Shown one piece after another: positions 1 to 64,000 of a stretch of 64,000 nucleotides of DNA; position 1 is the first letter of the stretch, and the number at the start of each line of letters is the position of its first letter. The DNA is taken from contig JAHDQO010000007.1 of NCBI GenBank assembly GCA_018433765.1, positions 124,001-188,000 of the forward strand, read 5' to 3'. A program made the position numbers and the translations under genes. This DNA is from Tissierellales bacterium. GTDB taxonomy: Bacteria; Bacillota; Clostridia; Tissierellales; Sedimentibacteraceae. Under the pieces are notes generated by a model that saw only the letters and a program-made list of their open reading frames with translations, made no database searches and had not been told where the DNA came from.

Positions 1-258
1 TACAACATCATCCTGTGTCGATAAAGAATTACTGCCGGTTACAGCTACTTCTGCTCCTCCAGCCGCTATTACTTTCGCTAAATATGCAGATTTTGCCTCT
101 AAATGAAGGGAAATCGAAACCTTTTTACCTGCAAAAGGCTTTGTTTTTATAAACTCTTCCTCTAAACCTCTTAATATAGGCATATTCTTTCTAACCCATT
201 CAATTTTTTGTCTTCCTATAGGTGCTAACTTTATATCTCTTATTGCACTTTTCATCAT
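1..258 (-). CDS. ahcY: Adenosylhomocysteinase, N-terminal part (cut by window edge)
   Basis: Only the first 86 codons lie in the window; the gene continues past position 1. The translation starts MMKSAIRDIKLAPIGRQK and contains SLHLEAKSAYLAKVIAAGG followed by VAVTGSNSLSTQDD, which is the conserved N-terminal substrate-binding region of S-adenosyl-L-homocysteine hydrolase. The enzyme reversibly hydrolyses S-adenosylhomocysteine to adenosine and homocysteine in the cytosolic methyl cycle. GGAGGT at 263-268 (minus strand) serves two adjacent ATG codons (258 and 255); spacing favours the second slightly. Family identification is from sequence. The NAD-binding part is outside the window, so intactness cannot be judged. 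luxS, the alternative route, is at 14223. Confidence 0.9.
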   Translation of the reverse strand, partial: MMKSAIRDIKLAPIGRQKIEWVRKNMPILRGLEEEFIKTKPFAGKKVSISLHLEAKSAYLAKVIAAGGAEVAVTGSNSLSTQDDVV

Positions 259-677
259 CTTTACCTCCAACAATATGTATAATTTAATAATAAATATTTA
301 AATTACCCCTTTTAAAAGCAATTACATATATACAATTCAGTGTAAACGTTTTTATTAATTATACATTTAGCATTTACAAAATGCAACAATTATTTTAGAA
401 AATATACGTTTAACTTTATTAAAATAATTACTTATAAATTTTTGTATTAAAGTCATATCAAAGTTTTATAACTATCATAATGAGCGCTTAAATTAGTTTT
501 GATTTCAAAAGCTAAGTTATAATTTATAACAAAGCGAAGTTTTTGTAATATCGTTTTTATTTATTAACTATTGCATTTGGTTATTAAATTTAATAAAATA
601 TATATAACATTTAATATTCGTTTGTAAAGAATTAAACTTTGCAACGTATATATTTGTTAATAAAAGGAGGCAACTTT
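259..677. other. Divergent intergenic region ahcY / lacI-type regulator
   Basis: About 420 bases of very AT-rich DNA lie between two divergent genes. It should hold promoters for both and probably operators for the LacI-type protein. I see one cre-like site at 341-354 and the core ATACGTTTAA near 404-413, and no convincing ORF, RNA or repeat. Confidence 0.5.
341..354 (+). promoter_or_regulatory. Possible LacI/CcpA-type operator
   Basis: TGTAAACGTTTTTA matches the catabolite-responsive-element consensus (TGNAANCGNWNNCW) except at one position, with the central CG preserved. It lies in the ahcY/lacI intergenic region. It could be an autoregulatory site for the neighbouring LacI-family protein or a CcpA site. 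This is pattern matching in AT-rich DNA, so confidence is low. Confidence 0.3.
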
Positions 678-1691
678 ATGAATCCTACCATTAAAGATGT
701 AGCTAAATGTGCAGGTGTTGCTATTAGCACTGTATCTCGTGTTTTAAATAATAAAGATAGAGTATCAGAAAAAACTAGGCAAAAAGTACTTCGTGCAGTA
801 GAATTACTTAATTATCAACCTAATCTGTTAGCTCAAAGTCTTAAAAATAAACATAGTAATACTATAGGATTAATAGTTCAAGATATATCACGACCATATT
901 TTCCTGATATTATAAAAGGAGTAGAAACTAAAGCACAAGAATATGGATTTAATGTTTTTCTTTGTGATGGTGAATGGAATACTCAAAAAATTATTTCTCA
1001 CTTTAATGTTTTACACAATAGAAATGTTGATGGTATTATTTTTTCTTCACCAATGAATTTAAACACTGATTTAATTTTTAAAATGAAACAAATTTCAAAC
1101 ACAGGTATTCCTATAGTGCTTCTTTCAAAAGAAAATAATGAATTAGGTTACTGTACCGTAAATATTGATGAAAGTGCTGGAGCTTATAAAGCTACAAATC
1201 ATTTATTGAACTTAGGTCATAAAAGAATTGCTTTTATTGGTGGTTTTAAAAACTCTTATATTACAGAGGACAGATTAGAAGGCTATCGTTTAGCTATGGG
1301 AAAAAGTAAATTATTTAGTAATAACTTAATAAAATATACTGACTTTGAAGTCGAAGGAGGAGAAAAAGCTACATTTGAACTATTAAATCAACCATCACCA
1401 CCGACAGCCATTTTAACAGTTGGAGATTTGATTGCAATAGGAGCATTAATGCAAGCCCAAAAGATGTCTGTAAAAGTGCCAAACGAACTATCAATAATAG
1501 GATTCGGAGGCATTGATTATACAAAATATACCACTCCTTCTCTCTCAACAGTTCATATTCCACGATTTGAACTAGGTCAGATAGCTATGGAAAAACTTTT
1601 TGAACAGATACAACAAGAGGTTTACAATATTGATAATGTCATACTGGATACTAAGCTTATAATTAGAGATTCATGTAGTAGTATTCACTAA
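678..1691 (+). CDS. LacI-family transcriptional regulator
   Basis: A 337-residue DNA-binding repressor or activator. Residues 1-55 hold a LacI-type helix-turn-helix (TIKDVAKCAGVAISTVSRVL) and hinge helix (NYQPNLLAQSL). The rest is a periplasmic-binding-protein-like effector domain (TIGLIVQDISRPYFPDIIKG, the GHKRIAFIGG region, and the C-terminal TTPSLSTVHIPRFELGQIAMEKL). The start at 678 is chosen because AAAGGAGG at 663-670 sits just upstream; an upstream in-frame extension to 639 has no ribosome site. The ligand cannot be read from sequence. No sugar genes are adjacent, so the target may be distant or the divergent ahcY promoter. It is complete, at the usual family length. Confidence 0.9.
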   Translation: MNPTIKDVAKCAGVAISTVSRVLNNKDRVSEKTRQKVLRAVELLNYQPNLLAQSLKNKHSNTIGLIVQDISRPYFPDIIKGVETKAQEYGFNVFLCDGEWNTQKIISHFNVLHNRNVDGIIFSSPMNLNTDLIFKMKQISNTGIPIVLLSKENNELGYCTVNIDESAGAYKATNHLLNLGHKRIAFIGGFKNSYITEDRLEGYRLAMGKSKLFSNNLIKYTDFEVEGGEKATFELLNQPSPPTAILTVGDLIAIGALMQAQKMSVKVPNELSIIGFGGIDYTKYTTPSLSTVHIPRFELGQIAMEKLFEQIQQEVYNIDNVILDTKLIIRDSCSSIH

Positions 1692-1746
1692 AATAATTTT
1701 AACTATATTGTATAATAATATATAAATTATCAATGGGGGTGATTTT

Positions 1747-2319
1747 ATGACAAAAGTTTTGAATGAAATGACTAACGAAGAACTTTGGGAGCTATTTCCT
1801 ATAATTGTAAGTAAACATAATCCAGTTTGGAAAGAAAACTATAGCGTTGAAAAATGAATAATAGAGCAAACTATTGGAACTGAAAATATAGTTAGAATAA
1901 ATCACTTTGGCAGTACCTATGTTCCAAATCTGCTCGCAAAACCAACAATTGATATTCTTCTTGAAATTACAGATAGTACAGATACTGAAAAACTAATATT
2001 AGATATGCAATCAATTGGATACACATATAGTCCACAACCTGATAACCCACCACCACATATAATGCTAATGAAGGGATATACACCAGATGGATTTAAGGGA
2101 CAAGTTTATCATGTACATGTTAGGTATAATGGTGATTGGGATGAGCTTTATTTTAGAGATTATTTAGTTGCACATACTGAAGCAGCAGAACAATATGGTA
2201 AGCTAAAACTAAAATTACAAAAAAAATATGAGCATAACAGAGATGCTTATACACAAGCAAAATCTAAATTCATTCGTGAAATTACAGTATTAGCAAGAAA
2301 AGAATTCAAAAAGTTATAA
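1747..2319 (+). pseudogene. GrpB-family (UPF0157) protein interrupted by in-frame TGA
   Basis: The frame opens at ATG 1747 behind GGGGGTGAT and reads MTKVLNEMTNEELWELFPII, then meets TGA at 1855-1857 (codon 37). It continues in the same frame with RINHFGSTYVPNLLAKPTID, the hallmark of GrpB/UPF0157 proteins (nucleotidyltransferase-like fold), through to TAA at 2319. Full length would be 190 residues, normal for the family. Family members usually carry a polar or charged residue, not Cys, at the interrupted position, so selenocysteine is unlikely and a nonsense mutation or sequencing error is the simplest reading. The genome does appear to decode another UGA (56747), which keeps the question open. 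Confidence 0.7.
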
Positions 2320-2324
2320 AACAT

Positions 2325-2361
2325 AAAAATGACTGTACAATTAATAAGTCCAGTCATTTTT
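2325..2361. terminator. Bidirectional intrinsic terminator
   Basis: AAAAATGACTG (2325-2335) pairs with CAGTCATTTTT (2351-2361). It sits between the convergent GrpB-like gene and the M14 peptidase, with A and T tracts suited to both strands. Confidence 0.8.
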
Positions 2362-2375
2362 TATAGATAATTTTA

Positions 2376-3650
2376 TTAAATTACAGATGCTAGCAGTAAT
2401 AACTCTTCATTATTGTTATAAATCATAGGAAATTGTTCTATTGGAAGCGGATTTTTACCTCTTCCTACCTCTACTGTATATCCGGGTCTTCTATAATCCT
2501 GTATAAACCAGTCTTTCATTCCTGCATAACTTCCTATTCCATATATTTCACCTAGCCTATATCCACTGACTTCAGCAAATTGATCTCCTATTATTTTTGA
2601 TTCTGGCATAGGCTCCAAATCTTCAAACCGCCAAAATATTACTTGGCCTTGAGAGTGATATGCAAGTACAAGTCTAAAATCATGCTTATTAACAAAATCT
2701 ACTATTGCCTGAGATTCTGGCTCTGATAAAGCAAATGGTCCTGAACATCTTGTCGGACCGGGACAACTAATTCCTAGTTCTATTTCTCCATCTTTTGATT
2801 CCTGCCATTTAGCTGGATAATTATGATTTAAATCTATACCCTTGTTATTAGACTGCCAAGTAGTTGAAAAATCAGTACTTCCGTTATTCCACTGTATTAA
2901 TTCATCATAATATGGGTTATCTTCACTTAATCCATTAAGGACTAAATCTATTCCATCAGGATTTACCATTGGAATAATATAAATACTGCTGTTATCCCAA
3001 ATTTTTGATGTATCATATCCTCTTATTGACTGATTATTTACATATGCTTTGAGAAAATTTTCAGCAAATTTCATTAATACCGGAGATGTTATCCATTCTA
3101 GTGCATGATGAGCACCATTATAAAATACTTGATTATCTCCCTCACCTAGTCTTATATAATATAATTCTCTTCCTAATACGCTTTTTCCTGCTGATCCTAC
3201 TTCAAGAAACGGATATCTTAATTTAAGTCCTTCTATATCTCTTTCTAAGATATCATATGTGTACCCTATATCAGTATCAACTATGTCAAAACAATATGGA
3301 ATATTAATTACCTGCCCTATTTGAAGATTATTAGGATTTATATCAGGATTAGCTGTTAGTATTTTATTTACTGTAGTATTAAATCTTATTGATAAATACC
3401 ATAAATTGTCACCAGGTCTTATAGTATAGGATACAGCGCCTAGTAATAATGGATTCAATTTTTCATAAGTTGCAGGTCCTATTATACCATCTGAAACTAA
3501 ACCGTTATTATTTTGAAATTCTTTGACTGCTCTCTCAGTTTCAGGCCCAAAAACACCATCAACATAATATATTTCATAGCCAATTTTTTTAAGAAGTGAT
3601 TGTATTTCCATTACATCTGTTCCTGTAGACCCTAGTGCTAAGGTTCTCAA
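2376..3650 (-). CDS. M14 family zinc peptidase with peptidoglycan-binding and LysM domains
   Basis: 424 residues in three parts. Residues ~8-66 are a peptidoglycan-binding-1 domain (LGSTGTDVMEIQSLLKKIGY, VDGVFGPETERAVKEFQ). Residues ~74-118 are a LysM domain (YTIRPGDNLWYLSIRFNTTV). Residues ~130-424 are an M14 carboxypeptidase domain with the zinc ligands HALE (H182, E185), DLNHNYP, the third ligand in LAYHSQGQ, and the catalytic Glu in TVEVGRG. The architecture matches gamma-D-glutamyl-(L)-meso-diaminopimelate peptidase I, which cuts cell-wall peptides, often during sporulation or germination. There is no clear signal peptide. The start is TTG at 3650, with AGGAGG 8 bases upstream. The specific substrate is inferred from architecture. 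Confidence 0.88.
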   Translation of the reverse strand: MRTLALGSTGTDVMEIQSLLKKIGYEIYYVDGVFGPETERAVKEFQNNNGLVSDGIIGPATYEKLNPLLLGAVSYTIRPGDNLWYLSIRFNTTVNKILTANPDINPNNLQIGQVINIPYCFDIVDTDIGYTYDILERDIEGLKLRYPFLEVGSAGKSVLGRELYYIRLGEGDNQVFYNGAHHALEWITSPVLMKFAENFLKAYVNNQSIRGYDTSKIWDNSSIYIIPMVNPDGIDLVLNGLSEDNPYYDELIQWNNGSTDFSTTWQSNNKGIDLNHNYPAKWQESKDGEIELGISCPGPTRCSGPFALSEPESQAIVDFVNKHDFRLVLAYHSQGQVIFWRFEDLEPMPESKIIGDQFAEVSGYRLGEIYGIGSYAGMKDWFIQDYRRPGYTVEVGRGKNPLPIEQFPMIYNNNEELLLLASVI

Positions 3651-3856
3651 ATCTATTACCTCCTAACTATTACATTGTTTATAACATTTTATACAGTGTA
3701 TATAATATTGGTTACTTTTTATGAACCTTTACTTAATTTTTTAAAGTTAATTAAGAGTAGTTATAAAAAAACTTTTTCCTTTTTAGATATTTTTTACTAT
3801 GAATTTGAAATATTTTTGTTATAATATTCATGTCAATACTATAAGGAGATGCCTAT

Positions 3857-5866
3857 ATGACTAAAAAAATTATTATCTTCCTAACTATTCTTATAGTTGT
3901 TATTACTGGTTTTATCAATAGCTTTATTAAATTAAAATACAATATAAATATTTTTGAATATATAAATTCAGACATGCCTTTAAAAGAAAATGAGCTTGAA
4001 ATTCTAAAAAAACATTCTACATTAATATACGGCGCAGATTATAATTCTCCTCCACTACGGTATGTAGACAATAGTACAAATCAATACGAAGGTTTAGCTA
4101 TTGACTATTTGAATGCTCTTTCGCTTGAGCTAGGCATAGCTATTGAATTTAAACCTTTAATATGGAGCAAAGCTCTCGAACAATTAAAAAATGGTGAAAC
4201 TGACATATGTGATATGTATAAATCAGAAATCAGAGCTAAAGATTTTCTTTTTTCAAATCCAATTTATTATCAAAGAGGAGCAGTATTAATACCTAAAAAT
4301 TCTTCATCAATTTCTAATCTTAAAGATATTGAAGGCAAAACTATAGCTGGAAACAAGGGTGATTACATCTTTGAATATATTGATAAAAATTATTCTCAAG
4401 TAGAAGCAATCGAATCTCCTCATTTACAGAAAGCAATTAATCTTCTAAAAGATGGAAAAGTAGATGCTGTACTTGGAGATGAGTCTGTTATAAACTATTT
4501 TATTACAAAAGATGATTCAAAGGATAATTTTAAATTATTAGACACATATCTTTATGAAAGAGAGGCAGTACTAGCTGTATCTAAAAACAATGCAGAACTT
4601 CTCAGCATAATAAATAAAGGAATTAACCAACTTAATAAAAAAAACACAATGGAAAAAATATATCAAAAATGGTTCGGCACTTCACCTTTAATTACTAAGA
4701 ATTATAAAGGTGAACAATATTTTTTACTTGCCAAATTTGTATTACTAATTGCGTTTTTTATCGGAGTTTCACTTTACGTTTGGAATGTTCAATTAAAAAA
4801 GGAAGTTAAAAAGCAAACTAATCAGCTATTTCTTTCTAAAAATGAATTGGAAACCACATTTAACGGATTAACTCATTTAATGCTTGTTATGAATGAAAAA
4901 TGTATTATAACAGAGGCAAATAAAGCTTTTTGTGAAACTATAAATTATCCAAAAGATAAAATAAAAAATATACATTGCAAAAAAGTAGATGGAATTCTAG
5001 GTTTTGACTGCTCTAATTGTGTAATTTCAAAATCATTAAAAGAAAATCACTCTATAAATACAGAAATAAAGAAAAATAATAGAATTTATAAAGTTAACAG
5101 CTATATTCTTGAAAAGTTACCTAATACAAGTAATAGAGTTTTAGTAATGATTGAAGATATTACAGATATAAAAGTTAATGAAAAGAAAATGCTTCAATCT
5201 AGCAAAATGGCAGCAGTAGGACATTTGGCAGCTGGAGTTGCGCATGAAATACGTAACCCACTAGGAATTATAAGAAACTGTTGTTATTTACTTAATAGAT
5301 CTAATTTATCAGCAGACGATAAAGAATCAATACAAATGATAGAATCATCAGTTGAGAGCACAAATAAAATAATTGATAATCTGCTGAATTTTTCTAGACT
5401 TACTGATAACAGTAAAACTTGTACTAATATTTATAACTTAGTAAATAATATTTTCAACCTTAATAATAAGATTTTTAAAAGCAAAGAAATCGATTTCACA
5501 TTACAATGTAATCGTAATTTAGAAGTAATGGTAAATGCTGAATCATTAAAACACATTTTAATCAATTTAATTTCTAATTCGATAGATGCAATGCCAGATG
5601 GTGGAACTATATCTATATCAATAGATTATACTGATAATAATTTAAATATAATAATGAGTGACACCGGTTTTGGAATGGATGAAGAAACATTAAATAATAT
5701 TTTTAATCCTTTCTTTACTACAAAAGATGTAGGCTCAGGAACCGGTCTTGGTTTATATATAACATATAATGAAATTAATAAACTTAATGGATCAATACGA
5801 GTAGATAGTATTTTAAACAGCGGAACATCATTTATAATATCTATTCCAATAACTGAGGAGGTATAA
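3857..5866 (+). CDS. Membrane sensor histidine kinase with SBP_bac_3 sensor domain
   Basis: 669 residues. An N-terminal membrane segment (~4-22) is followed by an extracytoplasmic domain (~50-275) resembling amino-acid solute-binding proteins (LIYGADYNSPPLRYVDN, DICDMYKSEIRAKDFLFSNP, DAVLGDESVINYF). A second membrane helix (~288-308), a PAS domain (~325-437) with Cys374, Cys385 and Cys388, and the kinase core follow. H463 lies in VAHEIRNPLG; the N box is NLISNSIDAMPDGG, with DTGFGMDEE and GSGTGLGLYI ATP-binding motifs. The core is of the NtrB type. It probably binds an extracellular amino acid and phosphorylates the response regulator 3 bases downstream. The ligand is inferred from the domain and the downstream brnQ. 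Confidence 0.9.
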   Translation: MTKKIIIFLTILIVVITGFINSFIKLKYNINIFEYINSDMPLKENELEILKKHSTLIYGADYNSPPLRYVDNSTNQYEGLAIDYLNALSLELGIAIEFKPLIWSKALEQLKNGETDICDMYKSEIRAKDFLFSNPIYYQRGAVLIPKNSSSISNLKDIEGKTIAGNKGDYIFEYIDKNYSQVEAIESPHLQKAINLLKDGKVDAVLGDESVINYFITKDDSKDNFKLLDTYLYEREAVLAVSKNNAELLSIINKGINQLNKKNTMEKIYQKWFGTSPLITKNYKGEQYFLLAKFVLLIAFFIGVSLYVWNVQLKKEVKKQTNQLFLSKNELETTFNGLTHLMLVMNEKCIITEANKAFCETINYPKDKIKNIHCKKVDGILGFDCSNCVISKSLKENHSINTEIKKNNRIYKVNSYILEKLPNTSNRVLVMIEDITDIKVNEKKMLQSSKMAAVGHLAAGVAHEIRNPLGIIRNCCYLLNRSNLSADDKESIQMIESSVESTNKIIDNLLNFSRLTDNSKTCTNIYNLVNNIFNLNNKIFKSKEIDFTLQCNRNLEVMVNAESLKHILINLISNSIDAMPDGGTISISIDYTDNNLNIIMSDTGFGMDEETLNNIFNPFFTTKDVGSGTGLGLYITYNEINKLNGSIRVDSILNSGTSFIISIPITEEV

Positions 5867-5869
5867 TAT

Positions 5870-7210
5870 ATGAATTCAAATTCTTTTAATATACTTATCG
5901 TTGATGATGAAAAAGACTATACTCAAATAATGAAGAAAGTACTTGCTTATGAAGGATATAATATCCACACAGCAAATAGTGGTAAAGAAGCTCTTGAAAA
6001 ATTAAGTGTTAAGAAATATCACCTCGTTTTAACTGATTTAATGATGGAAAAAATTAATGGAATAGAATTGCTTGAAGAAATACAAAAGAGCTATAGGGAT
6101 ACATATGTAATATTAATAACAGGTTATGGCTCTGTAAAAAACGCTGTAACAGCCATGAAAAAAGGTGCCTACTCTTATTTTATTAAAGGAAATGATCCTG
6201 AAGAACTATTAATGGAAATAAGGAAAATATTTGATATTACAAAACTAAAATTAGAAAATTCAGTATTAAAGATATCCAGCAGTAATCAAAAGAAACACCT
6301 TACATCTAAAAATAAGACTTTTCAAGAAACTATAGATATGGCTTTAAAAGCTTCTAAAAGTAATGCAAATATTCTAATTTTAGGGGAATCAGGAGTTGGT
6401 AAAGAAGTTTTTGCAAAATTAATACATGATGCTAGTGATAGAAATCAAAATGCATTTATACCTGTAAATTGTTATGCACTTCAAGATACTGTACTTGAAT
6501 CAGAACTATTTGGACATATAAAAGGATCTTTCACTGGTGCCAACGAAGATCGGATAGGACGTTTTGAAGCAGCAAACGGAGGTACTATATTTCTTGATGA
6601 AATTGCTGATACTCCATTATCTATTCAAACTAAATTGTTAAGAACTATAGAAAATAAGCAGCTCGAAAAAATAGGGAGTAATCAAACAATAGATGTTGAT
6701 TTTAGATTGATAACTGCTACAAATAAAAATATTAACAAATTAATAGAAAAGGGTCAATTTAGAGAAGATTTCTATTATAGAATTAGTACAATAATTATTA
6801 CAATTCCTCCACTAAGAGAACGAACTGAAGACATTCCAGATTTAATATATTATTTTGTAAATAAATACTCTATAGAGTTAAAAAAGGAGATTGATTACGT
6901 AGATGATGAACTAATAAGGTATCTCGTAAATTACGAATATCCAGGTAATGTGAGAGAATTAAAAAATATAATTGAAAGACTTATTGTATTCAGTGACAGC
7001 AGTGTTTTAAAAATAGATAATTTACCTACAAACAATACATTTAAAGCTAAAACACTTAAAGAAGTTAGGAAATTAGCAGAAAAAAAATATATTGATTCAG
7101 TTCTTAGAAATACAAATTATAATATGACCAAGACATCAGAAATGTTAGATATCAGCAGGCGTCAGTTATTTAATAAAATAAATGAATTAAACATATATAA
7201 TGGGAAATAA
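5870..7210 (+). CDS. NtrC-family sigma-54-dependent response regulator
   Basis: 446 residues. Receiver domain 1-120 with acidic pocket D12/D13, phosphorylation site D56 (VLTDLMME) and K106. An AAA+ sigma-54 activation domain follows, with Walker A GESGVGKE, the sigma-54 loop as GSFTGA (a natural variant of GAFTGA), Walker [12 protein letters not shown] and the arginine-finger region REDFYYRIS. It ends in a Fis-type helix-turn-helix ([18 protein letters not shown]). Its start is 3 bases after the kinase stop, so the two form one operon. The only sigma-54 promoter visible nearby is the one before brnQ, which makes that gene the probable target. Confidence 0.93.
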
Positions 7211-7246
7211 ATTTCTTTTAAATGGAAATTTATTTCCCATTTTTAT
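7202..7246 (+). terminator. Intrinsic terminator after the two-component operon
   Basis: GGGAAATAAATTT, overlapping the regulator stop codon, pairs with AAATTTATTTCCC, followed by ATTTTTAT. It separates the two-component operon from brnQ. Confidence 0.75.
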
Positions 7247-7290
7247 CGCTTCTAATCCAATAATGTCTGTAATTTTTACAATTTTTATCT

Positions 7291-7306
7291 TGGCACTCCT
7301 TTTGCA
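7291..7306 (+). promoter_or_regulatory. Sigma-54 (-24/-12) promoter of brnQ
   Basis: TGGCAC (7291-7296), five bases, then TTGCA (7302-7306) matches the sigma-54 consensus exactly, with the invariant GG (7292-7293) and GC (7304-7305) 12 bases apart. It lies about 40 bases before the brnQ start and just after a gene for a sigma-54 activator. Expected initiation is near 7317. Confidence 0.9.
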
Positions 7307-7345
7307 AATATATATGTTAAAAATCATATATTTAGGAGGCCAAAC

Positions 7346-8665
7346 ATGAAAAGAAAACAAAAAGATATTATTATTATCGGGGCTGCACTATTTGCAATGT
7401 TTTTTGGTGCTGGAAATCTAATATTTCCACCTGCTATAGGATTTACCTCTGGAAACCATTGGTTTGTTACTATGATAGGTTTTTTATTAACTGGAGTAGG
7501 ATTACCTATATTAGGTATTATTGCTGTATCTCATGCAGGTGGAAGTATTAACGATTTAGCTAATAAAGTAAGTCCATTATTTTCTAAAATATTAGGTACT
7601 GTTGTTATTCTTGCTATAGGACCTTTACTTGCTATTCCTAGAACAGGTGCTACAGTATTTGAAATTGGGATTAAGCCAATTTTTAGCAATGCAAACCCAT
7701 TATTAGTATCAGTTATTTATTTTTCTATTACTCTATTCTTTGTAATAAAACCCTCGGGTATAGTAGATAAAATTGGTAAAATACTAACACCTATTTTGCT
7801 TATAGTTATTAGTACTATTATAGTTAAAGGAATTGTTAATCCAATCAGTACTCCAACTGTAACATTAATTAAAAATCCATTTTCTAAAGGATTCCTAGAG
7901 GGATACCAAACTATGGATGCTCTTGCATCAATTGTTTTTGGTGGAATAGTACTTATATCTCTCATTGAAAAAGGATATAAAGATAAAAAACAGCAAATTA
8001 AATTAACTACCAAAGCTGGGTTATTAGCAGGTATAGGACTTGCATTTGTTTATGGTGGACTATTATATCTTGGAGCAACATCTAGCAATGTATTTGAAAC
8101 AGGAATTACAAAAACCGAACTAATCGTAAGTATAACTAACAGTATATTAGGAAATTTAGGACAAATAGGACTATGCTTAGCCGTGTCAGCAGCATGTTTA
8201 ACAACATCTATTGGTTTAACAGCTACTGTAGGTAATTATTTTGAAAATTTAACTAAGAATAAACTAAGTTATAAATTAATTGTCATTGTAACAGTATTTT
8301 TTAGTACTATAATGTCAGTTGTAGGAGTTGAAAAAATAGTAGCATTTTCAGTTCCTTTACTGACATTAGTGTATCCTATTGCCATAATACTAATTCTATT
8401 TAATTTAATAGACAAATGGCTTCCAAGTCAGCAAATGTACAGTGGAGCGGTAATTGGAGCATTTGCAGTTAATGTTTTTAGTGTATTATCTTCTTTTAAT
8501 ATTCAAATACCTTATATTAGTAATCTAATCTCATGTCTTCCTTTTGCTGAATCTGGTTTTGGATGGATTGTTCCTTCAGTAACTTTATCACTTATAGCTG
8601 GATTAATACCAATTAAAATTAAAACTAAATCTATTAATTACAATCAAGTTTCAAACAAAGCATAA
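7346..8665 (+). CDS. brnQ: Branched-chain amino acid transporter, LIVCS family
   Basis: 439 residues with about 12 hydrophobic helices. The N-terminus (IIIGAALFAMFFGAGNLIFPPAIGF region) is the BrnQ signature. LIVCS carriers move leucine, isoleucine and valine across the cytoplasmic membrane with Na+ or H+. AGGAGG precedes the ATG. The gene stands alone between a terminator and its own sigma-54 promoter, directly downstream of a two-component system whose sensor resembles an amino-acid-binding protein. Inference: an external amino acid is sensed by the kinase and brnQ is the regulated output, which would suit an amino-acid-fermenting anaerobe. Confidence 0.93.
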   Translation: MKRKQKDIIIIGAALFAMFFGAGNLIFPPAIGFTSGNHWFVTMIGFLLTGVGLPILGIIAVSHAGGSINDLANKVSPLFSKILGTVVILAIGPLLAIPRTGATVFEIGIKPIFSNANPLLVSVIYFSITLFFVIKPSGIVDKIGKILTPILLIVISTIIVKGIVNPISTPTVTLIKNPFSKGFLEGYQTMDALASIVFGGIVLISLIEKGYKDKKQQIKLTTKAGLLAGIGLAFVYGGLLYLGATSSNVFETGITKTELIVSITNSILGNLGQIGLCLAVSAACLTTSIGLTATVGNYFENLTKNKLSYKLIVIVTVFFSTIMSVVGVEKIVAFSVPLLTLVYPIAIILILFNLIDKWLPSQQMYSGAVIGAFAVNVFSVLSSFNIQIPYISNLISCLPFAESGFGWIVPSVTLSLIAGLIPIKIKTKSINYNQVSNKA

Positions 8666-8682
8666 CCATACTAGTTAATAAA

Positions 8683-8722
8683 AATAAGGCATATTTCTAA
8701 ATATTTAGTATTATGCCTTATT
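8683..8722. terminator. Bidirectional intrinsic terminator
   Basis: AATAAGGCATA (8683-8693) pairs with TATGCCTTATT (8712-8722), between convergent brnQ and the peroxiredoxin gene. Confidence 0.8.
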
Positions 8723-8742
8723 ATTAACTATATTTGGTATGC

Positions 8743-9264
8743 TTAGAGAAGCTTTTCTCCCTCCTGCCAATCAATGGGACAAAGTCCTCCTGTTTTAAGT
8801 GCTTTTAGCACTCTTAATGTTTCGTCTACAGATCTTCCTACATTTAAATCATGGATAACCGAATACCTTATTACTCCTTCTGGGTCAATTATAAATAATC
8901 CTCTAAGTGCAATGCCCTCATCTTCTACTAATATACCGTAATTTTGTGATGCCTGCTTAGTTATATCTGATGCTATAGGAAAGTTTACTCTTCCTAAATC
9001 ACTATTAATCCAAGCTTTATGAGAATGTTCACTATCTACGCTTACAGCTAATACTTCAGCACCTACCTTATTAAAATCTTTAACTCTTTTACTATAGCCT
9101 GTAATTTCTGTAGGACAGACAAAAGTAAAATCCAATGGATAAAAAAACATTACTAGCCATTTACCTTTATAATCTTCTAACTTAACTCTACTAAACTTTG
9201 TACCTTCTCCGTTAACTGTTGCCATGTTAAAGCATGGTGCTTTTTTTCCAACTAATCTTTCCAT
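8743..9264 (-). CDS. 2-Cys peroxiredoxin (AhpC/Prx1 type)
   Basis: 173 residues. The peroxidatic Cys50 is in DFTFVCPTE, with the family Arg in IALRGLFIIDPEG and a resolving Cys162 in GGLCPIDW. It reduces hydrogen peroxide and organic peroxides in the cytosol with electrons from a thioredoxin- or AhpF-like reductase. It is slightly shorter at the C-terminus than typical AhpC. The start has a GGAGAG-type site a few bases upstream. It stands alone between a terminator and a spore-protein gene. The window holds a second, divergent paralogue at 56492 with TGA in place of the Cys codon. Confidence 0.93.
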   Translation of the reverse strand: MERLVGKKAPCFNMATVNGEGTKFSRVKLEDYKGKWLVMFFYPLDFTFVCPTEITGYSKRVKDFNKVGAEVLAVSVDSEHSHKAWINSDLGRVNFPIASDITKQASQNYGILVEDEGIALRGLFIIDPEGVIRYSVIHDLNVGRSVDETLRVLKALKTGGLCPIDWQEGEKLL

Positions 9265-9286
9265 TTTTCCATCTCTCCATTTATAT

Positions 9287-9490
9287 TTAATTATTAGTAT
9301 CTTTATTTATTATTTGCTTTTCGCCCATTTCAACTAGTTTTTTAGTCATCTGTCCTCCAACATATCCTCCAAAGAAAACATTTTGACCTTTACTATTGTT
9401 ATTTGAAGTTATTCCTAATTCATTAGCAATTTCAATTTTCATTTGATTCAATGCTTCTTTTGCATTAGGATCTATAGGTACTTTTGACAT
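9287..9490 (-). CDS. Alpha/beta-type small acid-soluble spore protein
   Basis: 67 residues: MSKVPIDPNAKEALNQMK, then EIANELGI, and later NVFFGGYVGGQMTKKLVEMG. These are the two conserved blocks of alpha/beta SASPs, which coat spore DNA, hold it in an A-like form and protect it from UV and heat. The IEIANE segment corresponds to the GPR protease cleavage site used at germination. The start at 9490 follows GAGGTGAT; an in-frame extension upstream lacks a site. Expression is expected in the forespore under sigma-G (family knowledge). It is direct evidence that the organism sporulates. Confidence 0.93.
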   Translation of the reverse strand: MSKVPIDPNAKEALNQMKIEIANELGITSNNNSKGQNVFFGGYVGGQMTKKLVEMGEKQIINKDTNN

Positions 9491-9665
9491 ATATTTATCA
9501 CCTCTTAATTTTTTGTTAATATATTTTATTTTTAATAATATTATGTTAACAATCATAAAATAATATTCAATAAGTTATAATTTTAAAAAGTTATTATTGT
9601 TATTATATTTGAATTAATATATAATTAAAAAAAATATTTTTGATCTTAATAAGGGAGGACAAATT

Positions 9666-10910
9666 TTGAAATCTAAATTTATGGATGCAAAATATTTATT
9701 TCTAATATTATTTTCAGCATCACTAATTGTTTTTGGACTTTTGTTTGCCACTCCAATAGAAATTTATAAGGGTACTATTCAAATTTTAACACAACCTGAT
9801 ACATTAATTACTGATTATATTGGAGTGGGAGGTATTGGAGCATCTTTTTTTAATTCTGGTGTATTAACATTAATTTTTACTTTCCTTCTATATAAATTAA
9901 AGCTAAAAATTAATGGGATATCAATAGCTTCTATTTTTTTGATTGCTGGTTTTTCGCTTTTTGGCAAAAACTTATTTAATGTATGGTTTGTAATTATAGG
10001 AGTTTTTATTTATTCTAAGGTACAAAAAGACAAATTTTCTAAATATATATATATAGCTATATTTGGAACAGCTATGGCTCCTATCGTAACTGAAATAATA
10101 TTTAGTACAACTATAAGCAAATTGATTAGCATACCTCTAGGTATGGCTATAGGAATAAGTATAGGTTTTATATTACCACCTATATCTTCATTTTTATTAA
10201 ATGTACACCAAGGTTTTAATTTATATAACATTGGTTTTGCTTCTGGAGTAATAGGCACTATATTTGTATCACTACTAAAATCTTATGGTTTTATACCAGT
10301 TCCACGTTTTATTTGGACAGAGGGCAATAATGAGATTTTTAGCATTTATTTATATTTATTATTTTCATTGTTTATAATTTGTGGATTTTTATTAAATAAT
10401 AAATCTTTTAAGAATGTAAAAAACATAACACATTATTCTGGTAGACTAATATCTGATTTTGTTATAATGGAAGGATTTCCACCAACACTAATAAACATGG
10501 GAATAAACGGAATTATTGCCACAACATATATACTGTTAGTAAATGGTGATTTAAATGGTCCTACAATTGGTGGTATATTTACTATCGTTGGTTTTGGAGC
10601 ATTTGGAAAGCATCCAAAGAATATAATTCCAATATTTATAGGTGTATTAATAGGATCTGTAACAAAGATATGGAATATAAATGATCCTTCAATTTTATTA
10701 GCTGCTTTGTTTGGCACTGCTTTGGCACCTATTGCTGGTGAATTTGGCTGGTTTTATGGTATAATAGCAGCAATTATTCATTCATCTGTTGTTTTAAATG
10801 TTGGATACTTACATGGAGGACTTAATTTATATAATAATGGTTTCTCTGCTGGTATAGTTGCAGCTGTTTTAGTTCCATTAATTGAAGCTTTTAGAAAGGA
10901 TGATTTTTAA
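9666..10910 (+). CDS. DUF1576 family membrane protein with internal duplication
   Basis: 414 residues with about 10-12 membrane helices. It matches my memory of the DUF1576 family; the function is unknown. Two halves (about 49-197 and 263-398) repeat the same landmarks: GTAMAPIVTE (~134) against GTALAPIAGE (~350), an INGISIAS...GFSLFGK block (~82-101) against LNGPTIGG...GFGAFGK (~296-315), and HQGFNLYNIGFASG (181-194) against HGGLNLYNNGFSAG (383-396). Such duplications are common in transporters and channels, but no substrate is implied. The start is TTG with GGGAGG ~8 bases upstream. The stop overlaps the next gene's ATG. Confidence 0.75.
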   Translation: MKSKFMDAKYLFLILFSASLIVFGLLFATPIEIYKGTIQILTQPDTLITDYIGVGGIGASFFNSGVLTLIFTFLLYKLKLKINGISIASIFLIAGFSLFGKNLFNVWFVIIGVFIYSKVQKDKFSKYIYIAIFGTAMAPIVTEIIFSTTISKLISIPLGMAIGISIGFILPPISSFLLNVHQGFNLYNIGFASGVIGTIFVSLLKSYGFIPVPRFIWTEGNNEIFSIYLYLLFSLFIICGFLLNNKSFKNVKNITHYSGRLISDFVIMEGFPPTLINMGINGIIATTYILLVNGDLNGPTIGGIFTIVGFGAFGKHPKNIIPIFIGVLIGSVTKIWNINDPSILLAALFGTALAPIAGEFGWFYGIIAAIIHSSVVLNVGYLHGGLNLYNNGFSAGIVAAVLVPLIEAFRKDDF

Positions 10911-11251
10911 TGAAGCATGAAAAAAAAAGAATAACTAAAATCATAGATGAATTAATGTTTTACTTATTTTCGATGGGAGCGAATAATATTGATGTTAACT
11001 TTAAGAGAGAAGCTGATTTATGTGCTATTACATTTAAAAGCGACTATGATTTATCAAAACGAGATAAACTGTTTAAGTTAGTTAAGTTTTTAAATTACGA
11101 AAAACAAGAAGAAATGGAAGAATATTATTGGGAACTTACTGGTAATTATGATTTAGATACTGAATTATCATTAGTTGGCATGATGATAGACGAAGCAAAA
11201 ATATACTATGATGATGAAAAAATAGAAATAGTATTATTAAGATATAATTAA
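10910..11251 (+). CDS. Hypothetical protein coupled to DUF1576 gene
   Basis: 113 residues, soluble and charged (MKHEKKRITKIIDELMFYLF at the start). Its ATG overlaps the TAA of the DUF1576 gene (TAATG), so translation is probably coupled and the two proteins may work together. I do not recognise a family. The alternation of short hydrophobic beta-like stretches (VDYDL-like, IEIVLLRYN) and helices suggests a small alpha/beta fold. No catalytic motif is visible. Confidence 0.7.
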   Translation: MKHEKKRITKIIDELMFYLFSMGANNIDVNFKREADLCAITFKSDYDLSKRDKLFKLVKFLNYEKQEEMEEYYWELTGNYDLDTELSLVGMMIDEAKIYYDDEKIEIVLLRYN

Positions 11252-11316
11252 TGTATAAAACAATTTCTATAAGGCAAAAATACTTCTATTACAATAAATA
11301 TTATATGGAGGTTATT

Positions 11317-11895
11317 TTGGACAAAAATAAATTGCATCATTATAAAAAATTATTATTAAAGGAAAAAGAAAAATCCTTGCGAACATTAGAACTTAAAGAT
11401 AAAAATCAGCAAAATGGTTCTTTAAAAGACTATATTAATGAATTGTCTATGTATGATAATCACCCTGCTGATATTGCTACAGAAACTTTTCAAGCTGAAA
11501 TGGATATGAATTTAGAAACCGATGAAAAAATCCACTTAGAAAAGATTAATCAAGCTCTTAAAATGATTAATGAAGGAACTTACGGAAAGTGTATAGTTTG
11601 TGGAAAAAACATATCAGAAGATAGATTAGAAACACTACCTTCATCAATAAAATGTATAGATTGCAAAAGAAAGTCTAATCCTACAGATGATATGCTTACT
11701 ACAAGACCTGCTGAAGAAGCAGTTTTAAGATCTATATACAAAGGTAGCACTGACGATGAAGACAATAAAAATATATTTGACCAAGAAGATTCATGGCAAG
11801 ATGCTGCTAAATTTAATAGAACTAAAGAAACTAATAAAGCTTTGGATTGGTATGATAATAATATGTATGGTGAAGATTATCCAAAAGATGTTTAG
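11317..11895 (+). CDS. TraR/DksA-type C4 zinc-finger protein (YteA-like)
   Basis: 192 residues. A helical, Lys/Glu-rich N-terminal half precedes a DksA/TraR zinc finger, CIVCGKNI at ~108 and CIDCKRK at ~129, with the preceding INQALKMINEGTYGKC that is typical of the family. Acidic and Trp-rich sequence follows (EDSWQDAAKFN, ALDWYDNNMYGEDYP), as in the Firmicute YteA group. DksA-like proteins can bind the RNA polymerase secondary channel; the role of this subgroup is not established. TTG at 11317 has GGAGG 5 bases upstream; the longer frame from 11251 has none. It is third in the DUF1576 operon. Confidence 0.8.
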   Translation: MDKNKLHHYKKLLLKEKEKSLRTLELKDKNQQNGSLKDYINELSMYDNHPADIATETFQAEMDMNLETDEKIHLEKINQALKMINEGTYGKCIVCGKNISEDRLETLPSSIKCIDCKRKSNPTDDMLTTRPAEEAVLRSIYKGSTDDEDNKNIFDQEDSWQDAAKFNRTKETNKALDWYDNNMYGEDYPKDV

Positions 11896-11899
11896 TATT

Positions 11900-12895
11900 T
11901 TAGTCCATTTGATAAACTAGTACTCTATCATCTCCTGTCACTCGATGTTCTAATATATAACCATTAAACAAAGCTGAATTAGTATCATTTGTATGTGCAG
12001 CTAATTTAAAATCTTTATAAGCATAATCACAAATAATTAATGTATGCCAAGGATTACTATTTTTATCTGCTAATTGTATTGCATCTCCTCTTTCCAATTC
12101 ATTAAGCCAATTTGACCAATTTTTTTTCATACTTGCTGCTGTATTAGATGAATATTTAGCTGCCCTAGATTGCCAATGATTTTTAAATCCATAAGTAGTT
12201 TTCCATGATAGCGTTATGCGTGTATCTCCATCTTTATCAGTAGCTCCAGGCTTACACCACCAATTTTCTGCATTAGCATAATCATTATTAATCATAATCC
12301 ACTGCATTCCTCCAGCATACAAGCATTGTGAAATAAAATTTGCGCAATCTCCTCCTTCATACATATTATCTCCAAAATTAGGATAATCTTTATTGTAATC
12401 ATAATAATACTTGTTAGCATAATCAGCTGCATCTTTTCTCGAATAATTATCATTTTTATAGACATTTTTGAATATATTATTTTTTTCAATAGTTCCTATA
12501 TATTTATTTAACTCATTTAAAATTCTCCTATTTTTTATCATAAATTTTGAACTGCTTAGATACCAATATATCACTTCTTTTTCTTTTAAAGTAAATTTTT
12601 CTTTTCTAATTAAATTGAGTATTAGTTTTATAACTTCCTCATTTGCATTTTCTAATTCAATACTACTTTTCATAAAATGTTTATCAGTTAATTTTTCTAA
12701 CGTTAATAAATTATTCTTTATAAATTTATTATATAGTTTTTTCTTTATTACTAACTGATTACTAAAGTATTTTTTATCAAGAGGATTTATTTGTAAATTA
12801 CCTGATTTATTTGATTCTTTTTTTAATTTATCTTCTAAGGTCAATTTAGATATCTCATCCACAATTTTTTTAAATAATGACAATATTATTTCCAT
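11900..12895 (-). CDS. Putative amidase-domain protein (Amidase_6)
   Basis: 331 residues. The N-terminal ~150 residues are helical, Lys-rich and not recognised. From ~148, YSRKDAADYANKYYYDYNKD, GGDCANFISQCLYAGGMQW, the GDAIQLADKNSNPWHTLIIC stretch and AAHTND match the Amidase_6 domain, a papain-like (NlpC/P60-like) fold in which the Cys of GDCANFISQC and the His of WHT are the probable catalytic pair. Such proteins are usually thought to act on cell-wall peptides. No signal peptide is seen, so an intracellular or mother-cell role is possible. GGGAG precedes the ATG. Confidence 0.82.
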   Translation of the reverse strand: MEIILSLFKKIVDEISKLTLEDKLKKESNKSGNLQINPLDKKYFSNQLVIKKKLYNKFIKNNLLTLEKLTDKHFMKSSIELENANEEVIKLILNLIRKEKFTLKEKEVIYWYLSSSKFMIKNRRILNELNKYIGTIEKNNIFKNVYKNDNYSRKDAADYANKYYYDYNKDYPNFGDNMYEGGDCANFISQCLYAGGMQWIMINNDYANAENWWCKPGATDKDGDTRITLSWKTTYGFKNHWQSRAAKYSSNTAASMKKNWSNWLNELERGDAIQLADKNSNPWHTLIICDYAYKDFKLAAHTNDTNSALFNGYILEHRVTGDDRVLVYQMD

Positions 12896-13004
12896 AAAAT
12901 CTCCCTAAATCTCTTTTTATTATATTAAAAGATACTATATATAAGTATATGAACTTTAATTATACTTATAATAAAAAAAGTTTTATAGAATTTTATTAGT
13001 ATAT

Positions 13005-13038
13005 AAAAAAAGAAAACCTTTAAAGATTTTCTTTTTTT
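13005..13038 (-). terminator. Probable intrinsic terminator after LysM gene
   Basis: AAAAAAAGAAAA (13005-13016) pairs with TTTTCTTTTTTT (13027-13038). The minus-strand copy ends in a T-run just after the LysM-protein stop. The stem is A/T-dominated, so it is weaker than the others. Confidence 0.5.
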
Positions 13039-13046
13039 ATCTTATT

Positions 13047-14012
13047 TTATCTTAACCCTGCTGCTACTAATGTATTATATTGATGTTCTTCATCTCTTTG
13101 TCCATCTATGTGTCTCGTACTGTTTGGAAAGTGTATATCAAAATGACCGTTAGCACCATTTCTATAGAGGTATTGTATATCATGAGGCATACAGCTTGCG
13201 GAAGCGGCTATCTTCCTTCCATTATATAATATTAATACAGGTCTTCGTTCCCAGCTGAATTCTCCTTCCCATATGTTTTTCATAATCTGTGTATCTTCAT
13301 TTGAAAGTGGTTCACAATCTGCATGATTGGCACCTATAGTTCTTTTCATGTTCCAAGTTTTACCAGTTTTCAAATCTTTAACAGTGAAAATCGAATTAAT
13401 TGGTAAAAGATATTGAGCTTCTTTCCACCAATCTAGAAATTCACCATAATTATTTGATCTAGTATATTTTTTATTTGAATAGTACTGAGGTATTAACAAC
13501 TTTTGTCCAACTGTCAAGTATGAATTTAAAGACAATTTATTAACTTGTACAATATCATCTTGTGTTACACCATATTTCATAGAAATTGACCATAAAGATT
13601 CTCCCGAATGTACTGTATGAGTAATATTATATTTTTTTTCTTTTAAACTAGAAAATGGTATGTATAGTACTTCTCCAACTTCTATGTAATCACTAGTATA
13701 ATTATTTCTAGTTTTTATTTCATTAATTTCTATTCCAAACATATTACTAATTTTCCAAAAAGTATCTCCACTTTTTACTACATATAAAACATCTTGATTT
13801 TCTAATTCAGGAAGCGATATTTTGGAACCAGCATAGATATTGTTAACATTTTTAATATTATTTATTGATATGATTTTATTAAGTGAAATGTTATATTTAT
13901 TACTGATTTTCCATAGTGTATCGCCTTCTTCAATCTCATACATTACATTACCAAACGCTAGAGTTGTAGATAAAAATAGTAAAGTTAAAACTATAGTAAT
14001 TATTTTCTTCAT
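13047..14012 (-). CDS. Secreted protein with three LysM domains and an HFxIHF-type C-terminal domain
   Basis: 321 residues. A signal peptide (residues 1-~21, MKKIITIVLTLLFLSTTLAF) is followed by three LysM repeats (YEIEEGDTLWKISNKYNI, YVVKSGDTFWKISNMFGI, HTVHSGESLWSISMKYGV) that bind peptidoglycan outside the membrane. The C-terminal ~125 residues contain KTWNMKRTIGANHADCEP, MPHDI and GHFDIHFPNSTRH then DGQRDEEHQ. The HFxIHFxNSxTH pattern recurs at the end of clostridial LysM proteins (from memory), and its His/Asp residues look like metal ligands, but I know of no assigned activity. Probable role: cell-wall or spore-cortex remodelling. Confidence 0.82.
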   Translation of the reverse strand: MKKIITIVLTLLFLSTTLAFGNVMYEIEEGDTLWKISNKYNISLNKIISINNIKNVNNIYAGSKISLPELENQDVLYVVKSGDTFWKISNMFGIEINEIKTRNNYTSDYIEVGEVLYIPFSSLKEKKYNITHTVHSGESLWSISMKYGVTQDDIVQVNKLSLNSYLTVGQKLLIPQYYSNKKYTRSNNYGEFLDWWKEAQYLLPINSIFTVKDLKTGKTWNMKRTIGANHADCEPLSNEDTQIMKNIWEGEFSWERRPVLILYNGRKIAASASCMPHDIQYLYRNGANGHFDIHFPNSTRHIDGQRDEEHQYNTLVAAGLR

Positions 14013-14222
14013 AAAAAACCTCCCTATTAAATTATAATATATGAGGTTTTTGTTATCTATGTTATTATATACCTTGATATCCTGTTTTTTATTTACTATA
14101 ATAATTAACTATATCTTGATATACTCTCTAATTAATAATATAGTTTATATTTAGTTAATTTTGCCTTTTACCTTTTTTTATAGTAAAATATCCTTGTATA
14201 CAATTATTTAAGGAGGATCGTT

Positions 14223-14702
14223 ATGAAAAAAATAGAAAGTTTTTTAGTTAATCATTTATTACTAAAAAGGGGCATTTATGTATCAAGAAAAGATGCTCTA
14301 GGCGATAAAGCAATTACTACATTTGATATAAGAATGAAAGAACCTAATAATGAGCCCGTGATAAATACTAGTGAATTACATACTATTGAACACACTGGTG
14401 CAACTTTTTTGAGAAACCATCCTGAATATGATGAAGAAACTGTTTACTTCGGTCCTATGGGCTGCAGAACTGGATACTACTTAATATTAAAAGGTGACAA
14501 AACCTCTAACGATATAGTACCTATAATAGTAGAAATGTTTGAATTTATACAAGATTTTGATGATAAAGTGCCCGGTGCAGATGAAAAATCTTGTGGTAAT
14601 TACCTAGATATGAATTTACCTATGGCAAAATATGAAGCTAAAAAATTTCTGAAAGAAGTTTTATACAACATCAAACCAGAAAATTTAAATTATCCAAAGT
14701 AG
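14223..14702 (+). CDS. luxS: S-ribosylhomocysteine lyase
   Basis: 159 residues. The Fe/Zn-site motif HTIEHTGATFLRNH, YFGPMGCRTGYYLI with the catalytic Cys, and SCGNYLDMNL are diagnostic of LuxS. It cleaves S-ribosylhomocysteine to homocysteine and DPD, the precursor of autoinducer-2. AAGGAGG lies just before the ATG. It is monocistronic, with a strong terminator after it. The window also starts with an ahcY gene, the one-step alternative for the same metabolite, an unusual combination. Confidence 0.96.
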   Translation: MKKIESFLVNHLLLKRGIYVSRKDALGDKAITTFDIRMKEPNNEPVINTSELHTIEHTGATFLRNHPEYDEETVYFGPMGCRTGYYLILKGDKTSNDIVPIIVEMFEFIQDFDDKVPGADEKSCGNYLDMNLPMAKYEAKKFLKEVLYNIKPENLNYPK

Positions 14703-14708
14703 CAACGA

Positions 14709-14735
14709 AAAAGAACTCGCTAATCGAGTTCTTTT
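14709..14735 (+). terminator. Intrinsic terminator of luxS
   Basis: AAAAGAACTCG (14709-14719), loop CTAAT, CGAGTTCTTTT (14725-14735). The perfect stem ends in T-residues and probably also serves the convergent patatin gene. Confidence 0.85.
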
Positions 14736-14752
14736 AATTTTCTATTTTGCAT

Positions 14753-15949
14753 TTAAAAAGTATTTTTAAATATTTCTATAATTAAATCATCTTTCACAGT
14801 TTTAGAAAGTATTTCACTGTGTTTAATAAATTTTGGTATTTTTATAGACTGCTTTAACGGATTCTCTTTAAATTTATTAATTGTTAGCTTTATAAATTCA
14901 TCAAAATCATATATTTTAAATCTTTCTATTTCTTTATATCTTTGTGCTATAAATTCTACCATTCTTATTATTATATCTTGGTAATCATTTGTACCTTTCA
15001 TTTCCATTAAATTTTCTAATCTAGGTAATATTTTTTCAAACATCAATCTTTCATAAGGTATATTTTCATACCCTAATATATCTGAGATTTTTGTTATTTT
15101 TTGTTTTGTCATTATATCCAATATATAATATATGAATTCACCTTTAAACGGCCTGCAATAATATTTAAATCCCTTCAAATTATTAAATTTTTTTAAACAG
15201 TCATAGTATCCCAGTTTAATATTTATTTTTGCTCTATCAGTATTAAAATCAAGAGTTTTACCTAAATCTTCATTTGGCTCGATATAGATTATATTTACAT
15301 CTTTATCTTTAACTTTTTGTACTCTACCAATGCCATATGTTCTTATTGCTATTACGTTTTTGTATCCTTTTTTAATTAATAAATTTATTGGTAAATTATC
15401 GTGTATTCCTCCGTCAATAAAAAATTTTCCATCCATTTTATCTATTTTAAAGGCTGGAAAATTTGCACTTGCCATTAAATAATCTATAAGCTTACCTTTT
15501 GGTATTTCTTCTTTATATAATTCCAATGGTTTCATATCTAATAAGGAAACTGTAACAATCCCAAAATCTATTTTTGAGTTTCTTACCTTTTCTTCATCTA
15601 TTATTTCATTAAGTAAACTCCTTATTTTACTAGTATCTAGTCCTTTATTATTCAACAGCTCTTTAGAAACATTTAATATATAGGGTATATTATCTTTATG
15701 AAATTTGCCATTCTTTATTTCATTTATTTTTTTTTCGTCTAAATCAAACAACATAGAAATTTTTAATTGATTTAACCATAAATCATATGCAATATCAAAA
15801 TTTCCTTGAGTAAGTATAGCACCATTTAAAGCACCAATGGATGCTCCTGTAATTGCCCCTATTTCTACACCTAATTCTAGTAATGCCTTATAAGCACCAA
15901 TATGATAGGCTCCTTTAGCTCCTCCACCTTCTAATGCAACGCCGTACAT
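14753..15949 (-). CDS. Patatin-like phospholipase
   Basis: 398 residues. The oxyanion loop GGGAKGAYHIG, the nucleophile elbow GASIG (GxSxG) and the catalytic Asp in FIDGGIHDN define a patatin/RssA-type serine acyl hydrolase acting on lipids or acyl groups. The C-terminal ~190 residues are a longer helical extension than in the compact paralogue at 41277. The start at 15949 is chosen because AAGGAGG overlaps the preceding gene's stop and gives correct spacing. It is last in the thrC-thrB-ACT operon, which gives no obvious metabolic link. Substrate unknown. Confidence 0.88.
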   Translation of the reverse strand: MYGVALEGGGAKGAYHIGAYKALLELGVEIGAITGASIGALNGAILTQGNFDIAYDLWLNQLKISMLFDLDEKKINEIKNGKFHKDNIPYILNVSKELLNNKGLDTSKIRSLLNEIIDEEKVRNSKIDFGIVTVSLLDMKPLELYKEEIPKGKLIDYLMASANFPAFKIDKMDGKFFIDGGIHDNLPINLLIKKGYKNVIAIRTYGIGRVQKVKDKDVNIIYIEPNEDLGKTLDFNTDRAKINIKLGYYDCLKKFNNLKGFKYYCRPFKGEFIYYILDIMTKQKITKISDILGYENIPYERLMFEKILPRLENLMEMKGTNDYQDIIIRMVEFIAQRYKEIERFKIYDFDEFIKLTINKFKENPLKQSIKIPKFIKHSEILSKTVKDDLIIEIFKNTF

Positions 15950-15959
15950 ACCAGCCTCC

Positions 15960-16397
15960 TTATTCAATAGCTATCAATCTAGCAACACTTACTCCTGGGA
16001 TTTTCTTTAAATTTGCCAGCATATCCTCAATAGATAAATCAATATCAGAAACATCTAATGATAGATTTACTGAAGCTTTACCACTAATAGGTATATTTTG
16101 ATTAATTGTAAGTATATTTGCATTCGATTTTGAAATTTCATTTATTACATATGATAATACACCTTTTTCATTTTTTAGCATTAATGCAACTACTGCTTTA
16201 CGTCCAATAGAGTTCTCCGAAGGTGAAAATACATAATCTTTATACTTATAATAAGTACTTCTACTTATTCCTACCTTTTTAACTGCTTCACTTATCCCTT
16301 TAGCATTACCCTCGTTAATCATATTTCTAGCTTCTATTACTCTTTCATATACCTCTGGAAGTATTTTTTTGTTTACTATAAGGTACTTCTTTATCAT
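15960..16397 (-). CDS. ACT domain-containing protein (PheB / UPF0735 type)
   Basis: 145 residues. KYLIVNKKILPEVYERVIEA, GISEAVKKVGISRSTYYKY and a C-terminal ACT domain (KAVVALMLKNEKGVLSYVIN) match the Firmicute PheB family, small ACT proteins often linked to amino-acid biosynthesis. In Clostridia this gene commonly sits beside hom/thrB, as here. A sensing role for an aromatic amino acid or threonine is inference. Start 16397 has GGAGG 5 bases upstream and lies inside the end of thrB, giving a 53-base overlap in another frame. Confidence 0.85.
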   Translation of the reverse strand: MIKKYLIVNKKILPEVYERVIEARNMINEGNAKGISEAVKKVGISRSTYYKYKDYVFSPSENSIGRKAVVALMLKNEKGVLSYVINEISKSNANILTINQNIPISGKASVNLSLDVSDIDLSIEDMLANLKKIPGVSVARLIAIE

Positions 16398-17280
16398 TAT
16401 AACCTCCTGTAACAACTGCTCCATCAAAATCTGTTTCTAACATTTTTGCATTCCACTTATATGCTAAGTTTATTATATCATTTTGTATTAATTTTGTAAA
16501 ATTACTATTCTTTACTATGTTCATAATTGTTGGTCCTGCACCACTTATAAAAACTGCAAGGCTATCATTATTTTTACATATTTCACTAACTTTATCATAT
16601 TCATATATAAGTAACTTTCTGTAAGGTTGATGAAGCAGATCATCAATAGATAATTTTATCATCTCTTCGTTTCCAGTCTGCAAAGCTTTTAATAACACTG
16701 CAGTTCTCGATATGTTATGTACAGCTTCTTTATAATCTACTTTGCATGGTAGTACTTTACGTGCTTCAGAAGTATTAACTTCAAACTCAGGTATAAGTGC
16801 ACATAATTTTAAATCTTTATTTATTTCATGCTTAACATAATACGGCTTACTCTCCAACATAAGTGAAGCTGTAAGCCCTCCAAACATGGCAGGTGCGATA
16901 TTATCAGGATGTCCTTCTATTTCAACTGCTATATTAAACAGCTCTTCTTTACTAAGAATATTTCCAGCAAGTGCGTTGGCTCCTAATACACCCCCAACCA
17001 CACATGCAGCACTGCTTCCTAAACCTCTTGAAACAGGTATATCTGTTTCCATTGTTATTTTTAATCCTTTAATTTTAAAACCTATTTTATCTGCAGTTAT
17101 TTTAAATGCCTTATATACTAGATTATTTTCATTCTTGAATTTTTGAGGACATCCATCTATAATAAGTCCTTCTTGTAATTCTTCAAAAAAATATATATTA
17201 TAAAGTTTCAACGCTAATCCAAGAGTATCAAATCCCGGACCAATATTTGCTGTTGAAGCAGGTACTTGAACTTTTACCAT
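16345..17280 (-). CDS. thrB: Homoserine kinase
   Basis: 311 residues of the GHMP kinase family. VQVPASTANIGPGFDTLGLA opens the protein; the ATP-binding motif is VSRGLGSSAACVVGGVLGAN and the C-terminal motif is ISGAGPTIM. It phosphorylates L-homoserine with ATP, the fourth step of the threonine branch. GGAGG precedes the ATG. It follows thrC by ~55 bases in one operon, and its 3' end overlaps the ACT gene. The last ~15 residues are encoded within the overlap and look non-conserved, so the overlap probably arose by loss of an earlier stop. Confidence 0.95.
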   Translation of the reverse strand: MVKVQVPASTANIGPGFDTLGLALKLYNIYFFEELQEGLIIDGCPQKFKNENNLVYKAFKITADKIGFKIKGLKITMETDIPVSRGLGSSAACVVGGVLGANALAGNILSKEELFNIAVEIEGHPDNIAPAMFGGLTASLMLESKPYYVKHEINKDLKLCALIPEFEVNTSEARKVLPCKVDYKEAVHNISRTAVLLKALQTGNEEMIKLSIDDLLHQPYRKLLIYEYDKVSEICKNNDSLAVFISGAGPTIMNIVKNSNFTKLIQNDIINLAYKWNAKMLETDFDGAVVTGGYNDKEVPYSKQKNTSRGI

Positions 17281-17335
17281 TTTTCCCTCCAGAACATTAA
17301 TTGTAACCTCACTGATGTAAAGTTTTCATATGTTT

Positions 17336-18823
17336 TTATATATTTAACAATTTTATTATTGTATCTTTCATTTCAGATGTTTTACATAAACTTTCATGCA
17401 GTATAGGTTTTTTTTCTATTCCCATTAAATTATCAGGAATTCCAAAACCTGTCTTTTCTGAAAGTTCGTACATTAAATTAAATTCATTTTTATCATGTTT
17501 ACCGAAAATTGCTTTATACACACTCCCAGCAAATTTAAAAGGACTAGCAGTTGATAGTACTATATTTTTAGTCTTATCACCTGTTTCATCTTTATAATCT
17601 TCTAATACTTTACATGCAACAGCAGTATGCGTATCTATTAAATAATTATCTTTTTCATATACTTCCCTGATTGTCTTCGTAATTTCACTTTCTTTTGCAT
17701 AACCTGCAAAAAATATTTCTTCAATTTTTTGTTTTATGCTATTTTCTACTTCGTATTTTCCTTTTTGTACCAGATTCATCATTAAATCTTTAACCATTTC
17801 ATTATTATTATCACTCATATAATATAATAGCCTCTCAAGGTTACTTGATACCAATATATCCATCGATGGAGATATTGTTTTATAAAACTCTCTATTAGCA
17901 TCATAAACACCTGTCTTTATAAAATCGTATAAAACATTGTTCTTATTAGATGCACATATTAGTTTGTTAATTGGAAGACCTAGCAATTTTGCATAATATC
18001 CAGCTAAAATGTTTCCAAAGTTTCCTGTAGGTACTACAAAATTAACTTTTTCATCTTTTTGTATTTCTCCAGTTTCAAGTAGTTGTATATATGAATAAAA
18101 ATAATAAACTATCTGAGGAATTAATCTTCCTATATTTATTGAATTTGCTGATGAAAATCTCTTTTGGTTATCAGCTAATATTTTTTTCATATTATTGTCT
18201 GTAAAAATATTCTTTACACCTGTTTGTGCATCATCAAAATTTCCTTCTATAGCAGAAACAAATGTATTGTTTCCTTCTTGTGTAAGCATTTGTGCTTTCT
18301 GAACTTGACTAACACCTTCATCAGGATAAAAAACAATTATTTTTGTTCCTTTAACATTTTTAAATCCCTCTAAAGCTGCCTTACCTGTATCTCCTGAAGT
18401 TGCAGTAAGAATTACTACTTCTTCTTTAATTTTGTTTATTCCAAAAGACGTTGTTATTAAATAAGGTAATATAGATAATGCTACATCTTTAAACGCTGAT
18501 GTTTTGCCATGAAATAATTCAAGTATATATTTATCTCCTACTTTTACAATAGGAGTAATATTTTTCGAACTAAATTTATTATTATAGGCTTTAGAAACGC
18601 AATATCCAATTTCTTTATCTGAAAAATCATTTAACATTTCTTTTAGGATTTTGTAAGCTATTTCATGATAATTCTTTCCTACTAATTCATTAACATCTAT
18701 ATTAATTATATCTAAATCTCTCATTACATACAGTCCGCCATCAGGAGATATTCCATTTAAAACTGCTTCAGAAGCTGTCACATTAACATTACAATCTCTT
18801 GTACTTTCATAAATTTTTTTCAT
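17336..18823 (-). CDS. thrC: Threonine synthase
   Basis: 495 residues, the long form of this PLP enzyme. The N-terminus (YESTRDCNVNVTASEAVLNG), the PLP lysine region (LFHGKTSAFKDVALSILPYL) and TATSGDTGKAALEGF are characteristic. It converts O-phosphohomoserine to threonine and phosphate. AGGAGG precedes the ATG. First gene of the minus-strand operon thrC-thrB-ACT-patatin, divergent from hom. Confidence 0.96.
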   Translation of the reverse strand: MKKIYESTRDCNVNVTASEAVLNGISPDGGLYVMRDLDIINIDVNELVGKNYHEIAYKILKEMLNDFSDKEIGYCVSKAYNNKFSSKNITPIVKVGDKYILELFHGKTSAFKDVALSILPYLITTSFGINKIKEEVVILTATSGDTGKAALEGFKNVKGTKIIVFYPDEGVSQVQKAQMLTQEGNNTFVSAIEGNFDDAQTGVKNIFTDNNMKKILADNQKRFSSANSINIGRLIPQIVYYFYSYIQLLETGEIQKDEKVNFVVPTGNFGNILAGYYAKLLGLPINKLICASNKNNVLYDFIKTGVYDANREFYKTISPSMDILVSSNLERLLYYMSDNNNEMVKDLMMNLVQKGKYEVENSIKQKIEEIFFAGYAKESEITKTIREVYEKDNYLIDTHTAVACKVLEDYKDETGDKTKNIVLSTASPFKFAGSVYKAIFGKHDKNEFNLMYELSEKTGFGIPDNLMGIEKKPILHESLCKTSEMKDTIIKLLNI

Positions 18824-18842
18824 AAAACCCTCCTGTTTTATG

Positions 18843-18871
18843 TTGCATAACTTTTTTTACTATGATATACT
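18843..18871 (+). promoter_or_regulatory. Sigma-A-type promoter of hom
   Basis: TTGCAT (18843-18848), a 17-base spacer and TATACT (18866-18871) form a good housekeeping promoter. Initiation near 18878 would leave a 5' leader of about 65 bases before the hom ATG. Confidence 0.6.
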
Positions 18872-18890
18872 GTTTTAAATTATATTACAA
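18862..18890 (-). promoter_or_regulatory. Probable promoter of the thrC operon
   Basis: On the minus strand, TTGTAA (18890-18885), 17 bases, TATCAT (18867-18862). It overlaps the hom promoter face to face, so one regulator or RNA polymerase interference could link both transcripts. Confidence 0.5.
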
Positions 18891-18942
18891 GTGTTTTTTT
18901 ATAAAAAACATTTTTTTTAGTGTTATTAGAAAGGAGCACAAT

Positions 18943-20169
18943 ATGATAAAAATAGGATTATTAGGCTTAGGCACTGTAGGAACTGGTGTTTATGAAATTT
19001 TAACAAATAAGTATGACATTGTTAATAATTCGGTTAAAGAAGAATTATCCATTGAAAAAATTCTTGTGAATAATATTAACAAAAAAAGAAATATAAATAT
19101 GGATACTTCTATTTTAACTAATAATATTAATGATATTTTAGATAACAATGATATTGATATTGTTGTTGAACTCATAGGAGGAGTTGACTTAGCCTATAAA
19201 TATATTAAAAGAGCATTATCTTCTGGTAAACATGTTGTTACAGCAAACAAAGCAGTCGTTGCTAAACATATGATAGAATTACATACTGTTGCAAAAAATA
19301 ATAATGTAGGTTTCTTGTATGAAGCAAGTGTTGCAGGAGGTATTCCAATAATTAAGTCTCTTAAGGAATTAATGAAGATAAATAAAATACATTCTATTTC
19401 AGGTATTATAAATGGTACTTCTAATTATATCTTGTCAAGCATGGAACAAGAAAATGTTAGTTTTAAAGAAATTCTAAAAAGAGCGCAAGATTTAGGTTAT
19501 GCTGAATCAGACCCTACAGATGACATTGATGGATATGATATGGCTAGAAAAATTGCTATTTTGTCTTCTTTAGCTTATAAGGTAGAACTAAAGGATTCCG
19601 ATATTAAAACTAGTGGTATTAGAAATATTAAAATTAATGATATTAATTTTTTCAGAAAAATGAAGCTTAGTGTTAAATTGTTTGCATCATCTAATATTAA
19701 AAACAATGCTATAACTGCTGTTGTAGAACCTGTTCTAGTACCTACAAATTCTGTAATTGCACAAGTAAATTCTAACTTAAATATTGTAGATATAGAATGT
19801 GATATACTTGGTAAATATCAACTTATAGGTCAAGGAGCAGGTAAAGACCCTACTGCAAACGCTGTTGTAAGTGATATTTTAGATATTATTAATAAAGAAT
19901 ATGAAGATTTTGAAATAACTCTAAATGAAGAAGTTGCTTTAACTAATGATATAAATGAATTTAAAAATTATTATATAAGATGTTCCTTTGATGATCAATC
20001 AAAAATTGAAAAATGCAAAGACTTTCTTTCCAGCATGTCTCAGGATATTGAAGTTAAAGAAAATGATTTATTCTGCATAACTAATAAAATAAATATTGAT
20101 TCCAAAGATGATTTATTATTAGGGTGTACTAAGTTTTCAAAGAATATCTTCTATGCTAGAATGCAATAA
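18943..20169 (+). CDS. hom: Homoserine dehydrogenase
   Basis: 408 residues. The NAD(P)-binding motif GLLGLGTVGTGVYEIL, then VVTANKAVVAKH, GIINGTSNYILSSM and AQDLGYAESDPTDDIDGYD identify the enzyme. It reduces aspartate semialdehyde to homoserine. The C-terminal ~80 residues form an ACT-like regulatory region. The start at 18943 is set by AAGGAG 7-12 bases upstream; the 27-residue in-frame extension has no ribosome site and is hydrophobic and Phe/Tyr rich. Divergent from the thrC operon, so the window covers hom-thrB-thrC of threonine synthesis. Confidence 0.95.
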   Translation: MIKIGLLGLGTVGTGVYEILTNKYDIVNNSVKEELSIEKILVNNINKKRNINMDTSILTNNINDILDNNDIDIVVELIGGVDLAYKYIKRALSSGKHVVTANKAVVAKHMIELHTVAKNNNVGFLYEASVAGGIPIIKSLKELMKINKIHSISGIINGTSNYILSSMEQENVSFKEILKRAQDLGYAESDPTDDIDGYDMARKIAILSSLAYKVELKDSDIKTSGIRNIKINDINFFRKMKLSVKLFASSNIKNNAITAVVEPVLVPTNSVIAQVNSNLNIVDIECDILGKYQLIGQGAGKDPTANAVVSDILDIINKEYEDFEITLNEEVALTNDINEFKNYYIRCSFDDQSKIEKCKDFLSSMSQDIEVKENDLFCITNKINIDSKDDLLLGCTKFSKNIFYARMQ

Positions 20170-20193
20170 AAAAAGTGCAAATGCACTTTTTTT
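20168..20193 (+). terminator. Intrinsic terminator of hom
   Basis: AAAAAAAGTGC, loop AAAT, GCACTTTTTTT, immediately after the hom stop. Confidence 0.85.
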
Positions 20194-20327
20194 TATATTT
20201 AAAGTTTATATATTTCTTAAAATGTTTCTCAATTATTATCAAAAGTATTATAATATGTTTATGAGATAAAAGTTTAATTACAGAATCTTTATTCTATTCT
20301 AAATGATTTTGAAAGGAATGAAAAAAT

Positions 20328-21479
20328 ATGAAATATATAAGTATTTTAGGATCAACAGGTTCAATTGGTACACAGACTCTTGAAGTAGTTTCTAGTAATA
20401 TGGATAAGCTAAAAGTATGTGCTATTTCCGGTAATGAAAATATTGATTTGCTCCATAAACAAATACATATATTTAAACCTAATATATGTGCTGTCATGAA
20501 CAAGGAAAAAGCTATAGAATTAAAGAAAAGATTAGGTAATGGAGAAACAACAGAAATCGTCTCAGGAATTGAAGGACTTATAACTGTAAGTACATACGAA
20601 AAATCAGATATAATAGTTACCGCCGTTTCTGGCATGATAGGTCTACGTCCTACTATTGAAGCTCTTAGATTGGGTAAAACTGTAGCCTTAGCCAATAAAG
20701 AAACCTTAGTAGCAGGTGGTAGTTACGTTATGGAAGCAGCAAGAAAATATAATTCTAAAATTCTTCCTGTTGATAGCGAACACAGTGCAATTTTCCAATC
20801 GTTGATGGGAAACAGTTATAAAGATATTAGTAAAATAATATTAACTGCATCGGGTGGACCTTTTAGAGGAAAGAAAATAAATGAATTAGAACATGTTTCT
20901 GTTTCTGATGCATTAAATCATCCAAACTGGTCTATGGGTAAAAAAATTACTATAGACTCTGCTACATTGATGAATAAAGGATTAGAAGTAATAGAAGCCA
21001 AATGGCTATTTAATGTTGAGCCTTCTCAAATAGAAGTAGTAGTTCATCCTCAAAGTATACTTCACTCTGCTGTAGAATATATAGATCATTCAGTTATTGG
21101 ACAATTTGGTTGTCCTACAATGAAAACACCTATACAAGTTGCTTTATTTTATCCCGAAAGAATAGAAAACGATTATAAAAGTTTAAGTTTATCTGAAATA
21201 AGAAAGCTTACATTTGAAAAGCCAGATTTAAAAACTTTTAAGTGTTTAAAATTAGCATATGATGCTATTGAAGCAGGAGGAACAATGCCGGCTGTGTTAA
21301 ATGCATCTAATGAAGTAGCTGTTGATTTATTTTTAAGAAACAAAATTAAATTTCTTGATATAGGAAATATCAATGAAAGAATAATGTCATTACATAAACC
21401 TCAGAAAATAGACTGTTTAGATGTAATTTTAGAAGCCGAAAGTTGGACTAGAAAAACAGTACTAAATCAAATACTATAG
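20328..21479 (+). CDS. dxr: 1-deoxy-D-xylulose-5-phosphate reductoisomerase
   Basis: 383 residues. The NADPH-binding start ISILGSTGSIGTQTLEVV, LANKETLVAGG, PVDSEHSAIFQ with the metal-site acids, LTASGGPFRG, and LNHPNWSMGKKITIDSATLMNKGLEVIEA (key segment NHPNWSMGKK) are diagnostic. It converts DXP to MEP, the committed step of the non-mevalonate isoprenoid pathway. In many Firmicutes dxr is followed by rseP/ispG; here it is alone and ends at a terminator. Confidence 0.97.
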   Translation: MKYISILGSTGSIGTQTLEVVSSNMDKLKVCAISGNENIDLLHKQIHIFKPNICAVMNKEKAIELKKRLGNGETTEIVSGIEGLITVSTYEKSDIIVTAVSGMIGLRPTIEALRLGKTVALANKETLVAGGSYVMEAARKYNSKILPVDSEHSAIFQSLMGNSYKDISKIILTASGGPFRGKKINELEHVSVSDALNHPNWSMGKKITIDSATLMNKGLEVIEAKWLFNVEPSQIEVVVHPQSILHSAVEYIDHSVIGQFGCPTMKTPIQVALFYPERIENDYKSLSLSEIRKLTFEKPDLKTFKCLKLAYDAIEAGGTMPAVLNASNEVAVDLFLRNKIKFLDIGNINERIMSLHKPQKIDCLDVILEAESWTRKTVLNQIL

Positions 21480-21480
21480 T

Positions 21481-21514
21481 AAAAGGGCTGCTTATTATTC
21501 TCAGCCCCTTTTAT
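21481..21514. terminator. Terminator between dxr and the corrinoid ABC operon
   Basis: AAAAGGGCTG and CAGCCCCTTTT flank a short loop, with one bulged C. It is placed between convergent genes; the T-run favours dxr. Confidence 0.7.
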
Positions 21515-22766
21515 TATATATTTTGCTATTAAGTTTTTCGAAAACCTTTTTCAAATTCATTGCATAAAAAACATTTTCTTTCTGCTTAAGTTTATCTATT
21601 ATTTTATCACATTCACCGTCTACATAATCTCTATTTATAGTATGAAGGATTATTATTTCCTTATCCTTCACTTCTTCGAGCTGTTTTATATTAGCTAAAT
21701 TTCCCCAACCTACAGGAACATCAGTAAGAATAATTATATCTGCTCGCTTTATATATTCTTTATTCTTCTTAATAGATTCTGCTGAAAACTCAGTAAATGG
21801 ACTTTCACTAATATAATCAATGTTTAAGCTTTTGCATAATTCTAAATCACTATCACCTTCATTAATTATTCCACAACTAATATTATATCTTTGTGAATAC
21901 AATTTCTCTATAATATATTCACCCGTACCTCCACCGCACATTACATGTACATTAACATTTTTTCCTTTACAAGCTCTTCTAACTCTTAGTGGAACTATTT
22001 CTTTAAATGAAAGTAATTTATTATCTCTAACAACCATTTCCATATCATACACTTTAGATAATACCTTTTCAGTCAGCACTTCCTTCGGTTTTCCTTCTTT
22101 AAAAATTTGACCTTTATTCAATAGAATAAGTCTATCACTAAATCTTGAAGCTAGATTTAAATCATGCATCACAGCTAATACAGTAAGTCCATTTTCTCTG
22201 TTAAGCCAATATATCAGCTCTAATAATTCCAATTGATGATGAATATCTAAATTTGACGTAGCTTCATCTAATATTAATATTTCAGGTTCTTGTGCTAAAG
22301 CTCTAGCTGTAACAACTCTTTGTTTTTCTCCTCCACTTAGATTATTAAAGCTTTTGTTTCTAAATTGTAAAGTATTAGTCTTTCTCAAAGAATTTTCAAC
22401 TATTTTTTTATCTTCACCTTTTTCTTTATGCATCCTTTTCATATATGGATTTCTTCCCATACTAACTATATCTTGTACTGTAAAGTTAAAAGGTATGTTA
22501 TATTCTTGTGGAACAAAGCCAATGATTTTAGCACGTTCTTTATGTAAAAATGAATTGATATCTTTACCATTTAAATATATATATCCATTATTAATTTCAA
22601 TACTTCTAGTTATTGCTTTTAATATAGTAGATTTTCCTGCACCGTTCGGTCCTATTACACTAACAAATTCTCCTTTTTTAATGTCAAGACTTATATTATC
22701 TATTATTTTCACATTACCATAATTTATTGTAATATTATTCAATTCTACAACTTTTTGAGCTAACAT
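21501..22766 (-). CDS. Corrinoid/iron-type ABC transporter ATP-binding protein with C-terminal extension
   Basis: 421 residues. Residues ~7-250 form a FecE/BtuD-type ATPase: Walker A GPNGAGKST, signature LSGGEKQR, Walker B ILILDEATSNLD and the switch His in MHDLNLA. Residues ~262-421 are an extra Rossmann-like domain (VNVHVMCGGGTGEYIIEKL, ADIIILTDVPVGWGNL) absent from ordinary BtuD; I do not know its function. The ATG shares one base with the permease stop (TGATG), with GGAGG upstream. Together with the riboswitch at 25200 it probably energises cobalamin or corrinoid import. Confidence 0.88.
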   Translation of the reverse strand: MLAQKVVELNNITINYGNVKIIDNISLDIKKGEFVSVIGPNGAGKSTILKAITRSIEINNGYIYLNGKDINSFLHKERAKIIGFVPQEYNIPFNFTVQDIVSMGRNPYMKRMHKEKGEDKKIVENSLRKTNTLQFRNKSFNNLSGGEKQRVVTARALAQEPEILILDEATSNLDIHHQLELLELIYWLNRENGLTVLAVMHDLNLASRFSDRLILLNKGQIFKEGKPKEVLTEKVLSKVYDMEMVVRDNKLLSFKEIVPLRVRRACKGKNVNVHVMCGGGTGEYIIEKLYSQRYNISCGIINEGDSDLELCKSLNIDYISESPFTEFSAESIKKNKEYIKRADIIILTDVPVGWGNLANIKQLEEVKDKEIIILHTINRDYVDGECDKIIDKLKQKENVFYAMNLKKVFEKLNSKIYNKRG

Positions 22767-23803
22767 CAAAATACCTCCTTCTTTTTACTTCTAAGAAGGT
22801 AAACAAAGAACGGTCCACCCAATATTGCAGTAATAATTCCTACAGGTATTTCTTGAGATAATACACTTCTAGCAATAGTATCACATAAAATCATTAAAAT
22901 ACCTCCTGTTATAAATGTAACTGGTAGTAAAACTTTATGGTTAGGTCCTGTAAATAATCTTACTACATGTGGTATTATTAACCCAACAAAACCTATTATT
23001 CCTGAAACAGAAACTACCGCTGCTGTTACAACTGCACTTATGGTTAATAGAATTTTTTTTGTTCTCTCAACATTAACTCCTAAATTATTAGCTGTATCTT
23101 CTCCTAAAAGTAATAAGTCTAAATCTCTAGAATAGTAATATATAATTAAACATCCTATTATTACATATGGAAGTATTGTATTAAACTGAGTCCAACCTTT
23201 TCCTGACAGTGAACCTAAAGTCCAAAATATGATTTTATACATATCTCTATTATAAAATATCATTAATAAAGATGTTAAAGCAGTTAGAAATTGACCTATA
23301 GCAATACCACTTAGCAAAAGTGTTGTCATAGGAACTTTTTTCCCGATTTTTGCAACATTGTACACTAGAAAAACGACTGTTACAGCACCTACAAATGCCA
23401 TAATTGAAATAAATGAAAGGCCTAAAATATTAAAAGTTATTTTACTTGTTATACCTATTGTAGCTCCAAATGCAGCTCCAGATGATACCCCTATTACGTA
23501 CGGATCTGCCATAGGATTCTTTAACAATCCTTGATATGCTGCACCTGATACAGATAATGCTCCACCTACTAATAAACCTATTAAAACTCTAGGAAACCTT
23601 ACTGTCCAAATAATTGTCTGTGCATATTTAGGAATACTGCTTAAATCTATACCTAAATTAAATACTTTGTTTAAAAGTATTTTTATTACATCTGTATATG
23701 TAACCTTTGAAGCACCAATACAGCTGCAAATAATTATAACAAAAAATAATAATATAATTATTGCAGAAAAGATTATATATTTCTTATTCTTCACTTGTCT
23801 CAC
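22766..23803 (-). CDS. FecCD/BtuC-family ABC permease
   Basis: 345 residues with about nine to ten membrane helices. TIIWTVRFPRVLIGLLVGGA, LSVSGAAYQGLLKNPMADPY, VIGVSSGAAFGATIG and VSGIIGFVGLIIPHVVRLF are the classic FecCD motifs. It forms the membrane channel of a B12 or siderophore-type importer. The start is GTG at 23803 (a second GTG is at 23794), with only a weak purine-rich site. It is separated from the binding-protein gene by 347 bases containing hairpin repeats, unusual inside such an operon. Confidence 0.9.
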   Translation of the reverse strand: MRQVKNKKYIIFSAIIILLFFVIIICSCIGASKVTYTDVIKILLNKVFNLGIDLSSIPKYAQTIIWTVRFPRVLIGLLVGGALSVSGAAYQGLLKNPMADPYVIGVSSGAAFGATIGITSKITFNILGLSFISIMAFVGAVTVVFLVYNVAKIGKKVPMTTLLLSGIAIGQFLTALTSLLMIFYNRDMYKIIFWTLGSLSGKGWTQFNTILPYVIIGCLIIYYYSRDLDLLLLGEDTANNLGVNVERTKKILLTISAVVTAAVVSVSGIIGFVGLIIPHVVRLFTGPNHKVLLPVTFITGGILMILCDTIARSVLSQEIPVGIITAILGGPFFVYLLRSKKKEVF

Positions 23804-24150
23804 TTCTTTTTATAATTAATAATGCAAAACGAGTAATTAGTAATGAATAACTAGTAATATCGAGTAATTTTTTTATAAAAAATTTAGTATTTTACACCTA
23901 TATATTATCCCTAGTTCTCACTACTAGTTTCTTGTTCATTGTTTTAACTGTTTTACATAAATAAAACTTCCATGTTCCTAGTTACTCGTTTCTCGTTTTT
24001 ATTTTGTTTTACGTCAGTAAAACCACCATGTTCCTAGTTACTCATTTCTCGTTTCTCGTTCAATAAGAAAGGTCAGCTATTTAAACGTTACTTGGGAGAT
24101 ACGATTTGATTAGCTGACCAATTGTATATCAGACTTAGCAGTCTAACATT
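23804..24150. repeat. Intergenic repeat cluster inside the corrinoid transport operon
   Basis: Two tandem ~56-base units start at 23950 and 24006. Each has a short hairpin (GTTTTACATAAATAAAAC; GTTTTACGTCAGTAAAAC), then CCATGTTCCTAGTTACTC and TTTCTCG. Upstream, 23828-23868 carries ACGAGTAATTAGTAATG and AACTAGTAATATCGAGTAA, resembling the reverse complement of the CTAGTTACTCG part, so the cluster has a fold-back character. No ORF is present. Related hairpins followed by TTCCAT or TTCAAT are at 38940 and 40087. Confidence 0.75.
24071..24119 (-). terminator. Possible attenuating stem-loop after the binding-protein gene
   Basis: GGTCAGCTA (24071-24079) pairs with TAGCTGACC (24111-24119), with a 31-base loop. 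On the minus strand it lies just after the btuF-like stop and is followed by TTTCTTATT. It may lower transcription of the permease and ATPase relative to the binding protein. Confidence 0.45.
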
Positions 24151-25104
24151 CTATTTTTCGTAAAAAGCTTCAGGATGTATTGAACTCGCTATCTGCTCTA
24201 ATGCTTCTATAATTCTAGGTCCAGGTATAGTAATAATATCTGGATTTAGAAAATAAATTCTATCATCTTTAATTGCAGATATATCCTCATAACCTTCTCT
24301 AGCTTTAATATCATCTACAGTTTTATACCCATCATCACCAGTAATATAAACTTGAGGATCTTTCTCTATAAGCTTTTCTAGGCTGTATTCAGCATATGCT
24401 GACTCAGCATCACCTGCTATGTTTTCTCCTTTAACCAAAGTAATCATCTCATCCATAAAACTTCCGGGACCAGATGACATTAGAGGTTCATGCCATACTT
24501 CATAAAATACTCGCTTTAAATCACAGTTAGCAACTCTTTCTACTATATCCTTCTGTTTACCTCTCATATCTTCTACCAAGCTTGCAGCTGGTTCTTCTTT
24601 ATTTAAAGCTTTTCCAATAGTTTTTATACTTTTATAAACACTTTCTAAATCACTAGGTATTATCATTATTACTTTTGTACCTGCTTCTTCTATCTGATTC
24701 TTTACATCATCAGTAATATAGCCAGTAATAAGTAAATCAGTTTCTAATTCAATTACTTTTTCAATATTTGGAGTATTAAAGCCTCCTATTTTTTCTATAT
24801 CTAAAGCTGCCTCTGGATAGTTGCAGTGATCAGTTACTCCAACTAGTTTATCCTCTGCGCCTAATGCAAATATTATTTCTGTATTGCTTGGTGCTGTTGA
24901 AGCAACCTTCTTAGGCTCTTCTTCTAAAACAATTTCATTTCCTGCATCATCAACAATTGTAACAGGATAGTATGGAGTCTCCACCTTCTCTTGAGGTTCA
25001 TTTTCTCCTGTTTGTGCATTTGCAGGTTGTTCATTTTTATTACATGCAACTATTGAAAATAATATAGTTAGAATTAATAATAAACTCAAAATCTTTTTTT
25101 TCAT
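24151..25104 (-). CDS. btuF: Corrinoid-type ABC transporter substrate-binding lipoprotein
   Basis: 317 residues. A lipoprotein signal with lipobox SIVAC (Cys21) is followed by an acidic linker and a class III periplasmic-binding fold: KKVASTAPSNTEIIFALGAE, LVGVTDHCNYP, KIGGFNTPNIEKVIELETDL, and the C-terminal PGPRIIEALEQIA. It captures substrate outside the membrane and delivers it to the FecCD permease. Substrate assignment to cobalamin or corrinoids rests on the riboswitch directly upstream; the fold alone would also allow a siderophore. AGGAGG precedes the ATG. Confidence 0.88.
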   Translation of the reverse strand: MKKKILSLLLILTILFSIVACNKNEQPANAQTGENEPQEKVETPYYPVTIVDDAGNEIVLEEEPKKVASTAPSNTEIIFALGAEDKLVGVTDHCNYPEAALDIEKIGGFNTPNIEKVIELETDLLITGYITDDVKNQIEEAGTKVIMIIPSDLESVYKSIKTIGKALNKEEPAASLVEDMRGKQKDIVERVANCDLKRVFYEVWHEPLMSSGPGSFMDEMITLVKGENIAGDAESAYAEYSLEKLIEKDPQVYITGDDGYKTVDDIKAREGYEDISAIKDDRIYFLNPDIITIPGPRIIEALEQIASSIHPEAFYEK

Positions 25105-25119
25105 AAGCTCCTCCTAATA

Positions 25120-25143
25120 AAAAATACCGACTATATAAGTCGG
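25120..25143 (-). terminator. Expression-platform terminator of the cobalamin riboswitch
   Basis: On the minus strand CCGACT (25143-25138), loop TATAT, AGTCGG (25132-25127), then TATTTTTTATT. It lies between the aptamer and the btuF start, which indicates control by transcription termination. Confidence 0.8.
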
Positions 25144-25199
25144 GAATATATATAAGATTTTTTATTCATATACATTCCTCCCACCGAAGACGTAATATT

Positions 25200-25345
25200 A
25201 TCTTTTAGGCAGGTCTCCTGGCTCATGCATCATTCTCCTTCTATCCTTCCCAGTCTCCCAGTGGAACATAAGAATTTGTCAGCATTTACAGTAGCGGGGG
25301 CTGCAGTGGGTTTTAACCACTTTCCCTATTATGTATAAAACACCT
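25200..25345 (-). ncRNA. Cobalamin riboswitch (aptamer)
   Basis: The minus strand reads AATAGGGAAAGTGGTT, GCAGCCCCCGCTACTGTAA, and ends with GAGCCAGGAGACCTGCCT. These correspond to the conserved 5' block, the CCCGCNACTGT core and the B12 box of the cobalamin aptamer, in the right order and spacing. A Rho-independent hairpin follows at 25127-25143. Adenosylcobalamin or a related corrinoid should reduce expression of the downstream importer. Confidence 0.95.
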
Positions 25346-25608
25346 AAAAGAGATTTTGTTTTGTATCAAAATAATAACACATATGCTTTTTGAAAGCAAT
25401 AGATTTTTAAGCGCTGAATTTAAATGTGTTGAAATTAAAATATTAGTTTATCTTTTTTTCTTACATGTTATAATATTGTACATAAAACTAAATATATATA
25501 AAATAATAATAAAAACAGTCGAAAAAGCAACTAACAATTAACAGTAAATTATTAGTAGAATAATGCTTTCTAGTTATATTGATAAAACATGAAAGGATGA
25601 AATTAAAT
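25346..25608. other. Intergenic region between riboswitch and folC
   Basis: AT-rich DNA that must hold the promoter of the riboswitch transcript (minus) and of folC (plus). An open frame of 61 codons at 25356-25541 has no ribosome site and low complexity, so I do not call it. Nothing else stands out. Confidence 0.4.
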
Positions 25609-26913
25609 ATGGATTATAATGAAGCAATTGATTATATACACTCTACACATAAATTTGGGTCTAAATTAGGTCTTGAAAATATCACTAAACTTATGGATTT
25701 ATTAGGTAATCCACAAAACAAACTAAAAATAATACATATTGCTGGCACAAATGGTAAGGGTTCAACTAGTAATATGATACATGATGTATTAGCATCTGCA
25801 GGCTATAAAGTAGGACTATTTATCAGCCCTTTTCTTGAAGAATTTACAGAAAGAATACAAATTAATGGAAATAATATAAATAAAGAAAATCTTGCTAAAA
25901 CTACAGCACTTGTTAAAGATAAAGTAAATGAAATGTTAGATTCAGGAAGTAACCATCCTACAGAATTTGAAATAGTAACAGCAATAGGTTTCCAATACTT
26001 TTATGAGCATAATGTAGATTTTGTTATTTTAGAAGTAGGTATGGGAGGAAGATTTGATTCAACAAATGTTATAGAAAAATCTATAGTTTCAATTATTACT
26101 TCTATAAGTGTTGATCATGTACAATACTTAGGAGATACAGTTGAAAAAATAGCTTTCGAAAAAGCTGGTATTATAAAGGAAAATGGAGATGTTGTAGTAT
26201 ATCCTCAGGATTTTAGAATCGTTGAAGTAATAAAAAAACAAGCAGAAAAAAAGAATGCTTCTATTTATGAAACTAGTGAAAATGATATACAATTACTAAA
26301 TGCAGGTCTGTTTGGTCAAGATCTAAAATATTTAAAGAATGATGTTTTCAAACTACCAACTTTCAAGTTAGGATTACTTGGTGAACATCAAATATATAAT
26401 TGTGTTACAGCATTAAGAGCTTTAGAAATACTCAAAAATAAAGGCTATAATATAACTGAGGAAAACATAATTAATGGACTATGCAGCTGTAAATTTGCTG
26501 GTAGATTTGAAGTGATTAATCAAAAGCCAATAATTATACTTGATGGTGGACACAATATTAGTGGAATTGAATCTTTTACTAATACCATAAAAAAATATAT
26601 GAGCGGCAAAAAAATTATACTTTTCTATGGCATGTTAAAAGACAAAAACCCATCTACTGTTATAGATTATTTATTATCTATAAGCAAGAAAATTTACACA
26701 TTAACTCCAGATAATCCACGAGCAATCGATGCTAAAGACATGTCAAACCTTATTAATAATTATACTAATATTGCTTCACCTCTTTGTTCTGTAGATGAAG
26801 CTATAAATATTATAAAAAAATCTGATTCTGATGATTGTTTTGCATTTGCAGGTTCTCTGTATATGCTTGGTGAAGTTAGAACAAAACTAAAAGATAATGG
26901 ATTTATGAAATAA
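25609..26913 (+). CDS. folC: Folylpolyglutamate synthase / dihydrofolate synthase
   Basis: 434 residues of the Mur-ligase family. LGNPQNKLKIIHIAGTNGKG contains the P-loop (HIAGTNGKGST), followed by GLFISPFLEEFTERIQING, EIVTAIGFQYFYE, LEVGMGGRFDSTNV, HQIYNCVTALRALE and the DGGHNISGI motif. It adds glutamate to folates (and, in bifunctional forms, to dihydropteroate) in the cytosol. The start at 25609 has AAAGGA 11 bases upstream; the 10-residue upstream extension from 25579 lacks a site. Followed by a terminator and convergent thyX, another folate-linked gene. Confidence 0.95.
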   Translation: MDYNEAIDYIHSTHKFGSKLGLENITKLMDLLGNPQNKLKIIHIAGTNGKGSTSNMIHDVLASAGYKVGLFISPFLEEFTERIQINGNNINKENLAKTTALVKDKVNEMLDSGSNHPTEFEIVTAIGFQYFYEHNVDFVILEVGMGGRFDSTNVIEKSIVSIITSISVDHVQYLGDTVEKIAFEKAGIIKENGDVVVYPQDFRIVEVIKKQAEKKNASIYETSENDIQLLNAGLFGQDLKYLKNDVFKLPTFKLGLLGEHQIYNCVTALRALEILKNKGYNITEENIINGLCSCKFAGRFEVINQKPIIILDGGHNISGIESFTNTIKKYMSGKKIILFYGMLKDKNPSTVIDYLLSISKKIYTLTPDNPRAIDAKDMSNLINNYTNIASPLCSVDEAINIIKKSDSDDCFAFAGSLYMLGEVRTKLKDNGFMK

Positions 26914-26923
26914 AATTGAATCT

Positions 26924-26943
26924 GAGTGGACTTTCGTCCACTC
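26924..26943. terminator. Stem-loop between folC and thyX
   Basis: GAGTGGAC (26924-26931), loop TTTC, GTCCACTC (26936-26943): a perfect 8-bp stem with a short T-rich tail, between convergent genes. Confidence 0.7.
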
Positions 26944-26950
26944 TATTTAG

Positions 26951-27715
26951 TTATTTAAATTTCTCTCTCATTTCATTAGCTTTTCCACAAGTCATTTTAC
27001 CTTCTGGGCAAGGTCCATTTATACAAGAAGGTCCAGAATTCTTAAATATTATTGGAGCTACTTTTTTTACTTCCAATAGCATTTGAGTTGCCATTTCTCT
27101 AATCTCCCATTGTGCCCTATTACAACACCTTACATTAAAGAAATGAATTAAACTACGAGCATTCATAGTTACCATAATTTTTGTTTCACAAGCATTAGGC
27201 AGCACATATCTAGCATCTTCTATTGCTTTTTTTTCTGCCATGCCTAGAGCTTTTTTCTCGCTTACTCCTTCATCTAAATATGTATTTAAATATTTTTCTT
27301 TTAATATTGAAGCTATTTTATCGTAAGCTTTTTGATCATCTTCCATAGCCTTAATGTAGGTCTTTTCTGCTAGCTTATCTTCCTTTATAGCAGGTGGAAC
27401 TATATAATGAAATTGTCCTTCAGAAACATATCTTTGTGAACGTTGACTGTAACTTGCAATTCTATGTCTTACCAATTGATGAGTAAGAGTTCTAGAAATA
27501 CCTTCTACTGCAAAAGAAAAACTAATATGTTCTATTGTTGAAAGATGACCTAGATTCATTAACATATTTAAAAACTTACTAACATTATCATCTGTAAGAT
27601 CTTCCATTATTTCATCAGCAGGCAGCTGTGAATAGCAAAGTTTTGCAGCTGCTGAAACTAATTTCTCTGGTTCAGGTGTATATTGTAATAATTTAACTCT
27701 CAATTTTGTTTCCAT
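26951..27715 (-). CDS. thyX: FAD-dependent thymidylate synthase
   Basis: 254 residues. The ThyX motif RHRxxSxxxxSxRY is present as [14 protein letters not shown], with [20 protein letters not shown] before it and [20 protein letters not shown] after it. It makes dTMP from dUMP with methylene-tetrahydrofolate and NADPH, releasing THF rather than DHF. The C-terminal [20 protein letters not shown] is Cys-rich, as in clostridial homologues. GGAGG precedes the ATG. Single gene. Confidence 0.96.
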
Positions 27716-27963
27716 AAATCCTCCATTTTATAATTTATAATTAGACATATGTCAAATGTGTATACGTTGATATTACTTATGTTAATATAACATTTTCAAC
27801 TTTACACAATCGTCTAAATAATTTATCTTTTTTTACAAGTTATTATACCTTTTATTACACAAATTTTCAAATTGCGATAAAAAATTTCTTAAAAAATTTG
27901 AATTATTTGTAAATTTGTGATATATTAGAACATACATACTATTTTTTCATGGAGGGAAATGTT

Positions 27964-28623
27964 ATGTTAAAAAGATATAAAAAGGGAATGACAACAAGAA
28001 ACAACATCATTCACGTTGCAAAAACTTTATTCTATTTTAATGGTTATAAAAAAACTACAGTTCAAAAAATCTCAGATTTAGCTAATGTTAATCTTGGTCT
28101 TTTATCTTATTATTTTAAAACTAAAAAAAATATAGTTAAAATATGTTTTACAGAATATTTAGATAAAATTAACCATTTTGTATCAGATGAAGTTGACTCT
28201 GATGATGACATCCTACTACTATTAGTCAGTCATAGAATTTTCTTTGATATAATATTTAGAAATGCAAATAATTTATCTTTTTATAAAGAAATAGTTTGTA
28301 ATAAAATTATTTATGATGTTATGTATGATTTCGTTTTTGGTAAATATAATGAAATCAATGAAAAAGAAAATTATAATTTAGATGAAGACATAATTAAATG
28401 TTTAGTATGTGTTGAATTAGGAGGTAGATGTAAGGTATTAACAAATTATTTTAATAATCTTATTGATACCACATATGATGATTTAGTTAATGTTTTAATA
28501 AGTTGTACACCTAAATTATTTAGTATTGATAAAGATATAATGTATAATTATCTTACTGAATCTAAGAGAATAGTTAATAATTTAGATTATTCATGTATTA
28601 ATTTCTTAATTAATAACAATTAA
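27964..28623 (+). CDS. TetR/AcrR-family transcriptional regulator
   Basis: 219 residues. The N-terminal helix-turn-helix reads TTRNNIIHVAKTLFYFNGYK then TTVQKISDLANVNLGLLSYYFKTKKNIV, the standard TetR pattern. The remaining ~160 residues are an Asn/Ile/Asp-rich ligand domain that I cannot assign. The start at 27964 is placed 7 bases after GGAGGG; an earlier ATG at 27949 overlaps that site. No transporter or enzyme partner is adjacent, so the target is unknown. Its last four bases overlap a convergent small ORF. Confidence 0.88.
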   Translation: MLKRYKKGMTTRNNIIHVAKTLFYFNGYKKTTVQKISDLANVNLGLLSYYFKTKKNIVKICFTEYLDKINHFVSDEVDSDDDILLLLVSHRIFFDIIFRNANNLSFYKEIVCNKIIYDVMYDFVFGKYNEINEKENYNLDEDIIKCLVCVELGGRCKVLTNYFNNLIDTTYDDLVNVLISCTPKLFSIDKDIMYNYLTESKRIVNNLDYSCINFLINNN

Positions 28624-28814
28624 TTAAAAGAATTCTGATTAATATAACTTTTAATTTTCATTTTCTCTTGAAAATTAGTAACTTTTATAGAATCTGATTT
28701 TTCAATTTCAAAATTTTTTAAATATACGTTCATAGGTCCATCTTTTTCATCATCATATCTTATACATCTATAGCCATTTTCATACAATTTACATATTTTA
28801 TTATAATTTTCCAT
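28620..28814 (-). CDS. Small hypothetical protein
   Basis: 64 residues, charged and soluble (MENYNKICKLYENGYRCIRY at the start). GGAG lies 8 bases before the ATG and there is no overlapping gene on the other strand apart from four bases, which supports a real gene. I do not recognise a family. It lies after the terminator that follows yhbY, so it may have its own promoter. Confidence 0.55.
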   Translation of the reverse strand: MENYNKICKLYENGYRCIRYDDEKDGPMNVYLKNFEIEKSDSIKVTNFQEKMKIKSYINQNSFN

Positions 28815-28832
28815 AACTTAAACTCCAAAGAA

Positions 28833-28863
28833 AAGATTAGCTTATGAATTGTAAGCTAATCTT
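28833..28863 (-). terminator. Intrinsic terminator after yhbY
   Basis: AAGATTAGCTTA (28833-28844) pairs with TAAGCTAATCTT (28852-28863); the minus-strand reading ends TCTTTTCTTT. It closes the obgE-yhbY transcript. Confidence 0.75.
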
Positions 28864-28873
28864 ATTATATCCA

Positions 28874-29167
28874 TTATCTTTTTGGAATATTTATTAATTC
28901 ATCTTTTGACTTTCTATATAATACAAACTTGCTTCCAATACTTTGTACAAATTCAGCATTTAATTCTTCCATCATATTATTTGCAGTTTCTTTTACATCC
29001 AATAGACTGTTATTCAAAACTTTTACTTTTATTAATTCTCTAGCTTCTAAAGCCTCATCAGCTTGTTTGATAACTGTATTTGTAATACCATTTTTTCCAA
29101 TCTGTAGTATTGGATCAATACTATTTGCAAGTGATTTTAGATAGCTTCTTTGTTTTCCTGTTATCAT
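28874..29167 (-). CDS. yhbY: CRM-domain RNA-binding protein YhbY
   Basis: 97 residues. MITGKQRSYLKSLANSIDPI, QIGKNGITNTVIKQADEALE and ELIKVKVLNN match the YhbY/CRS1 fold, including the GKNG loop that binds RNA. YhbY associates with pre-50S ribosomal particles. It follows obgE, another 50S assembly factor, by ~18 bases in the same operon, supporting a ribosome assembly role. Confidence 0.93.
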   Translation of the reverse strand: MITGKQRSYLKSLANSIDPILQIGKNGITNTVIKQADEALEARELIKVKVLNNSLLDVKETANNMMEELNAEFVQSIGSKFVLYRKSKDELINIPKR

Positions 29168-29185
29168 AATTATTTACACCTCCAT

Positions 29186-30460
29186 TTATTCAATAAAATC
29201 GAATTGAACCCCACACACATCTACTGCATCTCCTTGTTCTGCTCCAAGCTCTCTTAATCTTTCAATAACTTTCTTATCTATTAAAACCTTTTGAAAATAC
29301 CTGAAAGATTCAAAATCATCAAAATTAGTAGAATCAACTAATCTTTCTAAAAAAGCTCCTTCAGCAATATATTTATCGTTTTCTTTTCTTATCTCAATAG
29401 TATCTTTCTCTTTTACTTCGTATACTTTAATAAGTTCTTCCTCGTCAAAAAATACTACTTCATCTTCTATTTGTAATAATCTATTATATGTAACTTTTTT
29501 TAGATCACTTAGTCCTTCACCAGTTACAGCAGATATTTCAAATATTTCATATTCATTACCTAATTTTTCTTTCACTTCTTCAGCATTTATTTTTGATTGA
29601 GGTATATCCATTTTATTAAGTATAATTATCTGTTTTTTTTGAGCTAATTTAGGACTATAATTTTTTAATTCTTTATTTATTTTATAAAAATCATCTAGGG
29701 GATTTCTGTTTTCTTGTCCAGAAGCATCTAATATATGTAATAATAATTTTGTCCTTTCTACATGCCTTAAAAATTCATGTCCCAACCCAGTACCTTCTGA
29801 AGCACCTTCTATAAGGCCTGGAATATCGGCTATAACATAACTACTCCCCTCACCTAAGGACACTACTCCTAAATTTGGTTTTAACGTGGTAAAATGATAA
29901 TTAGCTATCTTAGGTTTGGCACTTGTAATATGAGACAGCAATGTAGATTTGCCAACATTAGGGAATCCTAAAAGTCCAACATCCGCAATCAACTTAAGTT
30001 CAAGAGTTATCCAACGTTCTTCACCTTTTCTTCCCGGTTCTGCAAATCTAGGAGCTCTCCTCGTTGAACTCTTAAACTTTATATTTCCCCTGCCTCCTCT
30101 GCCTCCATGGGCACAAATAAACTGCTGTTTATTTTCAACAAGATCACATAAAACTACGCCTGTCTCTTCATCTCTAACAATTGTACCTTTTGGCACTTTT
30201 AAAATCATATCTTTACCACTTGAACCATATTGATTTTTATTTCTTCCATCTTCTCCTACTTGAGCGTGATAATGCTTTTTATACCTAAAATCCATAAGTG
30301 TTCTTAAACCTTCATCCACTTCTAATACTATATTACCACCGTTGCCTCCATCTCCTCCAGCAGGTCCTCCCATAGGTTCATACTTTTCTCTTCTAAATGC
30401 AACCGCACCATTGCCGCCCTTTCCGCCGCGCACAAAAATTCTAGCTACATCAATAAACAT
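29186..30460 (-). CDS. obgE: GTPase Obg/CgtA
   Basis: 424 residues in three parts. The glycine-rich Obg domain spans 1-158 (FVRGGKGGNGAVAFRREKYE, GGPAGGDGGNGGNIVLEVD). The GTPase domain has G1 GFPNVGKST, G3 ADIPGLIEGASEGTGLG, G4 ILNKMDIP and G5 ISAVTGEG. The C-terminal OCT domain covers ~345-424 (FLERLVDSTNFDDFESFRYF). It acts in late 50S assembly and stress and sporulation control. Downstream of rpmA, after a partial terminator; yhbY follows. Confidence 0.97.
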   Translation of the reverse strand: MFIDVARIFVRGGKGGNGAVAFRREKYEPMGGPAGGDGGNGGNIVLEVDEGLRTLMDFRYKKHYHAQVGEDGRNKNQYGSSGKDMILKVPKGTIVRDEETGVVLCDLVENKQQFICAHGGRGGRGNIKFKSSTRRAPRFAEPGRKGEERWITLELKLIADVGLLGFPNVGKSTLLSHITSAKPKIANYHFTTLKPNLGVVSLGEGSSYVIADIPGLIEGASEGTGLGHEFLRHVERTKLLLHILDASGQENRNPLDDFYKINKELKNYSPKLAQKKQIIILNKMDIPQSKINAEEVKEKLGNEYEIFEISAVTGEGLSDLKKVTYNRLLQIEDEVVFFDEEELIKVYEVKEKDTIEIRKENDKYIAEGAFLERLVDSTNFDDFESFRYFQKVLIDKKVIERLRELGAEQGDAVDVCGVQFDFIE

Positions 30461-30515
30461 AAAATATCACTCCGTTTCTAATTAACAATATCAGTATGTT
30501 AAAGAGTTATTATCT

Positions 30516-30544
30516 TAAAAAAACCTACCTGTATAAGGTAGGTT
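30516..30544 (-). terminator. Terminator between rpmA and obgE
   Basis: AACCTACCT (30522-30530), loop GTATA, AGGTAGGTT (30536-30544); the minus-strand copy is followed by TTTTTT. It should uncouple abundant ribosomal-protein mRNA from obgE, with readthrough feeding obgE. Confidence 0.8.
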
Positions 30545-30555
30545 CTATAATACTA

Positions 30556-30849
30556 TTATGCTTCTTTAACAAATGGGTATACACTTACTTGCTTTCTTTT
30601 TTTATCTTTTCTTTCGAATTTAACTACACCGTCTATCAAAGCAAATAATGTATCATCTCCACCTTTTCCAACATTGCTACCAGGATGTAATTTAGTTCCT
30701 CTTTGTCTAACTAAAATATTTCCTGCTAAAACATGCTGTCCGTCTCCTCTTTTTACTCCAAGCCTTTTAGATTCACTATCACGACCGTTTTTAGAGCTTC
30801 CAACACCTTTTTTATGTGCAAATAACTGTAAATTAAGTTTTAATAACAT
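30556..30849 (-). CDS. rpmA: 50S ribosomal protein L27
   Basis: 97 residues. [20 protein letters not shown] and [20 protein letters not shown] are canonical L27. It carries the Firmicute N-terminal extension [11 protein letters not shown], which the Prp protease must remove so that the new N-terminus can reach the peptidyl-transferase centre. The Prp gene lies directly upstream (2 bases between). Confidence 0.98.
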
Positions 30850-30851
30850 CT

Positions 30852-31181
30852 TTACACCTCCTCGTACTTAAGTGTAATATATTTACCGTAATCTTCTAAT
30901 AAAAGATTAATTCCTACTATGAAATTCTTATATATTACTTCAGATTCATCATTAATTTTGTTTGTAAATACTTCTAGTAACCCTTCATCATCATTTACAT
31001 TGAAAATTATGTCATTTTCAGATATTTTAGCTACTTCTTTTAATGAATTTAGAGATGTATATGCTAAAATAGATACTGCTGCACATACTATATCATTTTC
31101 ATCGTCTGAATATCCTGCATGTCCTGTCACTTTAAAACCTCTAATGAAATAGCTTTCTTTTATAATAGTTACTAGTATCAT
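30852..31181 (-). CDS. prp: L27-processing cysteine protease Prp
   Basis: 109 residues of the YsxB/Prp family. The catalytic pair is His21 in VTGHAGYS and Cys33 in [12 protein letters not shown]. Prp removes the N-terminal extension of L27, an essential step in Firmicutes. Between rplU (4 bases upstream) and rpmA (2 bases downstream), the standard arrangement. Confidence 0.95.
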
Positions 31182-31185
31182 TTCA

Positions 31186-31497
31186 TTAACCGCTTATCTT
31201 TTCAATTTTAATTTGAGTATATGGCTGACGATGTCCTTGTTTTCTTCTATAATCTTCTTTACGTTTAAATTTAAAAACTATAATCTTCCTAGCTTTACCT
31301 TGTGAATCCACTACTGCGTCAACTGAAGCACCCTCAACATATGGCTTTCCAACATTAAGTTTTCCTTCATTTGAAATTAATAATACTTTTTCAAATTTTA
31401 TTGATTCACCTTGAGCTTTTTCTAATTTTTCTACACGAATAACATCGCCTTCTTGTACTCTGTACTGCTTTCCACCTGTTTCAATTATTGCGTACAT
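31186..31497 (-). CDS. rplU: 50S ribosomal protein L21
   Basis: 103 residues: [20 protein letters not shown], and the C-terminal [20 protein letters not shown], which are diagnostic of L21. GAGGAGGTG precedes the ATG. First gene of rplU-prp-rpmA, controlled by the leader RNA at 31500. Confidence 0.98.
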
Positions 31498-31499
31498 TT

Positions 31500-31577
31500 A
31501 AAACACCTCCTCTAACCAGTCTCGCCATAGCAGGTACTAAAAGTTTTTAACCTGTTCTGAGCGGCTGCCTACGAAAT
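31500..31577 (-). ncRNA. Ribosomal protein L21 leader
   Basis: The minus strand reads GTAGGCAGCCGCTCAGAACA, a hairpin CAGGT/ACCTG, then CTATGGCGAGACTGGTTAGA leading into the rplU ribosome site. This agrees with the L21 leader motif known upstream of rplU in Bacilli and Clostridia, thought to allow autoregulation by L21. Boundaries are approximate. Confidence 0.85.
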
Positions 31578-31618
31578 ATGATTTTATCAGAATACACGTA
31601 TTTTGTCAATGCTTATTT

Positions 31619-33115
31619 TTATTGTTTACACCCCATAATATAACCTAATTTTCCCATTTTAACTACTTTTATTTCATTAAAATCTAAATCATAAGATTTT
31701 TCTATAAACAATTTTTTGTTGTACGTTTTTTCTAAAACCTTTATAGTATTCTCTAACTCACTTTTTAGTATTTTATATACATGATTGTTTACTCTAATTA
31801 TTGCAGCTTCACAGGTTGTATGCACATTTAATCTTTTCATAATATCTTCAATTTTTAAAGATATCAGTAAAGGTGATATTACTTTTCCACTTCCATCACA
31901 AAAAGTACATGTATCAATCAAATCACTAAAAATGCTTTCTTTATCTCTTTTTCTTGTCATTTCTAAAAGATTTAATTTTGTCATACCAAGTATACTTGTC
32001 TTAACTTTATCATTTTTGAAAAACTCTTTAACTTTAGCTACTAACTCTCTAGTATGTTTTTTTGTTTTCATACTAATAAAATCGACAATTACTATTCCTG
32101 TAATATTTCTTAATTTAATCTGTCTAACTATTTCTTTAGCTGCTTCAACATTTATTATAAACGCAGTATCTTCTATATCTTTATTCCCAACAAAACTTCC
32201 AGAATTTACATCTATTACAGTAAGTGCTTCTGTTCTTTCTATTATTATAGAACCTCCACTTTTGAGCTTAACTTTTTTCTCTATAAGCTGTTCTATTTGC
32301 TTTTCTACTTTAAAATACTCAAATAAATTATAGTGCTGCTTGAATGTTTTTACTTTTATTCCTATTTTAATATTATTATTTCTAAATACTTCTTCTACTT
32401 TTTCTTTAGTTATATTATCTTCAACATATATTTCATTAATTGTTTCATCTAAATAATCTCTTATTATTCTCTCTATCAATAAATTATCTTTATATATTAG
32501 CTTTGGAGAATATGAATATTGATATTCTTCTTCTATCTTCATGTATTTAGATACAAGGTTATCATAATCATGCTTAATTTGTGCAATATCTTTTCCGCTA
32601 GAATAAGTACGAAATATAATCCCTATATTGTTTCTTATTATTTGATCACCAATTTCTTTAAGCCTTTTACGCTCATTCTCATCAGTTATTTTTTTTGATA
32701 TTCCTATTTTTTTGTTTCCGGGAACTAAAACAGTATATTTGCCGGATATAGAAATATCTGTAGTAACAGATGGATTTTTACCACTAATAGGTTCTCGTAC
32801 TATCTGTACTAATAGTTCATCACCTTTTTTAATAACATCTCTGATATTATTTACACAGTCTCTTTTGATTTTTTTTTCATAAATATACTTTTTGGATAGT
32901 AATGAATCTATGAAAAGATAAGCATTTTTAGACATGCCAATATCAACGAATGCTGCTTGTATACCGGGAAGTACATTAACTACTTTTCCTTTATATACAT
33001 TTCCTAAACAATTATTTTCTGATTTAGTTTTATAGAAATATTCAATTAATTCACCATCCTCAAGTATAGCGACCTTATCCTGCAATACTGAGTTTCCAAT
33101 AAGCATTTGTTTCAT
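31619..33115 (-). CDS. rng: Ribonuclease G (Rne/Rng family)
   Basis: 498 residues. The N-terminal S1-like domain (GNVYKGKVVNVLPGIQAAFV, DIGMSKNAYLFID) is followed by the catalytic region with metal-binding Asp in LTVIDVNSGSF and IVIVDFISM, then the zinc-link CTFCDGSGKV. It is a 5'-end-dependent endoribonuclease for rRNA and mRNA processing. Between the TIGR03936 gene and the L21 leader, as in many Clostridia. Confidence 0.94.
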   Translation of the reverse strand: MKQMLIGNSVLQDKVAILEDGELIEYFYKTKSENNCLGNVYKGKVVNVLPGIQAAFVDIGMSKNAYLFIDSLLSKKYIYEKKIKRDCVNNIRDVIKKGDELLVQIVREPISGKNPSVTTDISISGKYTVLVPGNKKIGISKKITDENERKRLKEIGDQIIRNNIGIIFRTYSSGKDIAQIKHDYDNLVSKYMKIEEEYQYSYSPKLIYKDNLLIERIIRDYLDETINEIYVEDNITKEKVEEVFRNNNIKIGIKVKTFKQHYNLFEYFKVEKQIEQLIEKKVKLKSGGSIIIERTEALTVIDVNSGSFVGNKDIEDTAFIINVEAAKEIVRQIKLRNITGIVIVDFISMKTKKHTRELVAKVKEFFKNDKVKTSILGMTKLNLLEMTRKRDKESIFSDLIDTCTFCDGSGKVISPLLISLKIEDIMKRLNVHTTCEAAIIRVNNHVYKILKSELENTIKVLEKTYNKKLFIEKSYDLDFNEIKVVKMGKLGYIMGCKQ

Positions 33116-33127
33116 GTTTCATCTTCC

Positions 33128-33811
33128 TTATTTAACTAAAGGGTCTAATTCTTTATTTAATATATTATTCCTCATTGCTTCAAAATACTCTATTTTTATG
33201 CCACTGTCTTTTAAAATATAGATTAACTCATCTGCTTTCAAGCTTCCAGAACTTGAAGTTTTTAATATAGCTTCAACGCATATTCTTTTATCTTCTAGTT
33301 TCTTAATATTAATATATTTAATTAAATCCTTTGTATTTATTTGTTTTTCAATTATTTTCTTTTTCTTTTTTCTTATTCTTGTTATTGTTTTACCATTACT
33401 AATTATATCATTAGTTATATCTTTTATTAAATTTTCGTCTATATCTTCATAAAGCTCAATATTTAATATGAATTCAGACCATACTGAAAGTGCCATTAAT
33501 GATTCTTTATCATTTGTATATACAGCTTTTAACACTTTCATATCTTCCGGTAAAACAGAATTCATTTTATTTATAAAAGTATCCTCATTAATTCTTTCTT
33601 CTAATTCCATTTCAAAATATTCACCTATGCTTTCTATTCCTAAAGCTAATGGAAAAGAAAAAGTAATTTTTGGATGTGGATTAAATCCTTCACTATACTT
33701 AATTGGAATTTTTGCTCTTCTTACAGCTCTTTGAAACAATCTTAAAGTATCAAGATGTGATATATATTTTAAATTCTTCGTTTTTGTGAATTTTCCTTTA
33801 ATTTTATTCAT
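33128..33811 (-). CDS. TIGR03936 / DUF2344 radical-SAM-associated protein
   Basis: 227 residues. KYISHLDTLRLFQRAVRRAK, IPIKYSEGFNPHPKITFSFP and LALGIESIGEYFEMELEE match the DUF2344 family, which in some bacteria is fused to the C-terminus of the TIGR03960 radical SAM protein. Function unknown; it is always tied to that partner, encoded directly upstream. The start at 33811 follows GAGGT; the 7-residue extension overlaps the previous stop. Confidence 0.88.
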   Translation of the reverse strand: MNKIKGKFTKTKNLKYISHLDTLRLFQRAVRRAKIPIKYSEGFNPHPKITFSFPLALGIESIGEYFEMELEERINEDTFINKMNSVLPEDMKVLKAVYTNDKESLMALSVWSEFILNIELYEDIDENLIKDITNDIISNGKTITRIRKKKKKIIEKQINTKDLIKYINIKKLEDKRICVEAILKTSSSGSLKADELIYILKDSGIKIEYFEAMRNNILNKELDPLVK

Positions 33812-33812
33812 T

Positions 33813-35654
33813 TTAGCAAATACCTCTTGCAATTTTTTTATTTATACCGCAATTTTTACAACCTTGTCTGCAGTCACTAGTAGTCTGTTCTAGTTTTGAA
33901 TTCTCATATTCTTTTATTAAAAATTCTTTATCGACACCTGCATTTATAAAATCCCATGGAAGAATTTCATCAAAACTTCTTTCTCTTACAGTATAAAATT
34001 CATGAGAAATATTAGTTTCTTCAAATACCTCTATCCATTTATTGTAATCAAATTTATCTCCCCAACCATCAAATTTACATCCTTTTTCCCATGCTCTTAT
34101 CAGTGCTTTAGAAAGTTTTCTATCTCCCCTAGCAAACACTGCTTCTAAGTAGCTTAGTTTAGGATCATGATAATTATAAGTAATTTTTCTATCTTTAATT
34201 TCTTTACTAAGCAATTTTGCCTTACTATAAAATTGCTCTACATCATTTTGAGGTAACCATTGAAAAGGAGTAAAAGGTTTAGGTACAAAGCAAGATGCAC
34301 TAACAGTTATCTTTAAATTTCCCTTAATTTTTTCTTTAGGTCTTTTAAAAAATAAATCTTTTATTTCATAAGCAAGATTTTTTATACCTAAGATGTCTTC
34401 CTCTGTTTCTGTTGGTAGTCCTATCATAAAATACAGTTTTACTGTCGACCATCCCAAATCAAAAGCACTCTTTACAGAACTCAATATATCTTCCTCTGTT
34501 ATATTTTTATTAATTACATCTCTCATTCGCTGTGTACCAGCCTCTGGAGCAAATGTTAAGCCTGATTTTCTAACCTTTTGAATTCTTTCTATTAAATCAT
34601 ATGATATTGAATCAAGTCTTAATGAAGGAAGAGATAGACCAATTCGCTGAGACTCATATTTATCTAATAATTTGCATGCAAGCTCAGGCAAGTTTTTATA
34701 ATCTCCTGTGCTTAACGAAGCTAAAGATATTTCTTCATGCCCTGTAGCATTAACTAATTTTTCTGATTGTTGTATAAGTGTATCCACACTTTTTTCTCTT
34801 ACAGGTCTATATATCATACCAGCTTGACAAAATCTGCACCCACGTGTACATCCTCTAAATACCTCTAGCATAACTCTATCATGAACTATATCAATATAAG
34901 GTATTATAGCCTTTTCAGGATAAAACACTTTATCCATATCTTTTATTATACGCTTCGATATAATTTCTTTACCTGCTTCATTTATTACTTTTCTTTCTTT
35001 AATTGTTCCATCATTATTATACAATACATTGTAAAATTGAGGAACATATACACCTTCTAATTGAGCTGCTTTTTCTAAAAATTTTAGTTTGGTGTAACCT
35101 TTCTTCTTTTCATTAATATATATATCTAGAAGTTCAACAAATACCTCTTCAGCTTCACCAATAACAAACAAATCTATAATTTCCCACAAAGGTTCAGGAT
35201 TAAATGCACAAGGTCCTCCAGCAATAACTAAAGGTAATTCATCATTTCTATCAGAACTTCTTAAAGGTATATTTCCTAAATCAAGCATATTCAATATATT
35301 TGTATAACTCATTTCGTATTGCAAAGTAAATCCTACCATATCAAATTCTCTTATGCTGTCTTTACTTTCTAATGCATAAAGTGGAATATCATTTTTTCTC
35401 ATTTCCTCTTCCATGTCAATCCATGGTGCAAAGGTTCTTTCACACCAAATATTTTCTCTACTATTTATTAAATTATATAAAATATGCATACCTAAATGAG
35501 ACATTCCTACTTCATATATATCAGGAAAAGCAAATACAAATCTTGCATCAACATCTTCTTTATTTTTTATTATAGAGTTTATCTCACTTCCAACATATCT
35601 AGCTGGTTTTTCTACATTAAGAAGTATTCTGTCTAGTTGTTTTTTATTTATCAT
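33813..35654 (-). CDS. B12-binding-domain radical SAM protein (TIGR03960)
   Basis: 613 residues. The N-terminal half has a cobalamin-binding-like domain ([40 protein letters not shown]). The radical SAM cluster motif CxxxCxxC is in [20 protein letters not shown], with [19 protein letters not shown] following. The C-terminus has a [11 protein letters not shown] cluster, possibly a further metal site. The family's reaction is not known to me; conservation beside rng and ribosomal protein genes suggests an RNA or ribosome modification role (inference). Starts inside the last 11 bases of nfo. Confidence 0.88.
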
Positions 35655-36489
35655 TTTTTTCTCCTATAATTTCTTTAATCAAATCTATTTCCCGTTTATG
35701 CCCTTCAACATCGTAAGGAGTTTCCAATAAAAAAGGTAAATGCTTAAGTTTTGGATGCGTGATAAAATTAATTAAAGCTTCTAATCCAATTTCTCCTTCT
35801 CCTATACCTGCATGCCTATCCTTATTACTTGCAAATGGATTCATACTATCATTTAGATGCACTGCTTTTAATCTATCTAAACCAACAATTTCATCAAATT
35901 CATCTATAACTTCATCTAGATTGTTAACAATATCATATCCTGCTGAAAAAATATGACATGTATCTAAACAAACACCCATTTTTTCTTTATATTTAACTCT
36001 ATCTATAATTTCTTTTAATTCAATGAATTTGCTTCCTACTTCTGTTCCCTTTCCAGACATACTTTCAAGAAGTACAAATGATGTTATATCTTCTGTAATA
36101 GCATCATTTAATATTTCAACAATAAGTTCAATACCTTTTTCTATTCCTTGTCCCGTATGACTCCCAGGATGTATATTAAACAATTTACAAGGTAATAATT
36201 CAAGCCTTTCCAAATCTTGCTTTATAGATCTTTTAGCAAATTCTCTAGTGTTTGGATTTGAAGAACACAAATTATAGGTATAAGGTGCATGACATAAAAT
36301 AGGTGCAAAATTATTTTCTTTTACTATTCTCTTAAAATCCTCAACATCGCTTTCATTTAGTGCTTTTACACTTCCGCCTCTAGGATTTCTAGAAAAATAT
36401 TGAAATGTATTGCCATTTATTTTTACTGCAGTATTAGCTGCATGTGCATATCCTTTTGATATTGAAAGATGTGAGCCAATATTTATCAT
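35644..36489 (-). CDS. nfo: Endonuclease IV (deoxyribonuclease IV)
   Basis: 281 residues with a TIM-barrel AP-endonuclease fold. [61 protein letters not shown] and [20 protein letters not shown] supply the trinuclear zinc ligands. It cleaves 5' to abasic sites in base-excision repair. First gene of the minus-strand run into TIGR03960-TIGR03936-rng. Confidence 0.97.
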
Positions 36490-36668
36490 TGTAACCTCCT
36501 CTATAATGTTTTTACTTATTGTTTGTCAATTTATTTGATTTTATCATAAATAAATGAATTTTGCTAATTTTATTAAAATACTGTTATATATAAAATCATT
36601 CCCAATTATTTGTAAAATGAATATAATAGTATAATTTGAAATTTAGTAAAAAAAAGGATGTGATTTTT

Positions 36669-37928
36669 ATTATTATTCATGTTGTAAAACCTGGAGACAG
36701 TATATATAAAATTTCCGAAATGTACGGCGTACCACCTGCTAAACTAATCACCGACAATCAATTATCTAATATACTTATTCCAGGTCAAGCAATTGTTGTT
36801 GATACTCCTATACAATATCACGTTGTAAAACCTGGAGAATCTCTTTATACAATTGCTCAAAAATATAATATTACCGTAGAAGATATAGTGCAAGCAAATC
36901 CAAATTTAAATAATACTTATGTTATTTATCCCGGACAAACACTAATTATTAAACCCGGAAAACTTGGTACCATTGAAGTCAATGGATATGCGTATCCAAA
37001 CATAGATATGGATGTATTGGATAAGACACTTGAATACCTAACATATCTAAGTATTTTTAGCTATGAAGCAAATATTGACGGAACTTTAGATTTAATTGAT
37101 GATGAAGCATTAATAGAGGCAGCTGAAAATCAAGGAGTAGCGCCCATAATGGTAGTAACTAATAAAAACTTTAGTAGTTACGTAGCCAGCGAATTATTAA
37201 ATAACTATGAAGCTCAAACAAATTTACTTAATAACATTGTTTATGTTTTAGATACAAAAGGATACTATGGATTAAATATCGACTTTGAATATATATATCC
37301 TAAAGATAGAGAAGCATATAATGAATTTTTGAAGAGAACAACAGAGTTATTAGAACCTATGGGATACAAAGTTTTTACTTCCCTTGCTCCCAAAACATCT
37401 GGTGATCAAAAAGGAATCCTTTATGAAGCACATGATTATAAAGCTCAAGGCGAAATAGTTGATCGTATAATACCGATGACTTACGAATGGGGATATACTT
37501 ATGGACCGCCTATGGCAGTTGCTCCTTTAAGTGAAGTAAAAAAAGTTTTAGATTATGCAACTACCGTTATTCCTCCAGAAAAAATACTTATGGGTATACC
37601 TAATTATGGATATGACTGGGAATTGCCTTGGGAAAGAGGAGACAGTGCATCAGCAATATCCAATTTAACCGCTGTAGACAGAGCTATATCTGAAGGTACA
37701 AATATTAAATTTGATGAAAAAGCAAAATCTCCTTACTATAATTATTATGATACTGAAGGTACACAGCATGTAGTTTGGTTTGAAGATGCAAGAAGTATCA
37801 TGGAGAAACTTCTTTTAGTAGATATGTATGATCTTGCAGGTATTAGTTATTGGACTATAAATAGTTTTTTTCCACAAAATTGGGTTGTACTTGATTCTAT
37901 GTATGATATTGAAAAAATAGATTTTTAA
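36669..37928 (+). CDS. LysM and GH18 domain protein (SleL/YaaH-like spore glycosidase)
   Basis: About 419 residues. Two LysM domains (HVVKPGDSIYKISEMYGV; HVVKPGESLYTIAQKYNI) precede a glycosyl hydrolase 18 domain with the catalytic motif GLNIDFEYI (Glu as acid/base), VFTSLAPKTSG, IIPMTYEWG and GIPNYGYDWELPW. It resembles Bacillus SleL/YaaH, N-acetylglucosaminidases that degrade spore cortex at germination. There is no signal peptide, consistent with coat assembly from the mother cell. The start is unusual: AAGGATGTGAT (36655-36664 area) is an excellent ribosome site, but the next codons are ATT ATT ATT CAT; no ATG is available. GTG 36660 overlaps the site and TTG 36636 has none, so ATT at 36669 or 36672 is the likely initiator. 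Confidence 0.85.
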   Translation: MIIHVVKPGDSIYKISEMYGVPPAKLITDNQLSNILIPGQAIVVDTPIQYHVVKPGESLYTIAQKYNITVEDIVQANPNLNNTYVIYPGQTLIIKPGKLGTIEVNGYAYPNIDMDVLDKTLEYLTYLSIFSYEANIDGTLDLIDDEALIEAAENQGVAPIMVVTNKNFSSYVASELLNNYEAQTNLLNNIVYVLDTKGYYGLNIDFEYIYPKDREAYNEFLKRTTELLEPMGYKVFTSLAPKTSGDQKGILYEAHDYKAQGEIVDRIIPMTYEWGYTYGPPMAVAPLSEVKKVLDYATTVIPPEKILMGIPNYGYDWELPWERGDSASAISNLTAVDRAISEGTNIKFDEKAKSPYYNYYDTEGTQHVVWFEDARSIMEKLLLVDMYDLAGISYWTINSFFPQNWVVLDSMYDIEKIDF

Positions 37929-38247
37929 TAATATTTCCTCTTGATATATCATGAAGATTACCTTTATAATATTATTAGGCGATTGTTAAATGAAAGCATA
38001 AATTATATGTTAGTTAAAAAATAATATAAGATCCTTCGACTCACTTTGTCCGCTTAAGTAGATAACCCAAATCTTTGATCTGGTGTTACTTACGAAGTAC
38101 AGAATTACTCATTATAGTTATTCTGAACAAAGCGACTAAGAGTTGAAGAATCTTGTATTTTGTATTACATGTAATATTTGATTTAAAACTAGAATGTTAT
38201 AACATTTCAACCGTCTATTTATAATATTATTGAATGGAGGTATTATA
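37929..38247. other. Intergenic region with fold-back element
   Basis: About 320 bases between two plus-strand genes. The first ~95 bases show nothing distinct. 38027-38156 is a long imperfect inverted repeat (listed separately). The last 90 bases should hold the promoter of the LUD gene. Confidence 0.5.
38027..38156. repeat. ~130-base imperfect inverted-repeat element
   Basis: The left end, AAGATCCTTCGACTC then ACTTTGTCC, is matched in inverse orientation by the right end, whose complement reads AAGATTCTTCAACTC then CTTTGTTC. Inner segments (AAGTA / TACTT) extend the fold. The end sequence resembles the dispersed AAGATCCTTCG-type repeats of many bacterial genomes. No ORF is inside. It may be a small non-autonomous element or an RNA hairpin. 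Confidence 0.65.
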
Positions 38248-38883
38248 ATGAATTTTGTAAAAGAAGCGTATAAAATTAAAGCTGAAACAATTATAAATAA
38301 TTTTAAAAAAAGAAAAATTGAAGGATACTATTGTGAAACAAAAAATGAAGCATTAGATAAAGTACTTGATTTACTAGAAGACGGTTCTTCTATTTCATGG
38401 GGCGGCTCTATTACACTAGACCAAATAGGTATAAAAGATAAATTGAAACAAATGAATTATACTTTAATTGATAGATCTACTGCAAAAAATAAAGAAGAAG
38501 CTTTTGAAATAATGAGAAAGGGAATGCTTTCTGATTATTTTTTAACTAGTTCAAATGCTATTACTATGGAAGGTGAACTTATAAATATTGATGGTAATGG
38601 TAATAGAGTTTCTTCTATTATTTTTGGACCAAAAAATGTAATTGTAATAGCAGGTATGAACAAAGTAATATCAAATTTAGATTTAGCTATTGAAAAAATA
38701 AGAAATGATGCATGCCCTCCTAATGCTATAAGACTTAATTTGAACACTCCATGTAGAAAAACAGGTAAATGTAATGACTGCTATACTGATGATTGTATAT
38801 GCAGCCAAATAGTAATTACACGTACTTCCAGAGTACCAAACAGGATCAAAGTAATTTTAGTAGGAGAAGAACTAGGTTTTTAA
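38248..38883 (+). CDS. LUD domain protein (lactate utilization LutC-like)
   Basis: 211 residues. KAETIINNFKKRKIEGYYCE, SISWGGSITLDQIGI, SSNAITMEGELINIDGNGNR and VIVIAGMNKVISNLDLAIEK match the DUF162/LUD family. Near the C-terminus, CRKTGKCNDCYTDDCICSQ is a Cys cluster seen in the clostridial subgroup and may bind metal. LutC-type proteins take part in L-lactate oxidation, but this stand-alone form lacks lutAB neighbours, so its role is unclear. The start at 38248 follows TGGAGG. Confidence 0.88.
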   Translation: MNFVKEAYKIKAETIINNFKKRKIEGYYCETKNEALDKVLDLLEDGSSISWGGSITLDQIGIKDKLKQMNYTLIDRSTAKNKEEAFEIMRKGMLSDYFLTSSNAITMEGELINIDGNGNRVSSIIFGPKNVIVIAGMNKVISNLDLAIEKIRNDACPPNAIRLNLNTPCRKTGKCNDCYTDDCICSQIVITRTSRVPNRIKVILVGEELGF

Positions 38884-38939
38884 ACTGGTTAAATAATTTA
38901 ACTTATTTAATTTATAGTTGATGTTAATTGTTAATGGTT

Positions 38940-38956
38940 GCTTTACGTAGTAAAGC
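38940..38956. repeat. Short hairpin repeat (GCTTTAC...GTAAAGC)
   Basis: GCTTTACGTAGTAAAGC followed by TTCCAT, in the same style as the units at 23950 and 24006. It lies between convergent LUD and mnmA genes and could also act in termination. Confidence 0.6.
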
Positions 38957-38978
38957 TTCCATTATTTAATTTTGCATT

Positions 38979-40028
38979 TTAAATTTTAAATTTAATAGTT
39001 CCTCCTCCTATAACTTCATCTCCAATATAAAATACTGCCGCTTGCCCTACAGCAGGTGCTCTGACAGGTTTTTCAAATATTACTCTAACCGTATTGTCTT
39101 TTTTATTACATATTTCTGCATTCAGAAAATAACCCCATTGGCATATCTTTACTTGCGCCTTAAAATCTTTGTTTCTATAATCATTTAGAATATAATTTAC
39201 ATCATTTAAAATTATTTCATTATAAAAAAGATCTTTTTCTTCACCTAATACTATTTCATTTGTACTAGAATTTATATTAACAACAAACATAGGTTTATTA
39301 AAATTTTGACCTAACCCTTTTCTTTGACCTATAGTATAGTTAAATATGCCTTTATGTTTTCCTAAGAATGTACCATTTTTATCAACAAAATTTCCTTTAA
39401 TACTTTTATAATTAACTTTTTCTCTTATATACTTTCCATGATTAATGTCAGATATAAAGCATATATTATTACTATCTTTCTTTCTTGATACATTAGAAAT
39501 AATATTTCTAACAAGTTTTCTAACCTCATCTTTATGTACATAATCACCTAAAGGAAGTATAATTGACGATAGGACTTCTTGATTTAAATGATATAAATTA
39601 TATGATTGGTCTTTTCTCAAAGCTAACCCTTTGTAAAGGTGATATTTACCATCTACTTCATTATACTCAATCCTTGCATAATGACCTAGGGCAAGATAAT
39701 CACATCCAAACTCTTTAGTTATACTTAAAAGTTTTCCATATTTTATATGCTTATTGCATTCTATACATGGATTTGGAGTTTCTCCTTTTATATAATCTTG
39801 TATAAATTGATTAATAATATTTTGTTGAAAATAATCACGCAAATCAATAACATAGTGTTCAATTTTAAGAACATTTGCTATATACTCAGCATCTAAGCAA
39901 TTAAAATCTTCAACTAACTTTAAAGTTACTCCGATTACATTATAACCTTTTTTCTTAAGTATATATGCTGTTGCTGCACTATCAACACCCCCGCTTAATG
40001 CAACTACAACTTTATTTTTTGACTTCAT
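38979..40028 (-). CDS. mnmA: tRNA-specific 2-thiouridylase
   Basis: 349 residues. The PP-loop VVVALSGGVDSAATAYILKK, the first catalytic Cys in TPNPCIECNKHIKYGKLL, LALGHYARIEY, KDQSYNLYHL, the second Cys in NNICFISD and FNYTIGQRKGLG are diagnostic. It thiolates U34 of Glu, Gln and Lys tRNAs using sulfur from a cysteine desulfurase. GGGAG precedes the ATG. No cysteine desulfurase gene is adjacent; the gene stands alone between repeats. Confidence 0.95.
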   Translation of the reverse strand: MKSKNKVVVALSGGVDSAATAYILKKKGYNVIGVTLKLVEDFNCLDAEYIANVLKIEHYVIDLRDYFQQNIINQFIQDYIKGETPNPCIECNKHIKYGKLLSITKEFGCDYLALGHYARIEYNEVDGKYHLYKGLALRKDQSYNLYHLNQEVLSSIILPLGDYVHKDEVRKLVRNIISNVSRKKDSNNICFISDINHGKYIREKVNYKSIKGNFVDKNGTFLGKHKGIFNYTIGQRKGLGQNFNKPMFVVNINSSTNEIVLGEEKDLFYNEIILNDVNYILNDYRNKDFKAQVKICQWGYFLNAEICNKKDNTVRVIFEKPVRAPAVGQAAVFYIGDEVIGGGTIKFKI

Positions 40029-40086
40029 ATAAACTCCCTAATAAAAAGTAACAAAAAAATTGAAACTAATAACTAGTAACAAAGTT

Positions 40087-40103
40087 GCTTTATAAAGTAA
40101 AGC
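40087..40103. repeat. Short hairpin repeat (GCTTTATAAAGTAAAGC)
   Basis: Fourth member of the hairpin family, followed by TTCAAT and flanked by AACTAGTAAC and CTGTTACC. It lies between the GGDEF gene and mnmA. Confidence 0.55.
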
Positions 40104-40159
40104 TTCAATTAATTCTCAATTCTGTTACCATTATACTAACTAATAACACATAATTTCAA

Positions 40160-40193
40160 TAAAAAAACATTGCTATACATGCAAAGTTTTTTA
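40160..40193 (-). terminator. Probable terminator of the GGDEF gene
   Basis: AAAAACATTGC and GCAAAGTTTTT flank the loop TATACAT, with one mismatch; the minus strand ends in a T-run. It overlaps the region right after the GGDEF stop. Confidence 0.6.
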
Positions 40194-40883
40194 CTATCTT
40201 TCTATTTTTTTCTTTCTTTTTTCTTTATACATTTCTTTATCAGCTTCATAAAGTGTAGTATTTAAACTTATATTTTTATAACACTTTTTAATTCCTGAAC
40301 ATATATCTAATTTTATATTGAATCTATTCAACTTATTAATTAATTCTTTTCTTATTTCCTTAACAACATTATTTGCATTATCTACATTGTTATCCTTTAA
40401 AATTATAATGAATTCATCACCACTGTAATGAATTGCAATATCTTTTTCTTTTATATTTTTTATAATAGCATCAGATGTTGATATTATAGCCTTATCTCCA
40501 ACAAGATGTCCATGTAAATCATTAATTTCTTTTAAATTATCTATATCTATAAAAATTAAAAAGTAACCATCATAATTTTTATTATTTTTTATAACTTCCC
40601 AATAATTTCTATTAAACATATTTGTTAAAAAATCCTTATATATAAGCCTATTTATATCCTCTTCTAATACAAGAATTGTTATTTTGTCATCCAAATAATG
40701 CTTACTTATTATATATTTTATACCATCAATATTTATTGTGTTATTTTTTAGTATATTATCTATATATTGAAAAATATTTTCCAGTATTTTTGTGTTAGAA
40801 TTTGGTATTAGCTTAATTATATTTTTTTCTGAATTTAATATGACGATAATATATCTGTTTTCTTTGGTTAATAAATTTGTCAT
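40194..40883 (-). CDS. GGDEF-domain protein (probable diguanylate cyclase)
   Basis: 229 residues. An N-terminal ~90-residue region of unknown type precedes a GGDEF domain: KDFLTNMFNRNYWEVI, FIDIDNLKEINDLHGHLVGD and the active-site loop HYSGDEFIIIL. The loop reads SGDEF instead of GGDEF; Ser at the first position is tolerated in active cyclases. It would make cyclic di-GMP in the cytosol. No membrane helix is seen. GGAGG precedes the ATG. The promoter region is shared with a divergent XRE regulator and contains a palindrome. Confidence 0.88.
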   Translation of the reverse strand: MTNLLTKENRYIIVILNSEKNIIKLIPNSNTKILENIFQYIDNILKNNTINIDGIKYIISKHYLDDKITILVLEEDINRLIYKDFLTNMFNRNYWEVIKNNKNYDGYFLIFIDIDNLKEINDLHGHLVGDKAIISTSDAIIKNIKEKDIAIHYSGDEFIIILKDNNVDNANNVVKEIRKELINKLNRFNIKLDICSGIKKCYKNISLNTTLYEADKEMYKEKRKKKIER

Positions 40884-40900
40884 ATTTCCTCCTATATCAG

Positions 40901-40917
40901 TGTTCTACATTGGAACA
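40901..40917. promoter_or_regulatory. Palindrome, candidate XRE operator 1
   Basis: TGTTCTACATTGGAACA: half-sites GTTCT and GGAAC with a 5-base centre, in the 38-base-class gap between the GGDEF ribosome site and the XRE gene. It resembles the palindrome at 41223 on the other side of the XRE gene. Confidence 0.55.
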
Positions 40918-40972
40918 TTTTAACAAGAAAAATCGGTTACACTATAAAAAATTATACTTAATAGGTGATACA

Positions 40973-41215
40973 ATGAAAATTATAAATGACAATGAATTTA
41001 AAAATATTATTGGTCGACGTATTAAATTAGCACGTACAAATTGTAATATAACTCAATCCCAACTGTCCGCAAAATTAGAAACACATGCAGTTTATATTGA
41101 CAGAGCCAGTATATCTAAAATAGAATGTCAAAAAAGAATAGTAACTGACTATGAAGTAATAGCTTTTGCTAAAATTCTAAAAGTTTCTTTGAACTGGTTA
41201 TTTGGTCTAGAGTAA
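40973..41215 (+). CDS. Small XRE-family transcriptional regulator
   Basis: 80 residues, essentially one HTH_3 domain: IIGRRIKLARTNCNITQSQL, SAKLETHAVYIDRASISKIE, YEVIAFAKILKVSLNWLFG. The start at 40973 follows AGGTGATACA; the 32-residue upstream extension runs through the operator-like palindrome and has no ribosome site. Two similar palindromes, 17 bases each, lie before and just after the gene, suggesting autoregulation and control of the divergent GGDEF gene. The half-site GTTCT(T/A) resembles the SinR site GTTCTYT. Confidence 0.85.
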   Translation: MKIINDNEFKNIIGRRIKLARTNCNITQSQLSAKLETHAVYIDRASISKIECQKRIVTDYEVIAFAKILKVSLNWLFGLE

Positions 41216-41222
41216 TATATAT

Positions 41223-41239
41223 TGTTCTTTATTAGAACG
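41223..41239. promoter_or_regulatory. Palindrome, candidate XRE operator 2
   Basis: TGTTCTTTATTAGAACG: GTTCT (41224-41228), 5 bases, AGAAC (41234-41238), a perfect 5-bp inverted repeat. It shares TGTTCT, ATT and GAAC with the site at 40901. It has no T-run, so it is not a terminator of the usual kind. Confidence 0.5.
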
Positions 41240-41276
41240 TACTCTTTATTATATAGCATTTTTTGAACTACTTCTA

Positions 41277-42119
41277 CTACTTTTTTTTATTTATCTCTAG
41301 CAGCGTATCATTATATCCTAAAGCAATCAACTCTCTTATTTTACTACTGCTAAAATTCAGCGTACCAGTCCATAAGTTTCCTAAATATCTTGAGGGTTGA
41401 ATTATTTTTATATCAGCATTAGGATATTGTTTTTGAAGGTCAGATTTGTTTATTTTATTACACGTAATGGCAGTTATGTCTCTATACCCATTTTTATATA
41501 ATGGCTTAATTGGTAGATTTTCATTTAATCCGCCATCAATATAAAACCTGCCCTTTATTTCAATTGGATTAAATATTAAAGGTATAGATGATGATGCTAA
41601 TATAATTTTATATATATTATTCCTATTTTGTTTATTAATATAACTATATTTTGTTTCACCGACTTTTTCTCCAGCTAACCATCTTCTTATAAGATTAATT
41701 CCTCTTCCATCTTCAGGTATTTCAGTAATGTCAACCATTGATATAAAGATATTATTATTTGAATCTTTAATTTTATCTAAATGGATTTTGTCAAAAATTT
41801 CTACAAGACCTTTTCTGCTGAAGAATCCCATCCTTTCTATATTTTTATTGTTAACTAAACTTCTTAAATATTTATAATTAATGTTTTTCTTCATATGTTC
41901 ATTTTCTAGAACATCTTCAATATCAGTATTAAGCCATATATCTGTCATTTGATCTACAGTTATTACTTGTGCCAGAGATATATTTATAGCACCTATAGAC
42001 GCACCTGAAAAAGCACCCATGCTTTCATACATATTGCACTCTTTTAGTGCCTTTATTGCACCAATTTGATAAGCTCCTTTTCCACCCCCACCACTTAGTA
42101 CTAATGCTTTTTTTCTCAT
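41277..42119 (-). CDS. Patatin-like phospholipase (short form)
   Basis: 280 residues. LVLSGGGGKGAYQIGAIKAL holds the oxyanion loop, GASIGAINISL the Ser nucleophile and FYIDGGLNENLPI the catalytic Asp. It is a RssA/YchK-type acyl hydrolase. It aligns with the N-terminal half of the protein at 14753, so the two are paralogues of different length. GGAGG precedes the ATG. Monocistronic, with unknown substrate. Confidence 0.9.
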   Translation of the reverse strand: MRKKALVLSGGGGKGAYQIGAIKALKECNMYESMGAFSGASIGAINISLAQVITVDQMTDIWLNTDIEDVLENEHMKKNINYKYLRSLVNNKNIERMGFFSRKGLVEIFDKIHLDKIKDSNNNIFISMVDITEIPEDGRGINLIRRWLAGEKVGETKYSYINKQNRNNIYKIILASSSIPLIFNPIEIKGRFYIDGGLNENLPIKPLYKNGYRDITAITCNKINKSDLQKQYPNADIKIIQPSRYLGNLWTGTLNFSSSKIRELIALGYNDTLLEINKKK

Positions 42120-42280
42120 AATTCCTCCTATTATTATAAAATTAATTATTAAAAAATATTTTACTTTATATTATATGCATTTATTAATTTACTGTTATAT
42201 AACTGTATGGTATAATCAAAAATAATATAATTTAAATTGTAAAAAATTATTAAAATTAAGAAATAACTTAATGTAAAAAA

Positions 42281-43408
42281 ATGAAGGGATTAGATATTAA
42301 TATGGTTCGTATAGATAGTAAATTTTGGAAAAGATTTGACTTTATTCTTTTCTTCTGTGTAATAATTCTCACTTTATATGGGTTTATTATGATCAGAAGT
42401 GCAACAATGAGTTTTAGCTATGGCAGTATGCCTTTTTTAAAAAAACAGATAATTGCTTTTGTACTTGGACTTATTGCAATAGTCTTTCTTGTTTTGATAG
42501 ATTATGAAATATATGGCAATTTATACATACCAATATATGCTTTATGCAATTTACTTCTTTTAGCAGTATTAATATTTGGAGTAACTAAAAACAATGCCAA
42601 AAGTTGGTTATCAATAAATGGTCAAGTTTTTCAACCTGCTGAGTTAGCAAAATTTGGCATTATTATTTCTCTTGCAAAATATATAGATATTAATAAAGAT
42701 AGCATTAATGAACCTTTTACTTTATTAAAAATATTAATGTTTGCAGGATTACCAGTTGCTCTAATATTAAAGCAGCCTGACTTTGGAACTGCAGTAGTTT
42801 TTGTATTTTTTATATTTGTAATGCTCTTTATAGCAGGACTAAATCTAAAATATATCTTTGGTGCTATTGGGTTGGGAATTTTATCAACACCTATATTACT
42901 TACAAAATTTAAAGATTTCCAAATTGATAGAATACTTGTATTCCTAAATCCTGAAATAGATCCTACTGGAAGTGGTTATCAAGTTATTCAATCAAAAACT
43001 GCTATAGGTTCAGGTATGGTTTTTGGTAGGGGTTTGTTTGAAGGTGTACAAAATCAATATGGATTTCTTCCTGAAAAACAAACAGATTTTATATTTGCTG
43101 TAATTGGAGAAGAATTAGGATTGATTGGTGGTATTTTTTTAATACTATTATATGCAATACTAATGTATAGACTTATACGCATCTCAAAAAATTCTGTTGA
43201 TTTATTTGGTTCTTTAATTGTCACAGGTATTACAGCAATGATGTTCTTCCATATCTTTGAAAACATTGGGATGACTTTAGGCTTAACTCCGGTTACAGGT
43301 ATACCACTACCATTTATTAGTTACGGCGGTACTTTTCAGCTCGCAAATATGGTAAGTATAGGATTGGCATTGTCGGTCGGAATTAAAAAAGAAGGTCTTG
43401 AGTTTTAA
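42281..43408 (+). CDS. rodA: RodA/FtsW-family peptidoglycan polymerase
   Basis: 375 residues with about 10 membrane helices. LNPEIDPTGSGYQVIQSKTA, IGSGMVFGRGLFEGVQNQYG, FLPEKQTDFIFAVIGEELGL and PLPFISYGGTFQLANM are SEDS-family signatures (RodA rather than FtsW by the FLPE and SYGGT context). SEDS proteins polymerise lipid II glycan strands during cell elongation or sporulation. The start is uncertain: ATG 42281 has a poor ribosome site and ATG 42302 has AAGGG at long spacing. Its 3' end overlaps the convergent Nudix gene by four bases, inside a hairpin. Confidence 0.9.
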   Translation: MKGLDINMVRIDSKFWKRFDFILFFCVIILTLYGFIMIRSATMSFSYGSMPFLKKQIIAFVLGLIAIVFLVLIDYEIYGNLYIPIYALCNLLLLAVLIFGVTKNNAKSWLSINGQVFQPAELAKFGIIISLAKYIDINKDSINEPFTLLKILMFAGLPVALILKQPDFGTAVVFVFFIFVMLFIAGLNLKYIFGAIGLGILSTPILLTKFKDFQIDRILVFLNPEIDPTGSGYQVIQSKTAIGSGMVFGRGLFEGVQNQYGFLPEKQTDFIFAVIGEELGLIGGIFLILLYAILMYRLIRISKNSVDLFGSLIVTGITAMMFFHIFENIGMTLGLTPVTGIPLPFISYGGTFQLANMVSIGLALSVGIKKEGLEF

Positions 43409-43420
43409 TCAAGACCTTCT
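43390..43420. terminator. Hairpin encoded within two convergent stop regions
   Basis: AGAAGGTCTTGA (43390-43401) and TCAAGACCTTCT (43409-43420) form a perfect 12-bp stem. It contains the last codons and stops of both rodA (plus) and the Nudix gene (minus). The minus strand is followed by TTTTTT, so it should terminate the Nudix transcript, and perhaps rodA less efficiently. Confidence 0.75.
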
Positions 43421-43863
43421 GTAGCTATATGATGTAATATATTTTCGTATATTAAATCATTATATGATAATTTATCTGGTAATTCATCAAAAAGTTTAAC
43501 TATGCCAGTTTCACTCCAATCAGGTTTAGTTTCAAATTTTTCTATATCTGCTGTATATACTGCAATAATTTTTTTATTTTTATTTTTATTAACAGTATAT
43601 ACACCTAATGGGACTAATTTATTTGTAATGGCTCCTGTTTCTTCAAAAACTTCCCTTTTAGCACAGTCTTCAGCTGTTTCATCATTTTTTCTTCTTCCAG
43701 CTGGTATTTCCCATCCTCTTCTCATTGGATGCCATGACATAACAAATTTTCCTTTAAAAAATGCATAAACTAAACTTCCACTACTTTTATTGATAAGATT
43801 TTTACCCTCATTATTAAACAAAATTTCAATTTTCTTTTCTTTTATTGTATAGTTTTTTACCAT
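43405..43863 (-). CDS. Nudix hydrolase
   Basis: 152 residues. The Nudix box GX5EX7REUXEEXGU is present: GRRKNDETAEDCAKREVFEE then TGA in protein letters (Thr-Gly-Ala). WHPMRRGWEIPAGRRK before it resembles the NUDIX/MutT group active on nucleotide derivatives. The substrate cannot be told. Convergent with rodA, with a four-base overlap and a shared hairpin. Confidence 0.9.
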   Translation of the reverse strand: MVKNYTIKEKKIEILFNNEGKNLINKSSGSLVYAFFKGKFVMSWHPMRRGWEIPAGRRKNDETAEDCAKREVFEETGAITNKLVPLGVYTVNKNKNKKIIAVYTADIEKFETKPDWSETGIVKLFDELPDKLSYNDLIYENILHHIATEGLD

Positions 43864-43923
43864 TAGACCACCTTCGTATGGCTTTTATTACAAATTATGC
43901 ATTTTTTCAACAAATGTTCACAA

Positions 43924-45573
43924 TTATCTAAAACAACTTTCTCCAATAAACTCTCTTAATATTGATGTATAAGGAATAGACTTCTCATCATCAATTGTTT
44001 TAAAATAACTTAAAAATTTTATCAATCTTTGCCTTTCAGAATAATATTCACTATCTTTTGTTATTTTCTCTATTAACTCAACCGCATATTTTTTTAATAC
44101 TGCTAATTCATATACTAATGATGAATTAAACATAACATCTGCATTTTCTTGAAAAGGAAAAATATACTTTTCTTCCCCTTTTCTCACATTATTCCATAAT
44201 TTTATTGTTTTCAAAGCATCATGCCCTCTATATCTACTATCTCTAACTATTCTCCTTATTAATCTAGAATCAGTTGTAGATATTCTATTATGTGAATCTA
44301 TATTAAGTTGTGTTAAAGCACTGATGTATATTCTAAACTTGTTTTTTGGGGGTATATGATTAGTTAATGCTTCATTCAATCCATGTATGCCCTCTATTAT
44401 AATTATATGCTCCTTGCTTAATTTCGTAGCTGGTCTAGTAAATTCTCTTTTACCTTTTTTAAAATTAAATACAGGAATTTGGACTTCTTTACCATTAATT
44501 AAGCTTAGTAAATGTTCATTAAAAAGATCTTTATCAAGTGCATCAATTGTATCAAAATCATAGTTGCCATATTCATCTTTAGGTGTTTTTTCTCGATCTA
44601 CAAAATAATCATCAAGCGATATAGAATGAGTTTTTTTGCCATTTACCTTTAATTGAATAGATAATCTTTCCGCAAAAGTTGTTTTACCTGATGAAGAAGG
44701 ACCAGCAATTAACACTATTTTTATATCTTTATCACTGCATATTTGATCAGCTATATATGCAATTTTTTTCTCATGAAGCGCTTCGTTAATTCTTATCATA
44801 TCTTGAATAAATCCCATTTCTATTTTTTCATTCAATGCGCCTACATCAGCAACATCCATTATATTCCCCCAATTTTCTGATTCCCTAAATATTTTGGAAA
44901 GCTTTTTTTGTTCAATATATTCGGGAAGTTCAAAGTTGCTCTCTTTTCTAGGAAAATTTAATATGATGCCAGGATAAAATAATTTTAAGTCAAATTTATT
45001 TATATAACTAGTAGTCGGTGCCATATACCCATAAAAAGTGTCATAATATCCATCCATTTCATAAATAACTTTTTCTTCTTTATTCCAGTATTTTAAAAGT
45101 CTAATTTTATCTTGCATATTTTGCTTTTTGAAAATCTTACTTGCTTCATTTACTAATAAAGGTTTCTTTTCTATTATTATATCTTTTTCAATTAACTCTT
45201 TAATTTTTTCTTTAATTTTATTAACACTCTCTAATGATAAATCGTTCTCTTTTTTAATTTCAGAATATAATCCTTTATTAAGAGAATGTTCAATAGTAAT
45301 TCTAGCATCTTTATAGATATCTTTACATGCTTTAATGTATATGAAACTAAGAGTTCTCACATATATTCTTAAACCATCAGGATGTGTTATGTCAATAAAT
45401 TCTATATTGTCTCCATTATTTAATTCATCATAATATAAATCTTTTAAGGCATTATTGACTAATACTGCCAAATACTTTCTATACCCTTCTTTGAATAATT
45501 TCTTTGCTAATTGAAGACACGTTACTTTTTCTTCAATTTTAACTACGCCTACTTGTCTTACATTTAATTCCAT
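43924..45573 (-). CDS. Uridine kinase-like protein with N-terminal TGS/threonyl-tRNA-synthetase-like domain
   Basis: 549 residues. Residues ~1-260 resemble the TGS and second-additional-domain region of threonyl-tRNA synthetase (LNVRQVGVVKIEEKVTCLQL, ITHPDGLRIYVRTLSFIYI). Residues ~285-500 are a phosphoribulokinase/uridine kinase domain with P-loop IAGPSSSGKTTFAERLSIQL, SLDDYFVDREKTPKDEYGNY and IIIEGIHGLN. It probably phosphorylates uridine or cytidine with ATP or GTP. This fusion is widespread in Clostridia. GAGGTGATGAA precedes the ATG. Confidence 0.88.
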   Translation of the reverse strand: MELNVRQVGVVKIEEKVTCLQLAKKLFKEGYRKYLAVLVNNALKDLYYDELNNGDNIEFIDITHPDGLRIYVRTLSFIYIKACKDIYKDARITIEHSLNKGLYSEIKKENDLSLESVNKIKEKIKELIEKDIIIEKKPLLVNEASKIFKKQNMQDKIRLLKYWNKEEKVIYEMDGYYDTFYGYMAPTTSYINKFDLKLFYPGIILNFPRKESNFELPEYIEQKKLSKIFRESENWGNIMDVADVGALNEKIEMGFIQDMIRINEALHEKKIAYIADQICSDKDIKIVLIAGPSSSGKTTFAERLSIQLKVNGKKTHSISLDDYFVDREKTPKDEYGNYDFDTIDALDKDLFNEHLLSLINGKEVQIPVFNFKKGKREFTRPATKLSKEHIIIIEGIHGLNEALTNHIPPKNKFRIYISALTQLNIDSHNRISTTDSRLIRRIVRDSRYRGHDALKTIKLWNNVRKGEEKYIFPFQENADVMFNSSLVYELAVLKKYAVELIEKITKDSEYYSERQRLIKFLSYFKTIDDEKSIPYTSILREFIGESCFR

Positions 45574-45761
45574 TTCATCACCTCGCCATGATTTATATAA
45601 TAAAATATTGACTGTTTATTTACACTATTATATTATAATACTACTAAAAAGCAATATTATTTACATGTTTTTTATTTTTATATTATTTTAATAAACGTTA
45701 TATTGCAATTTCATCTTTACAAGATTGTAAACAAAATGTTCTATAAAAGGAGGAGTTTAAT

Positions 45762-46172
45762 TTGTTATATGATTTATTAAATTCAGGATATGGAAATGAT
45801 AAAAATTATAATTGCTGCGAAAAAATATTATATGGTTCAAATGAAATATATAATTTAGGACTAGATAATAACTCTTTAAAAGTTTCTTACTGTTTTGGTG
45901 GAGGAATGGCCATAGAAAGTATATGCGGTGCTATAACTGGTTCTCTAATGGTATTAGGCATATTATTAAAAAATAATGTACATAAAGATGAAATGAAAAA
46001 AATAGTTAGAAATTTTATGGCTGAATATGAAAAAGAAATGGGAGATGTTTCATGCGGACCTCTAAAAGAAAAATATTATAATGAAAATACAAATTGTAAA
46101 GATGTAATTGTAATGGCAGCCAAATTACTTGATAACACTATTGAAAATTTAAAAAAACAGCACATTATATAA
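45762..46172 (+). CDS. C-GCAxxG-C-C family protein
   Basis: 136 residues. Cysteines at CCEKILYG, SYCFGGGMAIESICGAITGS and VSCGPL, then NCKDVIVMAAKLLDN, follow the spacing of the C_GCAxxG_C_C (TIGR01909) family; here Gly replaces the usual Cys and Ala in the central motif partly (CFGGGMAIESICGA). The family is thought to bind a metal or redox cofactor, but the role is unknown. The start is TTG at 45762 with AAAGGAGG close upstream. Single gene with a terminator downstream. Confidence 0.85.
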   Translation: MLYDLLNSGYGNDKNYNCCEKILYGSNEIYNLGLDNNSLKVSYCFGGGMAIESICGAITGSLMVLGILLKNNVHKDEMKKIVRNFMAEYEKEMGDVSCGPLKEKYYNENTNCKDVIVMAAKLLDNTIENLKKQHII

Positions 46173-46241
46173 TATTGGAACTTATTTATTTTTTTTTCGT
46201 TTAATTATATAGGTTTAATTAAACCATTACCACCACCCCAC

Positions 46242-46273
46242 AGCTCAAATCTAAGCATGTTTAGATTTGAGCT
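46242..46273 (+). terminator. Intrinsic terminator
   Basis: AGCTCAAATCTAA (46242-46254) and TTAGATTTGAGCT (46261-46273), a perfect 13-bp stem followed by TTTTT, after the C-GCAxxG-C-C gene. Confidence 0.88.
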
Positions 46274-46364
46274 TTTTTATTTAACTTTATTTTAAATACT
46301 ACATATCTTATATAAAGAGATTCATTAGAAATAAGAAGTTATAAAAATGAAAGGAATGAATGCT

Positions 46365-47081
46365 ATGAATGAATATCATAAAAACAACAATGAAAATAAA
46401 GACAGAATTTATATTGCAGATATGAAAGTATGTGATGTTAATGGTGATTGTATACCTGATATAGTTTGGATTTTAGGAAAGAAAATTTATGAAGACTCCC
46501 CCTTATTAGTGGATCTTACACTTAGGATAAGATGTGGAAAAACTTGTAATGTTAATGATTATCCTCTAGCCTTTGATGCAGGTATTAATCCAAAATTATT
46601 TTTAGGAGATTTTACTGGTGATAAAATCTGTGACATACTAGTTTCAATTCCTACAGGTGGTAGCGGAGGATATATATATAATTACTTATTTTCTTATGTG
46701 AATAATGTCTTAACTCCACTTTTTGATGCTGAAATGTTTAATCAAGGTATACCTTTAGAAGCAGAATTTGATGATTGCTATAAGGTTAGAATTTATAATG
46801 AAAATTTAGGAATTAATTTAACACTTGATGTCAGTACTATTTCAAATATAGATGAATTATACGATAAGAATGGAAAGCTAATCTCACCTACTTCTGGTGA
46901 AGTATTAGCTTTAGGAGGACTGTACCCAATTGATATGGACTTTGACAACATTTTTGAACTTGCATCTATACAAAGAGTTATTGGAAGATATAATGCTGAA
47001 ACTTTAGGATATGTAAGAGCAATATGGAAGTTTTATGATAATATACTAAATCTAGAAAGAATAGAAGTTGTAAGCTACTAA
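46365..47081 (+). CDS. FG-GAP/VCBS-repeat-like protein
   Basis: 238 residues. Two Ca-loop-like repeats are seen: VCDVNGDCIPDIVWILGKK (~20) and LGDFTGDKICDILVSIPTGG (~82), with a third degenerate one, PIDMDFDNIFELASIQRVIG (~195). These resemble FG-GAP/VCBS beta-propeller blades. There is no signal peptide, which recalls similar Bacillus and clostridial proteins of unknown role, possibly spore-associated. The start at 46365 follows AAAGGA by 9 bases; two earlier in-frame ATGs overlap that site. Confidence 0.75.
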   Translation: MNEYHKNNNENKDRIYIADMKVCDVNGDCIPDIVWILGKKIYEDSPLLVDLTLRIRCGKTCNVNDYPLAFDAGINPKLFLGDFTGDKICDILVSIPTGGSGGYIYNYLFSYVNNVLTPLFDAEMFNQGIPLEAEFDDCYKVRIYNENLGINLTLDVSTISNIDELYDKNGKLISPTSGEVLALGGLYPIDMDFDNIFELASIQRVIGRYNAETLGYVRAIWKFYDNILNLERIEVVSY

Positions 47082-47105
47082 AGTATTGAGAATGGAGAAT
47101 TGAAA

Positions 47106-48164
47106 TTAATTGTAAACATCAAATAGGTTTAATTGTTTATTATATGTTGTTACTACATTAGATACGGTTAAGCCTATTAGTCTAATTTTTTCATTTAGCT
47201 GTATCTCTTCTAGAATTTTTAACCCTTCATTGTAAATATCATCTTTGCTTCTTACTACATAATTTAATGTCTTACTTCTAGTATGCGTTTGAAATGAAGA
47301 TGTTTTATATTTTATAGAAATTGTTTTTGCATAATATCCTTTTTTTAATAAACTTTGTGAAATATTTTCAGAAAAATCTTTTAAATACGGTTTAATTTTT
47401 TCTTTATCTTTAGTGTCCTCTTTTAAAGTCGTCTCTCTGCCTATAGATTTATTCTTTGCTGCTGATTCATTTACTTCTCTTAGATCTATTCCTCTAATAC
47501 GGTCATATATCTCGACACCATATTTACCAAAAAAATCTATCATATGTTCTTGAGAAAGCTTGTATAAATCTCCTATAGTTATTATACCTATATTATTTAA
47601 TTTCTGTATAGATTTTTTGCCAATTCCATGTACTTTACCTATTTTGAGAGGTATTAGTATTTCTGGAATCATATCTTCTGTTATTATTTTTAAACCATCA
47701 GGTTTGTTCCAATCAGAAGCTAATTTAGCAAGAAATTTATTATATGAAACACCAACAGATATTGTAAGTCCTGTTTTTTGCTTAACTGACCACTTCAAAT
47801 ATTTTGCTTGATTAATATAATCAATCTTATGTTCTGAAATATCAAGATAAGCTTCATCTATTGATACTTGCTCTATTCTATTTGAAATACTATATAGAAT
47901 ATTTAGTACTTCAATAGAAGCAGCTTTATATTTACTGTGATTTCCTCTTAAAAATATACCATTAGGACACAGCTGTTTTGCTTTATATACAGGCATAGCA
48001 GAATGTACTCCATATTTTCTAGCTTCATAGGAACAAGTTGCTACCACGCCCCTCTTACTAGTTCCTCCTACTATGACAGGTTTTCCTCTTAAATTAGGAT
48101 CATCCCGTTGCTCAACGCTGGCAAAAAAAGCATCCATATCAACATGCAAAATTATTCTTTCCAT
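47106..48164 (-). CDS. dinB: DNA polymerase IV
   Basis: 352 residues of the Y family. IILHVDMDAFFASVEQRDDP holds the first catalytic Asp, GVVATCSYEARKYGVHSAMP follows, and SIDEAYLDIS carries the second acidic pair. HhH (KIGKVHGIGKKSIQKLNNIG) and little-finger regions follow. It performs error-prone translesion synthesis. ATG 48164 is preferred over GTG 48173, which sits 2 bases after AAAGGA. Confidence 0.95.
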   Translation of the reverse strand: MERIILHVDMDAFFASVEQRDDPNLRGKPVIVGGTSKRGVVATCSYEARKYGVHSAMPVYKAKQLCPNGIFLRGNHSKYKAASIEVLNILYSISNRIEQVSIDEAYLDISEHKIDYINQAKYLKWSVKQKTGLTISVGVSYNKFLAKLASDWNKPDGLKIITEDMIPEILIPLKIGKVHGIGKKSIQKLNNIGIITIGDLYKLSQEHMIDFFGKYGVEIYDRIRGIDLREVNESAAKNKSIGRETTLKEDTKDKEKIKPYLKDFSENISQSLLKKGYYAKTISIKYKTSSFQTHTRSKTLNYVVRSKDDIYNEGLKILEEIQLNEKIRLIGLTVSNVVTTYNKQLNLFDVYN

Positions 48165-48179
48165 TATTTTCACTTTCCT

Positions 48180-49127
48180 TTAATATTTAAACATTTCTTT
48201 CAAAAACTGCTTATGTTTATTTGGAATATCACATCTTATTGTTTTTCCATTTAAATATTCTAAGTCTTTTTCAAATCCATCTAGTCTCAATTTGTATGCA
48301 TGCAAAAATTGGTATTTCATACCTGAATTATCATTTATTTTATTTTTATTAGTATATTTTTTTTCACCTATTAAAGGATACCCCATTTCTGCAAGTTGTG
48401 CTCTAATTTGATGTGTCCTTCCTGTAATTAACTGAACTTCAAGCATTGTATATTTATTATTTTTTTTAAGTGGTTCTATTTTAGTTATTATTTTTTTTGA
48501 ACCTTTAATATTGCTACTTAAAATTTGAACTTTATTAGTATTTTTATTTTTTATTAAATATCTTTCTATTATTATTGATTCATTTAATTCTCCATGTACT
48601 ACCGTGAGATAATATTTTTTTATTTTTCTTTCTCTAATAGCTCTGTTTGCTTGTTTTAAAGTATCATAATTTTTTGCAGCTATGACTAACCCAGAAGTAT
48701 TTTTATCTAGTCTGTTACATACTGCAGGAGTAAATGTTAAATTTTCATTGTTATTATAGTTCAAATATGTAAGTATCTCTCCTATTAGGCTCGATTTTCC
48801 TATTGCATCTGGTTGAGTATTAATTCCTTGAGGTTTGTTAACTACAAGAATATTTTTATCTTCATACACTACTTGAAAGTTTATTATTTCACCTTTATAT
48901 GATTTATTTTCTCTAAATTTCTCTATAGTTTCATCTGTGAAATAAATTTGAATCATATCATCTATTTTTAACATTGTTTCTGGTAATGCTTTTTTATTAT
49001 TTAATTTTATATTCTTTTTTCTTAACATCTTATATATAAAAGAATTATTAGCTTTATTTAAATATTTCTTTAAAAATCTATCTATTCTTTGACCAGATTC
49101 ATTATTAGTAACCTTAATTTCTCTCAT
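48180..49127 (-). CDS. RluA-family pseudouridine synthase
   Basis: 315 residues. An N-terminal S4 RNA-binding domain (ESGQRIDRFLKKYLNKANNS) precedes the catalytic domain with Asp in CNRLDKNTSGLVIAAK and LITGRTHQIRAQLAEMGYPL. It isomerises uridines in 23S rRNA, of RluC/RluD type; the target site cannot be told. 15 bases upstream of dinB on the same strand. Confidence 0.93.
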   Translation of the reverse strand: MREIKVTNNESGQRIDRFLKKYLNKANNSFIYKMLRKKNIKLNNKKALPETMLKIDDMIQIYFTDETIEKFRENKSYKGEIINFQVVYEDKNILVVNKPQGINTQPDAIGKSSLIGEILTYLNYNNNENLTFTPAVCNRLDKNTSGLVIAAKNYDTLKQANRAIRERKIKKYYLTVVHGELNESIIIERYLIKNKNTNKVQILSSNIKGSKKIITKIEPLKKNNKYTMLEVQLITGRTHQIRAQLAEMGYPLIGEKKYTNKNKINDNSGMKYQFLHAYKLRLDGFEKDLEYLNGKTIRCDIPNKHKQFLKEMFKY

Positions 49128-49409
49128 TAAAACATACCTCTTAATAATTTATAATTAATTGTTCTCATACTTTTTAAATCTTTATCTTTTTGTTCTTTTG
49201 TGTTTATTTTATATTTAATATTTTTCATTCCCTAATATTATATCAAAAATTTGTTATTAACAAGGAATATAATTTTTTTTATTGTAATATATCTATTTTT
49301 AACTATTAAATGTAAAATTATATATCGTATAAAGGAACATATATCTATTGAATACGTCTATTTATTATGGTATATTATAATTGTATTATACTGTTTGAGG
49401 TGTTGTAAT

Positions 49410-49901
49410 ATGAAAAAATTTACAAATTTTATTAAAGATTTTATATACGATATAACTGACTATGGTTTGATTTTAGCAGTAATAGTTATAGTTGGTGCTA
49501 TTCTTATATGGCGTCTAAATATTCTTTTTAGTCTTGATATAGCTAAAGAACCTATACAAAATAATACACCTAGTATTGATCAACCAGTACATATGCCAGA
49601 CCCAACAGAAGAAAATACAGATATTGCTGAAACACCTTCTACAGAGCCTGATGAAGTACAACCATCTGTAGAACCAGAAAAACCTGTAGAGGAATATATT
49701 GATATTAATATTCCTGAAGGGACTTTTCCAGCTGAAATAGCTGAAATACTGTTATCAAAAGGTCTTATTGATGATGAGAATGAGTTTTTAAATAAAGCTA
49801 TTGAATTAGAACTTGATCGCAGACTTCAATGTGGAGAATTCAAAATAAAGGTTGGTTCAACATTAGAAAGTATTGTAAAACAAGTAGCAAAGGCTAATTA
49901 A
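49410..49901 (+). CDS. Membrane-anchored protein with MltG/YceG-like domain
   Basis: 163 residues. One membrane helix (~18-40, YGLILAVIVIVGAILIWRLN), then a Pro/Glu/Thr-rich linker (~50-95), then a C-terminal domain INIPEGTFPAEIAEILLSKG that resembles the LysM-like N-terminal part of MltG transglycosylases. The catalytic domain of MltG is absent. It may bind peptidoglycan or regulate MltG-like activity; this is inference. The start at 49410 follows GAGGTG; the 53-residue hydrophobic extension upstream has no ribosome site. Confidence 0.78.
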   Translation: MKKFTNFIKDFIYDITDYGLILAVIVIVGAILIWRLNILFSLDIAKEPIQNNTPSIDQPVHMPDPTEENTDIAETPSTEPDEVQPSVEPEKPVEEYIDINIPEGTFPAEIAEILLSKGLIDDENEFLNKAIELELDRRLQCGEFKIKVGSTLESIVKQVAKAN

Positions 49902-49925
49902 AAAACGCCTAAATGGCGTTTTTTT
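49900..49925 (+). terminator. Intrinsic terminator
   Basis: AAAAAACGCC, loop TAAAT, GGCGTTTTTTTT, overlapping the stop of the MltG-like gene. Confidence 0.88.
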
Positions 49926-49930
49926 TATTA

Positions 49931-50485
49931 TCAATATCTTTCATTTACATAATAATCAATAACTGATTTTTTAGTTTTATTTACAAATACACCCTCTTTT
50001 TTTAATACATTTAGAAGCCATAAACTTTTAGAATGTAAAACTGAATATTCATAATCTTTTAATACAATTTCATATAATTTATTTTTTAAATTTATTGATT
50101 CTATTTTAATAAAATAAGCTTCAACGTTTTTAAACTCAATAAGCCTTAACAGTCTAAATGATGTTTTATCTTTTTCATTATAATAATAATTAGTATCTTC
50201 TATATATTTTCTATAATAATTTGGATGTTTTCCTTTGTTTTTAATTTCTTGAGCCATCATTTTATGATATTTAGCCATCATGTTGTAATATTGATAATTA
50301 TAAATTCCTTTGCTATAGCTGTCTATCCTTTGAAAAGGCTTAACTCTCATTTTCTGTATAAATGAATAATTCATATCTAAAAATTCTTTTTTAGTGATGT
50401 CTCCATTCATATACTGAACTATTAGCATGTCTCTATGTTCAAAAAATTCATCAAATATTGTCTTTCTATTTTTAAAATATTGCAT
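49931..50485 (-). CDS. Conserved hypothetical protein
   Basis: 184 residues, rich in Tyr, Lys and Met, with no membrane helix (FKNRKTIFDEFFEHRDMLIV, GIYNYQYYNMMAKYHKMMAQ). I do not recognise the family. It follows the RsuA-type synthase by 15 bases and is probably cotranscribed with it and the rRNA methyltransferase. Confidence 0.75.
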   Translation of the reverse strand: MQYFKNRKTIFDEFFEHRDMLIVQYMNGDITKKEFLDMNYSFIQKMRVKPFQRIDSYSKGIYNYQYYNMMAKYHKMMAQEIKNKGKHPNYYRKYIEDTNYYYNEKDKTSFRLLRLIEFKNVEAYFIKIESINLKNKLYEIVLKDYEYSVLHSKSLWLLNVLKKEGVFVNKTKKSVIDYYVNERY

Positions 50486-50500
50486 TTTATTTCACACTTT

Positions 50501-51217
50501 CTAATTTTGTCTTATAAGTAATTCTTCTTTTTCTGTCAATTCCCTATATTGCCCTGGATGTAAATTTAAATCAAGTTCTAATTTTCCCATTTTAATTCTT
50601 TTTAAAAATGTTACTTTCATATCAAGCATTTTAAACATTCTCTTTATTTGATGATATTTTCCTTCTTTTATTGTAAGTTTTACTTTAGATACAGTATTTT
50701 GCTCAATAATTTCAAGTTTGCTTTTCATACACTTATATCCATCTTCTAATACTATACCATCATTAAACATTTGTACAGTTTCATCATTAACTAATCCATC
50801 AACTTCTACATAATATATTTTTTTAACATGTCTTTTAGGAGAAAGTAAGTTATGTGCTGTTTTTCCATCATTTGTTATTAATAATAATCCTTCAGTATCC
50901 TTATCTAGTCTTCCAGCAGGAAAAAGATTCATCTTTTGATATCTTGGCTTCAATAAATCAATAACATTCTTTTCATGACTTTCTGTAGAAGATATAACAC
51001 CATTTGGTTTATTCATCATAATATATATATTCTCTTTAAAATTAATTATTTCACCATCGAAGGTAACTATATCCTCATTTGGATCTATTTTTAATGAAGA
51101 TGTAGTTATAATTTTGTCATTAACTTTTATTTTATTTTTTAAAATATACTTTTTAATGTCTTTCCTACTTCCATACCCCATATTAGATATCATTTTATCA
51201 ATACGCATTCTCCCCAC
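50501..51217 (-). CDS. RsuA/RluB-family pseudouridine synthase
   Basis: 238 residues. S4 domain MRIDKMISNMGYGSRKDIKK; catalytic PAGRLDKDTEGLLLITNDGK with the active-site Asp; EGKYHQIKRMFKMLDMKVTF. It modifies a uridine in 16S or 23S rRNA. GTG at 51217 shares a base with the preceding gene's TAG and has GGAGG 8 bases upstream; the in-frame ATG at 51232 overlaps that site. Confidence 0.9.
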   Translation of the reverse strand: MGRMRIDKMISNMGYGSRKDIKKYILKNKIKVNDKIITTSSLKIDPNEDIVTFDGEIINFKENIYIMMNKPNGVISSTESHEKNVIDLLKPRYQKMNLFPAGRLDKDTEGLLLITNDGKTAHNLLSPKRHVKKIYYVEVDGLVNDETVQMFNDGIVLEDGYKCMKSKLEIIEQNTVSKVKLTIKEGKYHQIKRMFKMLDMKVTFLKRIKMGKLELDLNLHPGQYRELTEKEELLIRQN

Positions 51218-52575
51218 TAAAACATCCTCCATTCACTCTTATAGTGATTCTTAAGCATATTATCAATTTGTTTACCCCAGCCAACAGTATAGCCATCAAT
51301 ACATACTAATGTCCATCCTCTTTGTCCTTTTACCATAATTGTTTCACCTTTTAAGTATTTTATCGTATCTAAATTTTCAGAACTCAGATTTAAAATATTT
51401 GTACAATCATTCATTTTTAATGATAATGCAAATGCTTGTGATGGTATAAATCTGTTTTTCTTAATTTCACCAATATTTAATCCCATATTTAGTGATCTTA
51501 TTTTTTCAAATTTTACTAATTCTTTAGGAACTAGAAACAGTTTTCCATTCTTATTATGAATATTTTCTGTATAAAATTTTGGTATACCATATTGTTTAAC
51601 AAAATCATAATATGGTTCTAAATTTTCCATATTAGATTTATAAAAAGTTTGACTATACTGTTTACCGTCATTTTTTTCTAGTTTAGCTATAAAATGTCCT
51701 TCACCTTTAATTTTATGGGGCCATGCTCTCTTAGCTTTTCTTAATTGTATATTGCCATTAATCCATTCAGGTCTCCCATTGTCTAGACCTGATATTTCTA
51801 TATCCATTATATTAAATTGAGGAAACTGGTCAATAAACCACTGTATTGTTGACTCGTTTTCTTCTGGTGAAAAAGTACAAGTTGAATAAACTATTTTTCC
51901 TCCAGGCTTTAGCATCTCAGGTATATATTTTAATATATTTTTCTGCATGATACAGTACTGCTCTGTATTATATAGAGAATACTTTTGTATACTTTTAGAA
52001 TCTTTTCTAAAAGTCCCTTCTCCAGAACATGGTGCATCTACTAATATTTTATCAAAATATCCTCTAAAAATCTGCGCTAATTTTTCAGGTTTTTCATTTG
52101 TAACCATACAATTTGTTAACCCAAACATTTCAACATTTTTTATTAATGCACTAGTTCTTTTGGGATTAATATCATTGGCTATAAGTATTCCTTCATTATG
52201 CATCTTAGCGCCTATCTGAGTTGTCTTTCCACCAGGGGCTGCACATATATCCAAAATCTTTTCTCCAGGCTGAGGATTTAATGCTTCTACTGGAAGCATA
52301 GCACTAGGTTCTTGCATATAAAATAACCCACAATGATAATAAGGATGTTTGCCGGGTCTTTTATTATTTCCTTCAAGTAAGTAATATCCTTCTTGAGTCC
52401 ATTTAACTGGCTCTATTTCAAAAGGATTTATTTTTTCAAAATTTTTTTTATCAATTTTTAGTGAATTAAAGCGAATAGCTTTATAAACTTTTTTGTCATA
52501 TATTGACAAAAAAGTATCAAATTCATTTTTTAATAATTTTTGCATATTTTCGCAAAAAGATTCAGGTAATTTCAC
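51217..52575 (-). CDS. NOL1/NOP2/Sun-family rRNA m5C methyltransferase (RsmF/RsmB-like)
   Basis: 452 residues. SAM-binding LDICAAPGGKTTQIGAKM, ILVDAPCSGEGTFRKD (first Cys) and KIVYSTCTFSPEENESTIQW (catalytic Cys) are conserved. A C-terminal RsmF-type domain (WTLVCIDGYTVGWGKQ) follows. It methylates cytosine C5 in 16S rRNA. GTG at 52575 with GGAGA 7 bases upstream gives the usual family start MKLPESF; the ATG at 52620 has no site. Head of the operon with the RsuA-type gene. Confidence 0.92.
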   Translation of the reverse strand: MKLPESFCENMQKLLKNEFDTFLSIYDKKVYKAIRFNSLKIDKKNFEKINPFEIEPVKWTQEGYYLLEGNNKRPGKHPYYHCGLFYMQEPSAMLPVEALNPQPGEKILDICAAPGGKTTQIGAKMHNEGILIANDINPKRTSALIKNVEMFGLTNCMVTNEKPEKLAQIFRGYFDKILVDAPCSGEGTFRKDSKSIQKYSLYNTEQYCIMQKNILKYIPEMLKPGGKIVYSTCTFSPEENESTIQWFIDQFPQFNIMDIEISGLDNGRPEWINGNIQLRKAKRAWPHKIKGEGHFIAKLEKNDGKQYSQTFYKSNMENLEPYYDFVKQYGIPKFYTENIHNKNGKLFLVPKELVKFEKIRSLNMGLNIGEIKKNRFIPSQAFALSLKMNDCTNILNLSSENLDTIKYLKGETIMVKGQRGWTLVCIDGYTVGWGKQIDNMLKNHYKSEWRMF

Positions 52576-52733
52576 ACATTTATCTCCATATACAATTGAA
52601 TAATTTTTATTAAAATGCAAATAATAATTACAGTTGCAAAAGACATTTTATCAGATATATTGATTATAATCAAATTAAATATAGCTTGTATAAATAGTCT
52701 TTTGCAATTACATTGTTGAGGAGGAACTAAATT

Positions 52734-53243
52734 TTGAAAAAAAGAAAAGACGACAAAAAAGCTACGAATAAATCTGAATATGGAAATGTTTCAAATGAAT
52801 CTAAAAACAATTTTAGAAGTGCATTAAATAATGCATACCTAGAATATGGTAGAGACATGGACGCCGCAGCTGAAAATGCTTATAAAAATGCTGCTGACTA
52901 TCAATATCCAGGCTACGGAAGAAATATAGGCTCAACAAATAACTATGGCGAAAATGCATATAATAATTCAATTAACAATCAAAATGCTGGATATGAGAGT
53001 AATATGAGATCTTCAAACAGTAACCGTACATCTTATAGAAGTAGTACAAATAATAATGGTTATGTAAGCAGTAACATGGGAACTAATTTTACTGATAATA
53101 CTATTTCAGGAGTTCATTGTGAAGTAAAAAACTGTCATTATTATAGACCAGGAAACAAGTGTGGAGCATCACATATTAATATACAAAATAAGAATTCTTC
53201 ATCTGTTGAAGAAACAGACTGTGCAACATTTAGACATAAGTAG
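52734..53243 (+). CDS. DUF1540-domain protein
   Basis: 169 residues. The first ~115 residues are low-complexity, rich in Asn, Ser and Tyr (NNAYLEYGRDMDAAAENAYK; repeated NNYG/NNQN elements). The C-terminal ~45 residues, VHCEVKNCHYYRPGNKCGAS and TDCATFRH, form the four-Cys DUF1540 domain, probably metal-binding and common in sporulating Firmicutes. The start is TTG with GAGGAGG upstream. Function unknown. Confidence 0.85.
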   Translation: MKKRKDDKKATNKSEYGNVSNESKNNFRSALNNAYLEYGRDMDAAAENAYKNAADYQYPGYGRNIGSTNNYGENAYNNSINNQNAGYESNMRSSNSNRTSYRSSTNNNGYVSSNMGTNFTDNTISGVHCEVKNCHYYRPGNKCGASHINIQNKNSSSVEETDCATFRHK

Positions 53244-53268
53244 TTTAATTTCCTTAACTCTTTAATCG

Positions 53269-53300
53269 AAAATAGGGAGTATACATACTCCCTATTTTTT
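53269..53300. terminator. Bidirectional intrinsic terminator
   Basis: AAAATAGGGAGT (53269-53280) and ACTCCCTATTTT (53287-53298), then TT. Between the convergent DUF1540 gene and the P-loop gene. Confidence 0.88.
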
Positions 53301-53301
53301 A

Positions 53302-53718
53302 TTAAGCGACTAAAATAATATCTTTTAACTCATTAGGTACATCTTCTTCTTCATAATTTATACTCATAACAAATTTTACATTAAATTTGCTTGATAGTTT
53401 TTTAAGTTCATTAATTACTTTTTTAAGTTTATCTTTTCCTATTTGTGCTATTTTATATAATCCATCTATGTAAACAAGTTCAACATCGTAATCTGTTGCA
53501 ATTAAACCGCATAGGAAACCATGAAATTGCTCTTCATTAATTAATCCATACTCTTTAGTGTTAATATATCTAATTTCATGATCTAAATCAAAAATATGCT
53601 TGCTATTTGCTTCTAAGAAAACTATTTTACCCTTTATCTCTTTTATTGATTTATTAGCCATTTCAATCATTTTTTTGGTCTTCCCAGTACCATTAAGACC
53701 ACATATTAAGTTGACCAT
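53302..53718 (-). CDS. Small P-loop ATPase-like protein
   Basis: 138 residues. A Walker A motif MVNLICGLNGTGKTKKMIEM opens the protein, and VELVYIDGLYKIAQ could be the Walker B strand. No further domain is seen. It may be a small nucleotide-binding regulator or kinase-like protein; I cannot name a family. The start at 53718 follows GGAGAGTGAT; the 21-residue upstream extension lacks a site. Confidence 0.75.
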   Translation of the reverse strand: MVNLICGLNGTGKTKKMIEMANKSIKEIKGKIVFLEANSKHIFDLDHEIRYINTKEYGLINEEQFHGFLCGLIATDYDVELVYIDGLYKIAQIGKDKLKKVINELKKLSSKFNVKFVMSINYEEEDVPNELKDIILVA

Positions 53719-53842
53719 TTTAATCACTCTCCAATGCTTTTTATTTATTATATCACAATATGTAAAGGTTTGCACATACATTTTGAAATTGTTTTCCTGA
53801 AAAAATTATAATTTTTTACTAACATTTAATTTTTAATGTCAA

Positions 53843-54793
53843 TTAACTTTGAATTTTAAATTTACTAACTCCCTTTCCATTTAAATAATTTGCCAACCTA
53901 CCTTGATAATTATTATTTATTTTCATTTTTTCTATTATCTCATCTCTTATTTTCCACCAGCTTGTGTTCCAATTAGAGAATAATGTATTTTCTTTAGGTG
54001 CACGTCCCATTAATCTTTGTATTACTATATCAGGATATAGATATTCCAGAAAGGTAATTACACGTTGAATATATTCTTCTTTATTTATTAGCTTAATATC
54101 CCCTCTTAAATATTGATCGCCTAATACTGTTCCTTTTATTATATATAATGAATGAATTTTTACATGTTTAATCTTCAATGCTGAAATAATCTTAGCACTC
54201 TCTATAATATCCTCTAAATTATCCCACGGTAAATTTAATATAAGATGAGTGCAAATTTCAAAATTATATTTATTTATAATATTAACTGCATCTATGTATT
54301 CTGCTAATGTATGTCCTCTATTTATTTTTTTCAATGTATGATAATTTACAGTCTGAAGTCCTAATTCTATAGATATTTCAACATTGTAACTTTGTCTTAT
54401 TTGTTCTAAATAATCTAAATATTCCTTACTAATACAATCTGGTCTTGTTGATATTGATATTTCAACAATATCATCTATTACAGCATCTTTTATGTATTTT
54501 TTAAATTCATCTAATTCAACATAAGTATTTGTATAGTTTTGGAAATAAGCTATAAATTTTTCTGCCTTATATCTTTTTCTAATATAATCCATGTTTTTAG
54601 TCAATTGTTCTTTAACGCTTAAAGTGCTTTTTAATGATTCAAACCCTGTTCCAACATCTGCACAAAATGTACACCCACCACGACTAATATTACCATCTCT
54701 ATTTGGACAAGTTATAGGTAAATTTATTGGTAATTTATATACTTTTGTTCCGTATTTTTCTTTTAAAAATTTTGAATATTCATAATAAAGCAT
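53843..54793 (-). CDS. TIGR01212 family radical SAM protein (YhcC-like)
   Basis: 316 residues. KVYKLPINLPITCPNRDGNI and SRGGCTFCADVGTGFES contain the CxnCxxC cluster ligands; FIAYFQNYTNTYVELDEFKK, ISTRPDCI and ELGLQTVNYHTLKKINRGHT are characteristic. Function is not established; the family is widely conserved. GGAGG precedes the ATG. Single gene. Confidence 0.92.
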   Translation of the reverse strand: MLYYEYSKFLKEKYGTKVYKLPINLPITCPNRDGNISRGGCTFCADVGTGFESLKSTLSVKEQLTKNMDYIRKRYKAEKFIAYFQNYTNTYVELDEFKKYIKDAVIDDIVEISISTRPDCISKEYLDYLEQIRQSYNVEISIELGLQTVNYHTLKKINRGHTLAEYIDAVNIINKYNFEICTHLILNLPWDNLEDIIESAKIISALKIKHVKIHSLYIIKGTVLGDQYLRGDIKLINKEEYIQRVITFLEYLYPDIVIQRLMGRAPKENTLFSNWNTSWWKIRDEIIEKMKINNNYQGRLANYLNGKGVSKFKIQS

Positions 54794-54987
54794 CTTAATC
54801 CTCCATAAATTAATTAAAGATATTATATATTATACCCTTTTAAAGATTTAAATAAAGTAAAAAAAATTTTTAATTTTTTATCTTTATTGCTAATAAATAA
54901 TTTTAATACAAAATTTTTATAATAATTTTTTAAGTAATATTACAAATAATAATAATACTTAAAAAAATTATAAATGGAGGTTTTTTA

Positions 54988-55215
54988 ATGCGTGTTAAAG
55001 AAGGGATAATTCCTACAATTTTAGGTACAGCTGTAACCGCAGCAGGTTTTGCACTTCGAGATAACGTTCCAGATACCTATAGAGGTGGCATAATAGGTTT
55101 TGGGCTTGCTCATATTGTATTAGGTTCAATTGATATTGTTGATAATAAGCAAAATAACGTTATGAATAAAATAAACAAAGGAATAAATCGTGCTGTTGAT
55201 GAAATAAGAAGATAA
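54988..55215 (+). CDS. Small hypothetical membrane protein
   Basis: 75 residues. Two short hydrophobic segments (IIPTILGTAVTAAGFAL; GIIGFGLAHIVLGSIDIV) are separated by a charged loop, with a helical C-terminal tail. Recurs in Clostridia as far as I recall, without known function. TGGAGG precedes the ATG. A strong terminator follows. Confidence 0.7.
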   Translation: MRVKEGIIPTILGTAVTAAGFALRDNVPDTYRGGIIGFGLAHIVLGSIDIVDNKQNNVMNKINKGINRAVDEIRR

Positions 55216-55229
55216 AAATAAAATCAAAA

Positions 55230-55273
55230 CATTAAACTGCTGAGAGCACCATCTTCATCTCAGCAGTTTAATG
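55230..55273. terminator. Bidirectional terminator with 16-bp perfect stem
   Basis: CATTAAACTGCTGAGA (55230-55245) and TCTCAGCAGTTTAATG (55258-55273), 12-base loop, between two convergent small genes. The T-run is short. Confidence 0.75.
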
Positions 55274-55289
55274 TTCTAACAATTTTTCA

Positions 55290-55481
55290 TCAAGCAAAAA
55301 GAATATAAAATAATGCATACACTCCAGAAAGTCCAATTAAGATATAAATAATTCTTGAAACTGGATTATTATATCCTCCAAATAAACGTTTTACTAAATC
55401 AACTTTAAATAATCCATATAATCCCCAGTTCAATGCCCCGATAATTATTAATATAGAAGCTATAGCCGTTATAAGTTTCAT
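55290..55481 (-). CDS. DUF378 family small membrane protein
   Basis: 63 residues with two hydrophobic helices: ITAIASILIIIGALNWGLYG and YILIGLSGVYALFYILF. The GALNWGL motif is the signature of DUF378. Function unknown. GGGGGATTGAT precedes the ATG. Confidence 0.88.
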   Translation of the reverse strand: MKLITAIASILIIIGALNWGLYGLFKVDLVKRLFGGYNNPVSRIIYILIGLSGVYALFYILFA

Positions 55482-55540
55482 ATCAATCCCCCAACACTTT
55501 TTATTATATTATATTTTTATATAAAGATTTTATGATTGTC

Positions 55541-56368
55541 TTAGCAAAAGATTTTTTTTATTTCGACTGCCGCACCTAAATTATTATTATCATATTGGGA
55601 AATTTTATCAGCTGCTTCTTTGATTTTTTTTGTTCCATTTTTCATAGCTATACCTAATCCAGAATTAGTTATCATTTCAATATCATTATTATCATCACCA
55701 ATAGTAACTATTTCTTTAGATTTTATTCCTTTCAAACTTGCATACTGTTTAATCGATTCCCATTTGCATCCATTTTTATTCATATATTCAAGAATCGCTC
55801 GTATACTCAAATTGCGTGAACATGTAGAGTTAAATAAACTACCGTATTTATTTTTCATTTCATTTTCAAAGCTTTCTAATTTTTTATAATCACCTAGATA
55901 GCAAACAGAAAGTATATTATTAAAAGTATGATTTTTAAAATCAATAATTTTATATCTTTTGTTTTTACTCTTCATATAGCCTAAATAGTTATTATTTTCA
56001 ATGTCATGTTCGATTATTATATCATAATCATTATTATATTCATTTACATGTATTATCGGATGTAAAGACTGTTTTTTACCTTCTTCATATATTTTTATAA
56101 AAGTATCATAATCAAGATATTTTTCATATATAATATCTTCTGTAACTGAATTTCTAACTATGCATCCATTATTAGCCATAATAATTTTATTAATTTTCAA
56201 TTTACTTGTTAATAACTTAGATTCAAAATAATTTCTACCTGTTGCAATAATTATTATTACACCTTTATTATATATTTTTTCTATTATTTCAACTGTATAA
56301 TCATTTATTTCTTTCTTATCATCTAATAAAGTTCCATCTAAATCAAATACAACCATCTTATAATTCAT
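55541..56368 (-). CDS. HAD-superfamily (Cof-type) phosphatase
   Basis: 275 residues. Motif I MVVFDLDGTLLDDKKEI with the nucleophile Asp, motif II IIATGRNYFES and motif IV VTIGDDNNDIEMITNSGLG fit the Cof/IIB subfamily, which hydrolyses sugar phosphates or flavin and nucleotide phosphates. The substrate is not predictable. The start at 56368 or a nearby in-frame ATG is uncertain; AAAGGA lies 12 bases before it. Confidence 0.9.
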   Translation of the reverse strand: MNYKMVVFDLDGTLLDDKKEINDYTVEIIEKIYNKGVIIIIATGRNYFESKLLTSKLKINKIIMANNGCIVRNSVTEDIIYEKYLDYDTFIKIYEEGKKQSLHPIIHVNEYNNDYDIIIEHDIENNNYLGYMKSKNKRYKIIDFKNHTFNNILSVCYLGDYKKLESFENEMKNKYGSLFNSTCSRNLSIRAILEYMNKNGCKWESIKQYASLKGIKSKEIVTIGDDNNDIEMITNSGLGIAMKNGTKKIKEAADKISQYDNNNLGAAVEIKKIFC

Positions 56369-56491
56369 ATCAATATTAAATCCTTTCATTTACTCAATAC
56401 TAAAATTCTTTGTCAATATCTGATTTTATGAATAAATTAAACTATAAACATAAAAAATTAATATCTATATTATCTACTTGGAGGTAATTAA

Positions 56492-57169
56492 ATGTTTTCA
56501 CAAAACAAGTATATACCTTATTATAAGGTAAAGGCTGATAGTTTGTACAGTGATAATAAAATAAAAAAGCAGTTTCCAAATGATATTATTCAAGAATGCT
56601 ACTGCAATTATTTTGAGCTTGGCAGTAAAGCTCCTAATTTCACACTCATGGGAGTTGTCAATAATATGCCTGAAGAAATAACGTTAAGCAATTACATTGG
56701 AAAATGGGTACTTATATTTTTCTACGGTTCTGATTTTACATTTGTTTGACCAACAGAATTAGCAGCAGTTGCTGAAAGGAAAAATGTTTTTGATTCTATT
56801 AATACTCAGATATTAGCTATAAGTACCGATAGTATTTATTCTCATAAAATTTTCTTAAAAACATCTCAATCAGGTCAGAAAATAAACTTTCCTGTATTAT
56901 CTGACAGAACTCAAAAAGTATCTAAACACTACGGTGTGTTAAACGAAAGTGAAGGATTTGCTTATAGAGGTTCTTTCATAATAGATCCTGAAGGAAAAAT
57001 CAGTGCATGGATGACATATCCTCAACCAGTAGGTAGAAATATTGATGAACTTATAAGAGTTATAAAAGGACTTCAATTTAATGCATCTACAGGTAAAGGT
57101 GCTCAAGCAGGATGGACTCCAGGAAACCCCGGTATTCCACTGGGATGGGAATATGTAGGTAAGTATTAA
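56492..57169 (+). CDS. Peroxiredoxin, probable selenoprotein (UGA at the peroxidatic position)
   Basis: 225 residues if TGA at 56747-56749 (codon 86) is read as selenocysteine. Before it: GKWVLIFFYGSDFTFV; after it, in the same frame: PTELAAVAERKNVF and FAYRGSFIIDPEGKISAW. The paralogue at 8743 has DFTFVCPTE at this place, so TGA replaces exactly the catalytic Cys codon. A hairpin 12 bases after the TGA (AGCA 56761-56764, loop GCAGT, TGCT 56770-56773) fits the bacterial SECIS pattern, with G first in the loop. No resolving Cys is found in the C-terminus (GKGAQAGWTPG), suggesting a 1-Sec enzyme or use of the N-terminal ECYC (Cys36, Cys38). GGAGG precedes the ATG and a terminator follows the TAA. 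Confidence 0.88.
56761..56773 (+). promoter_or_regulatory. Candidate bacterial SECIS hairpin core
   Basis: AGCA / TGCT stem with the 5-base loop GCAGT, extendable by U-G and U-A pairs. The apical loop begins about 16 bases after the UGA and starts with G, in line with the general bSECIS rules (spacing of roughly 16-37 bases, G in the first two loop positions). Confidence 0.55.
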
Positions 57170-57193
57170 AAAAGCCTTTCACAAGGCTTTTTT
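57168..57193 (+). terminator. Intrinsic terminator of the selenoprotein gene
   Basis: AAAAAAGCCTT, loop TCAC, AAGGCTTTTTT. It starts at the TAA and, in reverse, could serve DUF1292. Confidence 0.88.
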
Positions 57194-57204
57194 TAATATG
57201 TATT

Positions 57205-57534
57205 TTATTCTTCATCTTCTACTAGTTTATAATATGCATCAGCTGCTTTTTTATACTCTTCATCATCTTCTATTAAAACTAATTCTCTTCCTTCACCATT
57301 ATCTGGTTCATATCTGTATATGAATACTTCATCTTTGTTCTCAGGTAATAGAATCATATACTCCCTGTCTTCTACTTCATAGGTACCTATAATCTCACAT
57401 GGAAGTTCTGTATCATCTTCAAACACTACGTTTACCATTTGAGGTTCTTCTTCACCACAACAGCAGTCATCTATTTCAGGGTCACATTCATTAGTTATTT
57501 TGTCTTCATTTTCTTTATTATATTGTTCTTTCAA
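57205..57534 (-). CDS. DUF1292 family protein
   Basis: 109 residues, very acidic. VNVVFEDDTELPCEIIGTYE, YMILLPENKDEVFIYRYEPD and LVLIEDDEEYKKAADAYYKL are the DUF1292 domain, found in most Firmicutes without known function. The N-terminus has an extra Cys cluster (CDPEIDDCCCGEEEPQ), not usual for the family as I know it. The start is TTG with AGGAGG 5 bases upstream. Confidence 0.88.
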   Translation of the reverse strand: MKEQYNKENEDKITNECDPEIDDCCCGEEEPQMVNVVFEDDTELPCEIIGTYEVEDREYMILLPENKDEVFIYRYEPDNGEGRELVLIEDDEEYKKAADAYYKLVEDEE

Positions 57535-57639
57535 TTTTGCCTCCTGCTTTTTTATTCCTATTCATTTGAAATACATAAAATAAGTATTTATATATTACCA
57601 TTTTATAATATGTTATTCAATTAATATTTATACAAAATA

Positions 57640-57685
57640 AAAAAAGCAGCCTATCTTGCACTGCAATGATAGACTACCTCTTTTA
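57640..57685 (-). terminator. Intrinsic terminator of the opp operon
   Basis: Minus-strand GTAGTCTATC pairs (two G-U pairs) with GATAGGCTGC, extended inside by TTGC/GCAA, and is followed by TTTTTTT. It lies just after the oppA stop. Confidence 0.78.
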
Positions 57686-57696
57686 TTTGGCTTCAA

Positions 57697-59589
57697 TTAT
57701 TTTATAAGTTCTGCATCCTTAAATACCCAGTGTCCTAATGGAGTTCTATGAACACCTTCTACTACTGCTTGATCTACTATATCAGTATAACTGTAGAAAT
57801 ATATTGGCATTATAACCATGTTATCTAACATAGCATCTTCAGCTTTTTTAATGTTTGCATCTCTTTCAGTACCAGATGTTTCAAAAGCAGCTCTAATAGC
57901 ATCATTAAATGGTTTAGCAGATGGATTCAACGTTGTATCCCAAGGAGCACCTATATATTCTTCATCTCTCCATTGAGTATCATTATTTCCTGACCAAGAT
58001 GTAAATAAGTCTAACATAGTCATAGGGTCGTTATAGTCTCCTAACCATCCACCTCTTGATACAGTAAAGTTACCTTCACGTCTTGAATCTTGGAATACTG
58101 CCCAGTCTTCATTTTGTAATCCAATTTCTATACCTAAGTTTTCTTGCCACATAGATTGAACAGCTTCAGCTATTTTTTGGTGTGATTCATGTGTGTTATA
58201 AAGTAATTTTATAGCAGGAAATCCTTCACCATTTGGATATCCAGCTTCAGCCAATAAAGCCTTAGCTTCTTCTACTTTTGCACTATATGGATCTAATCCA
58301 TACTCTTCAACAGGTTTATTATCTACAAATGGTCTTACAGATTCTCCTGTAGAATATGTTAATGACGCTGGCATAAATGCAACCGCTGGTATCTGTCCTG
58401 CTTTTGTAACTTGTTCAACTATCATTTTTCTATCAATTGCCAATGCGAAAGCTTTTCTAACTCTCAAATCATTAAACGGCTCAATATCTACATTAAAGAT
58501 ATAATAGTAAGTTCCTAATCTAGGTGCTACATGGAAGTTAGGATCTTCTGCTTGTAACTTTGGAATTTCATCTGTAGGAACACTATCTAAAACGGCAATA
58601 TCACCATTTTGATATGCACTTAAAGCTGTAGTTTGTTCTACAATCATTTCTCCTCTTACAGCTTGTAATTTCACAGAATCAGCATTCCAATAATTGTCAT
58701 TTTTAACCATAAGTATATGAGAACCACTTTGATGTTCAGCTAGCTTGAAAGCTCCATTAGATATACAAGTTTCAGGATTCTTTTCCCATCCTTCACCATT
58801 AGCTTCAACAATGTCTTCTCTTACTGGCATGTAAGTGTAGAATGTTGTCAAGCTTAAAAAATAAGGTGTAGGCATATTTAATTCAACTTGTAAAGTTTTT
58901 TCATCAATAGCTGTAACAGCTACATTATCTCTATAGCTTTGTAACTCCTTATCAATAGCCTCTTTTATTTCTGGTTTAGCTAATCCTTCTTTTATAGCTG
59001 CTTCCTTTGCTTCTTCATCATTTTTTACTTCATCAGTTAATCCTGCTTCTATTTCTTCAACATAAGGTTTCTTTATTTCAGCATATGCATTGAAATATTC
59101 TTCTGAACCCTTAATATATGGGGTAACTATGAAAGAATATTCTGAAGCTACAGTAGGATCACAAGCTCTTTTCCATGAATAAACGAAATCTTGAGCTGTT
59201 AAATCTTTACCATCTGACCACTTAGCATCTTTCCTAATATCAAAAGTATACGTTAATTGATCATCTGAAATATGCCAATCTTCAGCTACTGCTCCTACTA
59301 GACCATCTTCAGTATCAGCTAATAGTCCTTCAAACAAGTTCATGATTATATGTCCCCCATCAGTAGCACTGTTTAAAGTAGGATCCCAAGTTTTGGGTTT
59401 TGAACCTATGTTCCAATATAAATAATCTTCTCCTTCATCTGGATCTTCTGCAGGATTTTCATCATCTGCAGGATTTTCTACTGGACCCTGTGGATCATCT
59501 ACTGGCTGATCATTATCTTTAGCGCAACCAACAGATAGTGTCATAAGCATCATGACTACTAAAAATACTGATAATAATTTTTTAAACAT
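57697..59589 (-). CDS. oppA: Oligopeptide ABC transporter substrate-binding lipoprotein
   Basis: 630 residues. A lipoprotein signal (FLVVMMLMTLSVGC, lipobox Cys22) and acidic linker precede an SBP_bac_5 domain: PKTWDPTLNSATDGGHIIMN, WKWSDGKDLTAQDFVYSWK-like region, DLRVRKAFALAIDRKMIVEQ and RGGWLGDYNDPMTMLDLFTS. It captures peptides outside the membrane. A Glu/Lys-rich helical insertion at ~165-212 (KPYVEEIEAGLTDEVKNDEE) is not part of standard OppA. It is the last gene of the operon, with GGAGGG before its ATG, and lies ~50 bases after oppF. Confidence 0.95.
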   Translation of the reverse strand: MFKKLLSVFLVVMMLMTLSVGCAKDNDQPVDDPQGPVENPADDENPAEDPDEGEDYLYWNIGSKPKTWDPTLNSATDGGHIIMNLFEGLLADTEDGLVGAVAEDWHISDDQLTYTFDIRKDAKWSDGKDLTAQDFVYSWKRACDPTVASEYSFIVTPYIKGSEEYFNAYAEIKKPYVEEIEAGLTDEVKNDEEAKEAAIKEGLAKPEIKEAIDKELQSYRDNVAVTAIDEKTLQVELNMPTPYFLSLTTFYTYMPVREDIVEANGEGWEKNPETCISNGAFKLAEHQSGSHILMVKNDNYWNADSVKLQAVRGEMIVEQTTALSAYQNGDIAVLDSVPTDEIPKLQAEDPNFHVAPRLGTYYYIFNVDIEPFNDLRVRKAFALAIDRKMIVEQVTKAGQIPAVAFMPASLTYSTGESVRPFVDNKPVEEYGLDPYSAKVEEAKALLAEAGYPNGEGFPAIKLLYNTHESHQKIAEAVQSMWQENLGIEIGLQNEDWAVFQDSRREGNFTVSRGGWLGDYNDPMTMLDLFTSWSGNNDTQWRDEEYIGAPWDTTLNPSAKPFNDAIRAAFETSGTERDANIKKAEDAMLDNMVIMPIYFYSYTDIVDQAVVEGVHRTPLGHWVFKDAELIK

Positions 59590-59641
59590 AAAATCCCTCC
59601 TAATTTTTTATATCAACAGCATAAAGGCTGTTAACAACTTT

Positions 59642-60625
59642 TTAATTGTTTACTACATGACAAGCAACATAATGTCCTCCGCCTATGTCTTTTAATTCAG
59701 GAACTTCTTCTGAACATATTGGTTTTACATACTGACACCTTGTTCTAAACTTACATCCTGAAGGCGGATTAATTGGACTTGGCACATCTCCTGTTAAAAT
59801 AACTCTTTTTGATTCTTCAGCAATATCTGGATCAGGTACTGGTATTGCTGAAAGCAATGCTTGTGTATATGGATGAGTAGGTTTACTATACAATTCATTT
59901 TTTTCTGCAACTTCTACCAAACTTCCTAAATACATTACACCTACTCTATTTGATATATGCTTAACCATTGATAAATCATGTGCTATAAACAAGTAAGTTA
60001 GTCCTCTTTCTTCTTGAAAATCTTCCAACATATTAACAACTTGTGCTTGAATAGAAACATCAAGCGCAGAGATGGGTTCATCACATATTATAAATTCTGG
60101 ATCAACTGCTAAAGCCCTAGCTATACCTATACGCTGTCTTTGACCACCACTAAATTCATGTGGATATCTACTTGCGTGATCTTTGCTTAATCCCACACTT
60201 TGAAGCAAATTGTTAATCTTTTCTTGTCTTTCCTTACCTGAAGCTAATTTATGAATATCTAATGATTCACCTATTATGTCAGCAACAGTCATTCTTGTAT
60301 TTAGAGATGCATATGGATCTTGAAAAATCATCTGCATTTTTTTCCTATATTTTAATAATTCCCTGCTACTAAGTGTCGAAATATCTGTTCCATCATATAT
60401 TATTTGCCCTGCAGTAGGTTCATATAAACGAATAATAGTTCTTCCAGTAGTAGATTTACCACATCCAGATTCTCCAACTAATCCAAAAGTTTCCCCTTTT
60501 TTTATATGAAATGTTACATCATCTACTGCTTTAACATATTCTACTTTTCTTTTAATTATTCCTTTTACTTTCCCAAAATATTTTTTTAAATTCTTAACTT
60601 CAATTAAATTTCTATTTTCAGACAC
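59642..60625 (-). CDS. oppF: Oligopeptide ABC transporter ATP-binding protein OppF
   Basis: 327 residues. Walker [21 protein letters not shown], signature [20 protein letters not shown], Walker [21 protein letters not shown], and the C-terminal oligopeptide extension with [14 protein letters not shown], a Cys set that in homologues can bind an Fe-S cluster. It couples ATP hydrolysis to import as partner of OppD. Overlaps oppD by 8 bases. Confidence 0.96.
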
Positions 60626-61643
60626 TTCTTACTCCTCCCTTCTGACTATCATAGAGCTCATTTTTAGGTGCTTCGTCGTGAAGCAGCCAGCACATAGCTC
60701 TATGTCCTTCATTTATAGTAAAATAAGGAGGCTGTTTTTCTCTACATATATTCATTGCATAGTCACATCTTGCAAAGAATGGACACCCTGTTGGTGGTTT
60801 TAATAAATCTGGTGGAGTACCTACGATGGGTACAAGCCTAGTCTTAGTATCAGACGCAACTTTTGGTATAGATTTTAATAATCCCATAGTATAAGGATGT
60901 CTAGGTTCATAGAAAATTTCTCTTTTTGTTCCTTCTTCCATTATTAATCCGCCGTACATTACTACAATTCTAGAACAAACATCAGCAACAACACCTAAAT
61001 CATGTGTTATTAATATAGTAGATGTACCCAATTTTGTATTTAGTCCTTTAATTAAATCTAAAATTTGTGCTTGTATTGTAACATCAAGAGCTGTAGTAGG
61101 TTCATCAGCAATCAACAAATCTGGCTCACAAGATAGTGCTATAGCTACCATTGCCCTCTGCCTCATTCCTCCACTAAATTCATGAGGATAATTTTTAATT
61201 CTTTTTTCAGGTGAAGGAATTCCTACTAACTTTAACATTTCAATTGCCTTTTCTTTAGCTTCTGTTTTTGTTATTTTTTGATGCTTTAAAATAACTTCCA
61301 TAATTTGATTTCCTACTGTAAAAACAGGATTTAAAGAAGTCATGGGATCTTGAAATATCATAGCAATTTCATTTCCTCTAATCTTCATCATTTCTTTTTT
61401 TGGTTTATTTACAAGATTTTCTCCCTTAAACAATACTTCGCCGCCAACTATTTTTCCAGGAAATTGAAGTAATCTCATAACTGATAATGAAGATACGCTC
61501 TTACCGCTTCCAGATTCTCCAACTATTCCTATAGCTTCGCCTTCGTTAACATGAAAGCTAATACCTCTTATAGCTTTTACTTCTCCTAAATGAGTAAAAA
61601 ATGATGTTCTAAGATTTTTTACTTCTAATAATTTCTGAGTCAT
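60618..61643 (-). CDS. oppD: Oligopeptide ABC transporter ATP-binding protein OppD
   Basis: 341 residues. Walker A GIVGESGSGKSVSSLSVMRL, signature EFSGGMRQRAMVAIALSCEP, Walker B LLIADEPTTALDVTIQAQIL and the C-terminal Cys set CPFFARCDYAMNIC. Functions with OppF. The start at 61643 is 6 bases after GAGGTG; a GTG at 61652 lies inside that site. Confidence 0.96.
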   Translation of the reverse strand: MTQKLLEVKNLRTSFFTHLGEVKAIRGISFHVNEGEAIGIVGESGSGKSVSSLSVMRLLQFPGKIVGGEVLFKGENLVNKPKKEMMKIRGNEIAMIFQDPMTSLNPVFTVGNQIMEVILKHQKITKTEAKEKAIEMLKLVGIPSPEKRIKNYPHEFSGGMRQRAMVAIALSCEPDLLIADEPTTALDVTIQAQILDLIKGLNTKLGTSTILITHDLGVVADVCSRIVVMYGGLIMEEGTKREIFYEPRHPYTMGLLKSIPKVASDTKTRLVPIVGTPPDLLKPPTGCPFFARCDYAMNICREKQPPYFTINEGHRAMCWLLHDEAPKNELYDSQKGGVRSV

Positions 61644-61658
61644 TTTACACACCTCATT

Positions 61659-62924
61659 TTATTTTCTTAGTCTTGGATCTAAAGCATCTCTTAATCCATC
61701 GCCGAATAAATTAAATGCTAATATTGTAATTGATATTGCTAATGCTGGGTAGAACAATTGATACGGATACGTATATAAACCTTGCAGTGCATCATTACAA
61801 AGCGAACCCCATGAAGCTCTAGGTGCAGAAACTCCTAGACCAATAAAACTTAAAAATGCTTCATTAAATATTGCTGCTGGTATCTGCATATTTAATGCAA
61901 CCATAACAGGGCCCATAACATTAGGTATAATATGTCTTAACAATATTCTTTTTGTAGAAGCTCCCAAAGTTTGAGCTGCCAAAACAAATTCTTGTTCTCT
62001 CAAACTTAGAACTTGTCCTCTAACTATACGCGCCATTCTTACCCAATATGTAATACTCATTGCAATTATAATACTTTTCATTCCAGGTTCAAAAACTACT
62101 GTTAGCAATATTACATATAACATCATAGGTATTGTACTTATAACGTCTACTATACGCATCATAATATTGTCAACTCTTCCACCAAAGTAACCTGAGATAC
62201 CACCGTATAATATTCCAATAACAAAATTAATAAAAGCAGCAACAAATCCTATTGTAAGAGATATCCTTGCACCATCAAATATTCGTATAAATAAGTCTCT
62301 ACCTAATGAATCAGAACCTAATATATAAGTTTTATTGCTTACTTTATCTGAGACTTCTACTAACTGTCCATCATAGAAAACTTCATATTTCTTAGCATTA
62401 TTCAATTCATGTTCTGCTGCTAATAAATCAATTGTAGGATCTTTTTTTGCTTTTTTGCTTAAATTATTAAATTCTACTTTTGCATTAAAATATAAACTGT
62501 AATCAATGACAAACTCTTTTCCGGCTACATCATATACTCTCTTTCTGTTAGTCATATCATTGTTGATAACATCTGCCATGCCCAGCAGATTTCCATCAGA
62601 AGTTACTTTTATTGCCTTATAATCTTTTGTTATATATATGTAATCCTGCTCAGTTAGTTTATATATTTCTAATTTACGTGGAATATTTGCAAGCTCTAAA
62701 TTCTGATCAGAATATTTAAATTTCCAAACCATTGGCATTATGATAGCACTTAAAATTACTAAAACAATTACTACTAAAGAAACCATTGCTACTTTATTCT
62801 GCTTTATTCTCCTCCAAGCATCTTGCCAATATGTTAAGTTAGGTCGTTCAACTTTTTCTGCATCTTTTTTTGATTTATCAATTTTATTCCACATTTGTGG
62901 ATCAATATTATTCAAATTATCCAT
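61659..62924 (-). CDS. oppC: Oligopeptide ABC transporter permease OppC with large extracytoplasmic insertion
   Basis: 421 residues against ~300 for typical OppC. After the cytoplasmic N-terminus and TM1 (~45-66), a region of ~130 residues (68-200) precedes YILGSDSLGRDLFIRIFDGA, where standard proteins have ~30. It includes LANIPRKLEIYKLTEQDYIY and VEFNNLSKKAKKDPTIDLLA. The permease core is normal, with EAA-loop sequence EFVLAAQTLGASTKRILLRH and the terminal DGLRDALDPRLRK. It forms the channel with OppB. The insert may contact OppA or substrate (inference). Confidence 0.94.
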   Translation of the reverse strand: MDNLNNIDPQMWNKIDKSKKDAEKVERPNLTYWQDAWRRIKQNKVAMVSLVVIVLVILSAIIMPMVWKFKYSDQNLELANIPRKLEIYKLTEQDYIYITKDYKAIKVTSDGNLLGMADVINNDMTNRKRVYDVAGKEFVIDYSLYFNAKVEFNNLSKKAKKDPTIDLLAAEHELNNAKKYEVFYDGQLVEVSDKVSNKTYILGSDSLGRDLFIRIFDGARISLTIGFVAAFINFVIGILYGGISGYFGGRVDNIMMRIVDVISTIPMMLYVILLTVVFEPGMKSIIIAMSITYWVRMARIVRGQVLSLREQEFVLAAQTLGASTKRILLRHIIPNVMGPVMVALNMQIPAAIFNEAFLSFIGLGVSAPRASWGSLCNDALQGLYTYPYQLFYPALAISITILAFNLFGDGLRDALDPRLRK

Positions 62925-62936
62925 TTAGCTGCCTCC

Positions 62937-63854
62937 TTAATCATATTTAATCCTTGGATCAATAAATACATAAATTATATCAACTAATAAAATTGCTATT
63001 ACAACAAATATTGAATAAAAGACAGTTATTCCCATTATCATCGTATAATCTCTATTTTGAATACTTGATACAAAGAAATCACCCATTCCAGGAATGGCAA
63101 AAACTTTTTCTATAACAAATGAACCAGTAACTATCCCAGCTATCATAGGACCTATGTAAGTTACTACAGGAATCAATGAATTTTTTAATGCATGTTTTAA
63201 AATAACTGTTCGTTCTGATAATCCCTTTGCTCTTGCAGTTCTAATATAATCCTGCTGTAACACTTCTATTAATGAAGTTCTTGAAAGTCTTGCTACAAAG
63301 GCAAGTGAAAAAGCACTTATTGCTATAACCGGTCCAATATAATGTTTCCAAGTACCTGCTCCATATGAAGGCACCCATCCAAGCTTTCTACTAAAGAAAT
63401 ACAAGAAACCTGTTGCAAGAACAAAACTAGGTATGGTAACACCTAATGTACATAATATCATAACAATCCTATCTGTGGGCTTATTTTGTTTTAGAGCTGA
63501 TAATACTCCAAGTATTACTCCTAACACTATTATAAGAATCGAAGCAGCAATACCTATTTTCATTGAATATGGAAATGCGACTTTAATTAAATGATTAACT
63601 GTCATGCCAAGTTCTTGAAAAGATACTCCAAAATCACCTTTTGCATAATTTCTGAGATATTTAAAATATCTAATGTGAGCTGGATCGTCTAGACCGTATT
63701 TTGCATAAACAGCTGCCTTAATTTCTTCTGACTGCTGTCTTTCAGATGTAAAAGGATCTCCAGGAAGATTGTTCATTAAAATAAATGTTAACGTCATAAT
63801 AAACCATATAGTTATAACTGCTGATATAACTCTTTTTACTATGTAGCGTCCCAT
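62937..63854 (-). CDS. oppB: Oligopeptide ABC transporter permease OppB
   Basis: 305 residues, six membrane helices. YIVKRVISAVITIWFIMTLT, NNLPGDPF, the EAA loop DYIRTARAKGLSERTVILKH and GSFVIEKVFAIPGMGDFFVS are typical. First gene of oppB-C-D-F-A, with AAAGGAG before the ATG. The rest of the upstream region to the window end (63855-64000) shows no clear regulatory element. Confidence 0.96.
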   Translation of the reverse strand: MGRYIVKRVISAVITIWFIMTLTFILMNNLPGDPFTSERQQSEEIKAAVYAKYGLDDPAHIRYFKYLRNYAKGDFGVSFQELGMTVNHLIKVAFPYSMKIGIAASILIIVLGVILGVLSALKQNKPTDRIVMILCTLGVTIPSFVLATGFLYFFSRKLGWVPSYGAGTWKHYIGPVIAISAFSLAFVARLSRTSLIEVLQQDYIRTARAKGLSERTVILKHALKNSLIPVVTYIGPMIAGIVTGSFVIEKVFAIPGMGDFFVSSIQNRDYTMIMGITVFYSIFVVIAILLVDIIYVFIDPRIKYD

Positions 63855-64000
63855 TACGTTCTCCTTTCTTTCGTTTAATAAATTTGATTTTAGATAAGTA
63901 ACATGTCCTAAATCATGTTACAAAATTTTTTAATATAGAATGATTAGTCAAGACCATATATGCTTTATTTATTATAAATATAATACTACATTAAAACAAA

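Follow-up and report, generated by a model that had tools for sequence, protein, structure and literature searches.

A selenoprotein peroxiredoxin subfamily without the active-site proline and with signs of sporulation control

The locus and its in-frame TGA

The window, the whole stretch of 64,000 nucleotides analyzed here, comes from a Tissierellales bacterium and carries on its plus strand, at 56492-57169, a Sec-peroxiredoxin gene of 225 codons plus TAA. Its ATG at 56492 is preceded by GGAGG, its TAA ends at 57169, and codon 86 is a TGA (56747-56749). The earlier note had described a frame running on for 139 codons past this TGA to the TAA, and we found the same 139 open codons. When the protein was read through the TGA, the Pfam AhpC-TSA model matched residues 44-171, spanning the TGA, at 4e-36 (124.1 bits for a gathering score of 26). 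Comparison with the paralogue at 8743-9264 (minus strand) also bears out that the TGA aligns with the Cys of its DFTFVCPTE motif, that is, with the peroxidatic position. Frame length by itself is unremarkable: the window holds 8 TGAs flanked on both sides by 60 or more open codons. What makes the gene real is the homology on both sides of the TGA, together with the 12 orthologues.

Upstream, a short intergenic region (56390-56491, plus strand), the presumed promoter, is shared with a divergent HAD-type hydrolase gene (55541-56389, minus strand), a homologue of which adjoins in 8 of the 12 loci. Downstream lies a DUF1292 gene (57205-57534, minus strand) with a homologue nearby in 7/12 loci. No known spore gene is found among the conserved neighbours identified. 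A sigma-70 scan returned 10 sites for 4.9 expected, an uninformative count as it includes both strands and the gene body. The terminator announced in the earlier note can be seen by eye as an inverted repeat (AAGCCTT/AAGGCTT, then T's), but the terminator scanner made no call. Elsewhere in the window, on the minus strand, we noted a cobalamin riboswitch (25191-25362, 113.5 bits) and an L21 leader (31508-31576, 36.4 bits for a gathering score of 36).

The proposal that this UGA encodes selenocysteine had been tied to the presence of sel genes, and the host's own genome (4.19 Mb, 38 contigs) contains all four: selA (637.5 bits), selB (402.1), selD (400.4) and the tRNA-Sec gene selC (68.5 bits) lie on one contig, and selD itself carries a TGA. 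AhpC-TSA matches number six in this genome. Exactly one in-frame TGA is found in each of three of them, namely the window gene, a canonical PrxU gene and a PrxQ/BCP-like gene. At E<=1e-20, only three genes came up in the host genome: that of the window, the PrxU gene and the AhpC-type paralogue.

Two further observations concern the same genome. The PrxQ/BCP-like gene (L002, 1486-2358 of contig C13) has its in-frame TGA in SGUTIEAEGF and is directly followed by an ORF that we take to resemble desulfoferrodoxin; the two possibly form one superoxide/peroxide operon. On contig C32 (L005), a minus-strand frame contains GFGUGGPRLGL and is presumably a HesB-like selenoprotein. The HesB-like family is named in the selenoprotein table of a recent review (PMC13188914).

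Conservation of the UGA codon and of a SECIS-like hairpin

In the order of the host, the gene was detected in 12/249 genomes including the host (E<=1e-38), the other proteins being 62-71% identical to that of the window. A thirteenth member, L092, comes from another order; it was found after the alignment and the tree were made and is in neither. The corresponding searches covered 391 genomes drawn evenly from the class and 6 genomes of the order of L092 (both at E<=1e-70), and in the latter order 1/6 genomes has the gene. A scan of genome contigs gave a sole locus, L079, whose protein is identical to that of L056 and was not counted again. None of the other 26 genomes of the host's own family has an orthologue, the best identities at E<=1e-20 being 45% or less; the window copy is isolated within its family, and its terminal branch, at 0.39, exceeds all others in the subfamily. 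A phage, plasmid or viral origin was considered and rejected, as every match was below 60% identity and one further search gave none.

The TGA is kept at the catalytic position in 13/13 members. No Cys-containing version of the subfamily was found among 27 genomes (E<=1e-20), 249 genomes (E<=1e-38), or the sets of 391 and 6 genomes (E<=1e-70), these sets being partly overlapping. Decay of the homologues past the TGA, which the earlier note had named as a finding to look for, is not seen: the relatives are intact downstream. For five member pairs, dN/dS after the TGA ranges from 0.05 to 0.155, with dS above 1 in three pairs, for which the ratios are rough. From these comparisons, the codons downstream of the TGA are under purifying selection.

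Bacterial SECIS elements are hairpins located just downstream of the UGA, whose apical loop carries a G among its first bases. A SECIS-like hairpin, CAGC[AGUU]GCUG, occupies 56763-56774 (plus strand), 13 nt after the UGA. Silent sites and pairing were counted in 10 of the 12 members, one of each near-identical pair being omitted. The pairing of this hairpin, in which the G is second in the loop, is kept in all 10 aligned relatives (40/40 cells). The earlier note had placed the G first in the loop. That register can form, and no other fold of the short window stretch is lower in energy, but it pairs in 88.3% of cells; the pairing conserved throughout is the one at 56763-56774. Silent sites in this region are nearly frozen: codons +6 and +7 after the TGA are identical in 10/10 lineages and codons +5 and +8 in 9/10, for a pairwise codon identity of 0.42-0.44 expected from pooled usage at codons +5 to +8. 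Out of 182 ten-codon stretches, the ten with the greatest silent excess all begin between -2 and +7. In L059, two silent changes turn one A-U pair of the hairpin into G-C; this single compensatory change is suggestive, the covariation being weak when taken alone (55/500 shuffles equally good). The folding of 56747-56800 alone is likewise unremarkable (z = -0.53). The host's own PrxU gene (L003) has the same 12 hairpin bases at the same distance from its UGA.

Taken at the level of sequence, these results establish that an AhpC/TSA domain, intact and under selection, carries a UGA at its peroxidatic position, and that a conserved SECIS-like hairpin and a full Sec machinery accompany it. The sel genes, the intact homologues, the hairpin and the comparison with PrxU all support the selenocysteine reading of the earlier note, and residue 86 of the window peroxiredoxin is almost certainly Sec. 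Were the UGA a true stop, as in the mechanical ORF listing that terminates the frame at 56749, the gene would be an 85-residue dead fragment; alternatively, TGT or TGC could have been misread as TGA. With 13 genomes sharing this TGA, an error of sequencing is very unlikely, and with selection downstream and the sel machinery present, both versions are extremely improbable. Just as hard to credit is a general reassignment of UGA to Trp or Cys, in favour of which we found no point. Against it, the host has tRNA-Sec, selA and selB, and the UGA sits at the catalytic Cys/Sec site; moreover, in L092 a UGA directly follows the conserved VGKY end, where the other members stop, and UGA therefore seems to act as a stop there.

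Relation to PrxU and active-site chemistry

The earlier note had suggested a comparison with PrxU proteins. The best NCBIfam model for the window protein is indeed PrxU (NF040737), with 178.1 bits, under its cut-off of 270 bits. All 12 members are hit by this model (best E 1.1e-57), and none of them is among the hits that it makes at E<=1e-60 in genomes of the order. PrxU above the cut-off was found in 54/249 genomes of the order, among which are 3 of the 12 member genomes. We built a tree of 55 rows, comprising the 12 members and 43 of 48 other peroxiredoxins (L030, L036, L042, L047 and L062, duplicate or badly framed, were omitted). All subfamily members cluster on a single branch (100/100), distinct from the PrxU branch (100/99) and from the AhpC type. 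The comparison thus upholds the assignment to Sec peroxiredoxins, but the protein is not an ordinary PrxU: plain membership was rejected given the score below the cut-off and the separate branch, and we hold with high confidence that the subfamily is distinct.

Several other peroxiredoxins deserve mention in their own right. In L071 (genome G042), a 2-Cys peroxiredoxin of the AhpC type has Sec while retaining its C-terminal Cys (GGLCKAGW); in the tree it lies among the Cys forms, and its use of Sec therefore looks like a separate event. The family of the host is rich in peroxiredoxins with a CxxWYxCF-type tail, and in L043, L044, L045, L046 and L049 the peroxidatic Cys is replaced by Ser or Ala; these five may have a structural rather than a catalytic role, perhaps as coat proteins. 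The Microcystis phage MaAM05 (MW495066.1, 40499-40990) has a gene annotated as a selenocysteine-containing peroxiredoxin, prxU, whose product is 40% identical to the window protein.

The active site of the subfamily reads GxxxTxxU: Thr and Sec are present, and the Pro of the PxxxTxxC/U motif is replaced by Gly in 12/12 aligned members (Gly79 in the window protein, codon 56726-56728, plus strand) and also in L092. The Pro is kept in 45 of the 46 other peroxiredoxins scored (47 rows without L047, L062 being unscored), the exception being L023, a PrxU row. The motif PxxxTxxU is called highly conserved in Sec peroxiredoxins in the 2026 review (PMC13188914), and our search of the open-access literature for a Pro-to-Gly peroxiredoxin active site found none. 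As judged from the alignment, the window protein is a predicted AhpC/TSA-family peroxidase with a variant active site, in which the full PxxxTxxC(U) motif is not present.

The earlier note had also reported that the C-terminal resolving Cys is absent, and alignment with solved 2-Cys peroxiredoxins and with the 12 members agrees. The position is Ala204 in the window protein (codon 57101-57103, plus strand) and Ala or Val throughout the 12 members, and L092 has no Cys there either. The same note had seen in an ECYC pair of the N-terminal extension a possible sign of unusual recycling. The pair is there, as C36 and C38, but it is not conserved and fails as a general resolving mechanism: C36 does not recur, and C38 recurs in 8/12 members, mostly in a YCDYF context. 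A resolving role of C38, the second Cys of the pair, through a selenenylsulfide bond to Sec86 would draw on the recurrence of this Cys, which lies 48 residues before Sec. Its absence from L053, L055, L057, L060 and L092, among which L057 and L060 are entirely devoid of cysteine, makes this improbable for the subfamily, although C38 could act in this way in the members that possess it.

As no resolving cysteine is conserved, an outside reductant is inferred, and the protein is probably a 1-Sec enzyme, a chemistry predicted from its residues. The Sec86 selenolate would attack the peroxide and give a selenenic acid, which a thiol from outside the enzyme, be it thioredoxin, a small thiol or some other protein, would then reduce.

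N-terminal extension, promoters and the spore

The N-terminal extension of the window protein (56492-56614, plus strand) has 41 residues, among which are 6 Tyr besides C36 and C38, and richness in tyrosine is seen across the subfamily. Tyr makes up 14.6-27.8% of the extensions of the 12 members vs 3.3-5.4% of the remainder of the proteins, the window extension being the least Tyr-rich (14.6%). For PrxU, six extensions starting at the first in-frame Met contain 0 or 1 Tyr. A Pfam search with four of the N-terminal extensions returned no coat family and only a weak match to RteC (0.18).

We then looked at the upstream regions. The strict pattern, AC-N16/17-CATANNNTA, uses the exact sigma-K consensus strings and spacing; it was adjusted post hoc at the -10 element (first base C to C/A, third N to A/T), giving AC-N16/17-[CA]ATANN[AT]TA. 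The AC of the -35 element is that given for sigma-K in PMC3789822. Control promoters came from 129 nearby genes, 5 of which matched the adjusted pattern, and 125 were left after dropping 4 that touch a member gene. The adjusted pattern was found upstream of 8/12 members vs 5/125 control genes (p = 2e-7), and the strict one upstream of 4/12 vs 4/125 (p = 0.002); for L052, the upstream stretch ends after 66 bases at the contig end. L092, examined once the pattern was fixed, has a strict AC-N17-CATANNNTA match (8/8). When near-identical species were counted once, the lineages including L092 gave 7/11 for the adjusted pattern (p = 1.6e-6) and 3/11 for the strict one (p = 0.012); without L092, the strict pattern was found in 2/10 (p = 0.06 vs the 129 controls). 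In the PrxU upstream regions, the adjusted pattern was found in 0/8 (8 of the 9 PrxU-branch rows, L023 being left out).

We also scanned the 11 orthologue regions for the pattern followed by a Shine-Dalgarno sequence and an ORF. This combination occurs 9 times, 8 of them before the Sec-peroxiredoxin gene. The same scan of the window gave four matches at three genes, and the Sec-peroxiredoxin gene is not among them: the region upstream of it shows no convincing sigma-K site, its best score of 6/8 being the commonest among control genes. For the window's own gene, the late-sporulation reading consequently rests on the relatives. Two of the four matches lie upstream of a LysM protein gene (13047-14012, minus strand) that scores above the SafA/ExsA coat assembly cut-off, and one lies upstream of a patatin gene. 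The last precedes 46365-47081 (plus strand), which encodes a protein of 238 residues with no Pfam or NCBIfam match and is a candidate sporulation gene.

The distribution of spoIVA was compared with that of the subfamily. spoIVA is present in 12/12 member genomes vs 79/237 others of the order (p = 3.5e-6, for genomes that are not independent). The genome of L092 (G378) has it too, which makes 13/13, as do the other 5 genomes of that order, which lack the Sec-peroxiredoxin gene. At the family level, the 6/6 member families are among the 15/19 with spoIVA, which is not significant (p = 0.18). Among the PrxU genomes, spoIVA is found in 31/54 and missing in 23/54, vs missing in 0/12 member genomes (p = 0.003, three genomes belonging to both sets).

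These data bear on two readings. In one, the protein is an antioxidant of vegetative growth: a divergent PrxU, reduced by thioredoxin, would clear H2O2 from growing cells that meet air and would have no special link to the spore. It draws on the first rank of PrxU among the NCBIfam models and the match of that model to all 12 members, on the hairpin identical in sequence and distance in the host's own PrxU, on a window promoter that is not sigma-K-like, and on the lack of significance of the spoIVA association at the family level. Weighing against it are the unmet PrxU cut-off, with no member at E<=1e-60, the separate 100/100 branch, sigma-K-like patterns in most members and in none of the PrxU regions, Tyr-rich N-termini absent from the six PrxU examined, and the PrxU genomes that do without spoIVA when no member genome does, three genomes being shared. 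We consider this vegetative reading somewhat unlikely. The other, that the selenoprotein is a one-selenocysteine peroxidase of late sporulation, is the explanation that we favour as reasonably likely when taken as a whole. For the subfamily, promoter patterns and gene distribution make a sporulation role fairly probable; for the window's own gene, the chances of such a role seem evenly balanced.

According to the late-sporulation reading, sigma-K would switch on the subfamily gene late in sporulation, the tyrosine-rich N-terminus would anchor the enzyme in the spore coat, and the enzyme located there would remove, or use, the peroxide of coat assembly, as the peroxiredoxin domain of CotE may do. 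In a bolder version, which we regard as quite doubtful, the selenoenzyme of the spore coat would do more than remove the peroxide of coat maturation: it would spend it on oxidising and cross-linking other coat proteins via their thiols or tyrosines. The Sec peroxidase is cysteine-poor, in some members cysteine-free, has a tyrosine-rich tail and lacks a conserved partner thiol; coat proteins could supply its electrons. If the cross-linking version were true, selenium supply would be a determinant of spore quality.

Comparison with known systems

Sec peroxiredoxins are already known, and the first term of comparison is PrxU, reportedly described by Soehling in 2001 from Eubacterium/Peptoclostridium acidaminophilum. 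The subfamily shares with PrxU (NF040737) the AhpC/TSA domain, the Sec at the peroxidatic position, an N-terminal extension, the 12-base hairpin (in the host's PrxU) and, as far as the aligned PrxU rows go, the lack of a C-terminal resolving Cys. It differs in that the window protein is only about 40% identical to PrxU, falls below the PrxU cut-off and lies on a separate branch. PrxU keeps the active-site Pro (except in L023) whereas the subfamily has Gly, and the N-terminus is Glu/Lys-rich in PrxU and Tyr-rich here. The subfamily also has a GWEYVGKY-type C-terminus and, in most members, sigma-K-like promoters. With AhpC and typical 2-Cys peroxiredoxins (8743-9264; Prx1/Prx2/tryparedoxin peroxidases), it has in common the core domain, the Thr and Arg, and the TFV-C/U-PTE stretch; it differs from them by Sec in place of Cys, by the lack of a resolving Cys and by the change of Pro to Gly. 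Mammalian GPx4 in sperm is a selenoperoxidase able to act with protein thiols in a cross-linked structure; it belongs to another family and serves as an analogy only.

As a precedent for the spore reading, CotE from C. difficile comes closest: its N-terminal domain is described as resembling a 1-Cys peroxiredoxin that may reduce the H2O2 that comes from SodA-mediated coat cross-linking (PMC5853579), and cotE has a mapped sigma-K promoter (PMC3789822). By this description, CotE and the subfamily would share a 1-Cys-like peroxiredoxin domain and perhaps, for most members, control by sigma-K, the coat location being proposed here by analogy; CotE is a 1-Cys protein with a chitinase domain, which the subfamily lacks. 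Our searches of the open-access literature, by titles and abstract openings, turned up no link between a selenoprotein peroxiredoxin and spores, and passages of PMC10536192 have no bearing on it. If the spore link holds, the use of selenium extends to endospore formation. The subfamily is besides a natural test of whether Sec tolerates the loss of the active-site proline. What is new compared with the known Sec peroxiredoxins is a subfamily without this Pro and without any conserved cysteine, which bears signs of sporulation control.
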